Shown: positions 1 to 64,000 of the stretch, piece by piece
Layout of the letters: each line of letters opens with the position of its first letter
Numbering within the stretch: the stretch's first letter is position 1
From: Acanthamoeba sp. SK_2022b
Lineage: Eukaryota; Discosea; Longamoebia; Acanthamoebidae
Assembly: GCA_027943245.1 (NCBI GenBank)
Contig: JANDJZ010000075.1
Span: 62,001-126,000, forward strand
DNA: 64,000 bases
Direction of reading: 5' to 3'
Notes under the pieces: model-generated
Told to the model about the DNA's origin: nothing
Seen by the model: only the letters and a program-made list of their open reading frames with translations
Database searches by the model: none
Position numbers and translations under genes: made by a program

Positions 1-2
1 AG

Positions 3-179
3 GCGCACTTTTCGTGCTTGTCCGACGAGGAGATCGAGGAGATCTTCGAGGTGCACCCCATCCGAGAGCGGCTCACCCAGGAGCTCGCCGGGCTCAAGGC
101 TCGATTGGCCAAGTGCGAGGAGAATCTCAAGAGCTTCAACACCGCCGCCTCCAGCTTCTCCAACTCCTTCAATTTGTAA
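3..179 (+). CDS. 3' end of an unrecognised gene, C-terminal 58 residues
   Basis: An open frame runs in from the left edge of the window and ends at TAA 177-179. The 58 visible residues are acidic and then helical: a stretch around DEEIEEIFEVHPIRERL is followed by a heptad-like segment with ELAGLKARLAKCEENLK, which would suit a short coiled coil, and a Ser/Asn/Phe-rich tail ending SFSNSFNL. I do not recognise the family. The gene is partial because its 5' part lies outside the window. An AATAAA lies about 180 bases after the stop, in an AT-rich stretch. Codon use is GC-rich like the neighbouring exons, which supports real coding sequence. It could also be the last exon of a longer coiled-coil protein. 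Confidence 0.55.
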   Translation, partial: AHFSCLSDEEIEEIFEVHPIRERLTQELAGLKARLAKCEENLKSFNTAASSFSNSFNL

Positions 180-356
180 CAACATGCGGCGGTCGGAGAG
201 CCACCTGCCCACCTACGCTCGAGCAACACCAACAGCCACACGAAGACATCACGCCACGCTCATGTCTGTTTTTCGCTCTTGTAGTCGCCCCAGTCCGCAG
301 CCAATAGCGAGGCACGGATGTTTGGGGCGACTGCTGGCTCCGATGGGGCGGGATCA

Positions 357-362
357 AATAAA
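357..362 (+). terminator. Putative polyadenylation signal AATAAA
   Basis: AATAAA lies in an AT-rich stretch (about 355-400) between the stop of the first partial gene and the malate synthase start. It fits the 3' end of the upstream transcript. This is a motif match only. Confidence 0.4.
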
Positions 363-416
363 ACGAAATTATTTTTCTAATGATTAATTATTTATTTACC
401 CCGCCAAACAAACGAA

Positions 417-2976
417 ATGAATGCCGAACAGCGCACGACCCTCTTGGTGAAGCATGGCGTTGAAATCCTTGGCCCAATCGAGAAGGGCTACGAGCAGATC
501 CTCACCGTTGACGCCCTCGTCTTCGTTTCCGAGTTACACAAGCGATTCGATGCGCGTCGCCGTGCCCTTCTTGCGGCACGCGATGAACGGCAGTCTAGGA
601 TTGATGCCGGAGAGTTGCCCGATTTCCTCCACGAGACCCGACACATCAGAGAGGTGTTACTTCATACAGCGCATCCACGGACGATTATAATTTAGGTTGT
701 CTCACATCTCCTTTCTCAGGCCGAATGGAGGTGCGGTAGCATTCCGGAGGATCTGAAGGACAGACGAGTGGAGATTACTGGCCCCGTTGACCGCAAGATG
801 ATCATCAACGCCCTCAACTCGGGCGCCAAGGTCTTCATGGCCGACTTTGAAGACTGTACGCAGTCGCAACCACCAACCAAACCCAATGCCACTGAGTGCA
901 CCAAGCGTGCTTCTCTCTCTCTCTCTCTTTCTCTGACCAACATCACACCCCGCGCGTGCAGCGTCCACGCCCACCTGGGAGAACGGCATCAGCGGTCAGA
1001 TCAACCTCTAGTAAACCGCCCCGCGTCACGGCGCCCCATTCACGCTCGGCATGCCTTTTGCTTTTGCTGACACCAAATGTGGTGATGGTGTCGTGCAGCG
1101 ATGCCGTACGGAAGACGATCAGCATGAAGGTGGGTGAGCGCGAGTACAAGCTCAAGAACCAGATCGCCACCCTCATGGTCCGCCCTCGCGGCTGGCACCT
1201 CGACGAGGCCCATGTTCTCGTTCATGGCAAGCCTGGTACGCCCCTCTCGTTCGGAATCCTGCGCCCTGGGTGCACACTTCCGCGCCTCCTTGTCTTCCCG
1301 CTCCCGAACGCCTGCGCCATTCAAACACACACACGCACACTTGACACACAACACAGTGTCGGGCTCGCTGTTCGACTTTGGTCTATACATTTTCCACAAC
1401 GGCCGCGCGCTGCTGAACAGGGGCTCGGGCCCCTATTTCTACCTGCCCAAGATGGAGAGCCACCTGGAGGCGCGCCTGTGGGCCGACGCCTTCCGCTACG
1501 CCGAGCAGAGGCTGAGCATCCCGCACGGCTCCATCAAGGCCACCGTGCTCATTGGTAACAGTTCACGTTGCCTCCCTTCCCAACCTAGTTCATTCGTGTA
1601 ATCTCCACGTACCTGTTATAACAGAGACCATCCTGGCTGCGTTCGAGATGGACGAGATCCTCTACGAGCTCCGCGACCATAGCGCCGGCCTCAACTGCGG
1701 ACGCTGGGACTACATCTTCTCCACCATCAAGAAGTTCATCAACCACAAGTGCGTGGTCCTCCTCTCTTTCGAGAGACTCTCTCGCTACGGTTTGTGTTTT
1801 CCGTGTTCTAATTAATCATTTATGATTTGCTTCCTGTGATGCTTAGGGATGCGGTGTTCCCTGACCGCGCTCTGTGCACTATGCGCACGCACATGATGGC
1901 GTCCTACGTCGACCTCCTGATCAAGACGTGCCACAGGCGAGGCATCTTCGCGATGGGTGGCATGGCTGCACAGATTCCCATCAGAAACGACAACGCCGCC
2001 AATCAGGCCGCCCTCGCCAAGGTTCATCCCCCCCACTGCCAATCGAAGGAGCACCGCGTACTCAACTGGGTGTACTGGTGGCGCTGCCGCTACGCGCAGG
2101 TTCGTGATGACAAGCTGAGGGAGGTGAAGGCCGGACATGACGGCACCTGGGTGGCCCATCCCGACCTAATCCCTATCGCCATGGAGATCTTCAACGAGGT
2201 ACCGCCCTATTACACATACGACACCATTTATTATGCGTATAAATAAAAAGAAAAATATTATTTTTCGTGAAAGCGTGCCTGCTAACTCGTGGTATCCCAC
2301 GTGTGCAGCACATGAAGACGCCCAATCAGATCCACGTGAGGAGGGACGACGTGCGAGTGACCGCCGAGGACCTCCTCAAGTTCCCTAAGGGCGATATTAC
2401 CATGGTACCCCCCAGTTGTCCATTTCTAAGATCAATCCTCTCCCCTGCAACTTGCTCCTAATGGTTGGTGACCCACTTGGCGCGTGAAGAACGGTCTGCG
2501 GGACAACGTTCGTGTGTGCCTGGTGTACCTGCGCGCCTGGCTGTCAGGCCGCGGTTGCGTTCCCATCAACAACCTCATGGAAGACTTGGCCACTGCTGAG
2601 ATCGGCCGGTCGCAGGTACGCGCCACGACGCCTCCCTGCAGCGGTAGCCCTGCTGCTGTTGACCTGGCCTCCTTGCTCAATTGACCGTCGACGGCTTCAC
2701 CAGGTCGCGCAGTGGGTTCGCCACGCCGTCAAGACGACCGATGGGACGCAGGTGACGATCCCGCTGGCGCTCAAGATTTTGAAGGAGGAGACCGACGCCC
2801 TCCGCGCCACCCCGCCCTCCAAGACGCCCTCGGGCGCGGCCGACAGCCTCACGCTGGCTCACGACATCTTCGCCAAGGTCATCGTGGCCGCGCCCTCCAC
2901 CTTCTACGACTTTTTCCCGACCCTCGCTTACGAGCACATCCTCACCCTCCAGCCGCCCTTCCACCCCCGCTTCTAG
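417..2976 (+). CDS. Malate synthase, 11 exons
   Basis: Condenses glyoxylate and acetyl-CoA to malate in the glyoxylate cycle. Family blocks are easy to read: [20 protein letters not shown] and FMADFEDS in exon 2, [12 protein letters not shown] in exon 4, [14 protein letters not shown] and [20 protein letters not shown] in exon 5, [13 protein letters not shown] in exon 6, GGMAAQIP in exon 7, GTWVAHPDL in exon 8 and [17 protein letters not shown] in exon 10. Exons read as 417-653, 720-855, 962-1010, 1099-1235, 1357-1554, 1625-1748, 1847-2021, 2100-2198, 2309-2404, 2490-2615 and 2704-2976. They keep frame and give about 549 residues, normal for malate synthase A. The protein ends HPRF, so there is no SKL-type peroxisomal signal, and no clear N-terminal PTS2 was seen; location is open. 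All boundaries use GT-AG. The exon 9/10 junction is the least certain. Confidence 0.93.
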
Positions 2977-3129
2977 ACACAACAATCCTCGGCAAGAGTC
3001 TTGTCTTTCGCTTGGCGTGGCCAATAGCGCACGCGCTTTTCTTGGTTTAAACATGTGTCGTGTGGTGAACAGCAACTCCTTACACTCCTGGTGTTGACCT
3101 GCGTAGAAGGAGAACAGTGGGGGGGGGGG

Positions 3130-3775
3130 TCACGCGTAGTTGAGGAGGGAGACGACTGGGTAGCCAGCAGCGGCGAGCTTGGACTTGCCGGGGAGGTCGT
3201 CCAGCGAAATAACGAAGGAGGTGGCGGCCACTACACCGCCTGCCTTCTCCACCAGCTGGCAAGCCGCGAGCGCTGTGCCACCCGTGGCGATGAGGTCTAA
3301 CAAGGGAGCAAGGGGTGAGGGCATGCACGAAGGGCGGCAAGGGGCGCCAGGGGTTACCGTCGGTGACCACAACGCGCTGGCCCTGTTTGACTGCGCCGAC
3401 GGGGATCTCGAGCACGTCCTTGCCGTATTCCTTGCCATACGACACGACATGTCGGTCGCCGGGCAGCTTGTTGGGCTTGCGCAGCATGACGAAGCCCACG
3501 TTGAGCTCGAGCGCCAGACCCACCCCGATCAAAAATCCTCGCGCCTCCATTCCGGCGATGAGATCAATTTGAGAGGCGAGGCCGGCGCTACGCAACTGGT
3601 CAGCCATGAGCTTGAAGGTCTGACGCAGACCGGCCGCATCGCCAAGCAGGGGCGTTATGTCCCTGAACAAGATGCCGGGACTCGGAAAATCGGGTACCGC
3701 CCGAATGAGGCTCTTGAGCTGCGTCACCTCGGCGCTGTCTCCTCCCTGAACCTCGATCTCTTGTCTTCCTTCCAT
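3130..3775 (-). CDS. APRT: Adenine phosphoribosyltransferase
   Basis: Converts adenine and PRPP to AMP in purine salvage, in the cytosol. The reading starts MEGRQEIEV and contains the family blocks VPDFPSPGILFRDITPLL, AGMEARGFLIG, VMLRKPNKLPG and, across the single intron, the PRPP-binding loop VTDDLIATGGTALA. Exons on the reverse strand are 3358-3775 and 3130-3296, with intron 3297-3357 (GTAACC...TTAG) splitting a GAC codon inside the PRPP loop. The product is 194 residues; classical APRTs are about 180. The neighbour at 3865 is transcribed in the same direction with only 89 bases between them. The malate synthase on the other side converges, about 150 bases away. Confidence 0.93.
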
Positions 3776-3864
3776 AAACGTTCAAGTGTGTTGGTGTGCT
3801 CTTCTTGTTTTGTGTTTGTTTTTTATTTTTTGTCGACTTTGTGCCCGTGCTCCGCTCCGCGTGT

Positions 3865-4919
3865 TCAAAAGAGCGTACACCCCTTCTTCTTTTTCTTCTT
3901 CTCTGCGTCGCTGTCCTCGTGGAGATCGACCACGCCCTTCCTCGATGAACTGCTGCCTGACTTGGCGTTCTTCCCTTTCCCCGCCGCGGCCGTGCCCCGG
4001 CCCGCTTCTGGAACCTTCTCAACGATCTGTGTGAGGAGCAGGTCGAACGCCTCCTGAACGTTCGTCCCCTCCTTGGCCGACGTCTCCACGTAGCTGCACC
4101 CTAACTTGGCCGCATACGCTTTTGCCTCCTCCTCGCTCACAGCCCTAAGTGCGTGGACCGCGTGCACAAAAACCAATCGTAAGGGAGCGTGAGTATCGCC
4201 AACGAAGCGGAAACGCGACGGGGCGCACGCGACGACGTACCGCTGGTCCGCCAGATCGCCCTTGGTGCCCACCACAATTTTCGCCACAGTTCCCACCGTA
4301 TAACGGTCCACCTATCACAAATCGACACTTGCAGTGAGCAATTACTTGCACAAGGCAAAGAGCAAGGGGAGGAGTGGGCGAGCGAGCGAGCGAGCGAGCG
4401 GCGGTGTACCTCGGCCAGCCACTCTTGTAGATCCTCGAACGACTCCTTTGACGTGATGTCAAATGTGAGGATAACGCCGTGTGAACCTCTGTAGTAGCTA
4501 CTCGTCACCGTCCTGCGTTGGCGCCCGGGTAGCTCGAGCGTCAGCAGAGTCATTGCCCCTGATACGCAACAGGCCGCGGCGCACGCTTTCTCGGGTGTAG
4601 GGACGCACCTGAACCGTTCTTGGCCGGCAGTGTCAATGAGCTGTACTTTAAAAGTCTCTCCCAAGGCACTACACGTCTTAAACTTCACCTCTTGATCGAT
4701 CGTCACGTGTGTGGTCTGAAAGGTGTCGTCTGTTCTTCGAGAAGTTGTGGCGGATTGAATGTTTTGATAAGATCGAACTACGCCGTAGGTGCCCAAAATA
4801 ATAATCTAAGACTCGGCCGCACCTAGAAATCGGCTCATGAGGGAGGTTTTGCCAATGCCATGGTCGCCTGCGAGGCGCACTTTGACGAAATCGAGCTTCA
4901 AGTCGAGATCCAACGACAT
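3865..4919 (-). CDS. Rab-family small GTPase, C-terminus CTLF
   Basis: A membrane-traffic GTPase of the Rab type. Reverse-strand exons 4823-4919, 4609-4729, 4410-4512, 4241-4311 and 3865-4144 join in frame to 223 residues. Visible motifs are the P-loop GDHGIGKTS, switch I around FQTTHVTIDQEVKFKT, switch II DTAGQERFR, the Rab block YYRGSHGVILTFDIT and the G5 motif TSAKEG. The G4 motif is GTKGDL rather than the usual NKxD, so Asn is replaced by Thr. The tail is Ser/Lys-rich and ends in a CaaX-like Cys (CTLF), a geranylgeranylation candidate instead of the common double-Cys Rab end. The body resembles Rab1/Rab8, but I cannot assign a subfamily from reading alone. Confidence 0.88.
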
Positions 4920-5650
4920 TGTGTGAATTAATAAAATTCGAGTGCTGCGTCTTTCGGCGGCTTGAAAACTGACGCGTCTAGCGTTGGTGAGAGCGATCTT
5001 CGGATGGATTGGCTGGTTTCCGTTGGTGGCGGGCGCGTGTGCAATTCTTTCGTGTCGCTTGGCCAAGAGTTCGAACTTGCACGTTGGCAGAGACCGGCAA
5101 GGCCCAAATTAGAGAACGAGCCGCAGCCAGAAATAAAACGAGTAATTACGGCCTCTTGTTCGGCGATTGGCCTCTTGTTGCTCCACCTCGTCATCTGCCG
5201 GGAAGAGCGTGCACCGAAAAAAAGCCTGTGGCGCGTTAGTTGCCTGCTCTTCCGGTGCCGGGACAGGAGAGATGGTTTGGTGTGCGCATTTCTTTGGGTT
5301 TATGGTTTATAGGGCGGATGTGCCAGGTTTTAGGTCAACGCACCTCAAGTGGTGAATTAGTGCGAAGGTTTTACAACCTGTAAAGCACTCTACAACAGCA
5401 AACTGACTACCACGGCCACGGGTTGGGCTGCAGCAGTAAGCATTGCCGTAGATGGTTTAGATAAAGAACTAGTTGGCGGCGCGCCAATTTGTGGCGTAGA
5501 CATCAGGCAGCAATTATGGGAAAAATCCAAGGCCAAGCCTCGGGGTCCATTGTTCGAACTGACCACAAAGTGACCAATGAGCGGTGGTGGCCTATCCTAT
5601 ACATCCCCTCTCTACCTGCCTCTGTATGCCTTGATGTTTCATGTCGATGA
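4920..5650. other. Intergenic stretch between two Rab genes, no gene seen
   Basis: About 730 bases between the start of the upstream Rab gene (reverse strand) and the stop of the next Rab gene (reverse strand). It should hold the promoter of the 3865-4919 gene at its left end and the 3' flank of the 5651-6436 gene at its right. Open frames here are short, lack recognisable domains and show no consistent splice structure. I looked for tRNA-like cloverleaf blocks and found none. Confidence 0.5.
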
Positions 5651-6436
5651 TCACCACAGCACACAACCTTTCTTCTTCTTCTCCGGCACCGCATCGCCAA
5701 GGTTGAGGGTATTGCCCATTGCGGGGGCAGCCGGTCTAGCCTTCGCTTCCATCTTCTGGACGACCGAGCCGATCAGTGCGTTGAACATGTCATCCACGTT
5801 GGTCGCTTCCTTGCACGAAGTCTCGAAGAAGAAATCGATGCCCAGGTCAGCAGCTAGCTTCTTACCCTCCTCTGTGCTCACTGCACGCTCTGCCAGGTCT
5901 TCCTTGTTACCCACCAGCACCATTACTTTAATGTCACCAGACATATACCGCTCCGCCTGCACAACGCACAAACACCGCTGAGTTATGGCCCACATTACGC
6001 AGCTGGGCTTGGCACAACAACGCAGGCAGGCAGATGGCTACCTCCTTGAACCACGCGCTGCCGATAGCTTCGAAAGAGTTTCGGTTACTGACGTCATACA
6101 CAAGCATCAGGCCGTGAGTTTTTCTGTAAAAGCTACTGGTAATCTGCCTGCGGGAGGATGAGACAGGTGAGACTCAAACGCAGATTTGTAGGGGGGATAT
6201 GTGGTAACCCAAAGCAAGGTGCCTCACCTGAACTTTTCTTGTCCACCTGTGTCAATCATCTCCACTTTGACCTTCTTGTCCTCCACATCTACGATCTTTG
6301 TATGACCTTCGCCCCCGATGGTCACCAACTCTACCGAAGAGAAGCTGTCCTCGAACCATCGAACCATGAGGGAGGTTTTCCCCACTGCGATATCTCCCGA
6401 CGTTCGCAAGTGCACGGTGTAGTGTGGCCTCTCCAT
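5651..6436 (-). CDS. Rab-family small GTPase, C-terminus CVLW
   Basis: Second Rab-like GTPase. Reverse-strand exons 6228-6436, 6042-6147 and 5651-5956 give 206 residues. Motifs: P-loop GDIAVGKTS, a long switch I with VELVTIGGEGHTKIV, switch II DTGGQEKFR, FYRKTHGLMLVYDVSN, canonical G4 NKEDL and a G5 variant ETSCKEA (SAK became SCK). DTGGQ replaces the usual DTAGQ, a Gly also seen in Arf-type proteins. The tail is Lys-rich and ends CVLW, a single-Cys lipidation candidate with an unusual terminal Trp. The start was placed at the ATG giving MERPHYTVHL, which puts the first beta strand directly before the P-loop. An ATG further upstream in another frame cannot be excluded as a first exon. Confidence 0.82.
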
Positions 6437-6790
6437 ACAGCGTCCGTTCAAGCTCAACAACGCGTTTGAAGAGACAACCCAGTCGCGCTGATAAGGTAAC
6501 CTTGTATGCGCGGATCCGAGAAGGAAATGGCATTTTTCCTAAATGCACAAAAGAAATGGCCATTTATTGATGGCTTGCTGCCGAGACCCTGCGGGTCCCA
6601 AACAGTGACCGCCCAACAAGAGCACGAACGGAAGGCTCTCCGTTAGAGTGGCGGTCCAGATTCCAAGCCTGCCCCCAGAAATCCCGTACCAGTTGCCCAC
6701 TGGCGGAGAAGCTCATGGCTGCGTAATATTTGCCCACATTTTTTTCTTTCTCTTTTGTTTCTCCGTCCTCTGCCGCAGCAACACCTCACC
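6437..6790. promoter_or_regulatory. Divergent promoter region between Rab GTPase and amine oxidase
   Basis: About 350 bases lie between two divergently transcribed starts, so promoters for both genes must be here. The right end is pyrimidine-rich just before the amine oxidase ATG. I see no recognisable TATA box or repeated operator and no RNA gene. Confidence 0.4.
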
Positions 6791-9158
6791 ATGCAGCATC
6801 CTGTTGTCATTATCGGCGCTGGCGCGGCAGGTAATCTTTGTTGTATACGTTGTGTATTGAGCGCACACTAACTACTTTTCAATCCTGCAGGTCTCTATGC
6901 TGCTCATCTGCTTCAGAAGGAGCACAACGTACCCGTGGAGGTGGTTGAGGCTGCTGACTACGTCGGAGGACGAGTCAAGCAGGTGCGCTCCTTGGCTGCT
7001 CGCCGGTCTTTTCCGTTATTAATTTATTTGAATTTTTTGGCCAACAAAATTTATTATTACTCTTTATTTATTCCCCCCCCCCCCAAATCGCATTGGCACA
7101 CCGGTGACGCACGCAGGACTGGAAGTTCAGCGGCAACGGCAGGCCCATTGAAATCGGTACGTGCACAAGGGTGCCTGCTCGGCAATAGCCGTGCCGCAGC
7201 TGACCAGCCCCCACGCAGGCGGAGAGCTCGTGCACGGAGAAAACAACATGCTGGGCAAGATGGTGCGAGAGCTTGGTCTCGACACCGCGGACGTCTTCAG
7301 CGTCTTCCAGGTCAACACCTCTCGTCCGGAGTACGAATACTTTTATCTCGGTACGCTCTGGAGGGTCACTCCGTTCGCGTTTTCTCGGGGTCAGGCCTCT
7401 GACTCAATCCTTTGCTCTGTACACACAGGAAGGGAACGCAAGCTGATCGGCCTGCACAGCGACGACGCGGACCTCAAGCTGCTCTTCAAGCTCATCGGGG
7501 AGCTCGAGGAGAACCCTCCCAAGGACGACACCTCGTTCATGCAGGCATGCAACATGTTTTACCATGGCTGTGTCGTGATGCATGGTGGCTGACTCTCGGT
7601 GCTGCTGTTGTAATTCTTTCTCTGCCCAGTGGTTGGTCGACCACGGACTGCCCTACCGCATGCTCGGCGTGGCGGACGCACTCTATGCCAAGGTATCTCT
7701 GGCCCTCGCTGCCGTTTTCATCGTCCCTAACTGGCAGAACATCTTGATGATTGTGGCTCGTAGACGTGGGGTACCACCGTGGACAAGCTCAGCGCCGTCC
7801 AGTTTGCCGTTGAGCAGGCTGCCGCCAACGAGGAAGAAGGCGAGGGCAACCTGCAGGTGCCCCCCCTCCCTCCCTCCCTCCCCACATCTCTGCTGGGTCA
7901 TACGGATGGCCGTTGGCTGTGCCTGCGATTCTGACAATGCCACGCGAATCGCGGGTGTGTCGACCGCAGGTGAAGCAGTCGTATGCTCCCGTCATCCAGC
8001 GCCTGCGGAAGGACCTGAAGATTCGCCTCAATTGGCCAGTGAAGAAGATTGACTACACCAACCCCGATGCCATCAAGGTGACCAACGTCCGCGGAGAGGT
8101 GCGTCACTCAGTTAGCTCAGACCGTTCGCAAATGTCGTGCACCACTTATTAGGGTGGCCTGTCTACAGACTCTGTTGGCAAGCCAAGTCATCGTTACCGT
8201 CTCGCTCAAGGTGCTTCAGGAGGGAGACATCCAGTTCGTTCCTTCGTTGCCTCAGGACAAGCAGCGCGGAATTGCTGGATTGCGCATGGATGCCGGAATG
8301 AAGGTGACGCCCACCCCCATAATGGGCATCGCATTCCTCCCGCTTCAGCCGATCCTGATCGACAGACGCCTTTTTTCTAGATCTTTGCCAAGTTCAACAA
8401 GATCTTCTGGCAGGAGAAGCACCACCTTGTGATTTGCGCCGACAGTTTTGTATGCACACGCAACCTGTGACCTCTCCTTTCCCATTCTCCGCTTTAGGTT
8501 GATCTCACAATGTAAGCCGTCGCACCACAGGTCCCCCAGTTTTGGACCTACGGCAAGGATGTGCCCATCGTCACTGGCTTCGTCACTGGTATGCTCTCCC
8601 TTGTGGTTTGTTGCGTCTGGCGTGTCCTCATTTTGTTTCTCCTGGACAGGGGACCAGGCTTCGGCGGCCTCGGCCGTCTCGCCCAAGCAAGCGGCTGATT
8701 CCTTTGTCAAGCAGCTTGACGCCGTGTACGGAACGGAGAGCAACCCCCGCCCCGCCACGGACGCATTTGTGGACTTCATGGTACCCGCCCACCCGAGAGG
8801 CTGGGGTCTGCGTGCTCGATTGGCAATTCCAGGACTGACTCCACGTTTCTGTCTGATCGTACAGATTCAGGACTGGACCAAGCAACCATACGTACGAGGC
8901 TCGTATTCGGCCCCTTCTGTTGGCGGCAACGGATGTCGGGAGGCGCTCGCCAAGGTACCACTTCCCCTCCACCGAAAGGGCGTCCCTGGAGCTCACCCGC
9001 GTGGCGTCGGGTTTCAGCCCATCGGACGCAGCATCTTCTTCGGTGGAGAAGCCACCAGTATGAGCGCCGCAGCGACGATCCACGGAGCCATGGCTACAGG
9101 CCAGCGTGCGGCGGAGGAGCTGTTGAAGGCGCGACAGCAGAAGGTGGCCAAGCTCTGA
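6791..9158 (+). CDS. FAD-dependent amine oxidase
   Basis: Flavin amine oxidase (monoamine/polyamine oxidase type) that would oxidise an amine with O2, releasing H2O2. The N-terminus VVIIGAGAAGLYAAHLLQ is a clear FAD dinucleotide-binding motif, followed by VEVVEAADYVGGRVK, whose Glu would bind the ribose and whose GGR is typical. The C-terminal block with FFGGEATSMSAAATIHGAM is the second FAD-contacting motif of the family. VRGSYSAPSVGG just before it also fits. The gene is cut into about a dozen or more short exons: exon 1 is 6791-6830 and exon 2 begins at the G after CTGCAG near 6890. Final exons end at TGA 9156-9158. No signal peptide precedes the dinucleotide fold, so it is probably cytosolic. 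The substrate cannot be told from sequence. Confidence 0.85.
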
Positions 9159-9414
9159 GCCGAACGAAAGTTTTCTTTTTATTTCCTCAATTTTCATTTT
9201 GAGTACCAGGAAATATGTGGAAAAGAAGGAATTCAGCGTAGGCATGCTTCCCGGCATTTTCTCATGTCGACGCAGGGTCCGAAGTGGGGGGGGCGAGCAA
9301 GGGCCTTTTTTTCCTTCTTCCTGTGTTTACTCTCCACCACTGTGTTGTGCGAACATTTGTGGTTCCTCAGGCTAAGTCGGACCCCTCCGAAACTTCAAAT
9401 CTCTCAACAACACT

Positions 9415-9910
9415 ATGGACAAGCTGAGCAAGGGCGAGATTTCTGACCTCGCGGTCACCTATGCCGTGTGGCTTCTGCACGACGGCGGCGTCTCCGTTGA
9501 TGTACATAGCCCCCGTCACTCTCCCCTACTAGTTTCCTCCTCCACTTTTTCGCATGCGGCCCAGACTTATAAATTCCCACTCCGTTACGTAATACTAGGC
9601 CGACAAGCTCCAGACTGTGCTCTCCGCCGCTGGTGTCGATGTGCCCGCTTTCTACACCAAGCTCTACGCTAAGGCCGTCACCGACGTCAAGAAGCTCGAC
9701 GACATCGTTTCCGCTTCGACCACTGTCTCCGCTGGTGGTGCCGCTCCCGCTGCTGGTGGCGCTGCCCCCGCCGCTGCCGCTGGTGGTGCTGCCCCCGCTG
9801 CTGCCAAGGAGGAGGCCAAGAAGGACGAGGATGAGGACGATGATGTCTTCGGTGATGGTGGTGGTGATGGTGGCATGGGCCTCTTCGGTGGCGGTGACGA
9901 TGACTACTAA
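9415..9910 (+). CDS. RPLP1: 60S acidic ribosomal stalk protein P1
   Basis: P1 of the ribosomal stalk, which recruits translation GTPases. Exons 9415-9501 and 9599-9910 give 132 residues. The N-terminal dimerisation domain (SDLAVTYAVWLLHDGGVSVD, ADKLQTVLSAAGVDVPAFY) is followed by an Ala/Gly/Pro hinge and an acidic KDEDEDDD run. The C-terminus is unusual: it contains GGMGLFGGGDDDY instead of the near-universal DDDMGFGLFD end, so the hydrophobic GLF is internal and a Gly-rich acidic tail follows it. There are no frame errors that would explain this. The reverse-strand open frame opposite it is a shadow of the GC-rich hinge. Confidence 0.92.
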
Positions 9911-10025
9911 GCAGCCCCTTGCCCCCGTACGGTTCAATCGCTCTCCGTATGCAATACATTTTTGCCTGAACCAATACTCCCTTCACTGCAAATTTCTTGG
10001 GGCATCCATTCCTTGCTCGGACACG

Positions 10026-11424
10026 ATGTCGGACGAGGACCAACGCACCCGCTGTGACTTTACTTCTCTTCCCCTTGACGTCCTGTTTCACCTTGCCTCG
10101 TTTCTTGACGGTGAAGATTTGCTTGCCCTCGGAAGGCTTGCGCGTTCAGCAAGTGTGATCGCAAATGATCACCGCGTGTGGAAGGCCTTGTTGCGGCGCA
10201 CGTTTGGGCAGCACGTACCCCGCGACACATGCCAGCGAAATGAGATAGGTGCATGTCGCAACGCATATCTCTCCGTTCCAAAACATTTGGAGATGCTAAT
10301 CTCCCCCCCCCCCTAACACAGCGGCTCCTTGGAAGCGGCAGTACTTTGCCCGGCGGAGCGAGTGGGCTAAAGTCCAGCACTCGCCGCTGAGCGTGCAGGG
10401 CGCACTCTGCGCGCGCTGGGGCGCGGATAGTCTCTTGCGGAGTGTCCTTCTCCGCACGGGGGGAGAGGTAAACAAGCTCGACGGGCGCATGAACGTACTG
10501 CACGTGGCGTGCCAAGGCGGAAGCCCAGAAGTCGTCAAGATGCTCGTGCTGGAGTTCAATGCCGACCCCAATGCGAAGAGCCTGGAGCCCATCGATCACG
10601 TTCCTGACTCTCGCCTGGCGCCAGAGCTCAACCGGCATACGCCACTGAGCTTTGCCGTCGAGAGCGGCAGCGAGGAAACCGTGCGGTGGCTGATGGGGAA
10701 TGGTGCTCGGACCGAACTGGCCGACTGCGCGGGCTGTCTTGTCGCGGCGAGTGGTAAGGGGCTGCCCACCCTTGTGCAGCTCTTTATCAAGAAGCTGCAA
10801 CACTTGCAGCCTCACAGGGGATGGGCCGCCGAACTACTGGGCTCCGGCGACGCTGCAAGCGGTAAGCAGCTGGAAGGCGCCTTCCAAACTGCCATCGAAA
10901 AGGCCAGCACCAGGGATCTCGCATCACTTAGGCTGCTGCTCACCGCCGCGCCAGCTGGTCTCGCCAAAACGGCCACTGCGGCGCTGGGCATGGCTGTCCG
11001 CGCAGGCAACACGCCTGCTGTGGCCGAACTCATCAAGCATGGCGTTCCGGTCACCAAGAACCCTGGCGAGAGGGCCCCTATCCACGATGCAGCCGTTTTG
11101 GGCAATCTGGAGCTGATTCGACTGCTGATCCAGAACGGCGCTGACGCTGGTGCATGCGCATCTCCCCTTCTCAAGCGTACTGGTGGACGGGGAGAATACG
11201 TAATTGATTTACTACGTGTTGGTGCAGGTGCGGTTGTGTCCTCTGGTGGTGACCAACAGAACGCCCACATGCTGGCGCTCCGAGCGCACGGCAAGCCTGA
11301 CGTGGTGGAGTTCCTGAGGACCGCGCCCTCGCCCAAGCAGCAAGAGGCGCAATTGGTGTTCACGGTCGCCATCGCGTGTCTGAGCCTGCTATTGGGCACG
11401 GCTGTGTGGCTCTCCCTCTCTTGA
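10026..11424 (+). CDS. F-box and ankyrin-repeat protein with C-terminal membrane anchor
   Basis: Likely substrate adaptor of an SCF ubiquitin ligase. Exons 10026-10248 and 10322-11424 give 441 residues. Residues about 12-60 form an F-box (TSLPLDVLFHLASFLDGEDL ... RVWKALLRRTFG). Ankyrin-type repeats follow, for example MNVLHVACQGGSPEVVKMLV, RHTPLSFAVESGSEETVRWL and PIHDAAVLGNLELIRLLIQN. The last about 20 residues, LVFTVAIACLSLLLGTAVWL, form a single hydrophobic segment ending three residues before the stop, which is the layout of a tail-anchored protein facing the cytosol. That would place the ligase adaptor on an internal membrane. F-box plus ankyrin is a common amoebal combination; the tail anchor is less usual. 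Confidence 0.85.
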
Positions 11425-11613
11425 CCAGAGAGGCACGGGTGCGTGGGGAAAACAAAAAACATTGCTTTAATTTGATAATTTGTCGACCGGGCTTGCGGGA
11501 GCAAAAGGGACGGAGAGAAAAGCAAGAAAGGTTGGCACAGCGGAGCAAGGCACTAGAAGGACGGAGGTCGCGATTTTCATCTGGTCCATTCAATTTTCAA
11601 CTAACCTACCAAG

Positions 11614-12200
11614 ATGAGCGAGCCCGCCAAGAAGAAGCAAAAGACCTCTCACACCGCCATTATCGCTGAGCCCCTGGCGGACAAGAAGCTCACCAAGAGG
11701 ATCCTCAAGCTCAACAAGAAGGGTACGTGGATTGGCAGTGTTTTCCTCCGCCCCACCACCATTTAGTAATTACTTGCATTTTTGTTCCCGATTATTCAGC
11801 CTCCAAGGAGAAGGGTCTGAGGCGAGGAGTGAAGGAAGTCATCAAGGCCGTCAAGAAGAAGGAAACGGGGTATGAATTCGGCTCATCAATCTATTAATCG
11901 CGCAGCACCCGGCTTCTTTCCTTCTCGTTTTGCTGATTAGCCACGCTCTCCTTCAGTGTGGCAGTCATTGCGGGTGATATCTCGCCCATCGACGTGATCA
12001 CCCACGTGCCCGTGCTTTGCGAGGAGGCCAACATCCCTTACGTCTTCGTCCCCAGCAAGGAGGACCTCGGCGCTTCGAGTGGCTGCAAGAGGCCCACTAG
12101 CTGCGTGCTGATCAGCTTGAAATCTGGCTCTTCCCTTGAGGCTGATCTTAAGAAGGTGGTGAGTGCCGTCAAGGACCTTCCTAGGCCGCACACCCCATAA
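11614..12200 (+). CDS. NHP2: H/ACA snoRNP protein NHP2 (L7Ae family)
   Basis: Core protein of H/ACA small nucleolar RNPs, which guide pseudouridylation; it binds the guide RNA. Exons 11614-11722, 11800-11869 and 11957-12200 give 140 residues. The sequence follows NHP2 throughout: PLADKKLTKRILKLNKKA, KGLRRGVKEVIKAVKKKETG, then VIAGDISPIDVITHVPVLCE and IPYVFVPSKEDLG, the RNA-binding L7Ae core. A basic N-terminus (MSEPAKKKQK) would suit nuclear import. NHP2 is preferred over the U4-binding 15.5K paralogue because of the ISPIDVITHVP block and the lysine-rich N-terminal extension. Confidence 0.93.
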
Positions 12201-12295
12201 ACCTGGCTCTCATCTCGTCTTCCTCTTATGCACAAACAAAAAAAAAATTAAATTACAAAAACGCTTTTTTTTTGGTTAAAGTTTTTTATTCAACC

Positions 12296-12817
12296 TCAGG
12301 CCTCTTCCATCAGCTTCTTGCTGCTTGACTTTCGCTTCTCCTTCTTGCTGCCCTTTGCCTTCTTCTTCTCTAGGGTCTTACTCTGCTTTGGCTGCTTCGG
12401 AGGGGTGGTGAGTCCTGGTTTCAGAGGGGTAGTGAGGCCGGGTTCCGGTAGGGCGTCGTCACCGCCGAAGTCCTCCGGTAGCAACATGACGCTTCGTTTC
12501 TTCATAGACTCTTGAACTCGCTGCAATTGCGCAGCCACGTCTGGATTGACGAGGGCCATCATGTTCTCATCTTGCAAAAATTGCGAGATGTGCTCGAGAG
12601 CCGACGCTTCGCTCACCTCTTGGACCGAAACCATTTCCATTTGTGCGTCTCTTCGTCCTCCGCCTTCGGCGTCCGAGCAAAGATGAAGATGAGATTGCTT
12701 AAAAAAACAAAACAAAATTCTGCCTTGTCGATCTTTTCTTTCCTTTGTAGCATCTCTTTTCCCGTGCTTTCCTTTCCCTCTGCGTTCGCCTGACTTGGCG
12801 CTGACCACGTCAGCCAA
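12296..12817 (-). CDS. Small lysine-rich protein, unrecognised
   Basis: A 173-residue frame with codon use like its neighbours. The central part (EHISQFLQDENMMALVNPDVAAQLQRVQESMKK, positions about 80-115) looks helical. It is followed by a duplicated proline segment (GLTTPLKPGLTTPPKQP) and a strongly basic tail with KKKAKGSKKEKRKSSSKK, which suggests a nuclear or nucleolar protein. The N-terminal 60 residues are basic but include a cysteine/phenylalanine-rich stretch (ILFCFFKQSHLHLC) that could be unspliced intron; a later ATG giving MEMVSVQEV is an alternative start. It converges on NHP2 with under 100 bases between stops. Confidence 0.55.
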   Translation of the reverse strand: MADVVSAKSGERRGKGKHGKRDATKERKDRQGRILFCFFKQSHLHLCSDAEGGGRRDAQMEMVSVQEVSEASALEHISQFLQDENMMALVNPDVAAQLQRVQESMKKRSVMLLPEDFGGDDALPEPGLTTPLKPGLTTPPKQPKQSKTLEKKKAKGSKKEKRKSSSKKLMEEA

Positions 12818-12876
12818 GGAAAACTAACACAAGCGAAGCCACGCTAAATCGATCAAGAGACACTCGATAGCATAAA

Positions 12877-13093
12877 ATGACGGACAGCAAGGCGAGAACC
12901 GATACCATCCGTTACACTGTGCTCGTGCTCTCCGCAATTGCTTTGGTCAGCGGTCTTATCCTCGACAACGGCGCGATTCTGCAGGGTGCGTGGGCCCCTC
13001 CCCCAAATTCCCAACCACTCTGACCCCAATTTTGACACGTACGCTCTAGATCTCATGGACAACATCAGCCCCGCGACCCTCCCCGGTTTCTAA
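12877..13093 (+). CDS. 50-residue single-pass membrane protein, two exons
   Basis: Read from splice sites: exon 12877-12985 ends CTGCAG-G before GTGCGTGG, and exon 13050-13093 follows CTCTAG and ends TAA. The 50-residue product has a short basic N-terminus (MTDSKARTDTIR), one hydrophobic segment (YTVLVLSAIALVSGLIL, about residues 13-29) and the tail DLMDNISPATLPGF. Only 59 bases separate its ATG from the divergent start at 12817, so they may share a promoter. An AATAAA about 60 bases after the stop fits a transcript end. I do not recognise a family; size and layout resemble small mitochondrial or ER membrane subunits, but this is only a resemblance. Confidence 0.6.
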
Positions 13094-13208
13094 ACCTCTC
13101 CTATGCGTATCGCTCGAGCAATCACGCTCTCTATCCCATGCCCCTTTCTGTCACAAAATAAAACCTTCTCTCGGCAAAAACAAAAATCGCTCAAAAACCA
13201 CCAACGAC

Positions 13209-15426
13209 ATGTTGCAGCCACGGGAAGAGTTGATCATAGATGAGGCAGCGTTGCGTCGCATACTGTCTGCTCATCCACAGCATTTGCGCACTTCCTCCTC
13301 GGCCATCGAGCGAATCTCTGCCGAATCGGCCACCTACCCGCACTTCTTCCATCGATTTCTCATCCCAAACAGGTACCTTCGCGAGCTGCCTGGCTGCACG
13401 CCTCCGATTGAATAATAGCCGTACGGTCGTGTGTAGGCCGGTCGTGGTGGAGGGTCTATGCAAGGACTGGCCAGCGCTTCAGGACTGGACCGTTGCCGCC
13501 GGGCCTGGATCAGACCAGAGACACATCAACTTCCACTATTTCAAGGTACAATGGTTGGGCGGGGCAGACGTGCGGCGACACGGGCGCAAGGTAGAAGCCT
13601 CAACTGGTGCTGGATTGTTTGTACACAGGCGGCCTTTGGGAATGCACAGCTGGATGTAGCTGAGTGTGGTGTGAGAGACTTCTCCGATCAGCGACGCCGT
13701 AGGATGAAGATGAGCGAGTACATTGACTATTGGCAACACCACCGCGCGTTGCGTGATGTAACAGGGGGCGAGGTACGCCTCCTCCTGATAGCTGGCATTC
13801 GCGGGCCAGCCTGCTCAATTAATATCTGCAATCCTAGATGGAGCCGGGGTCATCCGCCAGCGAGGTAGAAGAGGCCAAGGCGATACTGTATAACAAAGGT
13901 ACATCGCTAAGATGCGTGGAGTCTGACCTCTCTGTCTATGCAAGTCAAGCAATGACGATATAATCGGTTACAGACTGGCACTACGTCCAGCAGAACTCGA
14001 CAAAGATCGCCTACACGCTACCGCTCATCTTCTCCGACGATTGGATGAACCTCCATTGGGATTCTAGGTGTGCTTGCAACCGGCTGGTGCACACCCCATA
14101 GCAGGACCTCGCAACTGACAACGGCTAGTCCTGACATGCTCAGAACGGACACTCACGACGACTATCGATTCGTTTACATGGGCCCCAAGGGCAGCTGGAC
14201 GCCGCTCCACTCTGGTGAGTAACACTTTCCCTCCTAATGGTTGGAAGCTGTGATTACCCAAGCCTGCTGGCTCACCTCGGGCTGCGCACGTGCAGATGTG
14301 TTTGGGTCGTACAGTTGGAGCGCCAATGTGTGCGGAAGGAAGCGGTGGGTGTTCTTCCCGCCAGAACAGGGACCCCTTCTCAAGGTCCGCTAGCGAACAC
14401 CCTTGGCGGCGCGCTGCACAGCGACTGAACATGAGTACCTTGCTGCAGGACAAGTTCGGCAACCTCATGTACAACATTGAGGAAGACCAGCAGGTACCAC
14501 ACTGCGGGGTTATTCATGATGGCGTCCTTGCCGAACTGGCTCGCTCATCGGGCGTTACTAGGATCAAGAACGGTTCCCGCACTTCCATCAGGCCGCCCCC
14601 ATCTTCTGTGTTCAGGAGGCAGGCGAGACGATCTTCGTTCCAAGGTAATCTTCGTTGTCCATTCCAGCTCTTCATGAACCCGCAGCCTCGAATCTCTCAT
14701 ACAAACGCACCGCAGCGGCTGGTTTCATCAGGTGTGGAATGAGGAAGGTATCGACACGTCGTCCAACGTCCCATTTCCTTCTTCACACATTCAATCTGGG
14801 CTGTGATGCGCGCTTGATCGTGGGCAGACACGATATCGATCAACCACAATTGGGCCAACGCCTGCAACGTCGACTTGTTGTGGACCACCCTTTCAAAGGA
14901 CTTCGCCGCCGTGCAGAAAGAATTGGATGACTGCAAGGCCACCGAAGGTGAGGTCCCTCCTCGCGCTTCTTGTTTTTGGGACCACTAATGCACGTTAACG
15001 CGTCTGGTGTTGCCGCTAGGCTGGGATGAACAGTGTCAACTGATGCTCCGAACACTGTCGGGCTGGAACCTTCTCGACTTTGCTCGTTTCGTTGCGCATA
15101 TTGCCCGCGTGCACTTTGCCCGACTCGACGATTGCTCCCCGTACGTGTTGCCCTCGGTGGTTCTGGGGTTGGTCCGGTTTTAGTTGACGCTTCTCGACTC
15201 ACCGCGCCACAGCACGAAACCAGCAGAGGATGACAGCCTGCGGAGGAACAAACGCCTGCTCGCGCTCTTCAGCCTCTGCCGGCTTGCGCGTGTGGCTGAG
15301 GATCTGCTCCGACAAGAAGCTGTCGCGAGCCAACTAAATGAAACCGACGGTGAGCTTCGCCATGAAGCCGACACCTTTGCTCGTCTGCTGGACATTCCTC
15401 GCTTGGCCGAACAAGAGGCGCTGTGA
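13209..15426 (+). CDS. JMJD4: JmjC-domain protein of the JMJD4 type
   Basis: 2-oxoglutarate/Fe(II) oxygenase. JMJD4 in animals hydroxylates a lysine of translation termination factor eRF1. The gene is split into about 12 exons. Blocks in order: an N-terminal helical part, HFFHRFLIPNRPVVVEGLCK with DWPALQDW, MKMSEYIDYW, DWHYVQQNSTKIAYTLPLIF with SDDWMNLHWDS, DDYRFVYMGPKGSWTPLHSD and VFGSYSWSANVCGRKRWVFF, then EAGETIFVPSGWFHQVWNE and SINHNWANACNVDLLW. The iron ligands HxD (HSD) and the distal His in SINHNW are present, so it should be active. A helical C-terminal region follows. Over this length the match to JMJD4 is much closer than to JMJD6 or histone demethylases. Some exon ends in 13790-14000 are not fixed. 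Confidence 0.88.
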
Positions 15427-15440
15427 CGTGGCGTCGATAA

Positions 15441-15446
15441 AATAAA
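15441..15446 (+). terminator. Putative polyadenylation signals after the JMJD4-like gene
   Basis: AATAAATAAAA begins 15 bases after the stop codon at 15426, giving two overlapping AATAAA motifs. Motif match only. Confidence 0.45.
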
Positions 15447-15507
15447 TAAAATGCTGCAGGCGGCGTCTTGTCTTCGACTTTTCGTGTTTGAAATCACACT
15501 GTGAACG

Positions 15508-15770
15508 ATGGCGCGCGATGTGGTGGATGACCTGCTCAAGGGCTATCCGACCGTGTTCTATTTCATAGTTGTTGTATTTTGCCTTCATCTGGCTGCTCTC
15601 GTACAACTTCCCACCAAATCAAAGTTTAATCTTACCTTAATTGTTCATCTCCTCTAACGTTGCCGCGGTGGCAGGTCTATTGGATGTACACCATGTTCTC
15701 AGAGCCAGCCCCAACGACCCAAAAGCGAACTGCTATCCCACGAAAGCCCTATGGGGACAAGGGCCACTGA
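15508..15770 (+). CDS. 62-residue single-pass membrane protein, two exons
   Basis: Found by reading splice sites. Exon 15508-15600 encodes MARDVVDDLLKGYPTVFYF plus a hydrophobic run and stops before the donor GTACAAC. Exon 15675-15770 follows GTGGCAG, stays in frame (VYWMYTMFSEP) and ends TGA. The joined product is 62 residues with one long hydrophobic helix (about residues 14-42) and a basic tail KRTAIPRKPYGDKGH. Read-through of the donor also gives a 49-residue frame, but the spliced form continues the helix naturally. It sits between two convergent genes. Family unknown; it has the shape of a small inner-membrane or ER accessory protein. Confidence 0.6.
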
Positions 15771-15907
15771 TACCTCACGCATGTTTTGTGCCCTACGTGT
15801 TCCTGTACATACAGCATACCACGCTCACTTCACAGATGCCTGCATGCCGTAGCTTGATGTCTGTCGTGCAGTGCAAGCGCATACAAACGGGGGGGGAGGC
15901 GAGCTCC

Positions 15908-18092
15908 CTAGCGTTTAACGCGTTGGTTGAGCTTGAGGAGCTGTACGGGGAGGCCGCGATTGCTGAATCGGTGAAGAGTGGTCCATGTGGTGTCCTTCAT
16001 GCACCGCTGGAAGTCCTTGTACCCGTTCACCACCACAACCTCGGTCAGGTCTGGTCGCCGAAGGAGCATGCGCTCGAAGCGTCGAAACAGGGCCGGCAGC
16101 GACTGTCCTCGCGGCAACAGACGCACGCCGTATGGCGGGTTCGTCGCCACCACCGCGTTGCGTGGCACTCGTGGCTCCACCTTGACCGCGGCAAGCACTC
16201 CCGTCAGGCTCACTTGTCGCAGATGATGCTTCCGCGCAGGGGGGGGGGAAGTAAGGGTGTGCCCACCTCGTCAAAGTCGCCTTCAACCAAGGAGTAGGAG
16301 GCCGGATCGTAGCCGCCCAGCTGGGCGTTGTGTTGGGCTGATCGAATGCACTTGGCGTCGATGTCAGAACCCAACGCGACGAGACCCCTCACCCTCATCG
16401 CCTGGGCCAGCGCGTCCTCTGGCTGTGTGGCCAGCCGCGCTGCCTCCGTCAGCCATGTGAGGGACGCGGGCAAAGAGCTCGCGCTGCAGGCTGGGTGGAG
16501 GAGGGGGGGGGGGGAGTCGCGAAGGTCACGCACCGCCGAAAAGAGGTGCGCAACGTAGGACTGGTAGGGCAAGAGCGGGTGACTCCGCCACAGCTCAAAC
16601 GCAAACTTGCGTGCGGGAAGCTGTGCAGGCCTGTGCGAATGCAGTGACCCACCGAGAGCCTGTACTGGTGTCAGCAGCGCCAGCCAGGTGAAACCGACAA
16701 GGTGCAGCAACATTGGGGGGGGGGGAGAAGGAGCAGCCGATGGACAGACCTCAAGCAAAATGGTGCCGCTGCCTGCAAAGGGGTCCCACACGACCTTTGG
16801 CGTGTGCTCCGCCAGCAGGTTCTCTCGTGTCCAGCCAGCGGCACGGAGGCTGGTGACGCGGAGGGTAAGGGCGAGTGAGGCGAGGAGGACAGGAGCACAT
16901 ACCAAGCGGCCGCTATCGTCTCACGTAGTGGAGCGTCGGACACGTGTTGGCGTATGCCCCTTCGATGGAGAAGCTCGCCAGAGGCATCCACACTCACCTT
17001 CACAGACATAAACACAGAATGGGAGGGAGGCATGTGTTGGTTAGCGCTGCCTGTGGGCCAGACAGGTGGTATTTGCGGGCAGAGCGGTGTGGACTGACCT
17101 CCACGCGATCGTTGGCTATTCGTATGAAGAAGCGAGAGGCCAGCGAGTTGGCATGCTCCTCCTCGTCGGCCCAGTACATTTCGTCGCGGTCTCTCTCGGT
17201 CTTGGGGTCCTGGTCTGGCGGCAGTTCGTTGTCTTCGGCCGGAGCTTCGAGACCGTACAGCTCCTTGAGTCGGTTCTCCACTCGCTCCTGTCCATTTCAC
17301 CGCAAATGAGACGGTATCGCGCGAGGTCGGCGTCGCGCCTGGCTCCCCTCCACAAAACTGGCGGCGGCGGCGGCAGCAGCAGCAGCAGACAGTGACCCGG
17401 CCATGCAACCCACCTTCACCGCGCCGCTGATTTGTGAAGCGCGCCCAGAGAAGGAGGAGAGGAGAAGTGGTGAGGACTACTAAGAGCGAGAGTGATAGAG
17501 AGAAGGCGGGTGCCTGTGGTAGAGCATCGACTTCTTGCAGGTGACTTGAACGAGAGGGAGCACCACGTCATCCGCTTTGGCTACTCGCTCGATCGGAGGC
17601 AGGTAGTCTTCCCACGGCAGTCTGTTCAAAGCGGGTGCAAGGCTATCGAGTAAGCAAGTGCTCAGCCAAGCTTCGTGTGAGTGAGGCGCGATGGTACTAC
17701 TTCTTGAGCTGCGAGGCGAATTGCTTGAAGTTCTTCGATACGAACGGAGCTGCATGCAGCCGCACCCGCAGCGACTCCGCCAGCCTTGGGGACGAAAGGG
17801 TTAGTTACACCTTTGGAGGGAGACGAGGTACGGGCCGGGCACACCTGGATCGCCAGGCAATGGCCCACATTTCCTCGTTGGTGACCATGCCCTCCACTCC
17901 GCCGTCGTGAGGATGCCAGTTCACGCTGTGCTTGCCCGTGCGGAGCCCCGGCAGGCCGTGCAGCTCGTTAATTAGCAGCCCCTCGAACCCCGGCGTCACG
18001 CCCACAAACAGTTTACGCAAGTTGCCACCCTGCACAGCCGACGTCGCAGCTGTACCCTTCATCCTCAACCCCGCCCCCTTCATCTTGCTCAT
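15908..18092 (-). CDS. THUMP-domain RNA N2-guanine methyltransferase, RlmL-like
   Basis: SAM-dependent RNA methylase of the UPF0020/RlmL family, acting on rRNA or tRNA guanines. The N-terminal part (FVGVTPGFEGLLINELHGLP, then LRVRLHAAPFVSKNFKQF and VQVTCKKSMLYHR) is THUMP-like and would bind RNA. The catalytic half has SVDASGELLHRRGIRQHVSD, APLRETIAAA, the SAM loop VVWDPFAGSGTILLEV, GSDIDAKCIRSAQHNAQLGG and the catalytic NPPY motif in VVATNPPYGVRLLPRG. Start taken at ATG 18092; a TTG just upstream is in frame but not needed. About eight exons; those between 16900 and 17650 have uncertain ends. Stop codon at 15908-15910. Poly-G/C runs in several introns (for example near 16508 and 16715) are conspicuous. 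Confidence 0.85.
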
Positions 18093-18277
18093 CTTGTCGG
18101 CCAACGCAACGTTGTTCCCGCTCCTTGTGTCGACAAGAAGTCAAGAACCAGAGAAAAGCCTTTTCTTATTGTTAGCGTCAGCTCACGAGCGACCAAGACC
18201 ACACAACCACAGGTAAGCCCTCAGCTGTTTTACTCTGCCCTGAATACTGAAACCCAGACGAAGCAACCACAATTAGG

Positions 18278-19956
18278 ATGGAGACGAGCGTGGTATCGCG
18301 TGAGGAGGACGGAGTGACAGTGGAGCTGGTGTGGCGGGGTCCGGCGTGGCTCGGCGAGGGTCCGCTCTGGCACCCCACAGAGGGCGCCCTTTACTATGTA
18401 CGCCCAGATCCATACTTGCGTGTAATCGCAAGATTCTCTCATTTTGAGATCTTGTTCTGGTTTCGTGCCACAACCCGAACGTTTACGCATCCCGGTGGTT
18501 AGCTTCATGTAGCGCTTGCAGGTGAGAGCATCGCCACTAACGTGCCACTACTCGTGGTGAGCAGTTGGACTGTATCAGGCCTGAGCTGCACAGGCTCAAC
18601 GTGGAGACGGGCGAGCACAGGAGCTGGATGATGCCGGCTCTGATCGGCAGCATTGCGCCGCGCGCCAAGGGTGGACTGGTTGCCGCCCTCGGTAAGGGCC
18701 GTGCCGCGATCACCTTCGACGACAAGTGGGAGATCAACATCGCCATGGAGCAGGACATCCTCGGCAACATCGACCTCAGGTCAGGCCTCTCCTTCCTCCC
18801 GTCTCACAGCAGCCATCAACAGGATTGGTGGCTTACCTGCCAACAAAACGCTTTTGGCACCACAGGCTCAACGACGGCAAGTGCGATCGCCAGGGCCGAT
18901 TCTGGGTCGGAACGGTGGCTGCTGATTTCGACCAGCCTGACGGTTCCCTCTACCGTCTCGATCTTGATGGCTCCGTGCACGAGATGGAGAAGAAGATCAA
19001 GGTCTCGAATGGTGCGTCTGTGACCCGCTGTTGCTTCTTCTCAGCTATGCTCTCTTTCGAAAACAACTAAACTACTCATTCTCACACCCTTAGGTCTTGC
19101 GTGGTCGCTTGACAACAAGACGATGTACTACACCGACTCGCCCAATCGGGAGATCTACGCCTACGACTTTGACGAGAAGACGGGCAACATCTCGAACAGA
19201 AGGTACTCACCACCACCACCACCACCATCACCACCACCTGACCACCTGACCACCTGACCACCTGACCACCACCTGACCACCACCTGACCACCTGACCACC
19301 TGACCACCTGACCACCTGACCACCTGACCACCACCACCACCACCACCACCACCACGCGTTCCAATGAATCACTGAGACGCGACATCGCATGGCAGGGTGT
19401 TTGCTACCATCGCTCAGGATGCTGGAGTGCCGGACGGCTTGACGATCGACAGGTACGCCAGAGCGCTGGCTTGTTGCACCCGTTCGCGGTGATCTATATT
19501 CATCGAACCCTTTCTTTTACCCTTAGCGAGGGCAACATCTGGTCGGCGCACTGGGATGGCTACAGGTACAGCAATAAACAAAGCTGCGCTGACATTGTTT
19601 GGAACTGCTCACTCTCTTCCCGTGCTCACCCTAACCACTCCTGCACGAGTGTAGAGTCACCAAGTACAAACCAGATGGCTCGGTGGACAGGGTGATCAAG
19701 ATGCCGGCTCAGGTCTGCACCCAAACACCCCATTGGCACAGTGAAAAGCGCTTCGCGACTTTGCCTGATTGCGTGGACGATACAGAGGCCCACGTCGTGC
19801 ATGTTCGGCGGCAAGAACCTGGACGTCCTCTACGTCACCTCCGCCTCGCGCGACATCGGCGAGACCGAGTCCCTCAAGGGCGAACTCGATGGCGCCCTCT
19901 TTGCCATCAAGGGCCTGGGCGTTAAGGGCTTGCCCGAGACGGCTTTCCACGGGTAA
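18278..19956 (+). CDS. RGN: Regucalcin / SMP-30 family gluconolactonase
   Basis: Six-bladed beta-propeller lactonase that hydrolyses sugar lactones and binds a divalent metal. Exons 18278-18397, 18565-18779, 18866-19011, 19094-19202, 19396-19452, 19527-19565, 19655-19712 and 19786-19956 join in frame to 304 residues, close to the 299 of human regucalcin. Family motifs: WLGEGPLWHPTEGALYY with the metal-binding Glu, LNDGKCDRQGRFWVGT with the Asn/Asp ligands, GLAWSLDNKTMYYTDSPN and RPTSCMFGGKNLDVLYVTSA. No signal peptide, so cytosolic. The intron after exon 4 is a minisatellite. Downstream the next gene begins about 425 bases away in the same direction. Confidence 0.93.
19208..19355 (+). repeat. 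CCACCTGAC minisatellite inside a regucalcin intron
   Basis: Tandem units of 8-11 bases built on ACCACCTGACC, flanked on both sides by runs of CCA triplets. The block fills nearly the whole intron between 19202 and 19396. It starts five bases after the donor site and stops about 40 bases before the acceptor. Confidence 0.9.
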
Positions 19957-20380
19957 ACCGAACCCGGGCCCCTTTCCCCTTTTTAACCTGCCCCCCCCCC
20001 CCAATTAGCTGTAACGCTCCTTGAAGCGGCCTTTATGAGGAGTTACACGTTTCACGCTTTGGAGGGAAGTTCTCCCCGCGGATTTCTGTGTGTGCCACTT
20101 CCGCCTCCCCACACGAAGTGTCGTTCGAGAGAGCAGCCAAAAACGTGTCAATACGCCCCTCCCACACTCCGTGGGGGCAACCGAGCCTGCTCGCCTTTTC
20201 TTTTAGCCTGGTTTCACCCGACAACACGCCCCCTTCGTTCCCTCTCACGCCCCCCATACGTTTGTTTATCGGGTGGAGCAGCGACCCTGGCGCCCACCAC
20301 TTCCTCAACCGCCCCCATTTCTGGACATCGATCGATTGATCGATCATCTACCCCCTTTCCACTTACGCGCCTCTTCCCGC
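19957..20380. other. Intergenic region before the PQ-loop gene
   Basis: About 425 bases between two genes in the same direction. It begins with a C-run (about 19990-20003) close to the regucalcin stop and carries a short palindrome, ATCGATCGATTGATCGAT, near 20328-20345 some 35 bases before the next start. No supported gene; open frames here run into the next gene in the wrong frame. Confidence 0.45.
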
Positions 20381-21919
20381 ATGGCAAACGAACCATCATG
20401 CTTCTCCGATCCTGGCGAGGTCAACCTCAGTTTGGGCATCTTCCTTTGTGTGGGGACTCTTATTTCCTTCCTGCCGCAGGTGCGCCCCTTCCGTCGGTTT
20501 CGCTCGCCCGACTTTTTTTATTTTTCGCTTTGCCCAACAACAGGCGTGCTCAACCTTCCTTTTGTTGTGTGTTGTGTGCGTGTGTTGTGTTACGCTCAAA
20601 GCACTACTCGCTTTTGCGCCGACGGTCGCACCTGGGCATCAGCTTCCTATGGCTGTGGATCAACAATTTTGGCAATTTTTGCAACACCTTTGCTGACGTC
20701 ATGTCCCAGTGGACAGACATCGCATGCTGCTCGCAGCTGGTACCATCGACCTCCACCTTCTCTCCTTTTGCTCCATTCACTGGCACTCATGCCCGCTGTC
20801 GTTCACGCATCAAACCACATCCAGGGCCCATGGCAATGCACAGAGATGCTGCTCGTGTTTTTGCAGTTGGGAATCAACTGGGCGTGTATATTTCTTGTGT
20901 ACGCCACCCGCTCCTCGGATCACATGCCGTGTTGGTGCACCGGCCGTAGCCAACGTCCTTATCTCCTCTGCTGCCGTGCGTGGTCTTTTGACGTGCGTGC
21001 AGATTTATTTTGGCCCTCGTCTTCTTTGATCACGACGGTTCGAGGGAGTCGTACAACCTTCGGCTGACCGCTTGGCTGGGCTTCTTTTTCTATCTCTTCC
21101 TGGTCGGTTTTGGGTATGTGCACAGCACCCCACTCCCAGTCTGGTCTGGCATGGATTCGTATGCTCATTCTCTCTACGAATTCATAGGATGGGAGTCGCA
21201 TTCGTGTTCGTGTTGCTCATGGACCCCCACTCTGGCCCAGCGCAAACGTACGCCTACACGCTTGGCATCGTGTCGGCCGTCGTACCCATCTTCGTGTGGA
21301 CTCCGCAACTCTACACCACCTTCAAGCTCAAGGTAGGCGTCCCGCCTCTCCCACTCAGGCATCTTTCGGGATCGGTCGTGCACCAATTCCTGACCCCAGC
21401 TTGCTCGCAGGGTCCCGGTTCGTTGAGCTTGACAATGCAGATTATCCAAACGCCCGGCTCCTTCATCCAGGCTTTCTTTCAGGTATGCGCTCCACTTCCA
21501 CCTTTGGTTCGCTGCTCATGCGTGTATTTGGACGCGGGGCTCATCTCCTCCCCTTTCGCCTCTATGTTTGCGTAGATCTGGAGCGGCGAGTGGCTTGTGG
21601 GCATGACTGCCGCCATCTCGGGCTTTGAGCAATTGTTGCTGGTGATCATGTGTGTGTATTTCATTAGCCGGTACGACTTTTTGTACGCGTGCTCTGCGAG
21701 CGCAACGGGTTGCTTACTCTCTCTCTCTCTCTCTTCGCCAGCGATTGGTTGCGTAAGCGGAAGGCGAAGAAGGAAGGTGCCTCGCTTCTTGGTGGCAGCG
21801 ACGCTGTGGGTGGGAGTCTCCTCATCAATGAAACGACGGAGGAGAAGTGCGACGGCACCAAAGGATGGCACACCTACGAGAGGGCCAAGGTGATCGAGGA
21901 AGTCGATCAGCCAGCGTGA
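20381..21919 (+). CDS. PQ-loop repeat membrane protein
   Basis: Seven-helix type transporter-like protein of the PQ-loop family (cystinosin/PQLC relatives, lysosomal amino-acid export). Exon 1 begins MANEPSCFSDPGEVNLS and ends at the first PQ motif (TLISFLPQ), which continues after the intron as HYSLLRRRSHLGISFLWLW. The second PQ motif is FVWTPQLYTTFKLK, then GPGSLSLTMQIIQTPGSF. Hydrophobic segments lie between and after them (for example LGFFFYLFLVGF, MGVAFVFVLLM, LLLVIMCVYFISR). The cytosolic tail is KRKAKKEGASLLGGSDAVGG with a Glu-rich end. About nine exons; the join around 20760-21010 is not resolved. Substrate unknown. Confidence 0.75.
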
Positions 21920-21927
21920 GCTTGCTG

Positions 21928-21933
21928 AATAAA
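21928..21933 (+). terminator. Putative polyadenylation signals after the PQ-loop gene
   Basis: AATAAA occurs nine bases after the stop and the same AT-rich stretch (to about 21970) repeats the motif several times. Motif match only. Confidence 0.45.
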
Positions 21934-22122
21934 ACAAAATAAAACAAAAATAAAATATTCCTAATAATAACCGAAGAAAAAACGTTTCTCGTTTGTGCGA
22001 CAAAAGATCCGGTGCATCGCAGTAGATTAGATTTTGCATAGCCTCTCGAAGCTGTGCCATCCTTTGGTCGTGCACATCCAGCGAGTGAATCGTAGGACAA
22101 GACAGAAACACAAGACGCTGAC

Positions 22123-22405
22123 ATGTCCGCAGCCGGCAAGCCTATCATCCGCAAGGGCGGATCGCGGCCCATCTTGCTGAGTTATATTTGGGGCATGGGT
22201 TGTGCGTTCCTTGGCGGCACCTTCGTCAACCGGGTAATGCAGCCAGAAAAGGTTCGCTGCATCAACGCTCCAATCTAGTTTGTGCAACTAAGATCATGAT
22301 CTCCTGCAGATGCCAAGATATGCACACCTATTCGGAGGCGAAGCCAGCACCAAGGAAGAAGCATCACAAGATGGAGCCGCCCAGCAGACGCCACCCACAA
22401 ACTGA
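22123..22405 (+). CDS. 74-residue membrane protein, two exons
   Basis: Exon 22123-22251 (MSAAGKPIIRKGGSRPILLS, a glycine-rich hydrophobic stretch IWGMGCAFLGGTFVN, then RVMQPEK) is followed by intron GTTCGC...CTGCAG and exon 22310-22405 (MPRYAHLFGG and a polar tail ending TPPTN). Frame is kept and the product is 74 residues. One weak transmembrane segment with small residues (GxxxxxxGG) lies at about residues 19-36. It has the look of a small mitochondrial or ER membrane subunit, but I do not recognise the family. The ATG sits in CTGACATGT soon after the AT-rich end of the previous gene. Confidence 0.6.
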
Positions 22406-22556
22406 AAGTAAAATCAGCAAAAATTCCGCGCACATTTCTTTTTTTCGGCCAATTACCAAAAAAGCCGACTGGCGAGAAGACAGGGAGCAACTTCAGCTTC
22501 TTTTCAGCCCCGCAACACACAAGAAGCTTCTCCCATAGCTCACCACCCCGCCAGCC

Positions 22557-23645
22557 ATGCAAGCACCCCCCTCAACAGATGGATATGCGCCCGCTGTCTA
22601 CGACTATGGGGGCAGCATGCAGCCCACCAATCCAGGAGGGCCCGTGATGCGCGAAATTGCCTACGAATCGTACCCCTACGCTGGCGCATCATCGTCAGCC
22701 CAGGCACCTCCTTCGATGCCTCCTATCAACAACACCGACACGGTGCCTATCGTGTCTGCCCAGGCTGCGCACGAGGCTAGGCAAGTTGATATATTCAAGT
22801 GGCTGCGAGGCGGCTGGTCCATGTACCGCGAGAACTGGAAGTACTTCTCGGGCTTCCAGCTCCTCGTCTTCTTCATCAACTTCCTCATCCCGCTCACCTT
22901 CTTCCTGTTGATGGCTCCCCACAACGACGAGTTCCATACCATGGATAAGCCTCGCACTCCCTACTCGAACAGCACCTTCGCGCCCGAGGAGTACAGGGAG
23001 GAGCAGCCATTTGAGATGGCGCAGCACCTGTCGCTCCTCTCGCTGCTCACCTGGCCGCTCTACCTCGGCCACCTCTTTGTCGGCCTGGCCGTCCTGAGGG
23101 CCAAGGTCTACGGCGCGGGCTACAACGCCCTTGACGACGACGACGACGAATGCCACCGCGCCGCCGCGTTCGCGGACAGTGAGACCGACGAGGCGAGAGT
23201 GCGCTTCCACGACTTCCTGAGTGGCTACTTTCTCTACTTCCCGCTTCTGGCCCTCTCATTCGTGCACGGCCTCCTGGTCCTGCTGGGCCTCGTGTGCCTC
23301 ATCCTGCCTGGCCTCTACCTCATGGTGGTCCTCGCCTTTGTTGAGCTCCTCTACATCGAATACCACCACGCCTACTCCACGTTCGACCGCTACTCCACCG
23401 ATCCTCAGCCGTTTACCTTCTGGCAGGCCTTCACCGTCTCTGTCCAGCGCGTGCACCCTCATTTCCTGCGCGTGGCCGGCTTCCTCCTCATCCTCGCCGT
23501 CATCTCCTACTGCGGCGAGCTGACCATCATCGGCTCCATTCTCACCATTCCCCTCACCTCTCTCTGCCTAGTCGTCGCCTTTGAAGACCTCTTCGGCCTT
23601 AGGCAAGACAAGGTAAAGGAGCACGGTTGCATCTTCTCCTGCTGA
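22557..23645 (+). CDS. Intronless multi-pass membrane protein, DUF975-like
   Basis: 362 residues in one exon. Residues 1-70 are proline/tyrosine-rich and probably cytosolic. Then come DIFKWLRGGWSMYRENWKYF and about six hydrophobic segments, including LLVFFINFLIPLTFFLLM, LTWPLYLGHLFVGLAVL, FLYFPLLALSFVHGLLVLLG, CLILPGLYLMVVLAFVELLY and LRVAGFLLILAVISYCGELT. The pattern of a short amphipathic helix, then a GWxxxxxNW start, then an LILPGLY turn resembles bacterial DUF975/glycerophosphodiester phosphodiesterase membrane domains. The last residues GCIFSC carry two cysteines suited to lipid attachment. Absence of introns among intron-rich neighbours is notable and may reflect transfer or retroposition. 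Function unknown. Confidence 0.7.
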   Translation: MQAPPSTDGYAPAVYDYGGSMQPTNPGGPVMREIAYESYPYAGASSSAQAPPSMPPINNTDTVPIVSAQAAHEARQVDIFKWLRGGWSMYRENWKYFSGFQLLVFFINFLIPLTFFLLMAPHNDEFHTMDKPRTPYSNSTFAPEEYREEQPFEMAQHLSLLSLLTWPLYLGHLFVGLAVLRAKVYGAGYNALDDDDDECHRAAAFADSETDEARVRFHDFLSGYFLYFPLLALSFVHGLLVLLGLVCLILPGLYLMVVLAFVELLYIEYHHAYSTFDRYSTDPQPFTFWQAFTVSVQRVHPHFLRVAGFLLILAVISYCGELTIIGSILTIPLTSLCLVVAFEDLFGLRQDKVKEHGCIFSC

Positions 23646-24183
23646 TGCCCTTCCTCCTTTCATCATCTTGAACGTCGGACTTCATCACCCTTCTCCTTTG
23701 GCGGCCCTCTTCCGCGTGCGTGTATGCACACGGGCTCTGTTCGTTGTAAGTAGTAAAACGGCCACCCTGTACAGATCATCTTCTTGGAGTACGGCAGGAG
23801 CCCATCTATAAGTAGAGTGCTAGAGTGTTCGGAACTTTGGGGCAACTGTACGAAATGTACAATCGCCAGGGAGCAGTGGTGGTCGACGAAAAAGGGCTGC
23901 GTGGCAAGATAGGAAACAGCACATTGGCACTCACAACTCCCATACCACTGCAATCTTGGCAGGATCAGAACCTAAGGCTGTTGTTGTGTAGAACGTGTGC
24001 CTCGCCAGATCTGGCTGCAAGAGGATTTGCCAGCAGCCAGTTGTGGTGCAAGGTCCTGGTTGGAGGCTGAAGTTGGTACAAACACCATAATTATGCCCTC
24101 CAAGATGGAAGACACGGCGGTACTGCTCGGTTTGTGGTCACGAATGAACTGTATTAAGTTTAATAGGGCATGTGAGGCCTTGG
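23646..24183. other. Convergent intergenic region, no gene supported
   Basis: About 540 bases between two convergent stop codons, with lower GC than the flanking exons. The longest open frame (forward, 23825-24070) has no recognisable motif, lacks a spliced continuation and uses codons unlike the neighbours. Likely 3' untranslated sequence of both genes. Confidence 0.45.
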
Positions 24184-27100
24184 TTAGACCTTGCCCTGGA
24201 ACTTCCAGTCACGGTTGTACTCCTCAAACAGCTTCTTGAAGATCGCCCGGCCAGTCTCGTCCACTTGTCGGCTTATAACCTTGTACCTGCGCACGCGGTG
24301 AGCTAGGGCGTAGGGAGCGGTGGGTAGGGGGAGCGCGTACTCGAATTCGCTGCAAATGTCCAGGAGGGCGTAGATGCCGGGCAGGAGCGCTTGCTTCGTG
24401 GCGGGAGACAGGGGATTGACCTCGGCGAGCTGGATGTACTGCACGAGCAGCTGCGCCACGTACTTGTTGAACTGCTTCGGGTGCTTGCTCATCTCCTCGA
24501 GCAGACGCGCCAAATTCTCCGTGCACGCCGCCTGGTGGTGTCCGCCGCTGCCGGCCCGCTCTGCTGCCCCCCGCCCCGACGCCGTCCCTCGGCTCGCGTG
24601 CAGCGCACTCTGCTCGGCCATGAACACACTCGACAGCAAGTCTGGTCGCGACCAAGTGAGGAAACGATCCATGCATATGGACATGCGTGGGTTGGGAAGG
24701 CACCGCGTATGTTGAGAAGGAAGAGCGGCATGCAGTTGAAGGTCTGCTTGTAGCGGATCTTGAGCAGACGGTAGAGGAACGAGTAGAACGACAGGAACAG
24801 ACGCTCGGGCAGGAAATCGCTCACGGGCGCCTGCCGCTTGGCCTGCTGCCGCACGGACGGATGCACGTGCGCCAGCTCCACCTCGGCAAAGGCCCACCGT
24901 CGCCGGGGCACCGAGAACACCGACATGGCCCCCAGCACGCGCGAGACGGTGTGCGTGTCGACCTTGAACAGCTGCACGCACGCGTACGAGGTCAATGACG
25001 CGCGCTACTTCTGGGGACTGCTCGGCACGTACTCGGTTGGTGATGACGTGGGTGATGATGCTCAGCGCGGTGCTGATGAGATGAACGAGGTCGGCCCCGC
25101 GGGCGGCGCTCGTGGTGGGCGCCAGCTGAAGGCCACACCAGCCAATCAGGTCCACTAGCTTGTGCACGATCGCGGGTGCCATCTCCTCAAACTCCCGCAG
25201 CACTCGTGAGTCTTGCGTCCAGGTCGGCAGCCCCATATGGGGCGAGCCAGTCAGCAAGCTCAACGTTTTGAACAACGGCGTGTGGGGAAAGGAGCAGGGA
25301 AGTCGCGCACCGTTCATGGCAAAGAGCGTGAGTGTGCTGTTGGCGGTGGCGAGCAGGCGAGGCAGGTGCGAGGATGCAAGCTCAGTTGGCAGCGCCCGAG
25401 CAACGAGCGCCACGTAGGGAGCAGGCGAGTTGCACAGCAGATCGATGTAGCAGGCCTCCACCTTCTTTGCGAATTCGTGGCCTGCGTGAGCCACACACCA
25501 CGCGGAAAATCGCTCTGATTAGTAGAGGCGCGCCAACAGCGGGGAACACTGGGGTTGGCCATAAGTGGGCTGTGGGGCAGTAGTACCCGAAGGCGTGGCC
25601 TCGGCGGTGTAGAGCTGCATGAGATGGTTCAGCATGGCGAAGAAGCGCGCGAAGGTGGCCTTTCCGGGCTGGGGCTCCAGGCTGTGCATGTTGCGGCACA
25701 GGTACTCGACGAACCGAAGCGCCCTGCCGCGCAGCACCTCTTCGTTTCCTGCGCGAGTCATCACGGCAGCTCCCTCGCGGTTAGCTGCACTGCACTGCAC
25801 TGCACAGCACCCGAGCGGGAGGCCCGATGGTGGGTGGTTACCAGAGCGCTGACGGGTCGCCCCAGCGGCCAGGATCTGAAAGGCGAGGGACGCGAATCGG
25901 CCAACCTCGGAGAAGACGCTGCGCGTGCGGCTGGCCTCTCCCTGCTGCTGTGACCGCTGACCAGCCCGGGCAGCCTGAGGCGACTGCGCCTCGGGGCCGG
26001 TCGGGCGTCGGAGCGACTCGACGTGACGGAAGGCCAAAACCTGCTCCATGAGGGACAGCAGATGGCCAAAGTAGTCCTGCGCGGTGGTCTGCAGGGCGAG
26101 GTCGCTCGAGTGGAGCAGCGTATCGACGGTGCTGGCCGACAGCGAGAGGTAGGCCGACAGCGGTTGTTCGTCAAGCAGCCGAAGCAGCAGTTCTTCGGCC
26201 CGATCGACGAACACCACGCACGAGTCCTCGATCACTATTCCCGGCTGCTTCGATTGGCTATTTCCTTCGATCAACGACGCGTGCCTATACATATGCCATC
26301 CAATCAGCATCCCTCTGCGCAAGTGTGGTGGTGGTGGTGGTGGTGGTGGTGGTGGTGGTGGTGGTGGTGGTGGTGGTGGTGGTGGTGGTGGTGGTGGTGG
26401 TGGTGTACTTCAATCGCTTGCGCTGTTCGGGGGTGCCAAGCCTTTCCGTGTATTCATCGACGAGGGCCTTGACAACGTTGGTGATGCAGCTCAACGGCAG
26501 GAGCACCTTACGTATCTCCTGCAGACCGTCTTCGGAGGTGGACTCCTCGTCATCGGCGGCGACTGAGTCCGCGACCGAAGCCAACACGTTATCGAGCTTT
26601 TCTCGGCGCTCGCGTTCGGGTCGCCTCAGTTCGTTCCTTCACAGGACACCAGAGCGGTGTGAGCGGTGGGACATCGCGCAGAGTGGGCTACTGAGTCGGT
26701 GCTTTCCGTGCACAGCCCCGTACCTGATGTGGATGGCCACCACCTCCAACGTGTGGGTGAGGAGCGGACGCATCTTCTCGAGGCCCCTCAGAGAACTGTG
26801 CAGCCAGCTGACCACCGCATTGGACAGCACCATCTGCGCGGCGACGATATCATTCGGGGATCATGATAGGGGACAGGGGAGTCGTGGTCCCGGGACTACA
26901 CTCAGCCCAAGGCAAGTGTGGAGGGTGTACCGTCTCGGGACGAGGTGTGCGCAGCATGGCAGCCACGTAACGTCGGCTGGTGCTGCTCAGGGCCAGCGTC
27001 GCCTGCCGCACGAATTCCGCCTCTTGTCCCTTCTCCTCATCCATGGCATCGAGCGCGTCGGGCAACAGGGCGTGATGCAGGACCCAGTCCAGGACCAGCA

Positions 27101-30100
27101 CGGCCATGCTGGTCTGCTCCTTGGCCTCCTGCGCGAGGTAGGTCGAGGGGAGGGCCAACACCAGTTCGAGCACGTCCCGCAGCTTGCACAAGCCCCTCGG
27201 CGTAGGAGACTTGACATGGGTTGGGTGTTTCCGCCGCCCCTCGCCACCCGCAAAGAGAGCGCCAAAGCGAGAAGCGGTTTCGTGATTGTCCTCCTCCTCT
27301 TCCTCTTCGTTTTCATGCATTATGTGCAGAAGAGTCATCGCCTCCGCCAGCTGGGCGTCCGTGTCCTGATGATAGATTGGTTGTATGAGCCTCTGTGGTT
27401 GCATGGATTCTGTAGCACAACGAAGCACATTTGTACATACCGCGCCGGCGATGACGTGACCGAGGGTGGCTTCGATGGCGCCCACGAGCACGGGGGCGCA
27501 GCTGTTGGCCAGCCGAGGAAGCTCATAGAAGGAGGTCTTGCTGAGGAGAGCACGGGAGACGAGCTCAAGCGTGATGCCGTTGAGGGCCGGCGTCGAGGCT
27601 TCGGGTGAAGCCACCGAGGGCGTGCTGTCCACCAGCAGGACGCGAAGGAAAAGGCGCAGGTGCTCCTCCGACGCATACAGTCTGTCATGCCACCAGCCCG
27701 TCCCGCACATGCACACAAGAACGGAACTTATCGGTAAGTGTGCCCTCTCAGCGCTGCGTGATGAAGGCACACATACGAGAGAATGTCGATGTTCTCAGCC
27801 ACGAGCTTCCACAATGCCACGGCATAGCTCGGTCCGCTGATGGAAGCCATCATTCCGTTCCAGTGCGCCGTGGACTCTCCCGGAGATTCGGTCGTCGGCA
27901 GCGCAAGGCCGAGCTCGAAAAACAGGCCCGCGCTGGCCCTCTCCATGGCGTTTAGGATCTCCTTGAGAAGGGTCGCGATTTGAGTATCGACTGTATCGTC
28001 CTCGGCCACCCTTGGCTGGTCGCGCAGGGCGTACAGGCTGGCGAACGTGTGCAACCGACGGAGGTGCTGGATTCGAAGCACGTTCTAATGTTTCGGAACC
28101 GTTTTCAGTTGTTTGTAATGGCATTGTCAATCAGCGGCTAGGAGGGGAGTCGGTCGTACCAGCACAAATCGCAGCTGCGGGTACTGGTCCAGCTCGGGCT
28201 TGAGCCACTCGCTAAGATCGGAGAGGGAGAGCGTGTTGAGCTCCTTTGCCGGGAGGAGGTAGAAGCATGACCTGTTGGCCCGCACGTCATCGCTCACGTG
28301 CAGGGCCTTGGCCTTGGTTCCCTTCTTCCCAGCCGCGCCGCGCGTCGAGGGGAAGCGGTGGCACTGCTCGCGCAGGCCGATCAAGGAATTGTACACGTTC
28401 AGCACATCTCGCGCCAGCGAAGCCGTGAGCCCACTCGCTTGGCCCTTGCGCTGAGGATCACCGAAACACCGAACCCGTCAGTCGAGTCCGCAAACACAGA
28501 GGAAAGGGGTTGGCCATGAGCTCTTACCGTGGGTGACTTGCCCTTCGAATGCTGCCTCGCGCTCTTCTCACCGACGGCAAGCAACAACAGAGGGGAGACC
28601 AGCTCGACGCAGGTCTTGGACACCAGATCGAGGACCATGGGGGCCGTGGTGTTGACCAGCAGCACGCTGTCGATGAGGGATACGAAGAGGTGGACCACGT
28701 ACGACAGCGATACCAGGAGCGGACCGACGATCGCCTCCGCACTGCGCTCGCCCCGCTGCGCTGCCGGCAGCAGCTGGTGCAGCTTTTCAGCGTAGGTGGC
28801 ACGGATCTCTCCGAGAAAGATCTCCCAAATGGAGGAGATCTTGCCCATGGGCAGCTGCATCACGCAATCATAGAACCTGCCATGCAGCGCACCAGAGCAT
28901 GGTAAGTCACTTCAGGAGGCGTCGTGGGCCTGGGTCGTTGCGTACTGTTTGGTGAACTGCCGCGAGGAGATGATGTAGTGCGCGTGGCCGCCGCTGTGGG
29001 CAACAAAGGACGGCAGCAGCTGTTCGAGGAGCGCGTCCAGCTGTCGGAGTTTGCTGTAGGTGGCAAGCTGGGCGCGGCTGAACTCAATGCATGACGCGGG
29101 TACTGACTCCTGAGCGAACGAGTGAAGAGGATCAGAGACGTGTGATGATGATAGCGCGAACTTTCTTCTGCATACCGCCGACTGCCAGGGCAAGTTCCAG
29201 AGGATGGTCCACACATCCTTGATTGGCTCCGATAGCGTCAAGTGGCTCAGGCCACCGAGGTGCTGCAGGTCCGTGAACAGAGTACCGACCAGGTCTGGCC
29301 ACAATCCATCGCATCCAGATCAGACTCGACGTCGTACACGCACGCACGCACGCACGCACGCACAACGTTACATACCTTGACACGACTGATCAAACTTGGA
29401 GGGGTGCGCATGGATGTGAGCGAATAGCTGTTTCAACAGGGCCACGTCGTGATGCGCCAAACGCTCCAGGAAATGGTAATGGGCCTGCGCACAAACGATT
29501 GATCGGAGTTCAACATGTTTGTTGCGGAAGATAGTGCGAGTACTGTGGTTTTGGATTCGACTGTGAAATGTGAAAGAAAGGCACGAACCTTATCGTCTGT
29601 GTCCTGTGTGGGCTCGTAAACGTGATAAGCCTCCACGAGCCGCATGAGCTCGCTCACGATCTTAACTGTAGATGCCAATTCGGCTGCGGCCAAAGAGCGA
29701 TACTCGTGTGAGTGTGTTGGAAGGGGTGCCCTGGCCAGAAGAACCGGTAGGTACCAGCGTTACCGGCATCGCTCCGTAACGAAAGCATCGGTGCGATGAT
29801 GTCATGAAGCTCCAACAAGAAATGAAAGTCCATGTACTGCCGAGGCTTTTTGTCCTCCTCCTCGGCGACATCCATCGATTGGTCCGACGCTGTCAAGAAG
29901 GGCCAAGGCATGAAATGAGCCCAGGGTCTTGCAAGCAGTTGGTGGCCACGAGAGCGATGCAGTACCCCCGGCGTCCCTGCGCTCGGCCCTCTTCTCTTGA
30001 CTGTGCTCAATCGCTAGCAGCACTGCCTTTAGGGTGTCCAAAAATCCTTTGTAGATCAATGGAATGTTCTGCAATACTACACTCGCAATGGTTGCGTCAG

Positions 30101-31940
30101 CGGTCGATGCACGCATGAAAAACCTGAGTTGGTTCAACGTACCAAGCATGCGACGAGCAGAGGGAAGACTCGACAGCTTTTGTTTGGGGTCATTCGCTTG
30201 TCCGCTGTATTCGCGCAGCGTATCGAACAGCTGCTTGCGATAGTTGCTGATAGTTCCCACATAGGCGCCTCCAGACTGGCGGTTCTTCCCACGACCGGAC
30301 TTCTTGCCTTCGCCGCCCTCAGCTGAGCGGTCATAACAGCCCCGTGTGTGACCCATCAGTATTGTGATGAAATTGCGATGCGAGAACAAGAGATGAGAGC
30401 GCACCTGATGGAGTTGGAGTGACCACGTTCTGCTTCAACGAGAAAGCCAGCGAGTACTCGAACAAATGATCCGGATGAAAGAGCGAATGAAGCACGATAT
30501 CTTCTATGTAGCGCTTGATTTGAGTGCAGGAGGCATCGCCTTCGCTGGTTTGTGCGAGAATCAGGCTTCGCAGCGTCAACAGGGGCTCGAGGAGCTTGGT
30601 GACGATGGTGGTGAAGACCTGCCATGACGAAGAACCGCAGTGTGGGCGGAAGCGGAATGCAGAAAGGGATCGTTGATGGCCGTACCTTCTTTTGGTTGGT
30701 CTCCATGGTTTGCTTGACCTCCTGGAACCTCTTCAGGGCCACGGCGACGATGGAAACGCAAACCGACTCCATTTCCTTTTCCCCCTGGCTCAGGGGCCGA
30801 GACACGGCCTGTCGCTCCAGATAGCTGGCAAGACAAAGCACACGTGGTAAGCACATCGGGGCCTACAACACTGATGCACCTGTCCACAGCAGTGTTACGC
30901 ACAGATGGACCAAGGCCTGCGATACACGGCCGACAAAGGCCACGTAGTTATCCATTGCCGGGGTGAAGAACTGGGAGTAGGTCGAGGACAACAGCTGCAC
31001 CACGGCCTCCAGCCTCTTAACAATCTCCAGCCGATCGGCGGCGGAGAGGGCCAGGATTTGGGCCTGGTTAGTGGCGCTGATGCTAGTCTCGGTGCTCGCC
31101 ATACCGACGCAGCACAGCAGCGCGGAGGATATGATGCGCAGCATCTCCGTGCGCAGGGGGATCGTCTTGGTGGGAGAGTGGGCCAGCAGCTCATAGAACA
31201 GGCCCCAATGTCGCCCGTCCAGGAATTGAGGAGGGCCGGTCTCGGTCTGTTGGCGAATCAACCGACATTGGAAAGAAAGAAGGGGATGAGCACTCGTAGC
31301 AGGGAGTGATGCGTGAAAGAAGGACGAACCGCTTTCTCATCAGCCTTGGAAGCATCGTCATCGTCATCCTCCCCGTGGTTCTGCTTCTGTTTCTTCTTGG
31401 CCTGCTTCTTGGCGGCAGCTGACGGCGTGGCAGAACCGCTTCCCATGATATAACGCTCAGAGCGCGCTAGCGTAGGCTGCAGCCACTCAAGTAGAAGCGG
31501 CAGCATGCTGGGCAGCGTGACCGCGCCTACAGCTCCCGGCGGGGCATCAACTACAGTCGTGTGCACCACCAGCTCGTAGAGCTTCCACGCCGCCTCAATC
31601 TTTTCAACGCGACTCACTTCGGCAGGGCGGGCACGCAGCCTCTGCAGCAGCTGTTCGGCTTCGGCAGCGCTTGAAGATGGCAAGATGGGAACACCATCAC
31701 TTTCTGAAGATGGAAACAGGGAGGCCGCTTCGGAGGTGCCCACCTCGTCGGCAATCCCCTGCAAGAACGCTGCACCAATCGAGGGAGATTATAATGGAAA
31801 ATCTCGAGATTAAATTGTCAGGGCTCCGTACCGTCGACATCGACTTCCGAGCTTTTCCGCACGCTACGCGGTTTGCGTTCTGGCGTGGCAGCGACACCTT
31901 TGGCCTCGCTTCTCTTGCGCTTGCCGCGACCTTTGTCCAT
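24184..31940 (-). CDS. URB2: Urb2/Npa2-type ribosome biogenesis protein, very long multi-exon gene
   Basis: Large helical-repeat protein for early 60S pre-ribosome (27S pre-rRNA) processing in the nucleolus. The C-terminal exon is diagnostic: HPKQFNKYVAQLLVQYIQLA, ATKQALLPGIYALLDICSE and the final KKLFEEYNRDWKFQGKV match the Urb2/Npa2 C-terminal domain, including the terminal GKV. The start is ATG 31940, giving the basic nuclear-looking MDKGRGKRKRSEAKG. Exon 1 is 31832-31940 and exon 2 begins at 31769 (AFLQGIADEVGTSEAA). Between are roughly 25 or more exons encoding long leucine-rich helices with acidic inserts (HGEDDDDDASKADEKA). Many internal splice sites are not individually fixed. Upstream a second gene diverges. 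Identity rests mainly on the C-terminus and the overall size. Confidence 0.75.
26325..26405 (+). repeat. (TGG)n microsatellite in a URB2 intron
   Basis: About 27 uninterrupted TGG triplets (CCA on the coding strand). On the coding strand the repeat starts three bases after a GTACACC donor that follows KRLK, so it lies in an intron and the poly-Thr/poly-Val frames across it are not protein. Confidence 0.92.
29335..29363 (+). repeat. (CACG)n short tandem repeat in a URB2 intron
   Basis: About seven CACG units between two URB2 exons. It is a simple repeat and not coding. Confidence 0.8.
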
Positions 31941-32301
31941 TCCAATCGCACAGATTTGTAGTTGCCACCGATTAGATTTAATGCGCGATTTTCATCCCGC
32001 TTTGCTCTCATTATTTCTTTCTTTGCACTTTTCCTCACCTAGCTGCACAGGTCGTGCGCGATTTGTACATGCGATTATTTGAACAACAATTTTGTGTTAT
32101 TTAGTAGCTCATAAGTCCGCTACGTGGGTGTTCTGCAGGCGCGATAAACCCCGGCCAAAAGAGTAGTTGGTGTGGCCTAGAGGCCCCCTACTTGCTTTTC
32201 ACCAACCCAACTGCAGTACGGCACTGCCGCTGTGGAGAGCTCTATTCGCTGTTGCGCGTGAGCATAAAGCGCTTCGTTGTGTGACAGGAGGGCCGTAAAA
32301 G
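31941..32301. promoter_or_regulatory. Divergent promoter region between URB2 and the YejM-like gene
   Basis: About 360 bases between two divergent starts. The middle is AT-rich (about 31950-32105). Around 32165-32205 there is an inverted repeat: GTTGGTG is matched by CACCAAC about 30 bases later, with GGCCTAGAGGCC nested inside. No RNA gene recognised. Confidence 0.45.
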
Positions 32302-35300
32302 ATGTTCTCCGAATCCAACGAACGACTCATCAAGCGCCGGCATGAGAACGGCAAAAGCGACAAGGTAAGTAGTTGGCAGCACCCCCCCTCCCTTCGCGAA
32401 AGTAGAACAAAGCTGCGGCCTAATCTGCATCACAGACCAAAAAAAAAAAGAATGCACTACTAGTGTGAAACCTGCCTCACCTTTTCCGATCTGGCTCAGG
32501 CGCTCGAGGGCGAGGAACATGCCGAGAGGGTGAGAGGGGACGTAGAGGCGCAACGTGGTGCCGCCAGTGGCGCACACCACGAGCGACAGCATTCGCAGGA
32601 CGGCGGCTTCCTGGTCACGTCGCCGGTGGGCCGGTTCTGTGATCGTATGGCCGGCGTCCTACTGGCCAACTCGCGGAGCGTCACCTTCGTTATGGCCTTT
32701 ATCAACTCTTGCATTCAGATCCTCTTCTACGCCTTCAGTCTGAGCACCATCATCAACAACTATGATCCTGAGCTGCACAAGAACAACTATCCTCAGGTTG
32801 GCCGCCACCTCTTTCTCTCGCTCCGATCGCAGTGTGAAGAGGAGCCTTACGTCAATTCTCTTTATCGTGCAGTACCTGATGCACCACGTGGGCTACTTCA
32901 ACTACATGGTCTTCCACTGCCTGTTCACAGGAGTCATGAGCTGGGCGGTGTTGCACCTGTGTTTCTACCTCTGTCGCACCTTCTTCTCTTTCTGCACGCT
33001 CGTACTGCTCAGTTCGCCCGACGTACCCGGTACCTGTCCTGCACTGAGCCCCAGACTGCATCCACACGCGCCCCATTTTCTGCCGCGGCACTGTCTGATC
33101 AGCGTCCCTGTTCCTTCCAGCCTTCATTCGATCATTGATCAAGGGTAACGACAGATACCCTGTCGGCCTCTACATCACTGTGTTTGTTCTCGCGGTGGTG
33201 GAGATCATTCTCCTGGCACTCTACGTGCTCGAATGTCGCCTCCTCGTGGACATGTCGGTACATCTTATCGACCTCGACCTCGTAGAGATCCTCGGCATCA
33301 AGCAGGTACTGGACATGCGACTCCGCCTGCTGCTGCTTCCTGCATGCGCAACGAAAGCCTCACCGACTATCTCGTCCTATCGCTTTGTTTTCAAGGTCTT
33401 GGAGCGGCAGAGAGAGCTTGGTGCGGGTATCGATCCTGATCACTGGCCCTACATCAAGCTGGTGGTGGTTCTGCTCTTCCTCGGCCAGGTACGTAGTTCC
33501 TGGATACACGAGATGCTCAACTGCGAGGCCTAACGACAATGGGTCGTGATTTCCTGTTTCAGGCGGCGTGCTTCTTCTTGGCGCGCCTGATCCTGCGCAA
33601 GCTTACGAGGCAGAAGCTCCGCAAGTTCTTCCTCTGTGTGATCCTCATCATTTCAGTCACCGGTCTGCTGGTCGTTTGCCAAACTGCCTTCATCTACGAG
33701 GACGTCGAACACTATCGAGGCCAGCTACCTTTCAACTACATCGACCCCAACCCCGTGGACAAGTACGGCCACCCTGGCGCCGACCTTGGTATTCGTGAAT
33801 TATCCTAAATGATTTAATTGCATGGTGATATGGATCACCAGGTTGATTCCGACCATTCCACGGACAAGCACGGCCTTCCCGCCGGCTCCTGGTGATGGCT
33901 ACCCCTTGGTGGGCGACAAACTGGAGGCGACGGTGCGGCGCAAAAAGAACATCGTCATTTTGAGTGTAGAGTCAATGCGGCACGATGATGCCACACGCAT
34001 CCGCTCGCCTCACCTCATGAAGTATGTCGAGGTAACGATAGCTATTTCTCTGTCGTGGGTGAGGTGCCCAGCGTACCCTTCTGACGTCTTGCCGATGGTG
34101 ACGACGGTGATACAGGAAAACAAATGCGTATCGGCCAAGGTGCACGCCGGATCGGGCCACGTGTCTGAGATGGGCCAGTTCGCTATGATCTACGGCCTCC
34201 ATTCCTACCACTACCACACGTTCTCTGTGGGCCATATTCCCTCCTATGCGTACCAGATTCTCAAGCAGAATGGTTCGTGCTCGCTCGTTGTTTTGCTGCA
34301 CATGGCCGACGACTCCAAGCACAGTGCGGGCTCACGCTTCGCCCACATTTCAACGACAGGTTACGTCACTGGCGGTGTGGTGGCGACATCGGCATGGAAC
34401 TATCCCAACAGGAACCTTTACAACAACTTTGACGAATTCGACAGCATGAACGACAACTATGAACTCCTCGAAAAGACTCAGGTACTGCGCCAGCTCCTAT
34501 AATATGAACACGCAGATCGACACTCACACGCGCGCGCCCCCTACACACATCCAGGAATTCATCGACCGTAGGAAGGCAGATCAGAAGCCCTTCCTTCTCT
34601 TCCTACACGTGCACAAGCGCCCGCTGCCCGATCCGCTTCCCGCAGACTACTACCTGCGCGATCCACAGGACGACACGCGCGAGTTCTCCAACCGCATCAT
34701 TCGCAAGAAGGACGAGGACCGACACCGCGCACTGGAGCTGCTGCGAACGGCTGGCATGATCGACAACAATAGCATCCTCTTCTTCACCTCCGACCACGGC
34801 AACATGGAGGGCGAACACGGCGAGAAGGGTCACGGGCAGCGCGAGAGCTCCTGGTGGAACGAGAAGGCCCTTCTCCCCACGTTCGTCTGCCTGCCCGGCG
34901 AGGTAAAAACTCTCACGTCCTGCTCGCCTCGCTGACCAACGCTGACTCTGACCACGTGCTGCCTCTCTATACACAGAACATGGAGCAGTACCGGCGACCC
35001 GCCCTCGGCTCCCACGTCGACTTGGTATGCCTCGATTCCTCCCCCTCCCACTTGCCCTCATGAGCTTCTTGCTTGTCCTTGTCCGTCCGCAGTTGTTCTA
35101 ACCCCGCTTTGCCTTTAGGTGCCCACGTTCATGGACCATCTCGATATCAGCCCGCCGATCGATCCCTCCGCCTACAGCAACGGCATGTCCCTCCTCATCA
35201 AGAAGGACGACCCCGACACGACCGTCGATCGCACGGTCGCGTTCTCGGCGCGATACTTCCCCGAGAAAAACAAGATCAACGGCATTGCCTCGATCGACTT

Positions 35301-35565
35301 CAAGTTCTGGTTCCGGGTTGTGAGCTTCGACCCCGCGACCAGGACCATGGAGTTCGTGCCGGTCAAGGTCACGGGGTGGGACGACGAGAGCCTCTGCCTG
35401 CCTCCGGAGCTGCGCGCGGAGTGGGCCCGAGTCAAGCAGGACGTCGCGGCCGGCCGAGACGTGGCCGAGGGCAAGTGCAAGATGAAGCAGTTCTACGCCC
35501 TTGCCCAGAACTACGAACGAGAGCTCTTCCAGTTCTTGGCCGTGGACGACAAGGCCTACGGCTGA
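32302..35565 (+). CDS. YejM/PbgA-like membrane protein with sulfatase-fold domain
   Basis: Polytopic membrane protein with a large C-terminal alkaline-phosphatase/sulfatase-superfamily domain. Exon 1 is 32302-32364 (MFSESNERLIKRRHENGKSD), exon 2 starts at 32500. Hydrophobic segments include SVTFVMAFINSCIQILFYAF, YFNYMVFHCLFTGVMSWAVL, LYITVFVLAVVEIILLALYV, YIKLVVVLLFLGQAACFFLA and FFLCVILIISVTGLLVVCQT, five in all, as in YejM. The soluble part opens YPLVGDKLE, then KKNIVILSVESMRHDDAT, HAGSGHVSEMGQFAMIYGLH and, near the end, ILFFTSDHGNMEGEHGEKGH with the SDHG metal motif. This order matches bacterial YejM/PbgA (DUF3413 plus sulfatase) more than lysosomal sulfatases, and no CxPxR formylglycine motif was seen. 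About 13 exons, ending TGA 35563-35565. Bacterial YejM acts in outer-membrane lipid control; the role here is unknown. Confidence 0.75.
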
Positions 35566-35656
35566 GCTTTCCAAACCCACACACGCAGCCCCCTCCCCTC
35601 TCCTTCCTGTTCAGCGCTGTTTCTATTTTGCAGTTGAGAAACACTGATGCAACAAA

Positions 35657-35662
35657 AATAAA
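35657..35662 (+). terminator. Putative polyadenylation signal after the YejM-like gene
   Basis: AATAAA followed by a second overlapping copy lies about 90 bases after the stop, in an AT-rich run to about 35730. Motif match only. Confidence 0.45.
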
Positions 35663-35832
35663 ATAAAACTAAAAAAATAATAATGCTGTTATGATTGTAA
35701 TATTATACAATTAAAACCAAAACTTTAGATCCTAACTGGTACACGCGTGATTGGCCCCTGGGGAAATGAGAATCAGAATCGGAAAGCGAGAAAAAACAAA
35801 AAGAAAAGAAGACCAGCCACATCAAGGAGCCG

Positions 35833-37603
35833 ATGGCGGCGGTGGAATTAGCCCTGCCCCCCTGTCCGCTTGGGGAAGACACCCTAACGCGCGCTGAGGT
35901 GATTTTGCCGGCGCTCTCCAGTCCCTCGCCCGCGGTTTCCACCACCGAGGCTGCTGCGGGCGGCAAGAAGAAGGCGAGGCGTCGCAAGAGAGGCAAGGCC
36001 AAGCGCAGCGCAACCTATGAGGAAGCTGAAGAATATGACGAAGGAGGGGACGGACAGCCGGCTACAACAGAGGCCAGTAACGAGCTGCTGCGACTGTCGG
36101 GGTGGCCTGTCACGGTGAGGTACGCGCGGGGCCGAGGTCGATACGCGGTGGCCGCGCGGGCCGTCGGCCCCGGCACGGTGGTGCTCCGCGAGCGGGCCTT
36201 TGCAGCGGCTGTAGCGGCGCCACAGCGAGACCTGGCCTGCCACGCCTGCTTTCACTACGCCGGCGGGGCTGCGCTGAGGCACACCTGTCCGCGCTGCAGG
36301 CAAGTCTCCTTCTGCTCTCCCGCCTGCGCCACCCCGCTCCCGGGGAGGGTCGTGCACCCCAAGGCCGAGTGCGAGGCGCTGCAGAGGCTTCACGCGACGT
36401 GCAACCTCAAGGTAGACTTGCAAAATCAACTTGACAGGCACCCTTGTTGATGACTCACAGATCGTGGTCGGCGCAGGGGTTCTCTGTGGACGAAGTGGCC
36501 GAGGTGCGGCTCCTCATCCGCATCCTGGTGATGCGGTGGATATCAGGGCAGCGGGAAGAGGATACGCGTCCGACCACGTCTTCCTCACAACCGACCATAG
36601 CGGGCCCCGAGGAGACCAACGGCCTGCGAGACGGCGCGTCTGCGCTGGAGACCTCATTCGCCCACTTCATGGAGCTCATGTCGAACAAGCACAATGTTAG
36701 CTCTGCCATCATCAACCGCTTCCGCCAAAGGGCCTTCCTCGCCATCGAAGCCTTGTCTGGAAGAGGTACGCGAGCCCGTGTATGCGCCGCTTGTGTGTGG
36801 CGCCACGACCAGGCACCAACCTGTGTCCCTGCAGGAGCGAGCGGTAGTGACGTGCTGCAGGGATTGGACGTGGACGAGATCGTGGAGTACATCGGTCGGT
36901 TGGAGAGCAACTCATTCGCCAGGTGAGCGCCCTCCCCGACCCCCTTGCTGGTTCCAGCTCTTACTCTCTTCTCGTGACCGGACGCAGATATCACAACACG
37001 AAGCGGAAGACCGTCAATTACGGATCGGCCCTGTTCAACTGCGCGGCCATGTTCAACCACAGCTGCTTCCCGTCTGTCGTGCGCCAGTTCGACGGACAGT
37101 ACCTCACCCTGCGCGCCCTCCGTCCGCTAAAGCAAGGTATCGCGCCATTCCCCCTCGCCCGCGCCCCAGGCGGCACGTTAACTCACACACACGCTTCCCA
37201 GGCGAAGAGTTGACGATGACCTACATACCGCTGCGAGAGGACACGCCCGAGAGGCAGGAAGAGCTACAGCAGCACTACCACTTTGCCTGCCGATGCCAGA
37301 GGTGCGGGACACATGGCTTTGTGTGCACGCACACACCGCAACTAACCCGCACACACATCAACGGTTAACCGTTGCACCAACAGGTGTGAGGCCAAGGGAG
37401 CGGAAGTCGAGCGCTACATGGAAGCGTGTCTCTTGTGCCCCAACGACAAGCGCGAGTGCGACGGACTGCTGGTGTGTCTTGATGACGACGAAGGAGACGG
37501 CGACAACCACGAAGCAAAGGACAACACGATACGCAAACAACACTGCCTGGCTTGTGGCTTCACCCGCGACATCGAGGCCAGCCGCCTATTGCCTACATTT
37601 TAA
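35833..37603 (+). CDS. SET and MYND domain protein (SMYD-like)
   Basis: Putative protein lysine methyltransferase. The first 80 residues are low-complexity with a basic run KKKARRRKRGKAKR, a likely nuclear signal. The SET domain begins around WPVTVRYARGRGRYAVAARA (GRGRY loop) and is split, as in SMYD proteins, by a MYND zinc finger: CHACFHYAGGAALRHTCPRC ... CSPACATP ... CEAL. The second SET half carries FNCAAMFNHSCFPS (the NHSC motif binding SAM), then GEELTMTYIP with the catalytic Tyr. A cysteine-rich post-SET part follows (HYHFACRCQRC, CLLCPNDKREC). Seven or so exons; intron positions near 36415, 36765, 36922, 37138 and 37301. The protein ends RLLPTF at TAA 37601-37603. Confidence 0.85.
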
Positions 37604-37879
37604 CTCAAAGTAGCAGCACCAGCGAACAACAGCACCTACTACTCCTACTTAGACCAATGTCATCACGATGAGAGCGCGTATAACCATTGGGAGACGCACG
37701 TTCTGTACATGGGGAGGGGGGTCGCCTGAAAAGTGAGGGAGAGCGGGAATCGGGCGATTGCGTGACTAGTCCTTTCGATGCTTCGGCGGCAAGGGGCAGT
37801 AGTCTATCATCACCGGACCCGCTCCGATTCCGCGTCTGCGCGCGCGACGTCAACAAAAACGAACGGTCAAAACCGTTTG

Positions 37880-40258
37880 TCAGGGGTTTCGTTTCGCTAA
37901 CCTGGCGAGCGAGTTGCAACGGAAGTTAACGAGACGCGGACGCGCGGCGTTGGGGTCGCTGATGGAGGCGGCCGACCACAGCCTCTCGGCGATGGCGGCA
38001 GCCCTCGGCCAAATGCGCGAGTCGATGTTGGTCTCATCCACCTGAACCAGGTACATCAATTTTTCTTCTTTTCAGAAAAATGATCTTACAGAGGTGGGTT
38101 TTTCGTACGTTTTCGCCCCACATGCACCCTTCGCCGCCCAGGACCATGGCCTCCTGCTCTTTGGTGAGGTTCAAGCCGTGGACGGGGTCGGCCTGTCCCA
38201 ATCCAACACGGGTCAAACGTCAGCACACCCGTGTGCCCTCTGCTTGGAGAAACAGAGCATATGATGATGATGATGATGATGATGATGAAAAGCGGTTACC
38301 GCGTAGAGAGCCTTCCACGTGTCCGCCCACTCGTAGAAGGACTGCTTGGGAGCCATGCCGGGACTCTGATGCGCTCGAAGCAGCCACACATGATCAGGAG
38401 GAAAGAGGTTGCTCTACTCGGAACAAGGCCGATTGGGCGGATACCTGCTGGTCGAGGTACCACGGGTAGGCCCAGATGGTGCGGTAGCCCTTGAGGATGA
38501 CGTTGCGAAGGGTCATCTGGTCGAGCCACACCTCGACCACGGTCTCCGGATGGGCCAGGTGGGCCCAGTTGTCGTCCCACACGTCCTGCCACACCACCAT
38601 GGTACGGTTGACGTAGGGTGGGAGCGACGGGTCCTGCGGGCCCATCGGCGGGAGAACGTGGCCCTTGGCCGTGGCGGCCGACGGCTGGACGAGTGTGCCC
38701 AGCCTGGCCTCGAAGTAGGCGAACATGCGGTAGGGATCGGTGATGTTGTGTTCCAGTCCCCACTGTTTGATTTCGGGGTCGTTGATCCAGCAGTCGACCG
38801 CCACCTCATCCCCTCCCTGTGACACACAGGCCAGAGTCGCGTGATCAGAGCAGCCCGCCATTGTTCGGCTGAGTCTGAGGGGGAGACCCGATAGTAACGG
38901 CGGGAGGAGGGAGCTCACTGTGTGTATGAACTCGTCTGGAAAGACGGAGGTCATCTCCGAGATGAAGCCCAGCAGAAAGTCGTAGACCTTATCCGAGGCG
39001 ATGTTGAGCGGGATCATGTTGGGGTCAGTCGTGTAGCTGGGGCAGTGCGCCACCATGTAGGGGTAGCCCGCCCCAAACCTGCACAGAGGAATATCAATTG
39101 TTGCTGTTGCCCCAAGCACCTCGCTCTGACGGTGGAGTACCCGTAGGCGTGGCCGGGCATCTCCCATTCGGGCACCACGCGGATGCCCCGTTCCCGCGCG
39201 TATTGCACCACCTCTCGCAGATCGCGGTGGCTGTAGACCGCCTTGGATCCCCACGCGGCCCTGCGCCAACCGTCGTGGCCACGACGAGCGTCAGTGTCGC
39301 TGCCGCACCACTAGACGGGGAAAGGGAGCAAGTGCTTTCCGTACTTGGTGAGGTTGGGATAGCGCGTCGATTCGACCGGGAACGACTGTCCGTCGGTGGC
39401 ATGGATGTGCAGCACGTTGAACTGGGCACAGCAGGAGCAGGTGAGGCTGGATTCAACTTCAAGAAGCCAGGGCACCATGCTGCTATGCTGCGCACCTTGT
39501 TGTAGGACATGGCGTCGAGAGTCCGCTTGATGGCCGACGTCGGCAGGTAGTGCCGCGAGACATCGATCATGATCCCTCTGATAGCACAGGGGTATCATCA
39601 GACAAGTTGCAATCGCTGAGTGGGGCGGGGCGTGGGGAGGATACCGCCAAGGGAAGCGTGGCCAGTCGGCGATGTGGATGGGAAGGTCGGGGAGGGAGTA
39701 GGTCTCGCTGGCATCGTTCCAGCGGATGAGCTGCGAGAAGGTCTCCAGCCCGCGCAGGGCCCCCCACACGCTGGCAGCCTTCAAGGTGGCCTGCCATTCC
39801 ATTCCCACGCCGCTGTGGGGCGGTTGAGGTACCATGAGCACGTAGGACTCCTGCATGCCCAGGCCCAGGTCGGTGTCGTTTTCGTCGCCCACCATGACGG
39901 CGAGAGTGAGCCGCTCCTTGATGGGATCATGGCGCGTAGGGAAAGGGAAGAAGAGTTGACGGTATCGCTCGATAGCGGCGTTGAGGACGGCGGACCTGGA
40001 GTCGGTTAGCACTTCAAAGCCCAGGGGCGAGAGGTCGGCGTGTAGCTGTCCTCCTTTCACCATCTGCGGCTGGGGCCACAGCCCTGACACGCCTCCCCCG
40101 CCGCGCCAGGGGGGGAAGGAAGTAGAGACGAGCTGTGGTCCCGAAGAGTATGGGCGCATGGGGCGGGGCGGGCGCGCTTCAGCTAAGCCCAAGCTCGCCC
40201 CCAGCACCAGCAGCAGCGCCAGTCCTGCGAGCGGCCGATGAGGAAGTTGGCCTCTCAT
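37880..40258 (-). CDS. Beta-hexosaminidase (glycoside hydrolase family 20)
   Basis: Secreted or lysosomal hydrolase removing terminal N-acetylhexosamines. Start at ATG 40258 gives [20 protein letters not shown], a typical signal peptide; longer open sequence upstream lacks this. The GH20b-like N-terminal domain is followed by the barrel with [51 protein letters not shown] and the catalytic Asp-Glu pair in [11 protein letters not shown]-terminal blocks: [34 protein letters not shown] and [17 protein letters not shown], then stop TGA at 37880-37882. HATDGQSFP replaces the more common HLVDDQSFP. Several exons; the exon near 39190-39310 was placed by homology to WCGSD...GGW. Confidence 0.9.
38261..38288 (+). 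repeat. (ATG)n microsatellite in a hexosaminidase intron
   Basis: Nine ATG triplets between two beta-hexosaminidase exons. Simple repeat, not coding. Confidence 0.85.
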
Positions 40259-40590
40259 GTACGGTGATTGGCGTCGAAGGCAGAGAATGAAGTGTTGGAC
40301 TGTTGGTGGGCAAAGACCAAGCGCAGACCACGGCTCGGAGCGCTGGTGTTGCGGAGCTACGGGGGAGCCCCGGACGTGACAAGCAGACAAAACAAACATC
40401 AGATTTCCTGTCGGCCATCCGCGGAACAGAAGCTTTTTTCGTTCATTTCTTCACCATTTTCGTGCGAATTTCCGAGACAGCTCGCAGAACGAACAAGGCC
40501 CGATACCGACCTTTCGGGCGTACGTCTTTTGGTTCCTTTTCACGTTTCAGCAGGGCACTTTGCTACCCAATATCTACTCTCTTTAAATTG
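40259..40590. promoter_or_regulatory. Divergent promoter region between hexosaminidase and GRAM gene
   Basis: About 330 bases between divergent starts. The right end is AT-rich (CTTTAAATTG immediately before the GRAM-gene ATG). An open frame reads through the region on each strand but neither adds a domain. Confidence 0.4.
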
Positions 40591-41353
40591 ATGAATTTTT
40601 TCTCTCATCTGCTGTCGAGCAAGGGCGACAGAGGATCTGCCGAGCATCCTGTGGCCGAAGGTTTATTTCCACCGGCCCACAAAACCTCAACGGCCACAAC
40701 ACCCGAACCTTCTCCTCCCGTCTCGCCTCGATCCAAATCGCCAGCTCCGGCAGTAGACGAGTACCTGGCGCGAGTCACAGCGCCCACGGTGCAAACCAAC
40801 GACAAGGGGGCTGACGGGGACAAGCAGGTGCAGGTCCTTCAGGCGCAGCTGTATGCGCTCAGGAAGGAGCGCGCGGCGCAGGACGCACGCTACGTCGCTC
40901 TCGCCGCCGAGCACCAAAAGGACAAGGAGCTGCACGAAGCCTCCCTCGACCGTACTCTCCTACTCCCCCAATCCCGCGCACGCGCACGTGTCGTCGTGGA
41001 GAGGCGAGTTGGGATCCGTGTGCATATTGTTGATTGTGGAACGCAGAGCTCCGGCAGCACATGGCGCACATGAACGACAGCCTGGCGCTCCTGCGCGAGG
41101 ACAGGGAGATCCTCAACAGGGACGTGCTTGCAGAACGGGAGGCCAAGAAGAAGCTGCTCGAGGAGAATGAACAGGTAGAGCTTGCTAAGAGTTAGCCAAA
41201 GAGACCTCTGGAGTCTGTTATCGCTGAGATCTCTCTGCTCTTGAATCTCAATGTTCAGCTCAAGCTGCACCAGAGCGAACTGAGCATGCATCACAGGGAG
41301 CTGGAGCAGCAGCTGATCACCATGGCCGCGAGCGAACTTAGGTGCGTTTTGTG

Positions 41354-41443
<90 letters not shown>

Positions 41444-42336
41444 GTGTGGTGTGGTGTGGTGTGTGGTGTGGTGTGTTGACCTAAAAAACGCATCTACTGT
41501 CATAGTGCGCGGAAGTTTGCAGCCAACACCCGCTCGATAGAAGACGCCCAGACCGATGCCACCTTCCGACAGCGATTCAACCTTCCCGCGACCGAATTCC
41601 CCATCACCAGTACTTCAGCTCTCTGCCCACTCACCCTGATCTCCCTTGTCCCGCATTCCTGACATGCCTGCGCTTTTGTAACAGGATACTACTGTTGTCA
41701 CAAGCACCTCTATCACGGCTGGCTCTACATCACTCCTGCCTATGTGTGCTTCGAGCCTGCCCTCCTGTCCAACGGTAGCCCTCCTCGCCTCATCTCCTGC
41801 TACTTCTCTTCGATGGATGATGATCCTTTCTTGGCTTCGCTAACGGGACTTGCGTCGAACTCCTCATAGAGAGTACGCGGGTCACCACGCCGCTCACCTC
41901 CATCACAACGTTAGCCAAGGTAAGAGGGTTCAAGTACATACCCGGCACGGACAACGCCCTCACCTTCAAGCTGAAGAGCGGAGTGGTACTGGTCTGCCTC
42001 TTCCTCTGTTGCGTGTGGTCAGCTCACCGATGATGGCGGCGTCAGGAGTACTTCTTCAACAACTTCACGCACAGAGACAGCGTGATTGCCAACGTGGTGC
42101 ATCAGGCGGCCAAGTTCGGACATCGGATACAATCACACGAGGACGAGAAGCAAAGCGAAGACGAGGGAAAGGAGCCCAAGGGGTCGGAAGATCAGAAGTC
42201 CAAGGACACCGACTCCCTGCCACGCTCGGCTCATATGAGCTTATCCTTGGACATGGACGACAGCGGCAGCAGCAGCTCAGAGAGCGTGCCTCGAGTCACC
42301 GCACAGCGCCCGCGATCGCTCAGCGACCTCGGCTGA
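40591..42336 (+). CDS. Coiled-coil protein with GRAM domain
   Basis: Probable membrane-lipid-binding adaptor. Residues 1-60 are Ser/Pro-rich (TTPEPSPPVSPRSKSPAP). A long coiled coil follows (KQVQVLQAQLYALRKERAAQ, LLREDREILNRDVLAEREAK, HRELEQQLITMAASEL). The GRAM domain begins at DATFRQRFNLPATEFPIT and continues GYYCCHKHLYHGWLYITPAY, VCFEPALLSN, VTTPLTSITTLAK, GFKYIPGTDNALTFKLKSG and YFFNNFTHRDSVIANVV, covering the expected strands. The tail is acidic and Ser-rich (DMDDSGSSSSESVPR). About seven exons; one intron is almost entirely a TG repeat. Location and partner unknown, though GRAM proteins usually bind phosphoinositides or sterol-rich contacts. Confidence 0.75.
41359..41478 (+). repeat. 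(TG)n microsatellite in the GRAM-gene intron
   Basis: About 45 TG units broken once by GGGTGGG and degenerating into TGTGG units at the right end. It lies between the exon ending ASEL and the exon starting RKFAANTRS. Confidence 0.9.
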
Positions 42337-42455
42337 TCTGTCCTACCGCGCTGCATTTGCCATTCTCAATGCTCAACCATCTCTTCGACAGACGTGTACA
42401 TAGAAAACATGGCGTTGGCTATGCCCAGCGCCCTTCCCGCACACTAATATGTGCC

Positions 42456-44692
42456 CTACCACACCCCCACGCGCGTCTTACTGTCGCGATAGATGGCGGC
42501 CTCCTCGAGAGCCGTGCCGTCGTCGGTGAGGTCGGGGATGTGTAGGCGGGCGGCGCCGACGAGCTTCTCGTTGGTGGGAAACACGTGCGGAAAGTTGTTG
42601 TGGCCGTCGGGATCGGCCAGCTTGGACCACAGCACCGTCCCGTCCTCGAGGGTGATCTCGAACGCGGCCAGCCGTGGCATGCGCGGGTTGCCCACCACCT
42701 GGATGCGGGGCGACAAGGCCTCCAGCACCCGCTTCTTCTCCACGAAGATCGTCTTGTAGCCGCAGTTGGTGCTGGAGGCGGTGGCAGATCACCAGGTCAA
42801 TGTCAGCGGAACGGGGAAGCATAGCCCTAGCGCACACGTACCAGTACTCGATGAAGACCTTGACCTTGTTGCCGTCGTCTGCCTGATCGCCTTCGACCTC
42901 CTTCTCCTTGCCGGCTGCATCTGCAGCCGCAGTGGAGGTCTGCTCCTTGGGCTGGATGTTGGGCAGCTCGGCGAGCTCGGTGAGGCTGGGCACGTAGTAG
43001 TAGTTGCACTCAGCAGCTCTGGTGATCTTAAACAGGTTGTCCACACTGCCGTCAGCCTGGAACAGGCACGCGGAAGCGTCAGATGACTACCAACACGGCG
43101 GTCACAAGATGGTTCGGCACCTCATAGTGCCCGCACATGCGGTTCAAAGCGGTGTCGATCTCGGAGAGGAAGCGCGCGTAGGTTGTGAAGAATAGACCCT
43201 CTTCGGTGGGCCTGCGGTAGGGGTAGGCCTGCCTCGCAAGTGTGTGTCAGCAAGAAGTGTTGCATAAAGGAAGAGTGGAACGGAAGTGAACCTGACGCAT
43301 CATGGACCCGAATGCTCGAGCTACGTGCGAGCGAGGGGGCACGCCCTCAACGGAGGCGAACTCGTCCTCGCCGCCCTCGCCGAGCCGAGGGTTTTCAGGT
43401 CGGCTGTCGTAGCCGTGGTGGGGCCGGACGCGTGTGTAGTCACGTCCGATAATCTCGCTCTTTTCTTGGTCCGGCATGCCGAAGAACTGCATGATGGAAA
43501 ACCACGCGATGAGCTGAGGAAGCGTTAACCGTAACAACGCTAATATGTACGTACCTTAGGTAGGTCGTGCACAAAGCGGCCAGCGAACATATAGGTGCCG
43601 CCTACGTGCTTCTGGTCGTTGGGGTGGTCATCAGGGAAGATCACCACTTCGTCGGCGATGGCGCGCAGCAGGTGATCCGGGTTACGAGTGCCATCCACGA
43701 AACTGCACCACCGGACGCCTCATGGTCAGGCACAGGCCCATCCCACCGCCACGACCGTGACGTGGCGGGGTGAAGATGTACCCCGTTAGGTCTCTCCCCC
43801 CATAGGGGGGCTGGCCCATGTAACCAAAGCCTTGTGTATACTCTGATGAGGACACGTTAGAGCCCAACGCCTGCAGCACTCGTTTTGTGACCTCGTAGCA
43901 CGCGTCGGCTCGCTTGGACTTGACCATCAAGATCAATTGTCCTCCTTTACGGAACCAGTGCACCAGGTTCAGTCAAGCGCTTCATGTGCAAGAAAGAAGA
44001 GCTGCGCACCCTGGATTGTGGGTAGCAACACGTGGCCAGAGTCTCCAGCGCGCTTGTCTGTAAAGGCGACAAGCTCTTCGGGAGGGGAGTCGTCCCAGAG
44101 GCGCCACAGCCCAGCCGACACTCCCACAAGCGAGCTCACTAGGGCTGCCTCGCCGGCGACCGCCCCAACCTCTGCGGTGATACTAGGCACGAGGCTGAGT
44201 GCCTTACGCACCTCCTCGTTACTGCAGCCCTCGGCCAGCGTAACTGTACGCACAGGGTACAGAGCTCAGCTTTTGCCTGCAAGAGACCTGCAAATGGTAG
44301 TAAAGGGCTGCGTACTCCAGCTAAAGGCCGCGTTTTCGATAGCTCCCTTGGATACAACGGCACGCTGGGTATTGGCAACGTAGGGTACGGTCTCGAAGTG
44401 ACGAGCGGGCCATCCGCTCCCGTCCAAGGGCTTCAGATCTGGGCACCCGCACTGGAGGAGACAGGATGTTCAGCGCAAGTACGATAGAGCTATGGGCTGC
44501 TCATTTTACCTCGATGTGAAGGTTGTATGAATGGTCATCGAGGGCTCTGTATCCGCAGCTGCAAGACACACGCCCATATTGATCAACTTGCTCCCGCAGG
44601 TGCGCACCTTTGTGGGACTGTTCTGCAGAAGGAGTTGCACCCCTTCGCACTTCAACTTCAGGCTCCTCTCGGGTGGGTGCTTGGTTTCCCAT
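42456..44692 (-). CDS. DyP-type heme peroxidase fused to a selenoprotein-W-like (Rdx) domain
   Basis: Nine reverse-strand exons (44510-44692, 44316-44451, 44010-44243, 43782-43944, 43555-43702, 43292-43513, 43121-43228, 42842-43056, 42456-42771) join in frame to 574 residues. Residues about 45-70 hold a Cys/His cluster (CSCGYRALDDHSYNLHIECG), possibly a zinc knuckle. Residues about 85-440 are a DyP peroxidase: FSWITLAEGCSNEEVRKALS, the GxxDG motif in LTGFVDGTRNP, GGTYMFAGRFVHDL, EIIGRDYTR, the heme-ligand His in RSHVARA (about residue 351) and GLFFTTYARFL. After an acidic linker, residues about 462-560 match the SelW/SelT Rdx fold: KVFIEYCTNCGYK with a CxxC redox pair (C470, C473) and GNPRMPRLAAFEITLEDG. 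The Sec of SelW is Cys here. The C470 codon spans an intron. A hAT element ends 98 bases upstream of the start. Confidence 0.82.
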
Positions 44693-44790
44693 GTGGTTAT
44701 GTCTCGTGGCTCGTTCGCCGCGATGTAAGGCTTAAAAATCCCCACCAGGATACAATTCAGTGCATAACAGCCTGTTCGCTGGTCCGTGCT

Positions 44791-44809
44791 TAGGGCTGTT
44801 AATTCGGTT
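44791..44809 (+). repeat. Left terminal inverted repeat of the hAT element
   Basis: Reads TAGGGCTGTTAATTCGGTT and is the exact reverse complement of 47538-47556. Confidence 0.92.
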
Positions 44810-45197
44810 CAGGCCAAACCGGTTCAGGCCGAACCGAACCGGTTCAAAAACGAACTGGTTCCGGAGGAATGCCAAGAATGGCCCCATTTAAAAATCATTA
44901 AAAATCAGTAACTTCGGGCAATGGAACTCGGCTTTGGTTGGGAGTCAGACAGGTCACCTGTGGGTGGCCACAGCAGAGGCGGTTTCTGATCTGGGCCATC
45001 ATGAGCCATCTTACATGTAGAGAAAGAGAGGATATCCAACTCAACCCTGTTGTGGCACAAGGTGCCACTCAATTGCCTGTGGTTACCAGTACATAAAGAA
45101 TGATCTTTTCTACTCCTACCAGTATATATGTATATTTTTTTTTTCCATGATCTAAAGGTGCATGGCCACCAGTACATAAAGAATAGAGAAGTTGCTG

Positions 45198-47417
45198 TCA
45201 CTGACTTGAAGAAGAGGAAGCAGGAGCAAATGAGCCAAAGTCAGAGTTGGCATGCACAAGCATAAGGGTGGAGGTGGTGGTAGGAGACATAGAGCAGCGC
45301 CTCTGAGAGACCACCCACCCTGCTGTAGAGAATGCACGCTCTGATGCAACAGAGGTTGCAAGAAGAGTGAAGAAGTGGCGAGCAGCAGAGGCAAGAAGGG
45401 GGTACTGGTGCTGATGAAGTCTCTCAGATCAGAGGGGTGCGTAGGATATGCTGTGCTTGGGTTGCTCCTGCATGCCCATCTGCATGGATGCCCTCATAAG
45501 CTGCCAGCTCCTGGTCTAGGGTGGAGAGTGTTGTGGCTGCAGGCAGTCCAGAAGGACCAAACAGCTCAGCATAGCTGTCACACTCAGGTGTGGCAACACT
45601 GTCTGACAGAACAGCATTGCCACCACCTACATAAAACCAATCAGATAAAAGGAGTAAGTCAAAATATAGATACAAGAAACAACAGGCAGCATTACCTGAG
45701 TATGCACACACAGTGGCAATGGCCTCACCCTTGGCCTGGGCACGAAGTACTGGATCCTTGATGAAGGAGAAGCTCTTGAACTGTGGATGAAGAAATGAAG
45801 CAGCAGAGTAGAGCAGTCGAGTCTGCCTGGAGATGGTGCTCCAGCGGAAGATGGTGTGGGCATGAAGAAGATGCTGGAGGTTGCTGATGGGGGAGAGTGG
45901 GGGCTGAAGTAGATCTGCTGCACTGGTTCTGTGCATCAGTTCGTTGACTGCTGTGATGTTGATGGATGGAGCAAGGTTGTCCAGGTCGAAATTGGTTGGT
46001 GGAGCAGGTGCAGGAGGAGGAAGAGCCAGGTCGGTGTTGCTGAGACGATTGAAGATTGGCCACATGAAGGCTGCAGTAGGATCGGTCTCTGAAGAGAGGA
46101 CAGTAGTTGCGCTGGCAAAGACCTGGAGGCAAGCACATACCTCCTTGAGCTCCTGCCACTCACTGGAAGACAGTTGAAGCCCTTGATGCTTGGGGAACTT
46201 GATGAAGTAGAGGGAGATGGGTGGATGGAGCTCCACCACTCTCTGGGCCATGTTGAATGAGGCACTCCACCTGGTGGGACAGTCTGCAATCACCTTGAGG
46301 TCCTTGAACTTGTGCTCCACAATGATTGCTTGTAGCTCCCGAGATGCCTTCGCAGATCCCTGTCTCCAAAGCAGTTAGAATCAGTTCAATAAGCTAAAAA
46401 TGAAGGCAAAACAAACCTGGAAGTGCTTGGCTATCTTCTTGACCTTGAGAAGGAGGCTCCTGATGTGCTCCTCACTCTTCAGTGCCTTGCAGACAATCAG
46501 ATCAATCATGTGTGTAGCACAGTGGGCCCAAGGATAGTGAAGACGCCTCTCAACAGTGGCCCTGATGTTGGCTGCACCATCTGTTGTAAATAGGCCTATC
46601 TGCTGGCGCTGAACCCCCCAATCCTTCCATTTGACATGTAAGTGCAATGGATATAGACACATAAGAATGATAAACATACCCTGAGGATGGAGTGGATGCG
46701 CCCTGCAAGGTAGTCAGCAGTTTCTGACTCCTTTGAATGGGAGAAGCCAAGCATGAAGCGTCTCCACCTCCAATCATCAGTGATAGCATGTGCTATCACA
46801 ACAATGAAGTGCTGGCGAGATTTGGCTAACCAGCCATCACTAAACCAGAGTTAGAAACACATGATCATCAATAAAGATGAAGAAAAGTACCTGTTTACAC
46901 TGAGGGTCTTGTATGATGACAGTTCAGCATGGAGAGGAGCTTCTAGCTTCTCACACATCACCTTGAGTGTGTTCTCTAGAGTCTGCCGGCAAGGTGCAGC
47001 AAAGCCCATGTAGTTGGAGAACTCACGGAAGGTGGTGGAGTCCACTATGTGGAAAGCTAGTGCATTCTGGACCTAGTTGGAACAGTGAACAGCAATACTT
47101 AGATCATTCATTCACTCACTCATTTATTTATCTGTCATTACTCTCTTACATACCACAACTTTGGCCCAGAGCTCCCTTGCATGAGCTTGATCAATAACCT
47201 TGGGCTCATTGAAGTTGAGGTTGTGCTGCCTCTCAAGATGGGCCTTGAAGGTGGAGTTCCCAGATTTCTTTGCAAAGAGAAAAGAACATATCTTGCACAT
47301 ACCCCTTCCCTCTTTTGTCTCTTCAATATGCTCCCAAACTGGGCTTGTCCTTGTCCGCCCTCCCTCCTTCTTCCTCTTCTTCTCGCTGCGAGCTGTCTCC
47401 TCCTCAACAATCTCCAT
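45198..47417 (-). pseudogene. hAT transposase, frame broken near the C-terminus
   Basis: Begins at ATG 47417 (MEIVEEETARSEKKRKKEGG). A BED zinc finger follows (TSPVWEHIEE, MCKICSFLFAKK, FKAHLERQHN). Catalytic-core blocks: SRQHFIVVIAHAITDDWRW, IGLFTTDGAANIRATVE, AHCATHMIDLIVCKALK, DCPTRWSASFNMAQRVVELH. The C-terminal dimerisation domain reads YPLLASAARHFFTLL and TSVASERAFSTAGWVVSQRR, ending at TGA 45198-45200, but is in a different frame from the preceding exon. That exon runs into a stop (HILRTPLI then TGA, about 45425), and the frame shift (net two bases lost or one gained) lies close to it. Several introns are inferred between 45600 and 47125. The break makes an active transposase unlikely unless a small unseen intron removes it. 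Confidence 0.8.
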
Positions 47418-47537
47418 CTTCCTCTTACGCTCACCGAGCAAAGCAAGTAACGATTTTTTTTTCCTTTATTTGGCGGAGATTCTTGCCATTCCAGCCAAAC
47501 CGGTTCGAACCGGTTAACCGGAAAAACCGAACCAGTT

Positions 47538-47556
47538 AACCGAATTAACAGCCCTA
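47538..47556 (-). repeat. Right terminal inverted repeat of the hAT element
   Basis: Exact 19-base inverted copy of the left end at 44791-44809. Confidence 0.92.
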
Positions 47557-48072
47557 CTTAATGCAAATAAGGTAACAAGGAACTGCTACCAACGCACACA
47601 AGGCCCACGTGTTTTGGTTCAGTTAGCTGGGGAAAATTAATCCTCGCCTTTTTTCTTCTGTTTACAGACAGGTAGCTGAAAATTGACAGAGCTTTTGGTG
47701 CAGGTATGTCATAATAACTCCAAACCTGACTCCACCAGAGTAAGAAATCCCAGGACATATAAGTAGGGGAACATTCCCACCCTGACAGTTGGTTTTGCCA
47801 CTGACCTGCTAGACTGGATGTGCTTGTCCTCTGTTCCTTGTTGGTGTTGGGATGAGAAGGGCAGCTTTTGGAGTGGTAGACTTTTTGATGTCCAACAGAG
47901 TGTTCAGAAAAAAGTACAATGACCCTTTTCAAGGTACACTTTTCATACACAAATGGAAACGCACACTGAAATTTGTACAAGGCCTCCAAAAAAGCAACAC
48001 AACAAGCATGACCACAACATTGAACTACTGATACAAATTATATTGAGGGAACATGAGAGAACAGAGGCCTGG
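47557..48072. other. Low-GC region between hAT element and phosphate transporter
   Basis: About 515 bases, markedly poorer in GC than the exons to the right, holding the 3' flank of the transporter gene. A 143-codon reverse frame covers most of it but is rich in Trp/Ser/His, shows no motif and has no splice partner. It may be 3' untranslated sequence or old transposon debris. Nothing further could be supported. Confidence 0.45.
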
Positions 48073-49692
48073 TCACTCGACAGAGCCTTGAGACTCGTCC
48101 AGAAGCGGTGCGGGACCTCCGCTGGTGTCCAACGAGTCTGAAGAGGAAACCTGGTCGGGCAGGGCGTCGAGTTCTTGATCGTCGACTTCAACCTCGGCCG
48201 ACTCCTCGCCCTTCAAACTATCAATGACGTGGGTCGGCGGGGCCGAGATGGAAGGAGCATGGGAGAGTCGGAGAAGGCGCGTCTCAGGCGTGAAGAGGCA
48301 CGTGACGAAGAGCCCCACGACAGCGACCATGCCGCAGAGGTTGAGGACAACAGCTACACCCGACGCCGAGAGGATGTACTTGAAGGTGTAGGTGCCGATT
48401 ATGGCGCCTAGCTTGCCCGCGGCCGCGGAGATGCCGTGACAGAAGGCGCGGACTTCGGTCGGGTAGAGCTCGCTCGGGATGACGAAGGTGGTCATCTTCG
48501 GCCCGAAGCTAGCGAAGAAATACGTGGCGCCGTACATGATGAGAAAGAGCGAGGTGATGTCGGAGATGTCGTCGTAGAAGGTCGAGATGATGACATAGAG
48601 GAGCGCCATCATCAAGAAGCCCTGGAGCTGCATGTAGCGGCGGCCGATGCGGTCGATCAGGAGGACAGCCACCACGTAGCCGGGTAGAGCAATGGCGGAA
48701 ATGATGAGCGAGAGCTCGGCCAGGTTCTGCAGCTGGTCGCGCGCGGTGTCGCCATCGGCCATGCCCATGGCGTCGAGCAGGGTCGGCGTGAAGAGCGTGT
48801 TGCCGTAGAAGAGCGCATCGAAGAGCATCCACGTCAGCGTCGTGCCGATGAGCTCTCTCCAGTACCGCTTGAGCACGGTCCACCGCCACTTGAGGCGAGT
48901 CCATAGCGACAATGAGTGGAGCCGCTCTCTATCTCTCGCTGCCTTGAACTGACCGGTCTCGGCCATCATCAAGCGGAAGGGCAGAGTCAGGAGTCCGGGT
49001 ACTGCGCCCAGTCCTAGACACAAGCGCCACACCAGATCGAGGTCCGAAGACCACACTAGCAGCAGGAGAGCTACAAGGGGCACCATGAGCGCTCCCACGC
49101 CCTGCATGGCGAACGTAAAGGCCACGGCACGCCCGCGCTTTTGGCGGGCATCCTCCGCGTTCTCCGAGGCAATGCTCGCCGCCAAAGGATACTCGCCGCC
49201 CACTCCGAACCCCACCACCAACCGGAACAGAGCAAGAAGGTAATAGACCGCGTCTCGGTGGCCCACGGCACTGCTGGCGATCGCGCCCAAGGTAAATACT
49301 GCTATCGTGAGGCCGAACCCTACCCGGCGGCCAACCATGTCGGCGACAAAGCCAAACAGCAGCTGGCCGAGCATCGCCCCCAGAAGGGCGGCCGTCGACA
49401 CCAGCGACGAGTCCGTGTCAGTCTGCGGGTACACCTTGGCCATGATAGGAACCACCATCGAGGTCACCTGAAGCAGGTAGGCGTCGGCTCCAAAGGCTGT
49501 GCCGGTGAGCGCGATTCTGCCAGCTGACTTGGCCCCCCTCCAAGCTCTCTGGCGGCGAGTCTCGATCCCTTCTGCCACAGATGTCCGCTGGGTCGAAGGT
49601 GAGTCATCCTTAGATGTCGAAGTTGCAAACTTTTCCTCGTTCAATGGCTCTGGGCTGGAGGAGCGCGCCAGGGGCCATGTACGCTCGGCCAT
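48073..49692 (-). CDS. PHT1/PHO84-type phosphate:H+ symporter (MFS), intronless
   Basis: 539 residues in a single exon, major facilitator fold. Motifs are those of the phosphate symporter subfamily: GTAFGADAYLLQVTSMVVP in helix 1, LFGFVADMVGRRVG in loop 2-3, GFGVGGEYPLAASIASENA, RGRAVAFTFAMQGVGAL, then TTLTWMLFDALFYGNTLF in helix 7 and GPKMTTFVIPSELYPTEVRA followed by FCHGISAAAGKLGAIIGTY. These last blocks are characteristic of plant PHT1 and yeast PHO84. The central loop is short and basic. The C-terminal tail is acidic and Ser-rich, a possible regulatory region. It is divergent from the PstS-receptor kinase with 222 bases between the two ATGs. No introns, unlike most neighbours. Confidence 0.88.
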   Translation of the reverse strand: MAERTWPLARSSSPEPLNEEKFATSTSKDDSPSTQRTSVAEGIETRRQRAWRGAKSAGRIALTGTAFGADAYLLQVTSMVVPIMAKVYPQTDTDSSLVSTAALLGAMLGQLLFGFVADMVGRRVGFGLTIAVFTLGAIASSAVGHRDAVYYLLALFRLVVGFGVGGEYPLAASIASENAEDARQKRGRAVAFTFAMQGVGALMVPLVALLLLVWSSDLDLVWRLCLGLGAVPGLLTLPFRLMMAETGQFKAARDRERLHSLSLWTRLKWRWTVLKRYWRELIGTTLTWMLFDALFYGNTLFTPTLLDAMGMADGDTARDQLQNLAELSLIISAIALPGYVVAVLLIDRIGRRYMQLQGFLMMALLYVIISTFYDDISDITSLFLIMYGATYFFASFGPKMTTFVIPSELYPTEVRAFCHGISAAAGKLGAIIGTYTFKYILSASGVAVVLNLCGMVAVVGLFVTCLFTPETRLLRLSHAPSISAPPTHVIDSLKGEESAEVEVDDQELDALPDQVSSSDSLDTSGGPAPLLDESQGSVE

Positions 49693-49914
49693 GGTACCGC
49701 GTATGAGTCAACTACCCGGTGGGCCCGATTTGCCTCCGACAATTTCGATAAACGCAAGAGAATCGCCCAATCGCATGGAGATCGGCCTGCGCAACACCGG
49801 AGTTAATCGGGCATAGGCCAATTACTTCACATCTAGTCACAACACCCCAACCCGCGCAAGCCCTCGGCACACGCGAGACTGACAGTGCCAACGACAGGTT
49901 CTCAACCAGCCACC
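49693..49914. promoter_or_regulatory. Shared divergent promoter of phosphate transporter and PstS-receptor kinase
   Basis: The only sequence between two divergent start codons. I looked for known phosphate-response sites: no CACGTG/CACGTT PHO box and no GNATATNC P1BS site was seen. No TATA box is obvious. The arrangement suggests co-regulation but the controlling site is unknown. Confidence 0.5.
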
Positions 49915-52900
49915 ATGGTGAGGGTGCATGCTACCGTTCTCTGCCAGCTGTTGATGGTCTGGCTTGTACTCTACAACTGTACCCCACCCCTTCGTCGTCG
50001 GCGCATTTTCAAATTAAGGCTTGGGGTTCGTTAACTCACACATAAGGCTACTTCTCTCATGTTATAGGCATAGCTCTCGCTGCGGGAGAGGACCCCTATG
50101 GCACCGTCACCTTTTCCGGACAAGGCAGCTCCCAGTCGGCGTCAGCCATCAGCTCCCTTGCTGCATCCTACCGGTTTGTCACAACCGGCGTGCGCAACAC
50201 CTTCGCCACTGCTACAGACCAAGCCGCTTTGGCAGCTGTGGCCAACAGGAGCGTCAATTATGCCATCGTTGATGACCTCCAGGCGTCAGCCCTACCTACA
50301 ACGACGCTGGCCATTCCCCTGCTTGGCGCGGCATTGGTGGTGCCCTACAACCTAAACACGTTCGGGCCGGCCAACGTGTCCTCTACTCAGCTGCTCGTCA
50401 GCCTCGATCTGGCAACCGTCGCGCTCATTTTTGCGGGCAATATCACACAGTGGTACGGAGAAGCACCTGAGTTTCCTGCTATGACCCGGGCCCTATATCG
50501 CGGAGATTTAGGCTTACATCCAGGACACGAATATGTCCCTTCGGTCTTCAACAACAGGAACGATACGCGGATCGTAGCGCTCAACCCAAGCAGCTCCTAC
50601 AATTATTCCTCTCAGCTGCAGGCCACCAGCCTTGCCATCACCGTTGTCGTGCGAGCTGACGCCACGCCTATCACGAGAGCCTTCACGCGCGCTCTTGCCA
50701 ACGCCTCGAGCCTCTTCGACGAGGTGGTGGGCGTGTCCGACTTGCCGACTTCATGGCCGGCCACCTTCGTCAAGGTCTCTGGGGCTAGTGGCGTGATGTC
50801 CGCCGTTCAGGACACCGCAGGAGCGATCGGGTTTGTCGATCTGCCGTCATGGACATCATCATACGGCGTCCCCTATACCTCACTCCGCAACAAGGTGGGC
50901 ATAAACCCCCCCCCCTCTCTGATAGCTGTCCCATTACAACCGGTGGCACATTAACCTATCTCAACCAACAGAATAAGCAGATCGTGTTGCCGAGTATTAC
51001 AAACGTCCAGCGACTCATGGCGGATAACGTGAAGCGCTTCAACCTTAGCAACTCAATGGTGGCCAACCTCACGGATGGGTCCAGCGCGGCCACCTGGTGC
51101 GACATTGGCTTTGGTCAATTGTGTGACCAGGCTCTTTCTTACTTGTCAAACGAGTGCAGGCCGCTCGGCTGGATGAACTACCTCGTCACCCCCACCACCA
51201 ATTTCTCTTCGTGCGACGAGCCAAAGGAGCTGTTCAGGTGGTACGGTTGGATCGAGTTCAACTCGCAGGTAGCATCCACCATGGCGGGATCAAACTACGC
51301 GACGCTTCACTACAGCGTGCTCAAGCGAGCCACTGACGCTCTCGGCACCATCACATGCGACAATGAGCGCAGCATGCCCACCAGTACTGAACTCCTGGCG
51401 CTCCGCATTGACCACTTGAGGTCTAATCGACACGTTGAATTATGCTAGGCGTCCTGTCCGGTTCTGGTGCGACACTACCCCTGATCACCTACCAGGCGTG
51501 GATCCAGGAATACAACACCAACGTGAACTCGAGCGTTGCCATAAGCTACACGGGCACCGGTTCCAGCACGGGTATCGCAGACATCCTAGCCTACAACACC
51601 GATCTTGGCGCTTCCGACGCTGCTCTCACGGTAGGCTGCCCTCTTCTCCCTCTTTTTCCACTGTTTCTCGCTCTGATCGATCATGAACATATCCAGAACA
51701 CCAACTACGCGGCGAGCGGCGGAAGCGATTTGCAAATGCTGCCGGCCATCGCGGCAGCAGTGGTGATGGTTTACAACGTGCCGGACATCGGCTCCACGCC
51801 TCTAATGTTCACTCGTGAATTGTTGCCCCTGATCTACTTGGGCGTGGTGAGCATGTGGAACGACCCGCTCATCGTCGCGGCCAATCCCAGCCTGACTCTG
51901 CCTAACGCGTCTATCATCATCGTGGGCCGGTCGGACGGATCGGGCACGACGTCAGTATTCACGCAGGCGCTTTCATTCTTCAGCTCGGCATTCAACCAGT
52001 CGGTGGGCAACGTGCAGCTGGTAAACTGGGGTCCGGTGAACATCTCCGGCATGGCCGTCAACGCCAAAGGCTTCATTCCCTCTGCGCGCTACATGGTACA
52101 CCTTCTCTATGCGGCGCAATTGTGAAGGCCATCACTGTCGGACAGGGAGTGAGAGCTAAGTTCATATCTTGGGCAGTTGGGAAATGGCAATGGAGAGGTA
52201 GTGAGCAGGATTAAGAGCACAGCCTATGCGCTAGGCTATGCGGTTAATGCCGATGCGATCGAGGCTGGCCTCCCCTTTGCCACCATGCGAAACAAGGTCC
52301 TATCTTCTGCGCACTACAGCGCTTCCTTGTGACACATCGAGTAACATTTATTTGTGGCCTCGCAAGAGCAGGCTGGCAACAACGTGACTGCCAACCCGCT
52401 CACCATCAACGCCGCCCTAACCGAGTTTGCCGATGCATTTACGGACCGATTCTCTGCCACGATTCAGGACGGTTCGTCGGCCAATGCCTGGCCGATGGCC
52501 ACCTACTCCTACCTCCTCGTCCACACCAGGCATGTGCCCAATCTCCGCCTCATCAAGACCACTACCTGGTGCACCACATTGGGAGACACTTGCCGTTCTG
52601 ATCCGAACTTGCGGTATGCCCGTCAGGACTATGAGCGAGTGTGACAAGGCGACGTCGTTGCTCGATTACATCATTTGGACGCAGACCAACAGCAAACCCA
52701 TAGCCATCGCTGAAGCCCTCGGCTATACGGTTCGCCTCCTTCTCCCATTGCCTCGATCCCACAAAGCACGTCCTTGAGCGTGTGTTGGATGGACAAACAG
52801 GTTACGCCAATCGCTGTCAGGCGGCGGTTCCTTGTCACACTGTCAAGTGTCACCTGCAACGATCAGAAGGTGTTCAGCTTGGTGCCTTGTCTCCAGGATG

Positions 52901-55531
52901 GCATCATATGCAGCGATCGAGGAACGTGTCTCGACGGCCAATGCACATGTCAGAGCGGCTACACCGGTATGGCTCCGTCCTCGCCTCACATGGGACATTC
53001 TCTCATGCAAGTCACAGGTGACCAGTGTGAAAACGTGGTCGGCGCCTCCAGCTCGGACGACACGTTGGCCATCGCACTAGGAGTTGCACTTCCGGTCGGT
53101 TTCCTCTTCTTGTGCTGCCTCGCCGCCGTCTTCGTCATCTTCGGCATCCTCTACTGGCGCAAGGGACGCAAGCAGGAGCTCCTCTTGGCCGCCGAGTGGT
53201 CCGATTACTCCGAAAATAGCTTGGAGATGGACGACTTCTCTTCGTACGAGCTTTCTCCCCACCCTTGCCAGCAGCCCCACCCATGGAAGCGCCTCACCAC
53301 CCAAGTGTTCTCTCGCACAATCGCCCATCAGTCGTAGCACGAACTCCACAAGGAGCGGTGGGGGAGGAGGCGCTCTGGGCATGTCACGCGACCTCTCCTT
53401 TACCGACCTCGAGAAACTCAACTTGTCCTACGAGCCCAAGGCACTCACCTTCGGCCTCGGCCCTAGCGACAAATGCCCCGTGGACGAGGAGATGCACGAC
53501 GAGATCGTTATCACCAATCACGGCAATTCCACACGCAAGTTCGTCTTCTTCGTGCCGGCTGAGGACGAGACGCTCCGCTGTCGCCTGCATCCTGGTGCTG
53601 GCGTTGTCAAGCCGGTGAGTACATCAGTTCCCTTACCAACTTCCAACTTAACTTAAGATGGTGATGATGATGATGATGATGAGGTGATGCTGATGCTGAT
53701 GCCAAGCCTGCCGGTGGGGTTGGCAGGGCAAGAGTGTGACCATCAGCATCTCTTGCACGTTGCTCATGACCACCACCATCGAGCGTAAGATTAAGTTCGA
53801 AGTCGAGGGCATGGGCAAGCACCTCCTTTCTATCAAGCTCATCGGAGAGCTGTCCACCAAGCTTGATCCAAACGACATCGTCACTGTGCCGCCGCCCATA
53901 GGTTCGCTACTGCTCCTCGCGCATATTCCCATAACATACGGCAAGATTGCGTCTCATAAGGATTGACGCACCTTAGGAGTCGGGTCTTTCGGTTCTGTGT
54001 ACAAGGCCGATTATCGTGGACAGGAGGTGGCCGCCAAGGTCCTGAACTCGCAGCTGCACGCAAAGCAGATCGAAGAGTTCAAGAGGTGCAGAGGCCTGAC
54101 TCTCCCTTCCCTCCTCTTCTCATCTCACAATGTGTCGCTGGTCAACTTCAGAGAGGTGAACATTTTGAACCGTCTACGTTGCCCGTACGTGCTAAACTTC
54201 ATAGGAGCGTCGCACGTGGAAGGCAAACGCTGCATCGTGACCGAGCTGTGCAAGTCTGGTTCGGTGGCCGATCTGGTGTTTAGCGACAAGAGTTTCAACT
54301 ACCTGCTCATGCTCAAGGTGGCACTCGACATGTCCAAGGCCGTCGCCTTCCTTCACGCGTACTCCCACCTACCTTCCAGCTCTCCCGTTATGCCAAATCC
54401 GCACCGCTGGGTCACTTGAGAGCTTATGTGGAGGACGGTGGTGATGCAATCCAAACGACCATAGGAATGGAGTGCTGCACAGGGACATTAAGCCCGAGAA
54501 CTTTTTGGTTGCGTCGCTCTCCACCAAGGCTGCGGTCTCGTGCAAGATCGCCGACTTTGGAACTTCGCGGTAATGTTGCCTGTATTGACGTCCGCTATAC
54601 GTGGCTCGCTCACTGACTCGTCTTGTTGCGCGTGCGCCTTCAGTTCGATCACGACAGTGCGGGAGCTGCTCAACCACACGGCGGCTCTCGGCACGCCCCT
54701 GTACATGGCTCCCGAGGTCCTCCCTTCTCGCTTTTCTCCGCCAACTGTTTCTCGTGTCGCCCTCCGTGCCTCACACCCACGGCGCTGCAGGTACTGGAGC
54801 ACCAGCCGTACTCGGCCAAGATCGACGTGTACTCGTTTGGAGTGGTGCTTTGGGTACTCTACACGAGAAGAGAGCCGTACACCGAGCTCAAGCGCCAATG
54901 GGGTACTTTTTCTGTTCCCTCCCCGAATCTGGTCTCTCACTGACGGGCACACACCCACACGCCTTCTTTTTTCCACGCAGATGTACCCCGCTACGTAATC
55001 AAGGGAAAGAGGCCTTCCATTCCTCATCACTGCCCCAAGGTCTTTACATTCATGAATCGTGAACCGGTCATTTTGTTCTCTCGCGATCGTTCTCACTTGA
55101 GCCTGGGACGGCGTGCAGAACTTTGCCGACCTGATCGCCCAGTGCTGGGCGCACAGCCCCGACAACAGGCCGGATATGGCTGAAGTGGCCAAGGTGCTCG
55201 AGAACCTGTTCGAGGAGGAACGCGGTGTCCCGAAGAGATTGCGGCAGGGAGACGTTGATGATGCTCGTGACCGGGTATCTTTCCTCCTAGCCCCTCCAGT
55301 CTTCACAGCACAGGCTCATGCACGACAAACTCCAACAACGTGCGACAGGACACGTCACCAGACGCGGAGGGCAATCGGGAGCGCAAGGGAATGCGGACCT
55401 GGGAGGGCGGGAAGAACCTGCTCATGGTCGGCCAGGACAGCGACGGATCAGATGCCTCCTCAGACTCAGAAGACCAACCAAAGGGTAGCAAACGCAAGAG
55501 CAGGCGTGTCAACCGATCTGCACACACCTAA
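49915..55531 (+). CDS. Receptor kinase with two tandem PstS-like phosphate-binding ectodomains
   Basis: Single-pass receptor kinase. Exon 1 ([20 protein letters not shown]) is a signal peptide. Module 1 (about 50070-51390) is a divergent PstS fold: [39 protein letters not shown] and [18 protein letters not shown]. Module 2 (about 51445-52300) is plain Pst[46 protein letters not shown], the phosphate-site [15 protein letters not shown] and [17 protein letters not shown]. An EGF-like unit ([20 protein letters not shown]) precedes one transmembrane helix ([20 protein letters not shown]). Inside are a major-sperm-protein-like beta domain (53420-53900) and a TKL-type kinase with [32 protein letters not shown] and GTPLYMAPE, so catalytically complete. 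The tail is Ser/Asp-rich then basic. About 18 exons; several ends between 51380 and 52760 are uncertain. Confidence 0.82.
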
Positions 55532-56355
55532 CTTTACTTCCGCACCTTGGCTGCTTATTGTACTCCACACGGACACTTGGTCTTTACACAAGTGGTTCTC
55601 AACCTTTCTGCTAATCTCGTTCAACGTTGTCCCATATGCGCGCAAAGGTGGTTGAGTAGACCTTCTTACCACAGTAAACCACACGATCAACATCTTCGGT
55701 TTCGGAGTCACGTCGGGGGGGGGGCTCCCATAATAGCCTCGGCCGGGCGAAAAAACCAGCTCAAGTAGGGGTGGGGGCGAGGATAAAGAACGCCGGCCCA
55801 CCTAAGCAGTGGGCTGTAACCGTGCTTGCGGGGCATGTGGGTGGAGGGATTGGTGGCGTGCGCAGCGGAACGGGGGTTTAGGCCCACGCCGAAGGCCGCT
55901 GCCCCATTCCAGAAGGAGACTCGACATTGTGGCCCTCTCGGAAGGGAGGGCTTCAAGGTCGATGATGAGCGTCGCACCGCCTCAGGCTGGTTGACAGAGC
56001 AGGGAAAAGACGCCGGTCCCCTTGGTGGAGGGATCACAGCCCTGAGTGGGTCCTCTCGGGAAGCTGCGTATCGACTCCAACACCTCCACTTTTTTTTTGT
56101 TGTTCTTTTCAAGACTTCATCAGATAATCGCACCGAGGTACCGATTCTCGAATGATGAGGAACTTGCACTTGCATTACACTCTGTGCGTAAAGGGACAGG
56201 TGTTCAACGTTTTTTTGCTAAGGTACAAGTCAAGCATACTGAGTTCTAGTTGGAGAGCGAGTTGAGGAAGCTGCACTGGGCGGCCTAACCTCCACTTTTT
56301 TTTTGTTGTTGTTGTTCTTTTCGCCCCGCCTCATTGAATCACCACAACGTAAAGG
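55532..56355. other. Intergenic region with a duplicated T-rich motif
   Basis: About 820 bases between same-direction genes. It contains a near-identical direct repeat, ACCTCCACTTTTTTTTTG continuing TTGTTCTTTTC, at about 56082-56111 and 56289-56322, the second copy ending some 35 bases before the next ATG. A 109-codon forward frame (55826-56155) lacks motifs. No RNA gene recognised. Confidence 0.5.
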
Positions 56356-57555
56356 ATGGAGAACGCCCCAGAGGAGAAGAAGGTGGCGGAGTTACCAAAG
56401 AAAGAGGAGGAAGAGGAGGAACCTTCAAACTTCTTCGAGATTTTCGATGCAGAGCACCAATACGACCACACCACCTTCATCTTCGATGGCAAAGAGATAA
56501 AGATTGAGAGCCTAGGGTAGGTGTTGCCGGCAAACTCTTGCCATGCGAGGTTCTCACTTTGCTCACAGGCAAACGAACATGCAATTTGTGATATGTGAAG
56601 AGATTTTGTGCAGAACACTCATCTGCTGGGCCAAATGGTTTGGCCCAATGCTCAAATCCTGGGCCACTGGATGGTGCGTAACAAGGACCTCTTCAAGGAC
56701 AAGACTGTGCTCGAGCTTGGAGCTGGCCCAGGTGCTTCCCCTGCACCACCTCACCAGGTGTGCTTGCTTTGGCTGACGGCACCTTCCGCCGCCAGGCCTC
56801 AACGGCATCCTTGCGTCGGTGTACTGCAAGCGGGTGGTGATGACCGACTACCACGAGAAGGTGGTGGACCTCCTGCACCGCAACATCCAGCTCAACTCCC
56901 ATCGTACCGGCTCCCTCTCCCCTCCCTGACTGGCCACGTGATAGGACTCCTCCAAACTCAACCGGAGAACCGCGCGCGCAGTGGGCACGAACATGCAGGC
57001 GGCCAAGCTTACGTGGGGCGAAGGCGTGGTGGAGTTCAACCAGCAGTACGGGCCGTTCGACATCATCATCGGTTCCGGTTGCGTGTACGCACACGCCCCT
57101 CTCCACGATCCGCACTCGCGCTTCCGTGCGGTCGGGCCGACTGCTGTCGGCCGATGGCGCTAATCGTGGGGTTTGGGGCGGGCAGGTATGAGAGCGAGTG
57201 CATCCCGCCTCTGCTGGCGACAGCACACTACCTGCTGCCCATCAACGACAGCGACTACGACGAGGACGACCTGAGCAAGAACGAGGGCGGACGGCTGATC
57301 CTCTCGACCAACAACTACCGGTACGAGAGACGAAAGGACCTGTTCGAGGGCACCGCCCAGAAGTTGGGCCTGCGCCAGCAGTTCATGGACATGAAGAAGC
57401 TCCTGGCCTTTGCCGAGCAGGAGAAGGCCAAGGACACGCGGGTGGCAGTGCAGCAGGAGGAGTTCGACCTCATCCACGTCTGTACCCTCTCCCGGCCTTC
57501 CACTTCCGTGCCTCCCACCATCGGCTCCTCTTCCTCCGCCGCCCCTTCCTCCTGA
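56356..57555 (+). CDS. Class I SAM methyltransferase, METTL21/METTL18-like (methyltransferase 16 family)
   Basis: Probable protein lysine or histidine methyltransferase. The N-terminus is acidic and Lys/Glu-rich (MENAPEEKKVAELPKKEEEE). The core reads HLLGQMVWPNAQILGHWMVR, then the SAM motif KTVLELGAGPGLNGILASVY, CKRVVMTDYHEKVVDLLHRN and FDIIIGSGCVYA. The DIIIGSGCVY block occupies the position of the family's DxxY catalytic motif. A C-terminal part (FEGTAQKLGLRQQFMDMKKL, EEFDLIHVCTLSRP) follows. About five exons; the join near 56520-56615 is unresolved because the simplest acceptor leaves the frame off, and the final codons could be read-through past a missed donor near 57480. AATAAA occurs at 57580. 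Confidence 0.72.
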
Positions 57556-57579
57556 CCCCCCCCCTCGCTGTATGTCGGC

Positions 57580-57585
57580 AATAAA
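57580..57585 (+). terminator. Putative polyadenylation signal after the methyltransferase gene
   Basis: AATAAA 25 bases after the stop at 57555, in the 99-base convergent gap. Motif match only. Confidence 0.45.
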
Positions 57586-57654
57586 ATGGCTACCTGCGTC
57601 ACTGCGACACTGCCGTCGGCTTCATTGCACACGCAAAGACGTCGCGCGGAGGTG

Positions 57655-58943
57655 TTAGTCGCTGTCGGAGTCGTCGAGGTCGAGCCCGAAGGCGCGGGCC
57701 AGCGCCAGCGCGGCGTCTGCGGCAAAGTCGCGTCTCTGCTCGTCGCTCATCTGCGCCGACTGCTGCCGTATCTCCCGTAGGCCCGCCAGCTGCTGGAAGG
57801 CCTTGTCGAAGTGCTCCTCAAGCTCCTCCGTCCATTTCTCCTCCGCGCCCTCCCCCTCTGACTCTGCTGGTGTGCTCTTTGTCGGCTCCGCCGAACCGTG
57901 CGCCGCTGCTAGGTCCTCCTTTCGCTCTCCGTCCCCAGCCACACTGGGCTCTTCCGTTCCGTCTTCCTTCGGCAATCGCTCTGCCGTGTCGACGGCATCG
58001 CTTGCTGCGCCCTCTTCGTCAGGCAAGACGGCGTCTGCTCCGGAGGTTAACCTCACACCAGCAATTGCTTGGAAAGGAGCACATGATGTGGGGTGTTGTG
58101 TTGTGTTGTGTTGTGTTGTGTTGTGTTGTGTTGTGTTGTGTTGTGTTGTGTTGTGTGTTTGTCGCCATACATCGAGGGAAGCCTGTGCGCGGCTTCATAG
58201 TCATGACGGGCCACATGTTGGCCTCCAAAGCCTCCAACACTCGTTCCAAGCCTTGTGTCTCGCTCAGCAGGCCTAATCCACGCAACAATAATAAACAAAA
58301 GAGTGAGGCCTGCGTTGGCATGCAGAGGTGGGACCGATGGCCAGCGCCCACCTCCCGTCGCCTCGCTGTTGCTGCTGCTGTCCTCATCGAGTGGGTTCCA
58401 GAGGATCAGCTCCACGGCGTTTTCCGTGCACCAGTCCTCGATCGCCCGCAGATTGCCCTCGTGCTGGTTCGCTCCTTTAGGGAGCACGAGAGGGTCAGCC
58501 GATTGTGTACAGCCATGTAGAACAGGGCCAAAGGGCAGCAGTTGCGACGAACCCGTAGCGGAGGCGACGCAGAGCTGCACTGAGGGAGCCAAGTCCTCGA
58601 GCATGATCTGCCAGGCCTGCAACTTGGCGCCAGTCCCAACCTGGTGGATGCATCGTTACGCTTTGTGAGAAAACACTCGCGATTGCTGACTCAGCAAAGG
58701 GGGCGAAGGCACCTCAGCCGTGTCACAGAGAAGAAGGAAGGCGTCGCACGCGCCTCGGGGCAGGTTGGTCTGCACCGATGCCTCGACGTTGGCTGTTTCG
58801 GAGTGCTGCACCTGTACCAGCTGCAACTCGGCCGTGTAGTACCGTGTGTCAAGACGCCACCGCAGGCCTTCATCGCCTGCCCCTTCGTTGCCTTGGGCCG
58901 CCGACCCCGATTGCGCAGAACGCGAAGCCCTCACCCGGGCCAT
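57655..58943 (-). CDS. AAGAB: AAGAB/p34-like adaptin-binding protein
   Basis: Chaperone-like factor for assembly of clathrin adaptors AP-1/AP-2 in animals. Matching blocks: WRLDTRYYTAELQLVQVQ, FLLLCDTAE, WCTENAVELILWNPLDED, ETQGLERVLEALEANMWP, and a C-terminal helical region ELEEHFDKAFQQLAGLREI followed by RRDFAADAALALARAFGLD and an acidic end DLDDSDSD. The family's N-terminal nucleotide-binding-like loop is not seen; start was placed at ATG 58943, and a further upstream exon is possible. About four exons; one intron carries a TTGTG repeat. The stop TAA lies at 57655-57657. Identification rests on WCxEN...ELI and the RxxEALExNMWP block. Confidence 0.7.
58095..58156 (+). repeat. (TTGTG)n pentanucleotide repeat in the AAGAB-like intron
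   Basis: About 12 uninterrupted TTGTG units between two exons of the reverse-strand gene. Frames across it read alternating Cys/Val or Asn/Thr/Gln/His patterns and are not protein. Confidence 0.92.
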
Positions 58944-59163
58944 GCCTGCCAGAGGCCGAGCGGGCGAGATTTAGAAAGATGGCGATCTTGAAGAAGAGTG
59001 TTTGTGCACGCACCAGCAAGGAAAGGAGCAGCTAGGTGAGTCGTAGTGGAAACGAAGAGCACGTCATTGTGCTCGCGCCTCTCATCTTGACCCTCCATCC
59101 GTGTTTTAACGAAGAAAAGGTGCGGGAAAAAACGCGTTGCAGCAAACAGGCCCTAGCAGCGAG

Positions 59164-59671
59164 ATGAAGCGGGGTGGTCGCTCCGAGTCTCAGTTCCTCG
59201 GCAGTTTGGTGCAGCAGCTGCGCAATGCCGAAGAGAGCGCCGTATGCGTGTTCTCCTCTTTTTTTTGTCACAAAACGTCAAGGCCTGAACTCCCGATTAA
59301 TCGATGGTTTGGTGCTCCGGTCTGCACACCACACAGAATGCCAAAAAGCTGGTGTTCACCTCCACAGACGGGACGGTGCTGCTGGAGCAGAACGGTCGAG
59401 GGCTGCTCACGCGAGTGACCATTGACCCCAAGCTGGAGGGCAACACGGAGGCCATCGAGAAGGCGGTCCTCGACGCTGCTTCCCTCATGGTACGGCGCCC
59501 TCCTCGTTCTCTCTCCTTTGCGTCCAGCAAGCTACCCACACTTCTCTCTCTCTCTCCCCTTTCTGTGTGTAGGTATCGCCACTGCAAGACGACAGCACGG
59601 AGGGGCTGGAGGAGGCCATCAGCGACGTGTTTGATGAAGCATTGGGCGAGAGCATGAGCAAGAAGTCGTGA
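59164..59671 (+). CDS. YbaB/EbfC-family nucleoid-associated-like protein
   Basis: Exons 59164-59241, 59337-59489 and 59573-59671 give 109 residues, the size of bacterial YbaB/EbfC. After a basic N-terminus (MKRGGRSESQF) and a helix, the core KKLVFTSTDGTVLLEQNGRG and LLTRVTIDPKL, then NTEAIEKAVLDAASLM, follows the YbaB pattern in which two strands with a GxG(L/K)V turn lead to IDP and an acidic helical segment. Family members bind DNA as tweezer-like dimers. A eukaryotic nuclear copy with introns suggests an organelle-targeted or transferred protein; the basic N-terminus is short for a transit peptide, so localisation is unclear. The end is DVFDEALGESMSKKS. Confidence 0.68.
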
Positions 59672-59753
59672 CACCAACGTCCTTTCCCCTCTTTCTCTCC
59701 ACTCTCCACTCTCGAAGACGAAGCGCGACGCCATCGCAGGATCGCACAGCTCC

Positions 59754-62700
59754 TCATGGCTGGGCCTGAACACCGGCGCCGGCGACGTGATAGGCGCTCG
59801 CATGCAGCTGGGGGTGGCGGTGCGGATGGGCGTGCTGGGTGTGGTGGTGGTGGTGGCCGCGGCGCCAGCAGGGGTGCTGGTAGGCCGTGCGGAATTCGCG
59901 CATCCAGTCGGCCTCCTTGGGGAGGGTGTTGGGCTTGGGGCCCTTGTCAAAGTGGAAGATGTCCACGCCCGTCATGTAGGCGACGAAGAACGCCGCTAGC
60001 GCGAGCGCCAGCACCACCCCCACGAACGTCATCTGACCTGTGGACGCGCCATGCCACCATGCCGACAACCAGTTGGGGGTCAGGCCGGTGTGCGCGATTC
60101 GCGTTGGCGGGAAGCGGGGAGGGAGCAGGGATCGGGTACCCACGGTGCCGTGGAGAGAGAGGAAGATGAACATGAGCGACTGGAACAGCACCGCCGTGAA
60201 GAGCATCACCCGCAGCACGATCCTGACCCATCGAAATAACCCATGATGAGCGATCATTTGTTAAAAAAGAAGTACAGCCAAAGCAAAAAGCAAAACTAGT
60301 GTAAGGGAGCGTGGGTCCTACCAGAGCATGCTGCCATCGCTGTCAAACTCTCGTGGGCGCACGTGGACAAGGAGGTAGGTGTCGAGGAAGTGTTTGCACA
60401 TGAAGTAGAGCGTGCCGAAGGGGAGGATGAGCGGCGCGATGGTGCTGAAGGTGAGGATCGTGGCGAAGAAGACCATCATGTAGGCGTACTGCATGCCGTA
60501 TTCGTGGGGATAGGCGTATTCGTCGGCACGCTTCTTCTGCGAGATGGTGACGGCCTTCCATTTGAGGAGGAGGGACTGCAGGCGCTCTGGCAGCCGCATC
60601 ACCTACCACGCACGCAACACACGCAACGACGGCGTGAGGAAGGTCCGTTGGCCTGGATGGGAGGGGGCAAAGGGGTGGCAAAGGGGTGCGTACCTCCACA
60701 ATTTGGCCGACGATGGCCATCTGGATGATGTAGTTGATGAAGAAGGCGGCCGAGTTGGGCAGGAAGAGGCCGGAGAAGAGTATGTTGAGGTGCTGTCTGT
60801 TGTCCCATCCTGGAGGGGGGGGACATGAGACGTGAGCTTAGGCGCATGCGAGGGCTCAGGGTCTCGAACGAGCGGGATACCTTTGCGGATGAGGGCGTCG
60901 AGGGAAGTGAGGAAGAGAGACGGAAGGAGAAGCACGCTGAAGAGGAGGAAGACGTAGGTCTTCACCACCAGGTACTTGTGCGTAGATGACACCGTGTGGT
61001 GGCCTTCGAACATGGACGAAACTGCGAGCGCCGAACGCGAAGCAAGTGAGGGAGCGTGCAATCCGCCGATGGGCAAGTTGGGCTGGTTGGCGTACACCAG
61101 ATGACGAGCGGCAGGATGGTGGTGACGGCCAAGAGAATAAGAGTGGGAAGATAGGCAAAGAGGATGGCGCCGTTGTTCCAAGCATGCAGGCTGTTGATGA
61201 TGTCGGCGAACAGCGGGGCCTGGGCGATCACACGCGCAACACTGAGCGATGTCTCACTGATTTCCATCAATTTGGGGAAGGAGAGGAGCGCGAACCTGTT
61301 TGAGGGGCTGCAATGCCGAGATTATGGACAGGGGCGTCGTGAAGAATGAAAAGAAGAAGAGGAGCGTGAGGTTGACGTAGAAAACGCGCAACCGCTTCTC
61401 CCACTTGCCCACCCCCAGGTTCTACGCATCCAGAGGATCGTGGTCAGTGCACACCTATGCAACGACGCATTGGAGCAAGCAGTTACGAAACGTGAGCACG
61501 AACGTACCGGCCATATGATGTCCTCAGGCTCTGGCGCCATTCTCACGATCCATTGCCTGTCGCTGAGAGACCTGCGCAGTTGCTACATCAGTGCCAGTTC
61601 CATGGAGAAGACTCCCTCCCGAGCCACAGTGCCACAGCAAGGGAGAGGAAACACTCACTTGGATTGGGCCGTGAGGTCCTCGCCGAACCAACGATTGAGA
61701 TCCCAAACCCGCGTGTGCTTCCGGTAGATAGCGGCAACCACCTGTCGACGGATCGCACCGGTGGGCGCTGTTAGTCGGGGCGCATTCTTACGCAAAACGC
61801 AGCGTGAAGGGCTCTGAGTGGTGCCCTAAGAGTGAGTACGCCACCTTGGCCACAGCGCTCGAGGAGAAGGTGACGAAGACGATGCCGGTGGCGCGTGCGG
61901 CCTTGGCCCGCCGCCTGGCCCGTACCACTTCGTCCTTTTGTGCGGCCTTCTTGCGCTTGAGCTCTCGGATGGCGTCGAGCCGGCCTCGCGCGCCGCCATA
62001 GACGATTCCCTCCACGATCGTGGCGAAGTGCAGCACCAGGTAGACCAGCTTCTCGATCAGAGAGGACGACGGCGGGAACCACACAAGCGGGCGCTGGCCT
62101 CGCAACATCCTCTCCTGGCGGTAGTGGTCGAGCTGATCATCGATGTCCTTGTATGTCTCCAGAGCTGCGAGCACATCGCGCACCTCCCACGCCACGTGGA
62201 CTGACACCACGCTCGGCTTCTTCTTCTCGTGATCGGCTTCGCTCTCGCTCTCGCTCATTTCGCGCGCTCGCGCCAACGCCTCCGCCGCGCTTCGCTTTCG
62301 CTTTTCCTTCTGCCGTTTCCACCACCCAAGCGCCTTGGTCGTCTTGGTCGTTTCCCGCTCGCCGTCTTTGTGGCCGTCCGTTATCTGGTCCTCTCCCTCC
62401 TCCCCGCTCCCGGTGTTCGTGCCTGTTGGCTGTTCTCTCTCATCGCCTGCTTCGTCCCCGTCATCGAGCAGGCTCCGGCCCTCATCACCCCTACCGGTGC
62501 CAGCATGGAAGGAGGCCCGCCCCTTCGCCCTGTTGTCTACCTCGTTCGTAGCGGATGATCCGGCATCGGCAGGCGAACTGTGCTCACCTTCTTCAGGGAA
62601 GCCGTCCCCCTTGGTCTCCCTCCAGGCGGCCGCGGCGTGGAGCTGGCTGGCGTCCAGGCTCAGGGTGCGTCGGCGTCTCCGCTTCGCCTTGACCCGCTCC

Positions 62701-64000
62701 ACGTCCTGCTTGACGGCAACGTTGGTCTCGATGAGCTCTTCAAAGTGTTTGGTGATGCTCTCCTCGCTCACGATACCGGCCGGGAAGTTGCGGATCATGA
62801 TTGTGTGCGCGCTCACGGCCGACTTCACGCTCCTGGTGAGGAATTTGTCCTGCGGCACCATGGGGGAGACGAAGAATGGGAGATGAGTAAACACATAGCT
62901 GGGGCACAGCTCTGCGAGTGGACTGTGGTCATTCCAGGGCGTACCTTGCATGCGAGGAGGTACTTGCGCAGGTACCACACAAGGCCGTATACAAGACAAG
63001 AAATTATCACGCACACCAAGGAGTGCGCCCAATATCGATCTTTGTCGGTGCTGTCGTTGATGTTTCCTGGTTTTGTTGCGTGTGCAGAAGCAGCAGGGAA
63101 GGTCAGCATGCATGCCATCACGCTTGCCGGAGCAAGTAGGGCGGCAGTACCGATGGTAGTCGACAAAAATCCAGTGCGAACCTTGTCCTCGCTCTGGCTG
63201 GCGGTGACGTTCACCGGCAGTACGATGGCTATCCCGAATACCACGCAGATGGCCAGAAAGACGAGCACGCACCTCTAGGGAGTTCGGCAAGGTAGATGAA
63301 GGACGAGGCGAGATGAAGTTAGAAGAAGAAGAAGAAGTCGGAAGAAGATAGAATGAAGCAGTGGTGCAGCTGACATGCGCACCTGGAAGTGGATGTAGAT
63401 CATGGCGTCGTTGCCGCACTTTTCCGCCACTTCGAGCTTCGACATGCGCACGAGGGGCCACACCCAACCCATGAACCGCTCCGGTCCGTTCTTGCTCAGC
63501 TCGGTGAGCTCCCTCTTCTTCATCTGATCCCTTGATCGGCCCATGGCCTCGCCTTCCCCCTCCTCTCCTGCATGCGCCCCCGTCGACGTTCGAGACACGT
63601 CAGCTGACCACCAAGTTGCGAAATGGAATAGGAAAGGAGGAGCTCCAGGGGCGGTGGTGGCTGGAGCACCTTCGCTCTCCATGAGGCTTGTCAGTTCGGG
63701 TTCCCCCTCCTCGTCTATGGCGGGGAAGGAGGAGAAGGACTCGCTGCCTGCCAAGCGCTCGTTCTCCCAAAATCGTTGGTATTCGCCTGGCCCACGTCAC
63801 CACAGCGCGATCGAGTGGGGTCCATGATGAGCGCCGCGAGCCCCAGCACAACACCCAATGAATCGGCAGGGCCCTGCTACCTCCATAGTATTTGAAATAG
63901 AGCTTGCGCTGGCTGCGCCACCGCAGGTAGGCGAGAAGCAAGAAGGCCACCACGCCCACCACCAGGTTGATTTGTAGCACAGACACGATACCTGGCAAGC
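59754..64000 (-). CDS. OSCA/TMEM63 (DUF221, CSC1-like) ion channel, 5' end outside window
   Basis: Calcium-permeable, osmo/mechanosensitive channel family. From the right edge: a first helix (INLVVGVVAFLLLAYLRW), a long variable loop, WVWPLVRMSKLEVAEKCGND, FLAICVVFGIAIVLPVNVTA, HSLVCVIISCLVYGLVWYLR, the family block HTIMIRNFPAGIVSEESITK, then, after a long acidic insert, GIVFVTFSSSAVAKVAYSLL, MAPEPEDIIW, FFFSFFTTPLSIISALQPLK, YLPTLILLAVTTILPLVIWC, FSGLFLPNSAAFFINYIIQM, YAYMMVFFATILTFSTIAPL and HEYGMQYAY. Stop at 59754-59756. The cytoplasmic RRM-like loop carries a Glu/Asp/Gly-rich expansion (62230-62680), and the C-terminus is His-rich (GHHHHHTQHAHPHRHPQLHA). About 13 exons in view. The 5' end and promoter lie beyond 64000. 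Confidence 0.87.

Follow-up and report, generated by a model that had tools for sequence, protein, structure and literature searches.

A receptor kinase with a PstS-type ectodomain, encoded head to head with a PHS-family transporter in Acanthamoeba sp. SK_2022b

Locus organization and gene models

The window, i.e. the whole stretch of 64,000 nucleotides that was analysed, carries a transporter gene and a receptor kinase gene that form a head-to-head pair (Table 1). The coordinates, orientation and 222-base spacing given for this divergent pair in an earlier note are correct, and the observation of a receptor kinase with a PstS ectodomain beside a PHS-family transporter is confirmed.

Table 1. 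Features of the divergent gene pair (positions in the window)
Feature	Position	Strand	Evidence or remark
Single-exon MFS transporter, 539 aa, PHS (phosphate:H+ symporter) family	48073..49692	-	TIGR00887, PDB matches
Head-to-head intergenic region	49693..49914	.	222 bases between start codons
Receptor kinase gene	49915..55531	+	20 exons, 1381 aa, hand-built gene model
Signal peptide (exon 1 and start of exon 2)	49915..50081	+	Hydrophobic N-terminus
PstS-like module 1, degenerate pocket (exons 2-3)	50088..51383	+	TIGR00975 70.3 bits
PstS module 2, complete phosphate pocket (exons 4-9)	51449..52860	+	TIGR00975 233.4 bits; 8/8 contact residues
Phosphate loop RSDGSGT	51928..51948	+	Pattern match; aligned with RADGSGT loop of E. 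coli PstS
EGF domain (exons 9-10)	52888..53034	+	PF23106 6.7e-8, residues 792-816; PF07974, residues 785-814
Transmembrane helix, same exon as last EGF cysteine	53071..53160	+	Hydropathy, exon translation
MSP/PapD-like Ig domain (exons 11-12)	53390..53876	+	PF22544 23.0 bits, sub-threshold; own-genome matches
Protein kinase domain, TKL-like (exons 12-19)	53895..55196	+	PF07714 2.9e-53; motifs intact

In the hand-built model, the receptor kinase gene has 18 GT-AG introns and one GC-AG intron, of 47-112 nt, and encodes a single open protein of 1381 aa without frame break. A frameshift or pseudogene was considered and rejected: the raw ORFs have stops at 52644 and 53335, which are removed by the GC-AG intron, across which a bacterial PstS aligns gap-free, and by an 88-nt GT-AG intron, respectively. 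The product, as read from the sequence, starts with a signal peptide, followed by two PstS modules in tandem, an EGF domain, one transmembrane (TM) helix, a weakly matched MSP-like domain and a kinase that is intact. Since exon 10 carries both the end of the EGF domain, with its last cysteine, and the TM/juxtamembrane part, ectodomain and kinase belong to one gene. Separate genes for the PstS modules and the kinase, which the earlier note had named as an outcome fatal to its proposal, are therefore at odds with the genomic sequence. The domains that it had listed largely stand (tandem PstS-like modules, EGF, TM helix, kinase), with two reservations: module 1 is degenerate and the MSP call is sub-threshold.

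In the hydropathy profile, the signal peptide and the TM helix stand out, and a smaller peak within module 1 (residue block 120-149) is taken for the core of that fold. The gene thus combines what defines a receptor kinase: a predicted signal peptide, an ectodomain, a TM helix and a kinase with its catalytic motifs. Among Pfam matches at E <= 0.01, it has a single kinase domain and no cyclase.

The phosphate pocket of module 2

TIGR00975, the NCBI curated PstS equivalog profile, has a cut-off of 205 bits. Module 2 exceeds it (233.4 bits, E 3.3e-69) and module 1 falls below it (70.3 bits); the Pfam profile PBP_like_2 (3.1e-28) matches two stretches of the protein. Module 2 is 38% identical to a bacterial PstS across 345 aligned positions, the largest gap being of 12 residues at the exon 5/6 junction, where its paralogue on contig C903 is also longer. 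A PDB sequence search with the whole ectodomain retrieved two PstS structures, 2z22 (1.5e-35) and 1ixh of E. coli (8.8e-33), each aligned to module 2. The comparison with PstS profiles and structures proposed earlier is positive, at the sequence level, for this module. A database search with module 2 gave 541 proteins at E <= 1e-3; those named among the best 120 of them are phosphate-binding proteins or PstS, the top one having 38% identity over 99%. Furthermore, a protein search with the ectodomain retrieved one bacterial PstA-PstS fusion, and viral contigs provided no confirmed relative, whether the query was module 2 or an alignment of six ectodomains.

The phosphate contacts, counted on the 1ixh alignment, are those that we take to be T10, S38, D56, R135, D137, S139, G140 and T141 in E. 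coli PstS numbering. All eight are present in module 2. Seven of them (all except T10) are invariant in 120/120 bacterial PstS; at the T10 position, module 2 has T, as do 54 of the 120 (65 have S and 1 has D). The adjoining F11, found in 119/120, is replaced by Leu. Module 1 has S, D, D, R, D, T, P and I at the eight positions, S38, S139, G140 and T141 being changed. On these comparisons, only module 2 of the two is a full PstS, and the conservation of its contacts makes phosphate binding by this module likely. However, passing the cut-off does not imply binding, because a paralogue with a lost pocket (L039) scores 239.9 bits when its two modules are combined. The idea that the amoeba senses phosphate by the PstS fold is supported in part: module 2 is by sequence a PstS with a complete pocket, and the gene that encodes it also encodes an intact kinase, whereas the pocket of module 1 is lost.

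A large family of PstS ectodomains

About 85 loci of this genome have PstS-like modules, a count that leaves out contigs C166, C255, C315, C736 and C775 and for which the other contigs were screened for bacterial origin only in part. Of these loci, 52 lie at most 8 kb from a cyclase match; reciprocally, 56 of the 68 cyclase loci are at most 8 kb from a PstS-like locus. The premise of the earlier note that PstS is not a eukaryotic kinase ectodomain is therefore unsupported in that form. Clarke et al. 2013 (PMC4053784) describe 67 cyclases of A. castellanii that combine an extracellular receptor domain with a single TM helix and a cyclase lying between two S/T kinase domains. The PstS-ectodomain loci found here are evidently these receptor cyclases, which suggests that the ectodomain reported in 2013 is a tandem PstS. 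In the open-licence literature, no work on PstS-ectodomain receptors in an amoeba appeared among the matches listed, judged by title and start of abstract.

Among the loci checked, the pocket appears to be kept only by the window gene and by the C903 paralogue. None of the 12 modules of six paralogues with unbroken frames has kept the phosphate loop. Moreover, 14 of 15 amoebal regions could be aligned over at least 4 key positions, and all eight residues are kept only in C903. The loop pattern has 41 matches in the genome, in a search that misses intron-split loops and whose control count was 48; five of the 41 lie within PstS modules, namely on three bacterial contigs, in the window gene and in C903. 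Another match, on C686, falls inside the kinase match of a PstS locus, at a distance of about 2 kb from the PstS match itself.

Standalone PstS matches on C166, C255, C315, C736 and C775 were examined as further intact PstS of the amoeba and rejected. The surrounding genes are phn, pst and phoB-phoR (ORFs judged by eye), and the GC content is 0.60-0.73 in four of these regions. Because of these bacterial operon genes, the five contigs are taken as co-assembled bacteria.

C903 reads as a kinase-cyclase-kinase receptor with an intact pocket; its cyclase has 24.7 bits with PF00211 on approximately joined exons, and the locus is missing from the genome's cyclase matches. In the tree, its module 2 pairs with that of the window gene (support 100/99; 52% identity). 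The sequences of module 1 sit on long branches, and the amoeba modules 2 form a weakly supported clade (84/45), which leaves a single origin of the amoeba modules unsupported.

These data bear on the ligand. The receptor could respond to a different ligand, such as bacterial products, organophosphates or another oxyanion, its pocket being an ancestral remnant not yet lost. Since the pocket is lost in all PstS loci read except C903, out of about 85, the PstS scaffold may have been recruited for other ligands. However, the eight contacts are kept although module 2 and its C903 sister share only 52% identity, which suggests constraint on the pocket in these two genes, and we consider a non-phosphate ligand unlikely. 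The pocket-less paralogues are presumably working receptors; phosphate binding would therefore be dispensable for signalling in the family.

Chimeric origin of the receptor kinase

The MSP-like domain scores 23.0 bits with PF22544, below the cut-off of 25.5, and has own-genome matches of 52-70% identity on C283 (two copies), C628 and C907, plus one of 27% on C480. Pieces of the TM-MSP-kinase part of the window gene are 60, 72 and 75% identical to those of the first C283 copy, 48-79% to those of the second, and mostly 61-70% to those of C628 and C907, except for the TM/juxtamembrane pieces (35% for C628, 48% for C907). Identity to other loci is 28-46%, apart from one piece of 61% on C501. The PF07714 match and the kinases of these kin indicate a probable TKL-like class. 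The ectodomain of C283, the sole one examined among the MSP-kinase kin, consists of an animal haem peroxidase and a DOMON domain. Judged by the kinship of its two halves, the window gene is a chimera, with a C903-type ectodomain on a C283-type TM-MSP-kinase part.

The neighbouring transporter

The transporter matches TIGR00887 with 276.1 bits (E 6e-82), below the 610-bit equivalog cut-off, the next family having 95.8. By sequence, its PDB matches are OsPHT1;11 (1.2e-64) and PiPT (3.8e-57). Its signatures depart from the canonical ones by GGEYPL (versus GGDYP) and GPKMTT, with GPK at the Asn position. Of the PiPT pocket residues, presumably D45, D149, Y150, Q177, W320, D324, Y328, N431 and K459, it keeps seven out of nine. 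D149 is replaced by Glu, as in two amoeba PHS paralogues where readable, and N431 by Lys; Asn occupies the latter position in PiPT and in the paralogues C934, C334 and C48. The earlier description as a phosphate symporter with a PHT1/PHO84 signature is thus borne out for the family match; the equivalog cut-off is missed and the pocket Asn is a Lys.

Four loci were counted as PHS in the genome: the window, C934, C334 and C48. None of the last three adjoins a PstS match: on C934 the distance is 77 kb, and the short contigs C334 and C48 have no such match. Reciprocally, no PHS match was found in 20 other PstS regions, five of which are bacterial contigs, within flanks of a few kb, some ended by a contig edge. 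Together with the N to K substitution in the transporter pocket, these results favour a chance adjacency in a compact genome, receptor and transporter being functionally unrelated whatever the receptor senses. With four PHS loci and a reported total of 15,455 genes in A. castellanii, however, the PHS neighbours expected by chance are 0.001 for the two pocket-intact receptors and 0.04 for all 85 loci, by hand arithmetic reckoned after the fact. On balance, we lean towards chance adjacency. The sensing-uptake module proposed in the earlier note retains its head-to-head PHS-family neighbour; the pairing was not seen at paralogues and the transporter pocket is substituted, so that joint action of the two genes is a weak proposition.

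A proposed phosphate receptor

The window gene most likely encodes an extracellular phosphate receptor kinase. We favour, with moderate confidence, a single-pass plasma-membrane receptor kinase in which a PstS-type module 2 of bacterial ancestry still binds phosphate and signals through the MSP-kinase part, after an ectodomain swap. On binding phosphate, module 2 would close like a Venus flytrap. This closure would be transmitted through the EGF stalk and the TM helix to the cytoplasmic MSP-kinase part, the activity of which would be altered, and module 1 may serve as a scaffold or dimerisation part. Such a receptor would have arisen when a phosphate-competent C903-type PstS ectodomain was joined to the TM-MSP-kinase part of a C283-type receptor kinase. 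Signalling by phosphate through the receptor kinase is plausible.

Module 2 could instead be a tether that traps phosphate and hands it to the neighbouring transporter, with little signalling, as bacterial PstS delivers phosphate to PstCAB. This role of PstS as a delivery protein and the head-to-head PHS-family neighbour are consistent with such a capture. However, the kinase motifs are intact, the kin include a receptor kinase without PstS (C283), and we know of no MFS transporter that is supplied by a kinase-fused binding protein. We consider this possibility very improbable.

In a broader view of the receptor reading, which we advance tentatively and rate a little below even, PstS came from bacteria and became the extracellular part of a large receptor family in the amoeba. 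The pocket would have been kept in two members, a kinase-cyclase-kinase and an ectodomain-swapped MSP-kinase beside a phosphate-family transporter, providing a eukaryotic surface receptor for phosphate. The best-described eukaryotic phosphate sensors are intracellular (SPX domains) or transporter-based (Pho84-type transceptors). The window gene, a receptor kinase with a complete bacterial phosphate pocket, and its C903 paralogue, which shares this pocket and has a cyclase as output, bear on the question of dedicated eukaryotic receptors for external phosphate. If the reading is true, a eukaryotic cell senses outside phosphate directly via a bacterial-type binding protein on a cell-surface kinase. 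The many pocket-less paralogues are ready-made controls.

Comparison with known systems

PBP-fold ectodomains on TM signalling proteins are known in Venus-flytrap receptors such as BvgS-type sensor kinases, natriuretic-peptide receptor cyclases and glutamate receptors, which belong to other PBP families and have other ligands than those considered here. Like bacterial PstS (E. coli 1ixh/2abh, TIGR00975), module 2 has a nearly full-length match, a complete phosphate loop and the Ser38 and Asp56 equivalents. Unlike it, module 2 is intron-rich, follows a degenerate second module and is fused to a eukaryotic receptor kinase. The MSP-kinase receptors C283 (two copies), C628 and C907 resemble the window gene in the TM, MSP-like and kinase parts, with identities of mostly 60-75%, whereas C283 has the peroxidase and DOMON ectodomain instead of PstS.

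The receptor nucleotidyl cyclases of A. castellanii, as outlined in PMC4053784, have a counterpart here in C903, and the tandem PstS-EGF-TM plan is common to them and the window gene; the latter differs by its one kinase, its MSP-like domain and the lack of a cyclase match. Finally, the PHT1/PHO84/PiPT phosphate:H+ symporters include, according to PMC9860751, AcPHS of A. castellanii. The window transporter resembles them by its matches to OsPHT1;11 and PiPT and differs by GGEYPL for GGDYP, GPK at the Asn position and a score of 276 bits versus 610.

Gene structure and phosphate pocket

The divergent pair described from the sequence in the earlier note is indeed present, the transporter and receptor kinase genes having start codons 222 bases apart (see table). 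The receptor kinase model, assembled by hand from splice signals, has introns of 47-112 nt, all GT-AG except for a GC-AG intron at 52530. Pfam assigns a kinase (2.9e-53), an EGF domain and, over two stretches, PBP_like_2 (3.1e-28), whereas the MSP-like Ig domain has a weak PF22544 match (23.0 bits, cut-off 25.5). The final cysteine of EGF (DQCEN), the TM helix and the juxtamembrane stretch all lie in exon 10. Since this exon spans the junction and the protein resembles its paralogue C283, a receptor kinase, from the TM helix onward, ectodomain and kinase are joined in the genome and, as judged from sequence, are one gene at this level. The frame of exon 10 thus contradicts, at the genome level, two separate genes, the arrangement that the earlier note had named as refuting its proposal.

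Location and characteristics of the features
Feature	Location	Strand	Characteristics
ORF resembling hAT transposase	window 46381-46713	-	by eye; no supporting Pfam family
BED zinc finger	window 47124-47465	-	PF02892 3.3e-6
Transporter	window 48073-49692	-	single exon, 539 aa, MFS
Receptor kinase	window 49915 (ATG)-55531 (stop)	+	20 exons, 1381 aa, no break
Exon 10 of receptor kinase	window 53018-53243	+	single open frame
C903 receptor (L036)	C903:7400-17300	-	PstS-PstS-EGF-TM-kinase-cyclase-kinase; second PstS module with all eight contacts
C283 receptor kinase (L051)	C283:3700-8700		ectodomain: animal haem peroxidase 1.1e-13, DOMON 3.5e-12; same kind of TM-MSP-kinase part

The PstS profile and structure searches proposed in that note bear out its assignment for module 2, which exceeds the cut-off of the NCBI PstS equivalog TIGR00975 (233.4 bits, E 3.3e-69, cut-off 205) and over which the ectodomain matches solved PstS structures (2z22, 1.5e-35; E. 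coli 1ixh, 8.8e-33). Furthermore, of 8000 candidates scored in a protein search with module 2, 541 reached E <= 1e-3, the best of them with 38% identity over 99%. By sequence, module 2 is a PstS. We placed what we take to be the eight phosphate contacts of E. coli PstS by counting on the ectodomain/1ixh alignment, and module 2 keeps 8/8 (Thr, Ser, Asp, Arg, Asp, Ser, Gly, Thr). Seven are identical in all of the 120 listed matches out of the 541; at the first, which is Thr in module 2, 65 of them have Ser, 54 Thr and one Asp; beside the contacts, F11 is Leu in module 2 and Phe in 119 of the 120. This pocket makes it quite likely that module 2 binds inorganic phosphate. Of the two tandem PstS-like modules claimed, both are present, but module 1 is degenerate (70.3 bits to TIGR00975), having kept the Asp56, Arg135 and Asp137 equivalents and lost the Ser-Gly-Thr loop. 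Reaching the PstS cut-off is by itself no proof of binding, since L039, a paralogue whose pocket is lost, scores 239.9 bits to the PstS profile over two modules.

PstS ectodomains in the genome

The assembly (44.9 Mb, 1129 contigs) has a gene structure and a number of cyclases suggestive of Acanthamoeba. Searches of it gave 47 PF12849 matches and at least 130 matches to module 2 (118 of 288 candidates scored). Five contigs (C166, C255, C315, C736 and C775; L031-L035) seem to be bacterial and co-assembled with the amoeba genome, and were excluded from the locus count; phn, pst and phoB-phoR genes were read on them by eye. The remaining matches cluster into 85 loci. For 52 of these, a guanylate-cyclase match lies no more than 8 kb away; conversely, 56 of the 68 guanylate-cyclase loci have a PstS match within this distance. 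Hence, the view in the earlier note that eukaryotic kinases do not use PstS as an ectodomain fails for this organism. Moreover, two separate kinase matches lie downstream of the PstS modules in 11 of the 15 amoebal PstS regions examined. Clarke et al. 2013 (PMC4053784) described 67 nucleotidyl cyclases built from a receptor domain outside the cell, a single TM helix and a cyclase between two kinases, a type also found in giant viruses; in the portions consulted this ectodomain has no name, although the supplement may give one. Given the PstS/cyclase proximity and the paired kinases, we read it as tandem PstS, which thus appears, from sequence, to be the extracellular domain of Acanthamoeba-type receptor cyclases.

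Searching the DNA with a phosphate-loop pattern, blind to loops split by an intron, gave 41 genome matches; most are chance, since the reversed pattern gave 48. Five lie inside PstS modules: three on bacterial contigs, one in the window and one in C903. When the 15 amoebal regions were aligned to module 2 by tblastn, at least four key positions were covered in 14 of them, and all eight were kept only in C903; the loop is kept in none of the 12 modules of six paralogues with unbroken reading frames. The pocket is therefore lost in the receptor-cyclase PstS modules read, C903 excepted, and the window gene and C903 are the known pocket-keeping members among those read. C903 module 2 scores 223.9 bits (TIGR00975); its cyclase (PF00211, 24.7 bits on approximately joined exons) is absent from the genome-wide guanylate-cyclase matches. 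Both modules 2 pair in the tree (support 100/99), and conservation of the pocket at 52% identity suggests that it is in use in both.

Chimeric origin and proposed signalling

From the TM helix onward, the receptor kinase is 59-74% identical to C283; compared piece by piece, identity is 60, 72 and 75% to the first C283 copy and 48-79% to the second. Pieces of C628 and C907 are mostly 61-70% identical, with just 35 and 48% for TM/juxtamembrane pieces, and kinases at other loci reach 28-46%, bar one 61% piece on C501, this comparison resting on 90 of 652 candidates scored. Beyond these three contigs, the MSP-like domain has one weak genome match (27%, C480). No PstS match was found on C283, C628 or C907 in genome searches with PF12849 or, among candidates scored, with module 2. 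Since module 2 is kin to C903 and the TM-MSP-kinase part to C283, the gene combines a C903-type ectodomain with a C283-type kinase part: its sequence indicates a chimera, with the switch point between EGF and TM.

If the receptor works like other Venus-flytrap receptors, module 2 would close on phosphate, and closure would be relayed through the EGF stalk and the TM helix to the kinase. Signalling by the receptor, and any link to uptake, are inferred. We consider a phosphate-binding receptor kinase signalling by flytrap closure somewhat more probable than not.

Neighbouring transporter

The closest matches of the transporter are PHT1;11 and PiPT, and it scores 276 bits against TIGR00887 (phosphate:H+ symporter), under the 610 cut-off. 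It keeps seven of nine residues that we take to form the PiPT pocket; Asp149 is replaced by Glu, as in C934 and C334, the two readable there, and Asn431 by Lys, this position being Asn in C934, C334 and C48. These three (L052-L054) are further PHS-like transporters, with GGEYPL in the two whose stretch is readable. The sequence is that of a PHS-family member of uncertain substrate. No PHS match lies beside PstS in 20 other PstS regions examined (five of them bacterial), and the pairing is absent at C934, C334 and C48, the other loci counted as PHS (35-52% identity; matches of 23-31% were taken for remoter MFS members and not counted). Simple arithmetic done after the fact gives 0.001 expected chance PHS neighbours for the two pocket-intact receptors and 0.04 for the 85 loci, making a chance PHS-family neighbour unlikely. 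That the transporter is part of the phosphate-receptor system is doubtful. The BED zinc finger and the hAT-like ORF nearby lie in a stretch of low GC and may be the remains of a DNA transposon.

Comparison with known systems

In the portions consulted, two reviews that deal with how A. castellanii takes up phosphate (PMC9860751, PMC13163259) treat AcPHS transporters and mention no receptor with a PstS ectodomain. Titles and abstract openings of open-licence papers, without supplements, gave no account of such amoeba receptors. Scaffold and domains alike are of known kinds; new, as far as we have seen, is the assignment of the family's ectodomain to PstS, together with two members that retain the pocket and a kinase-only chimera.
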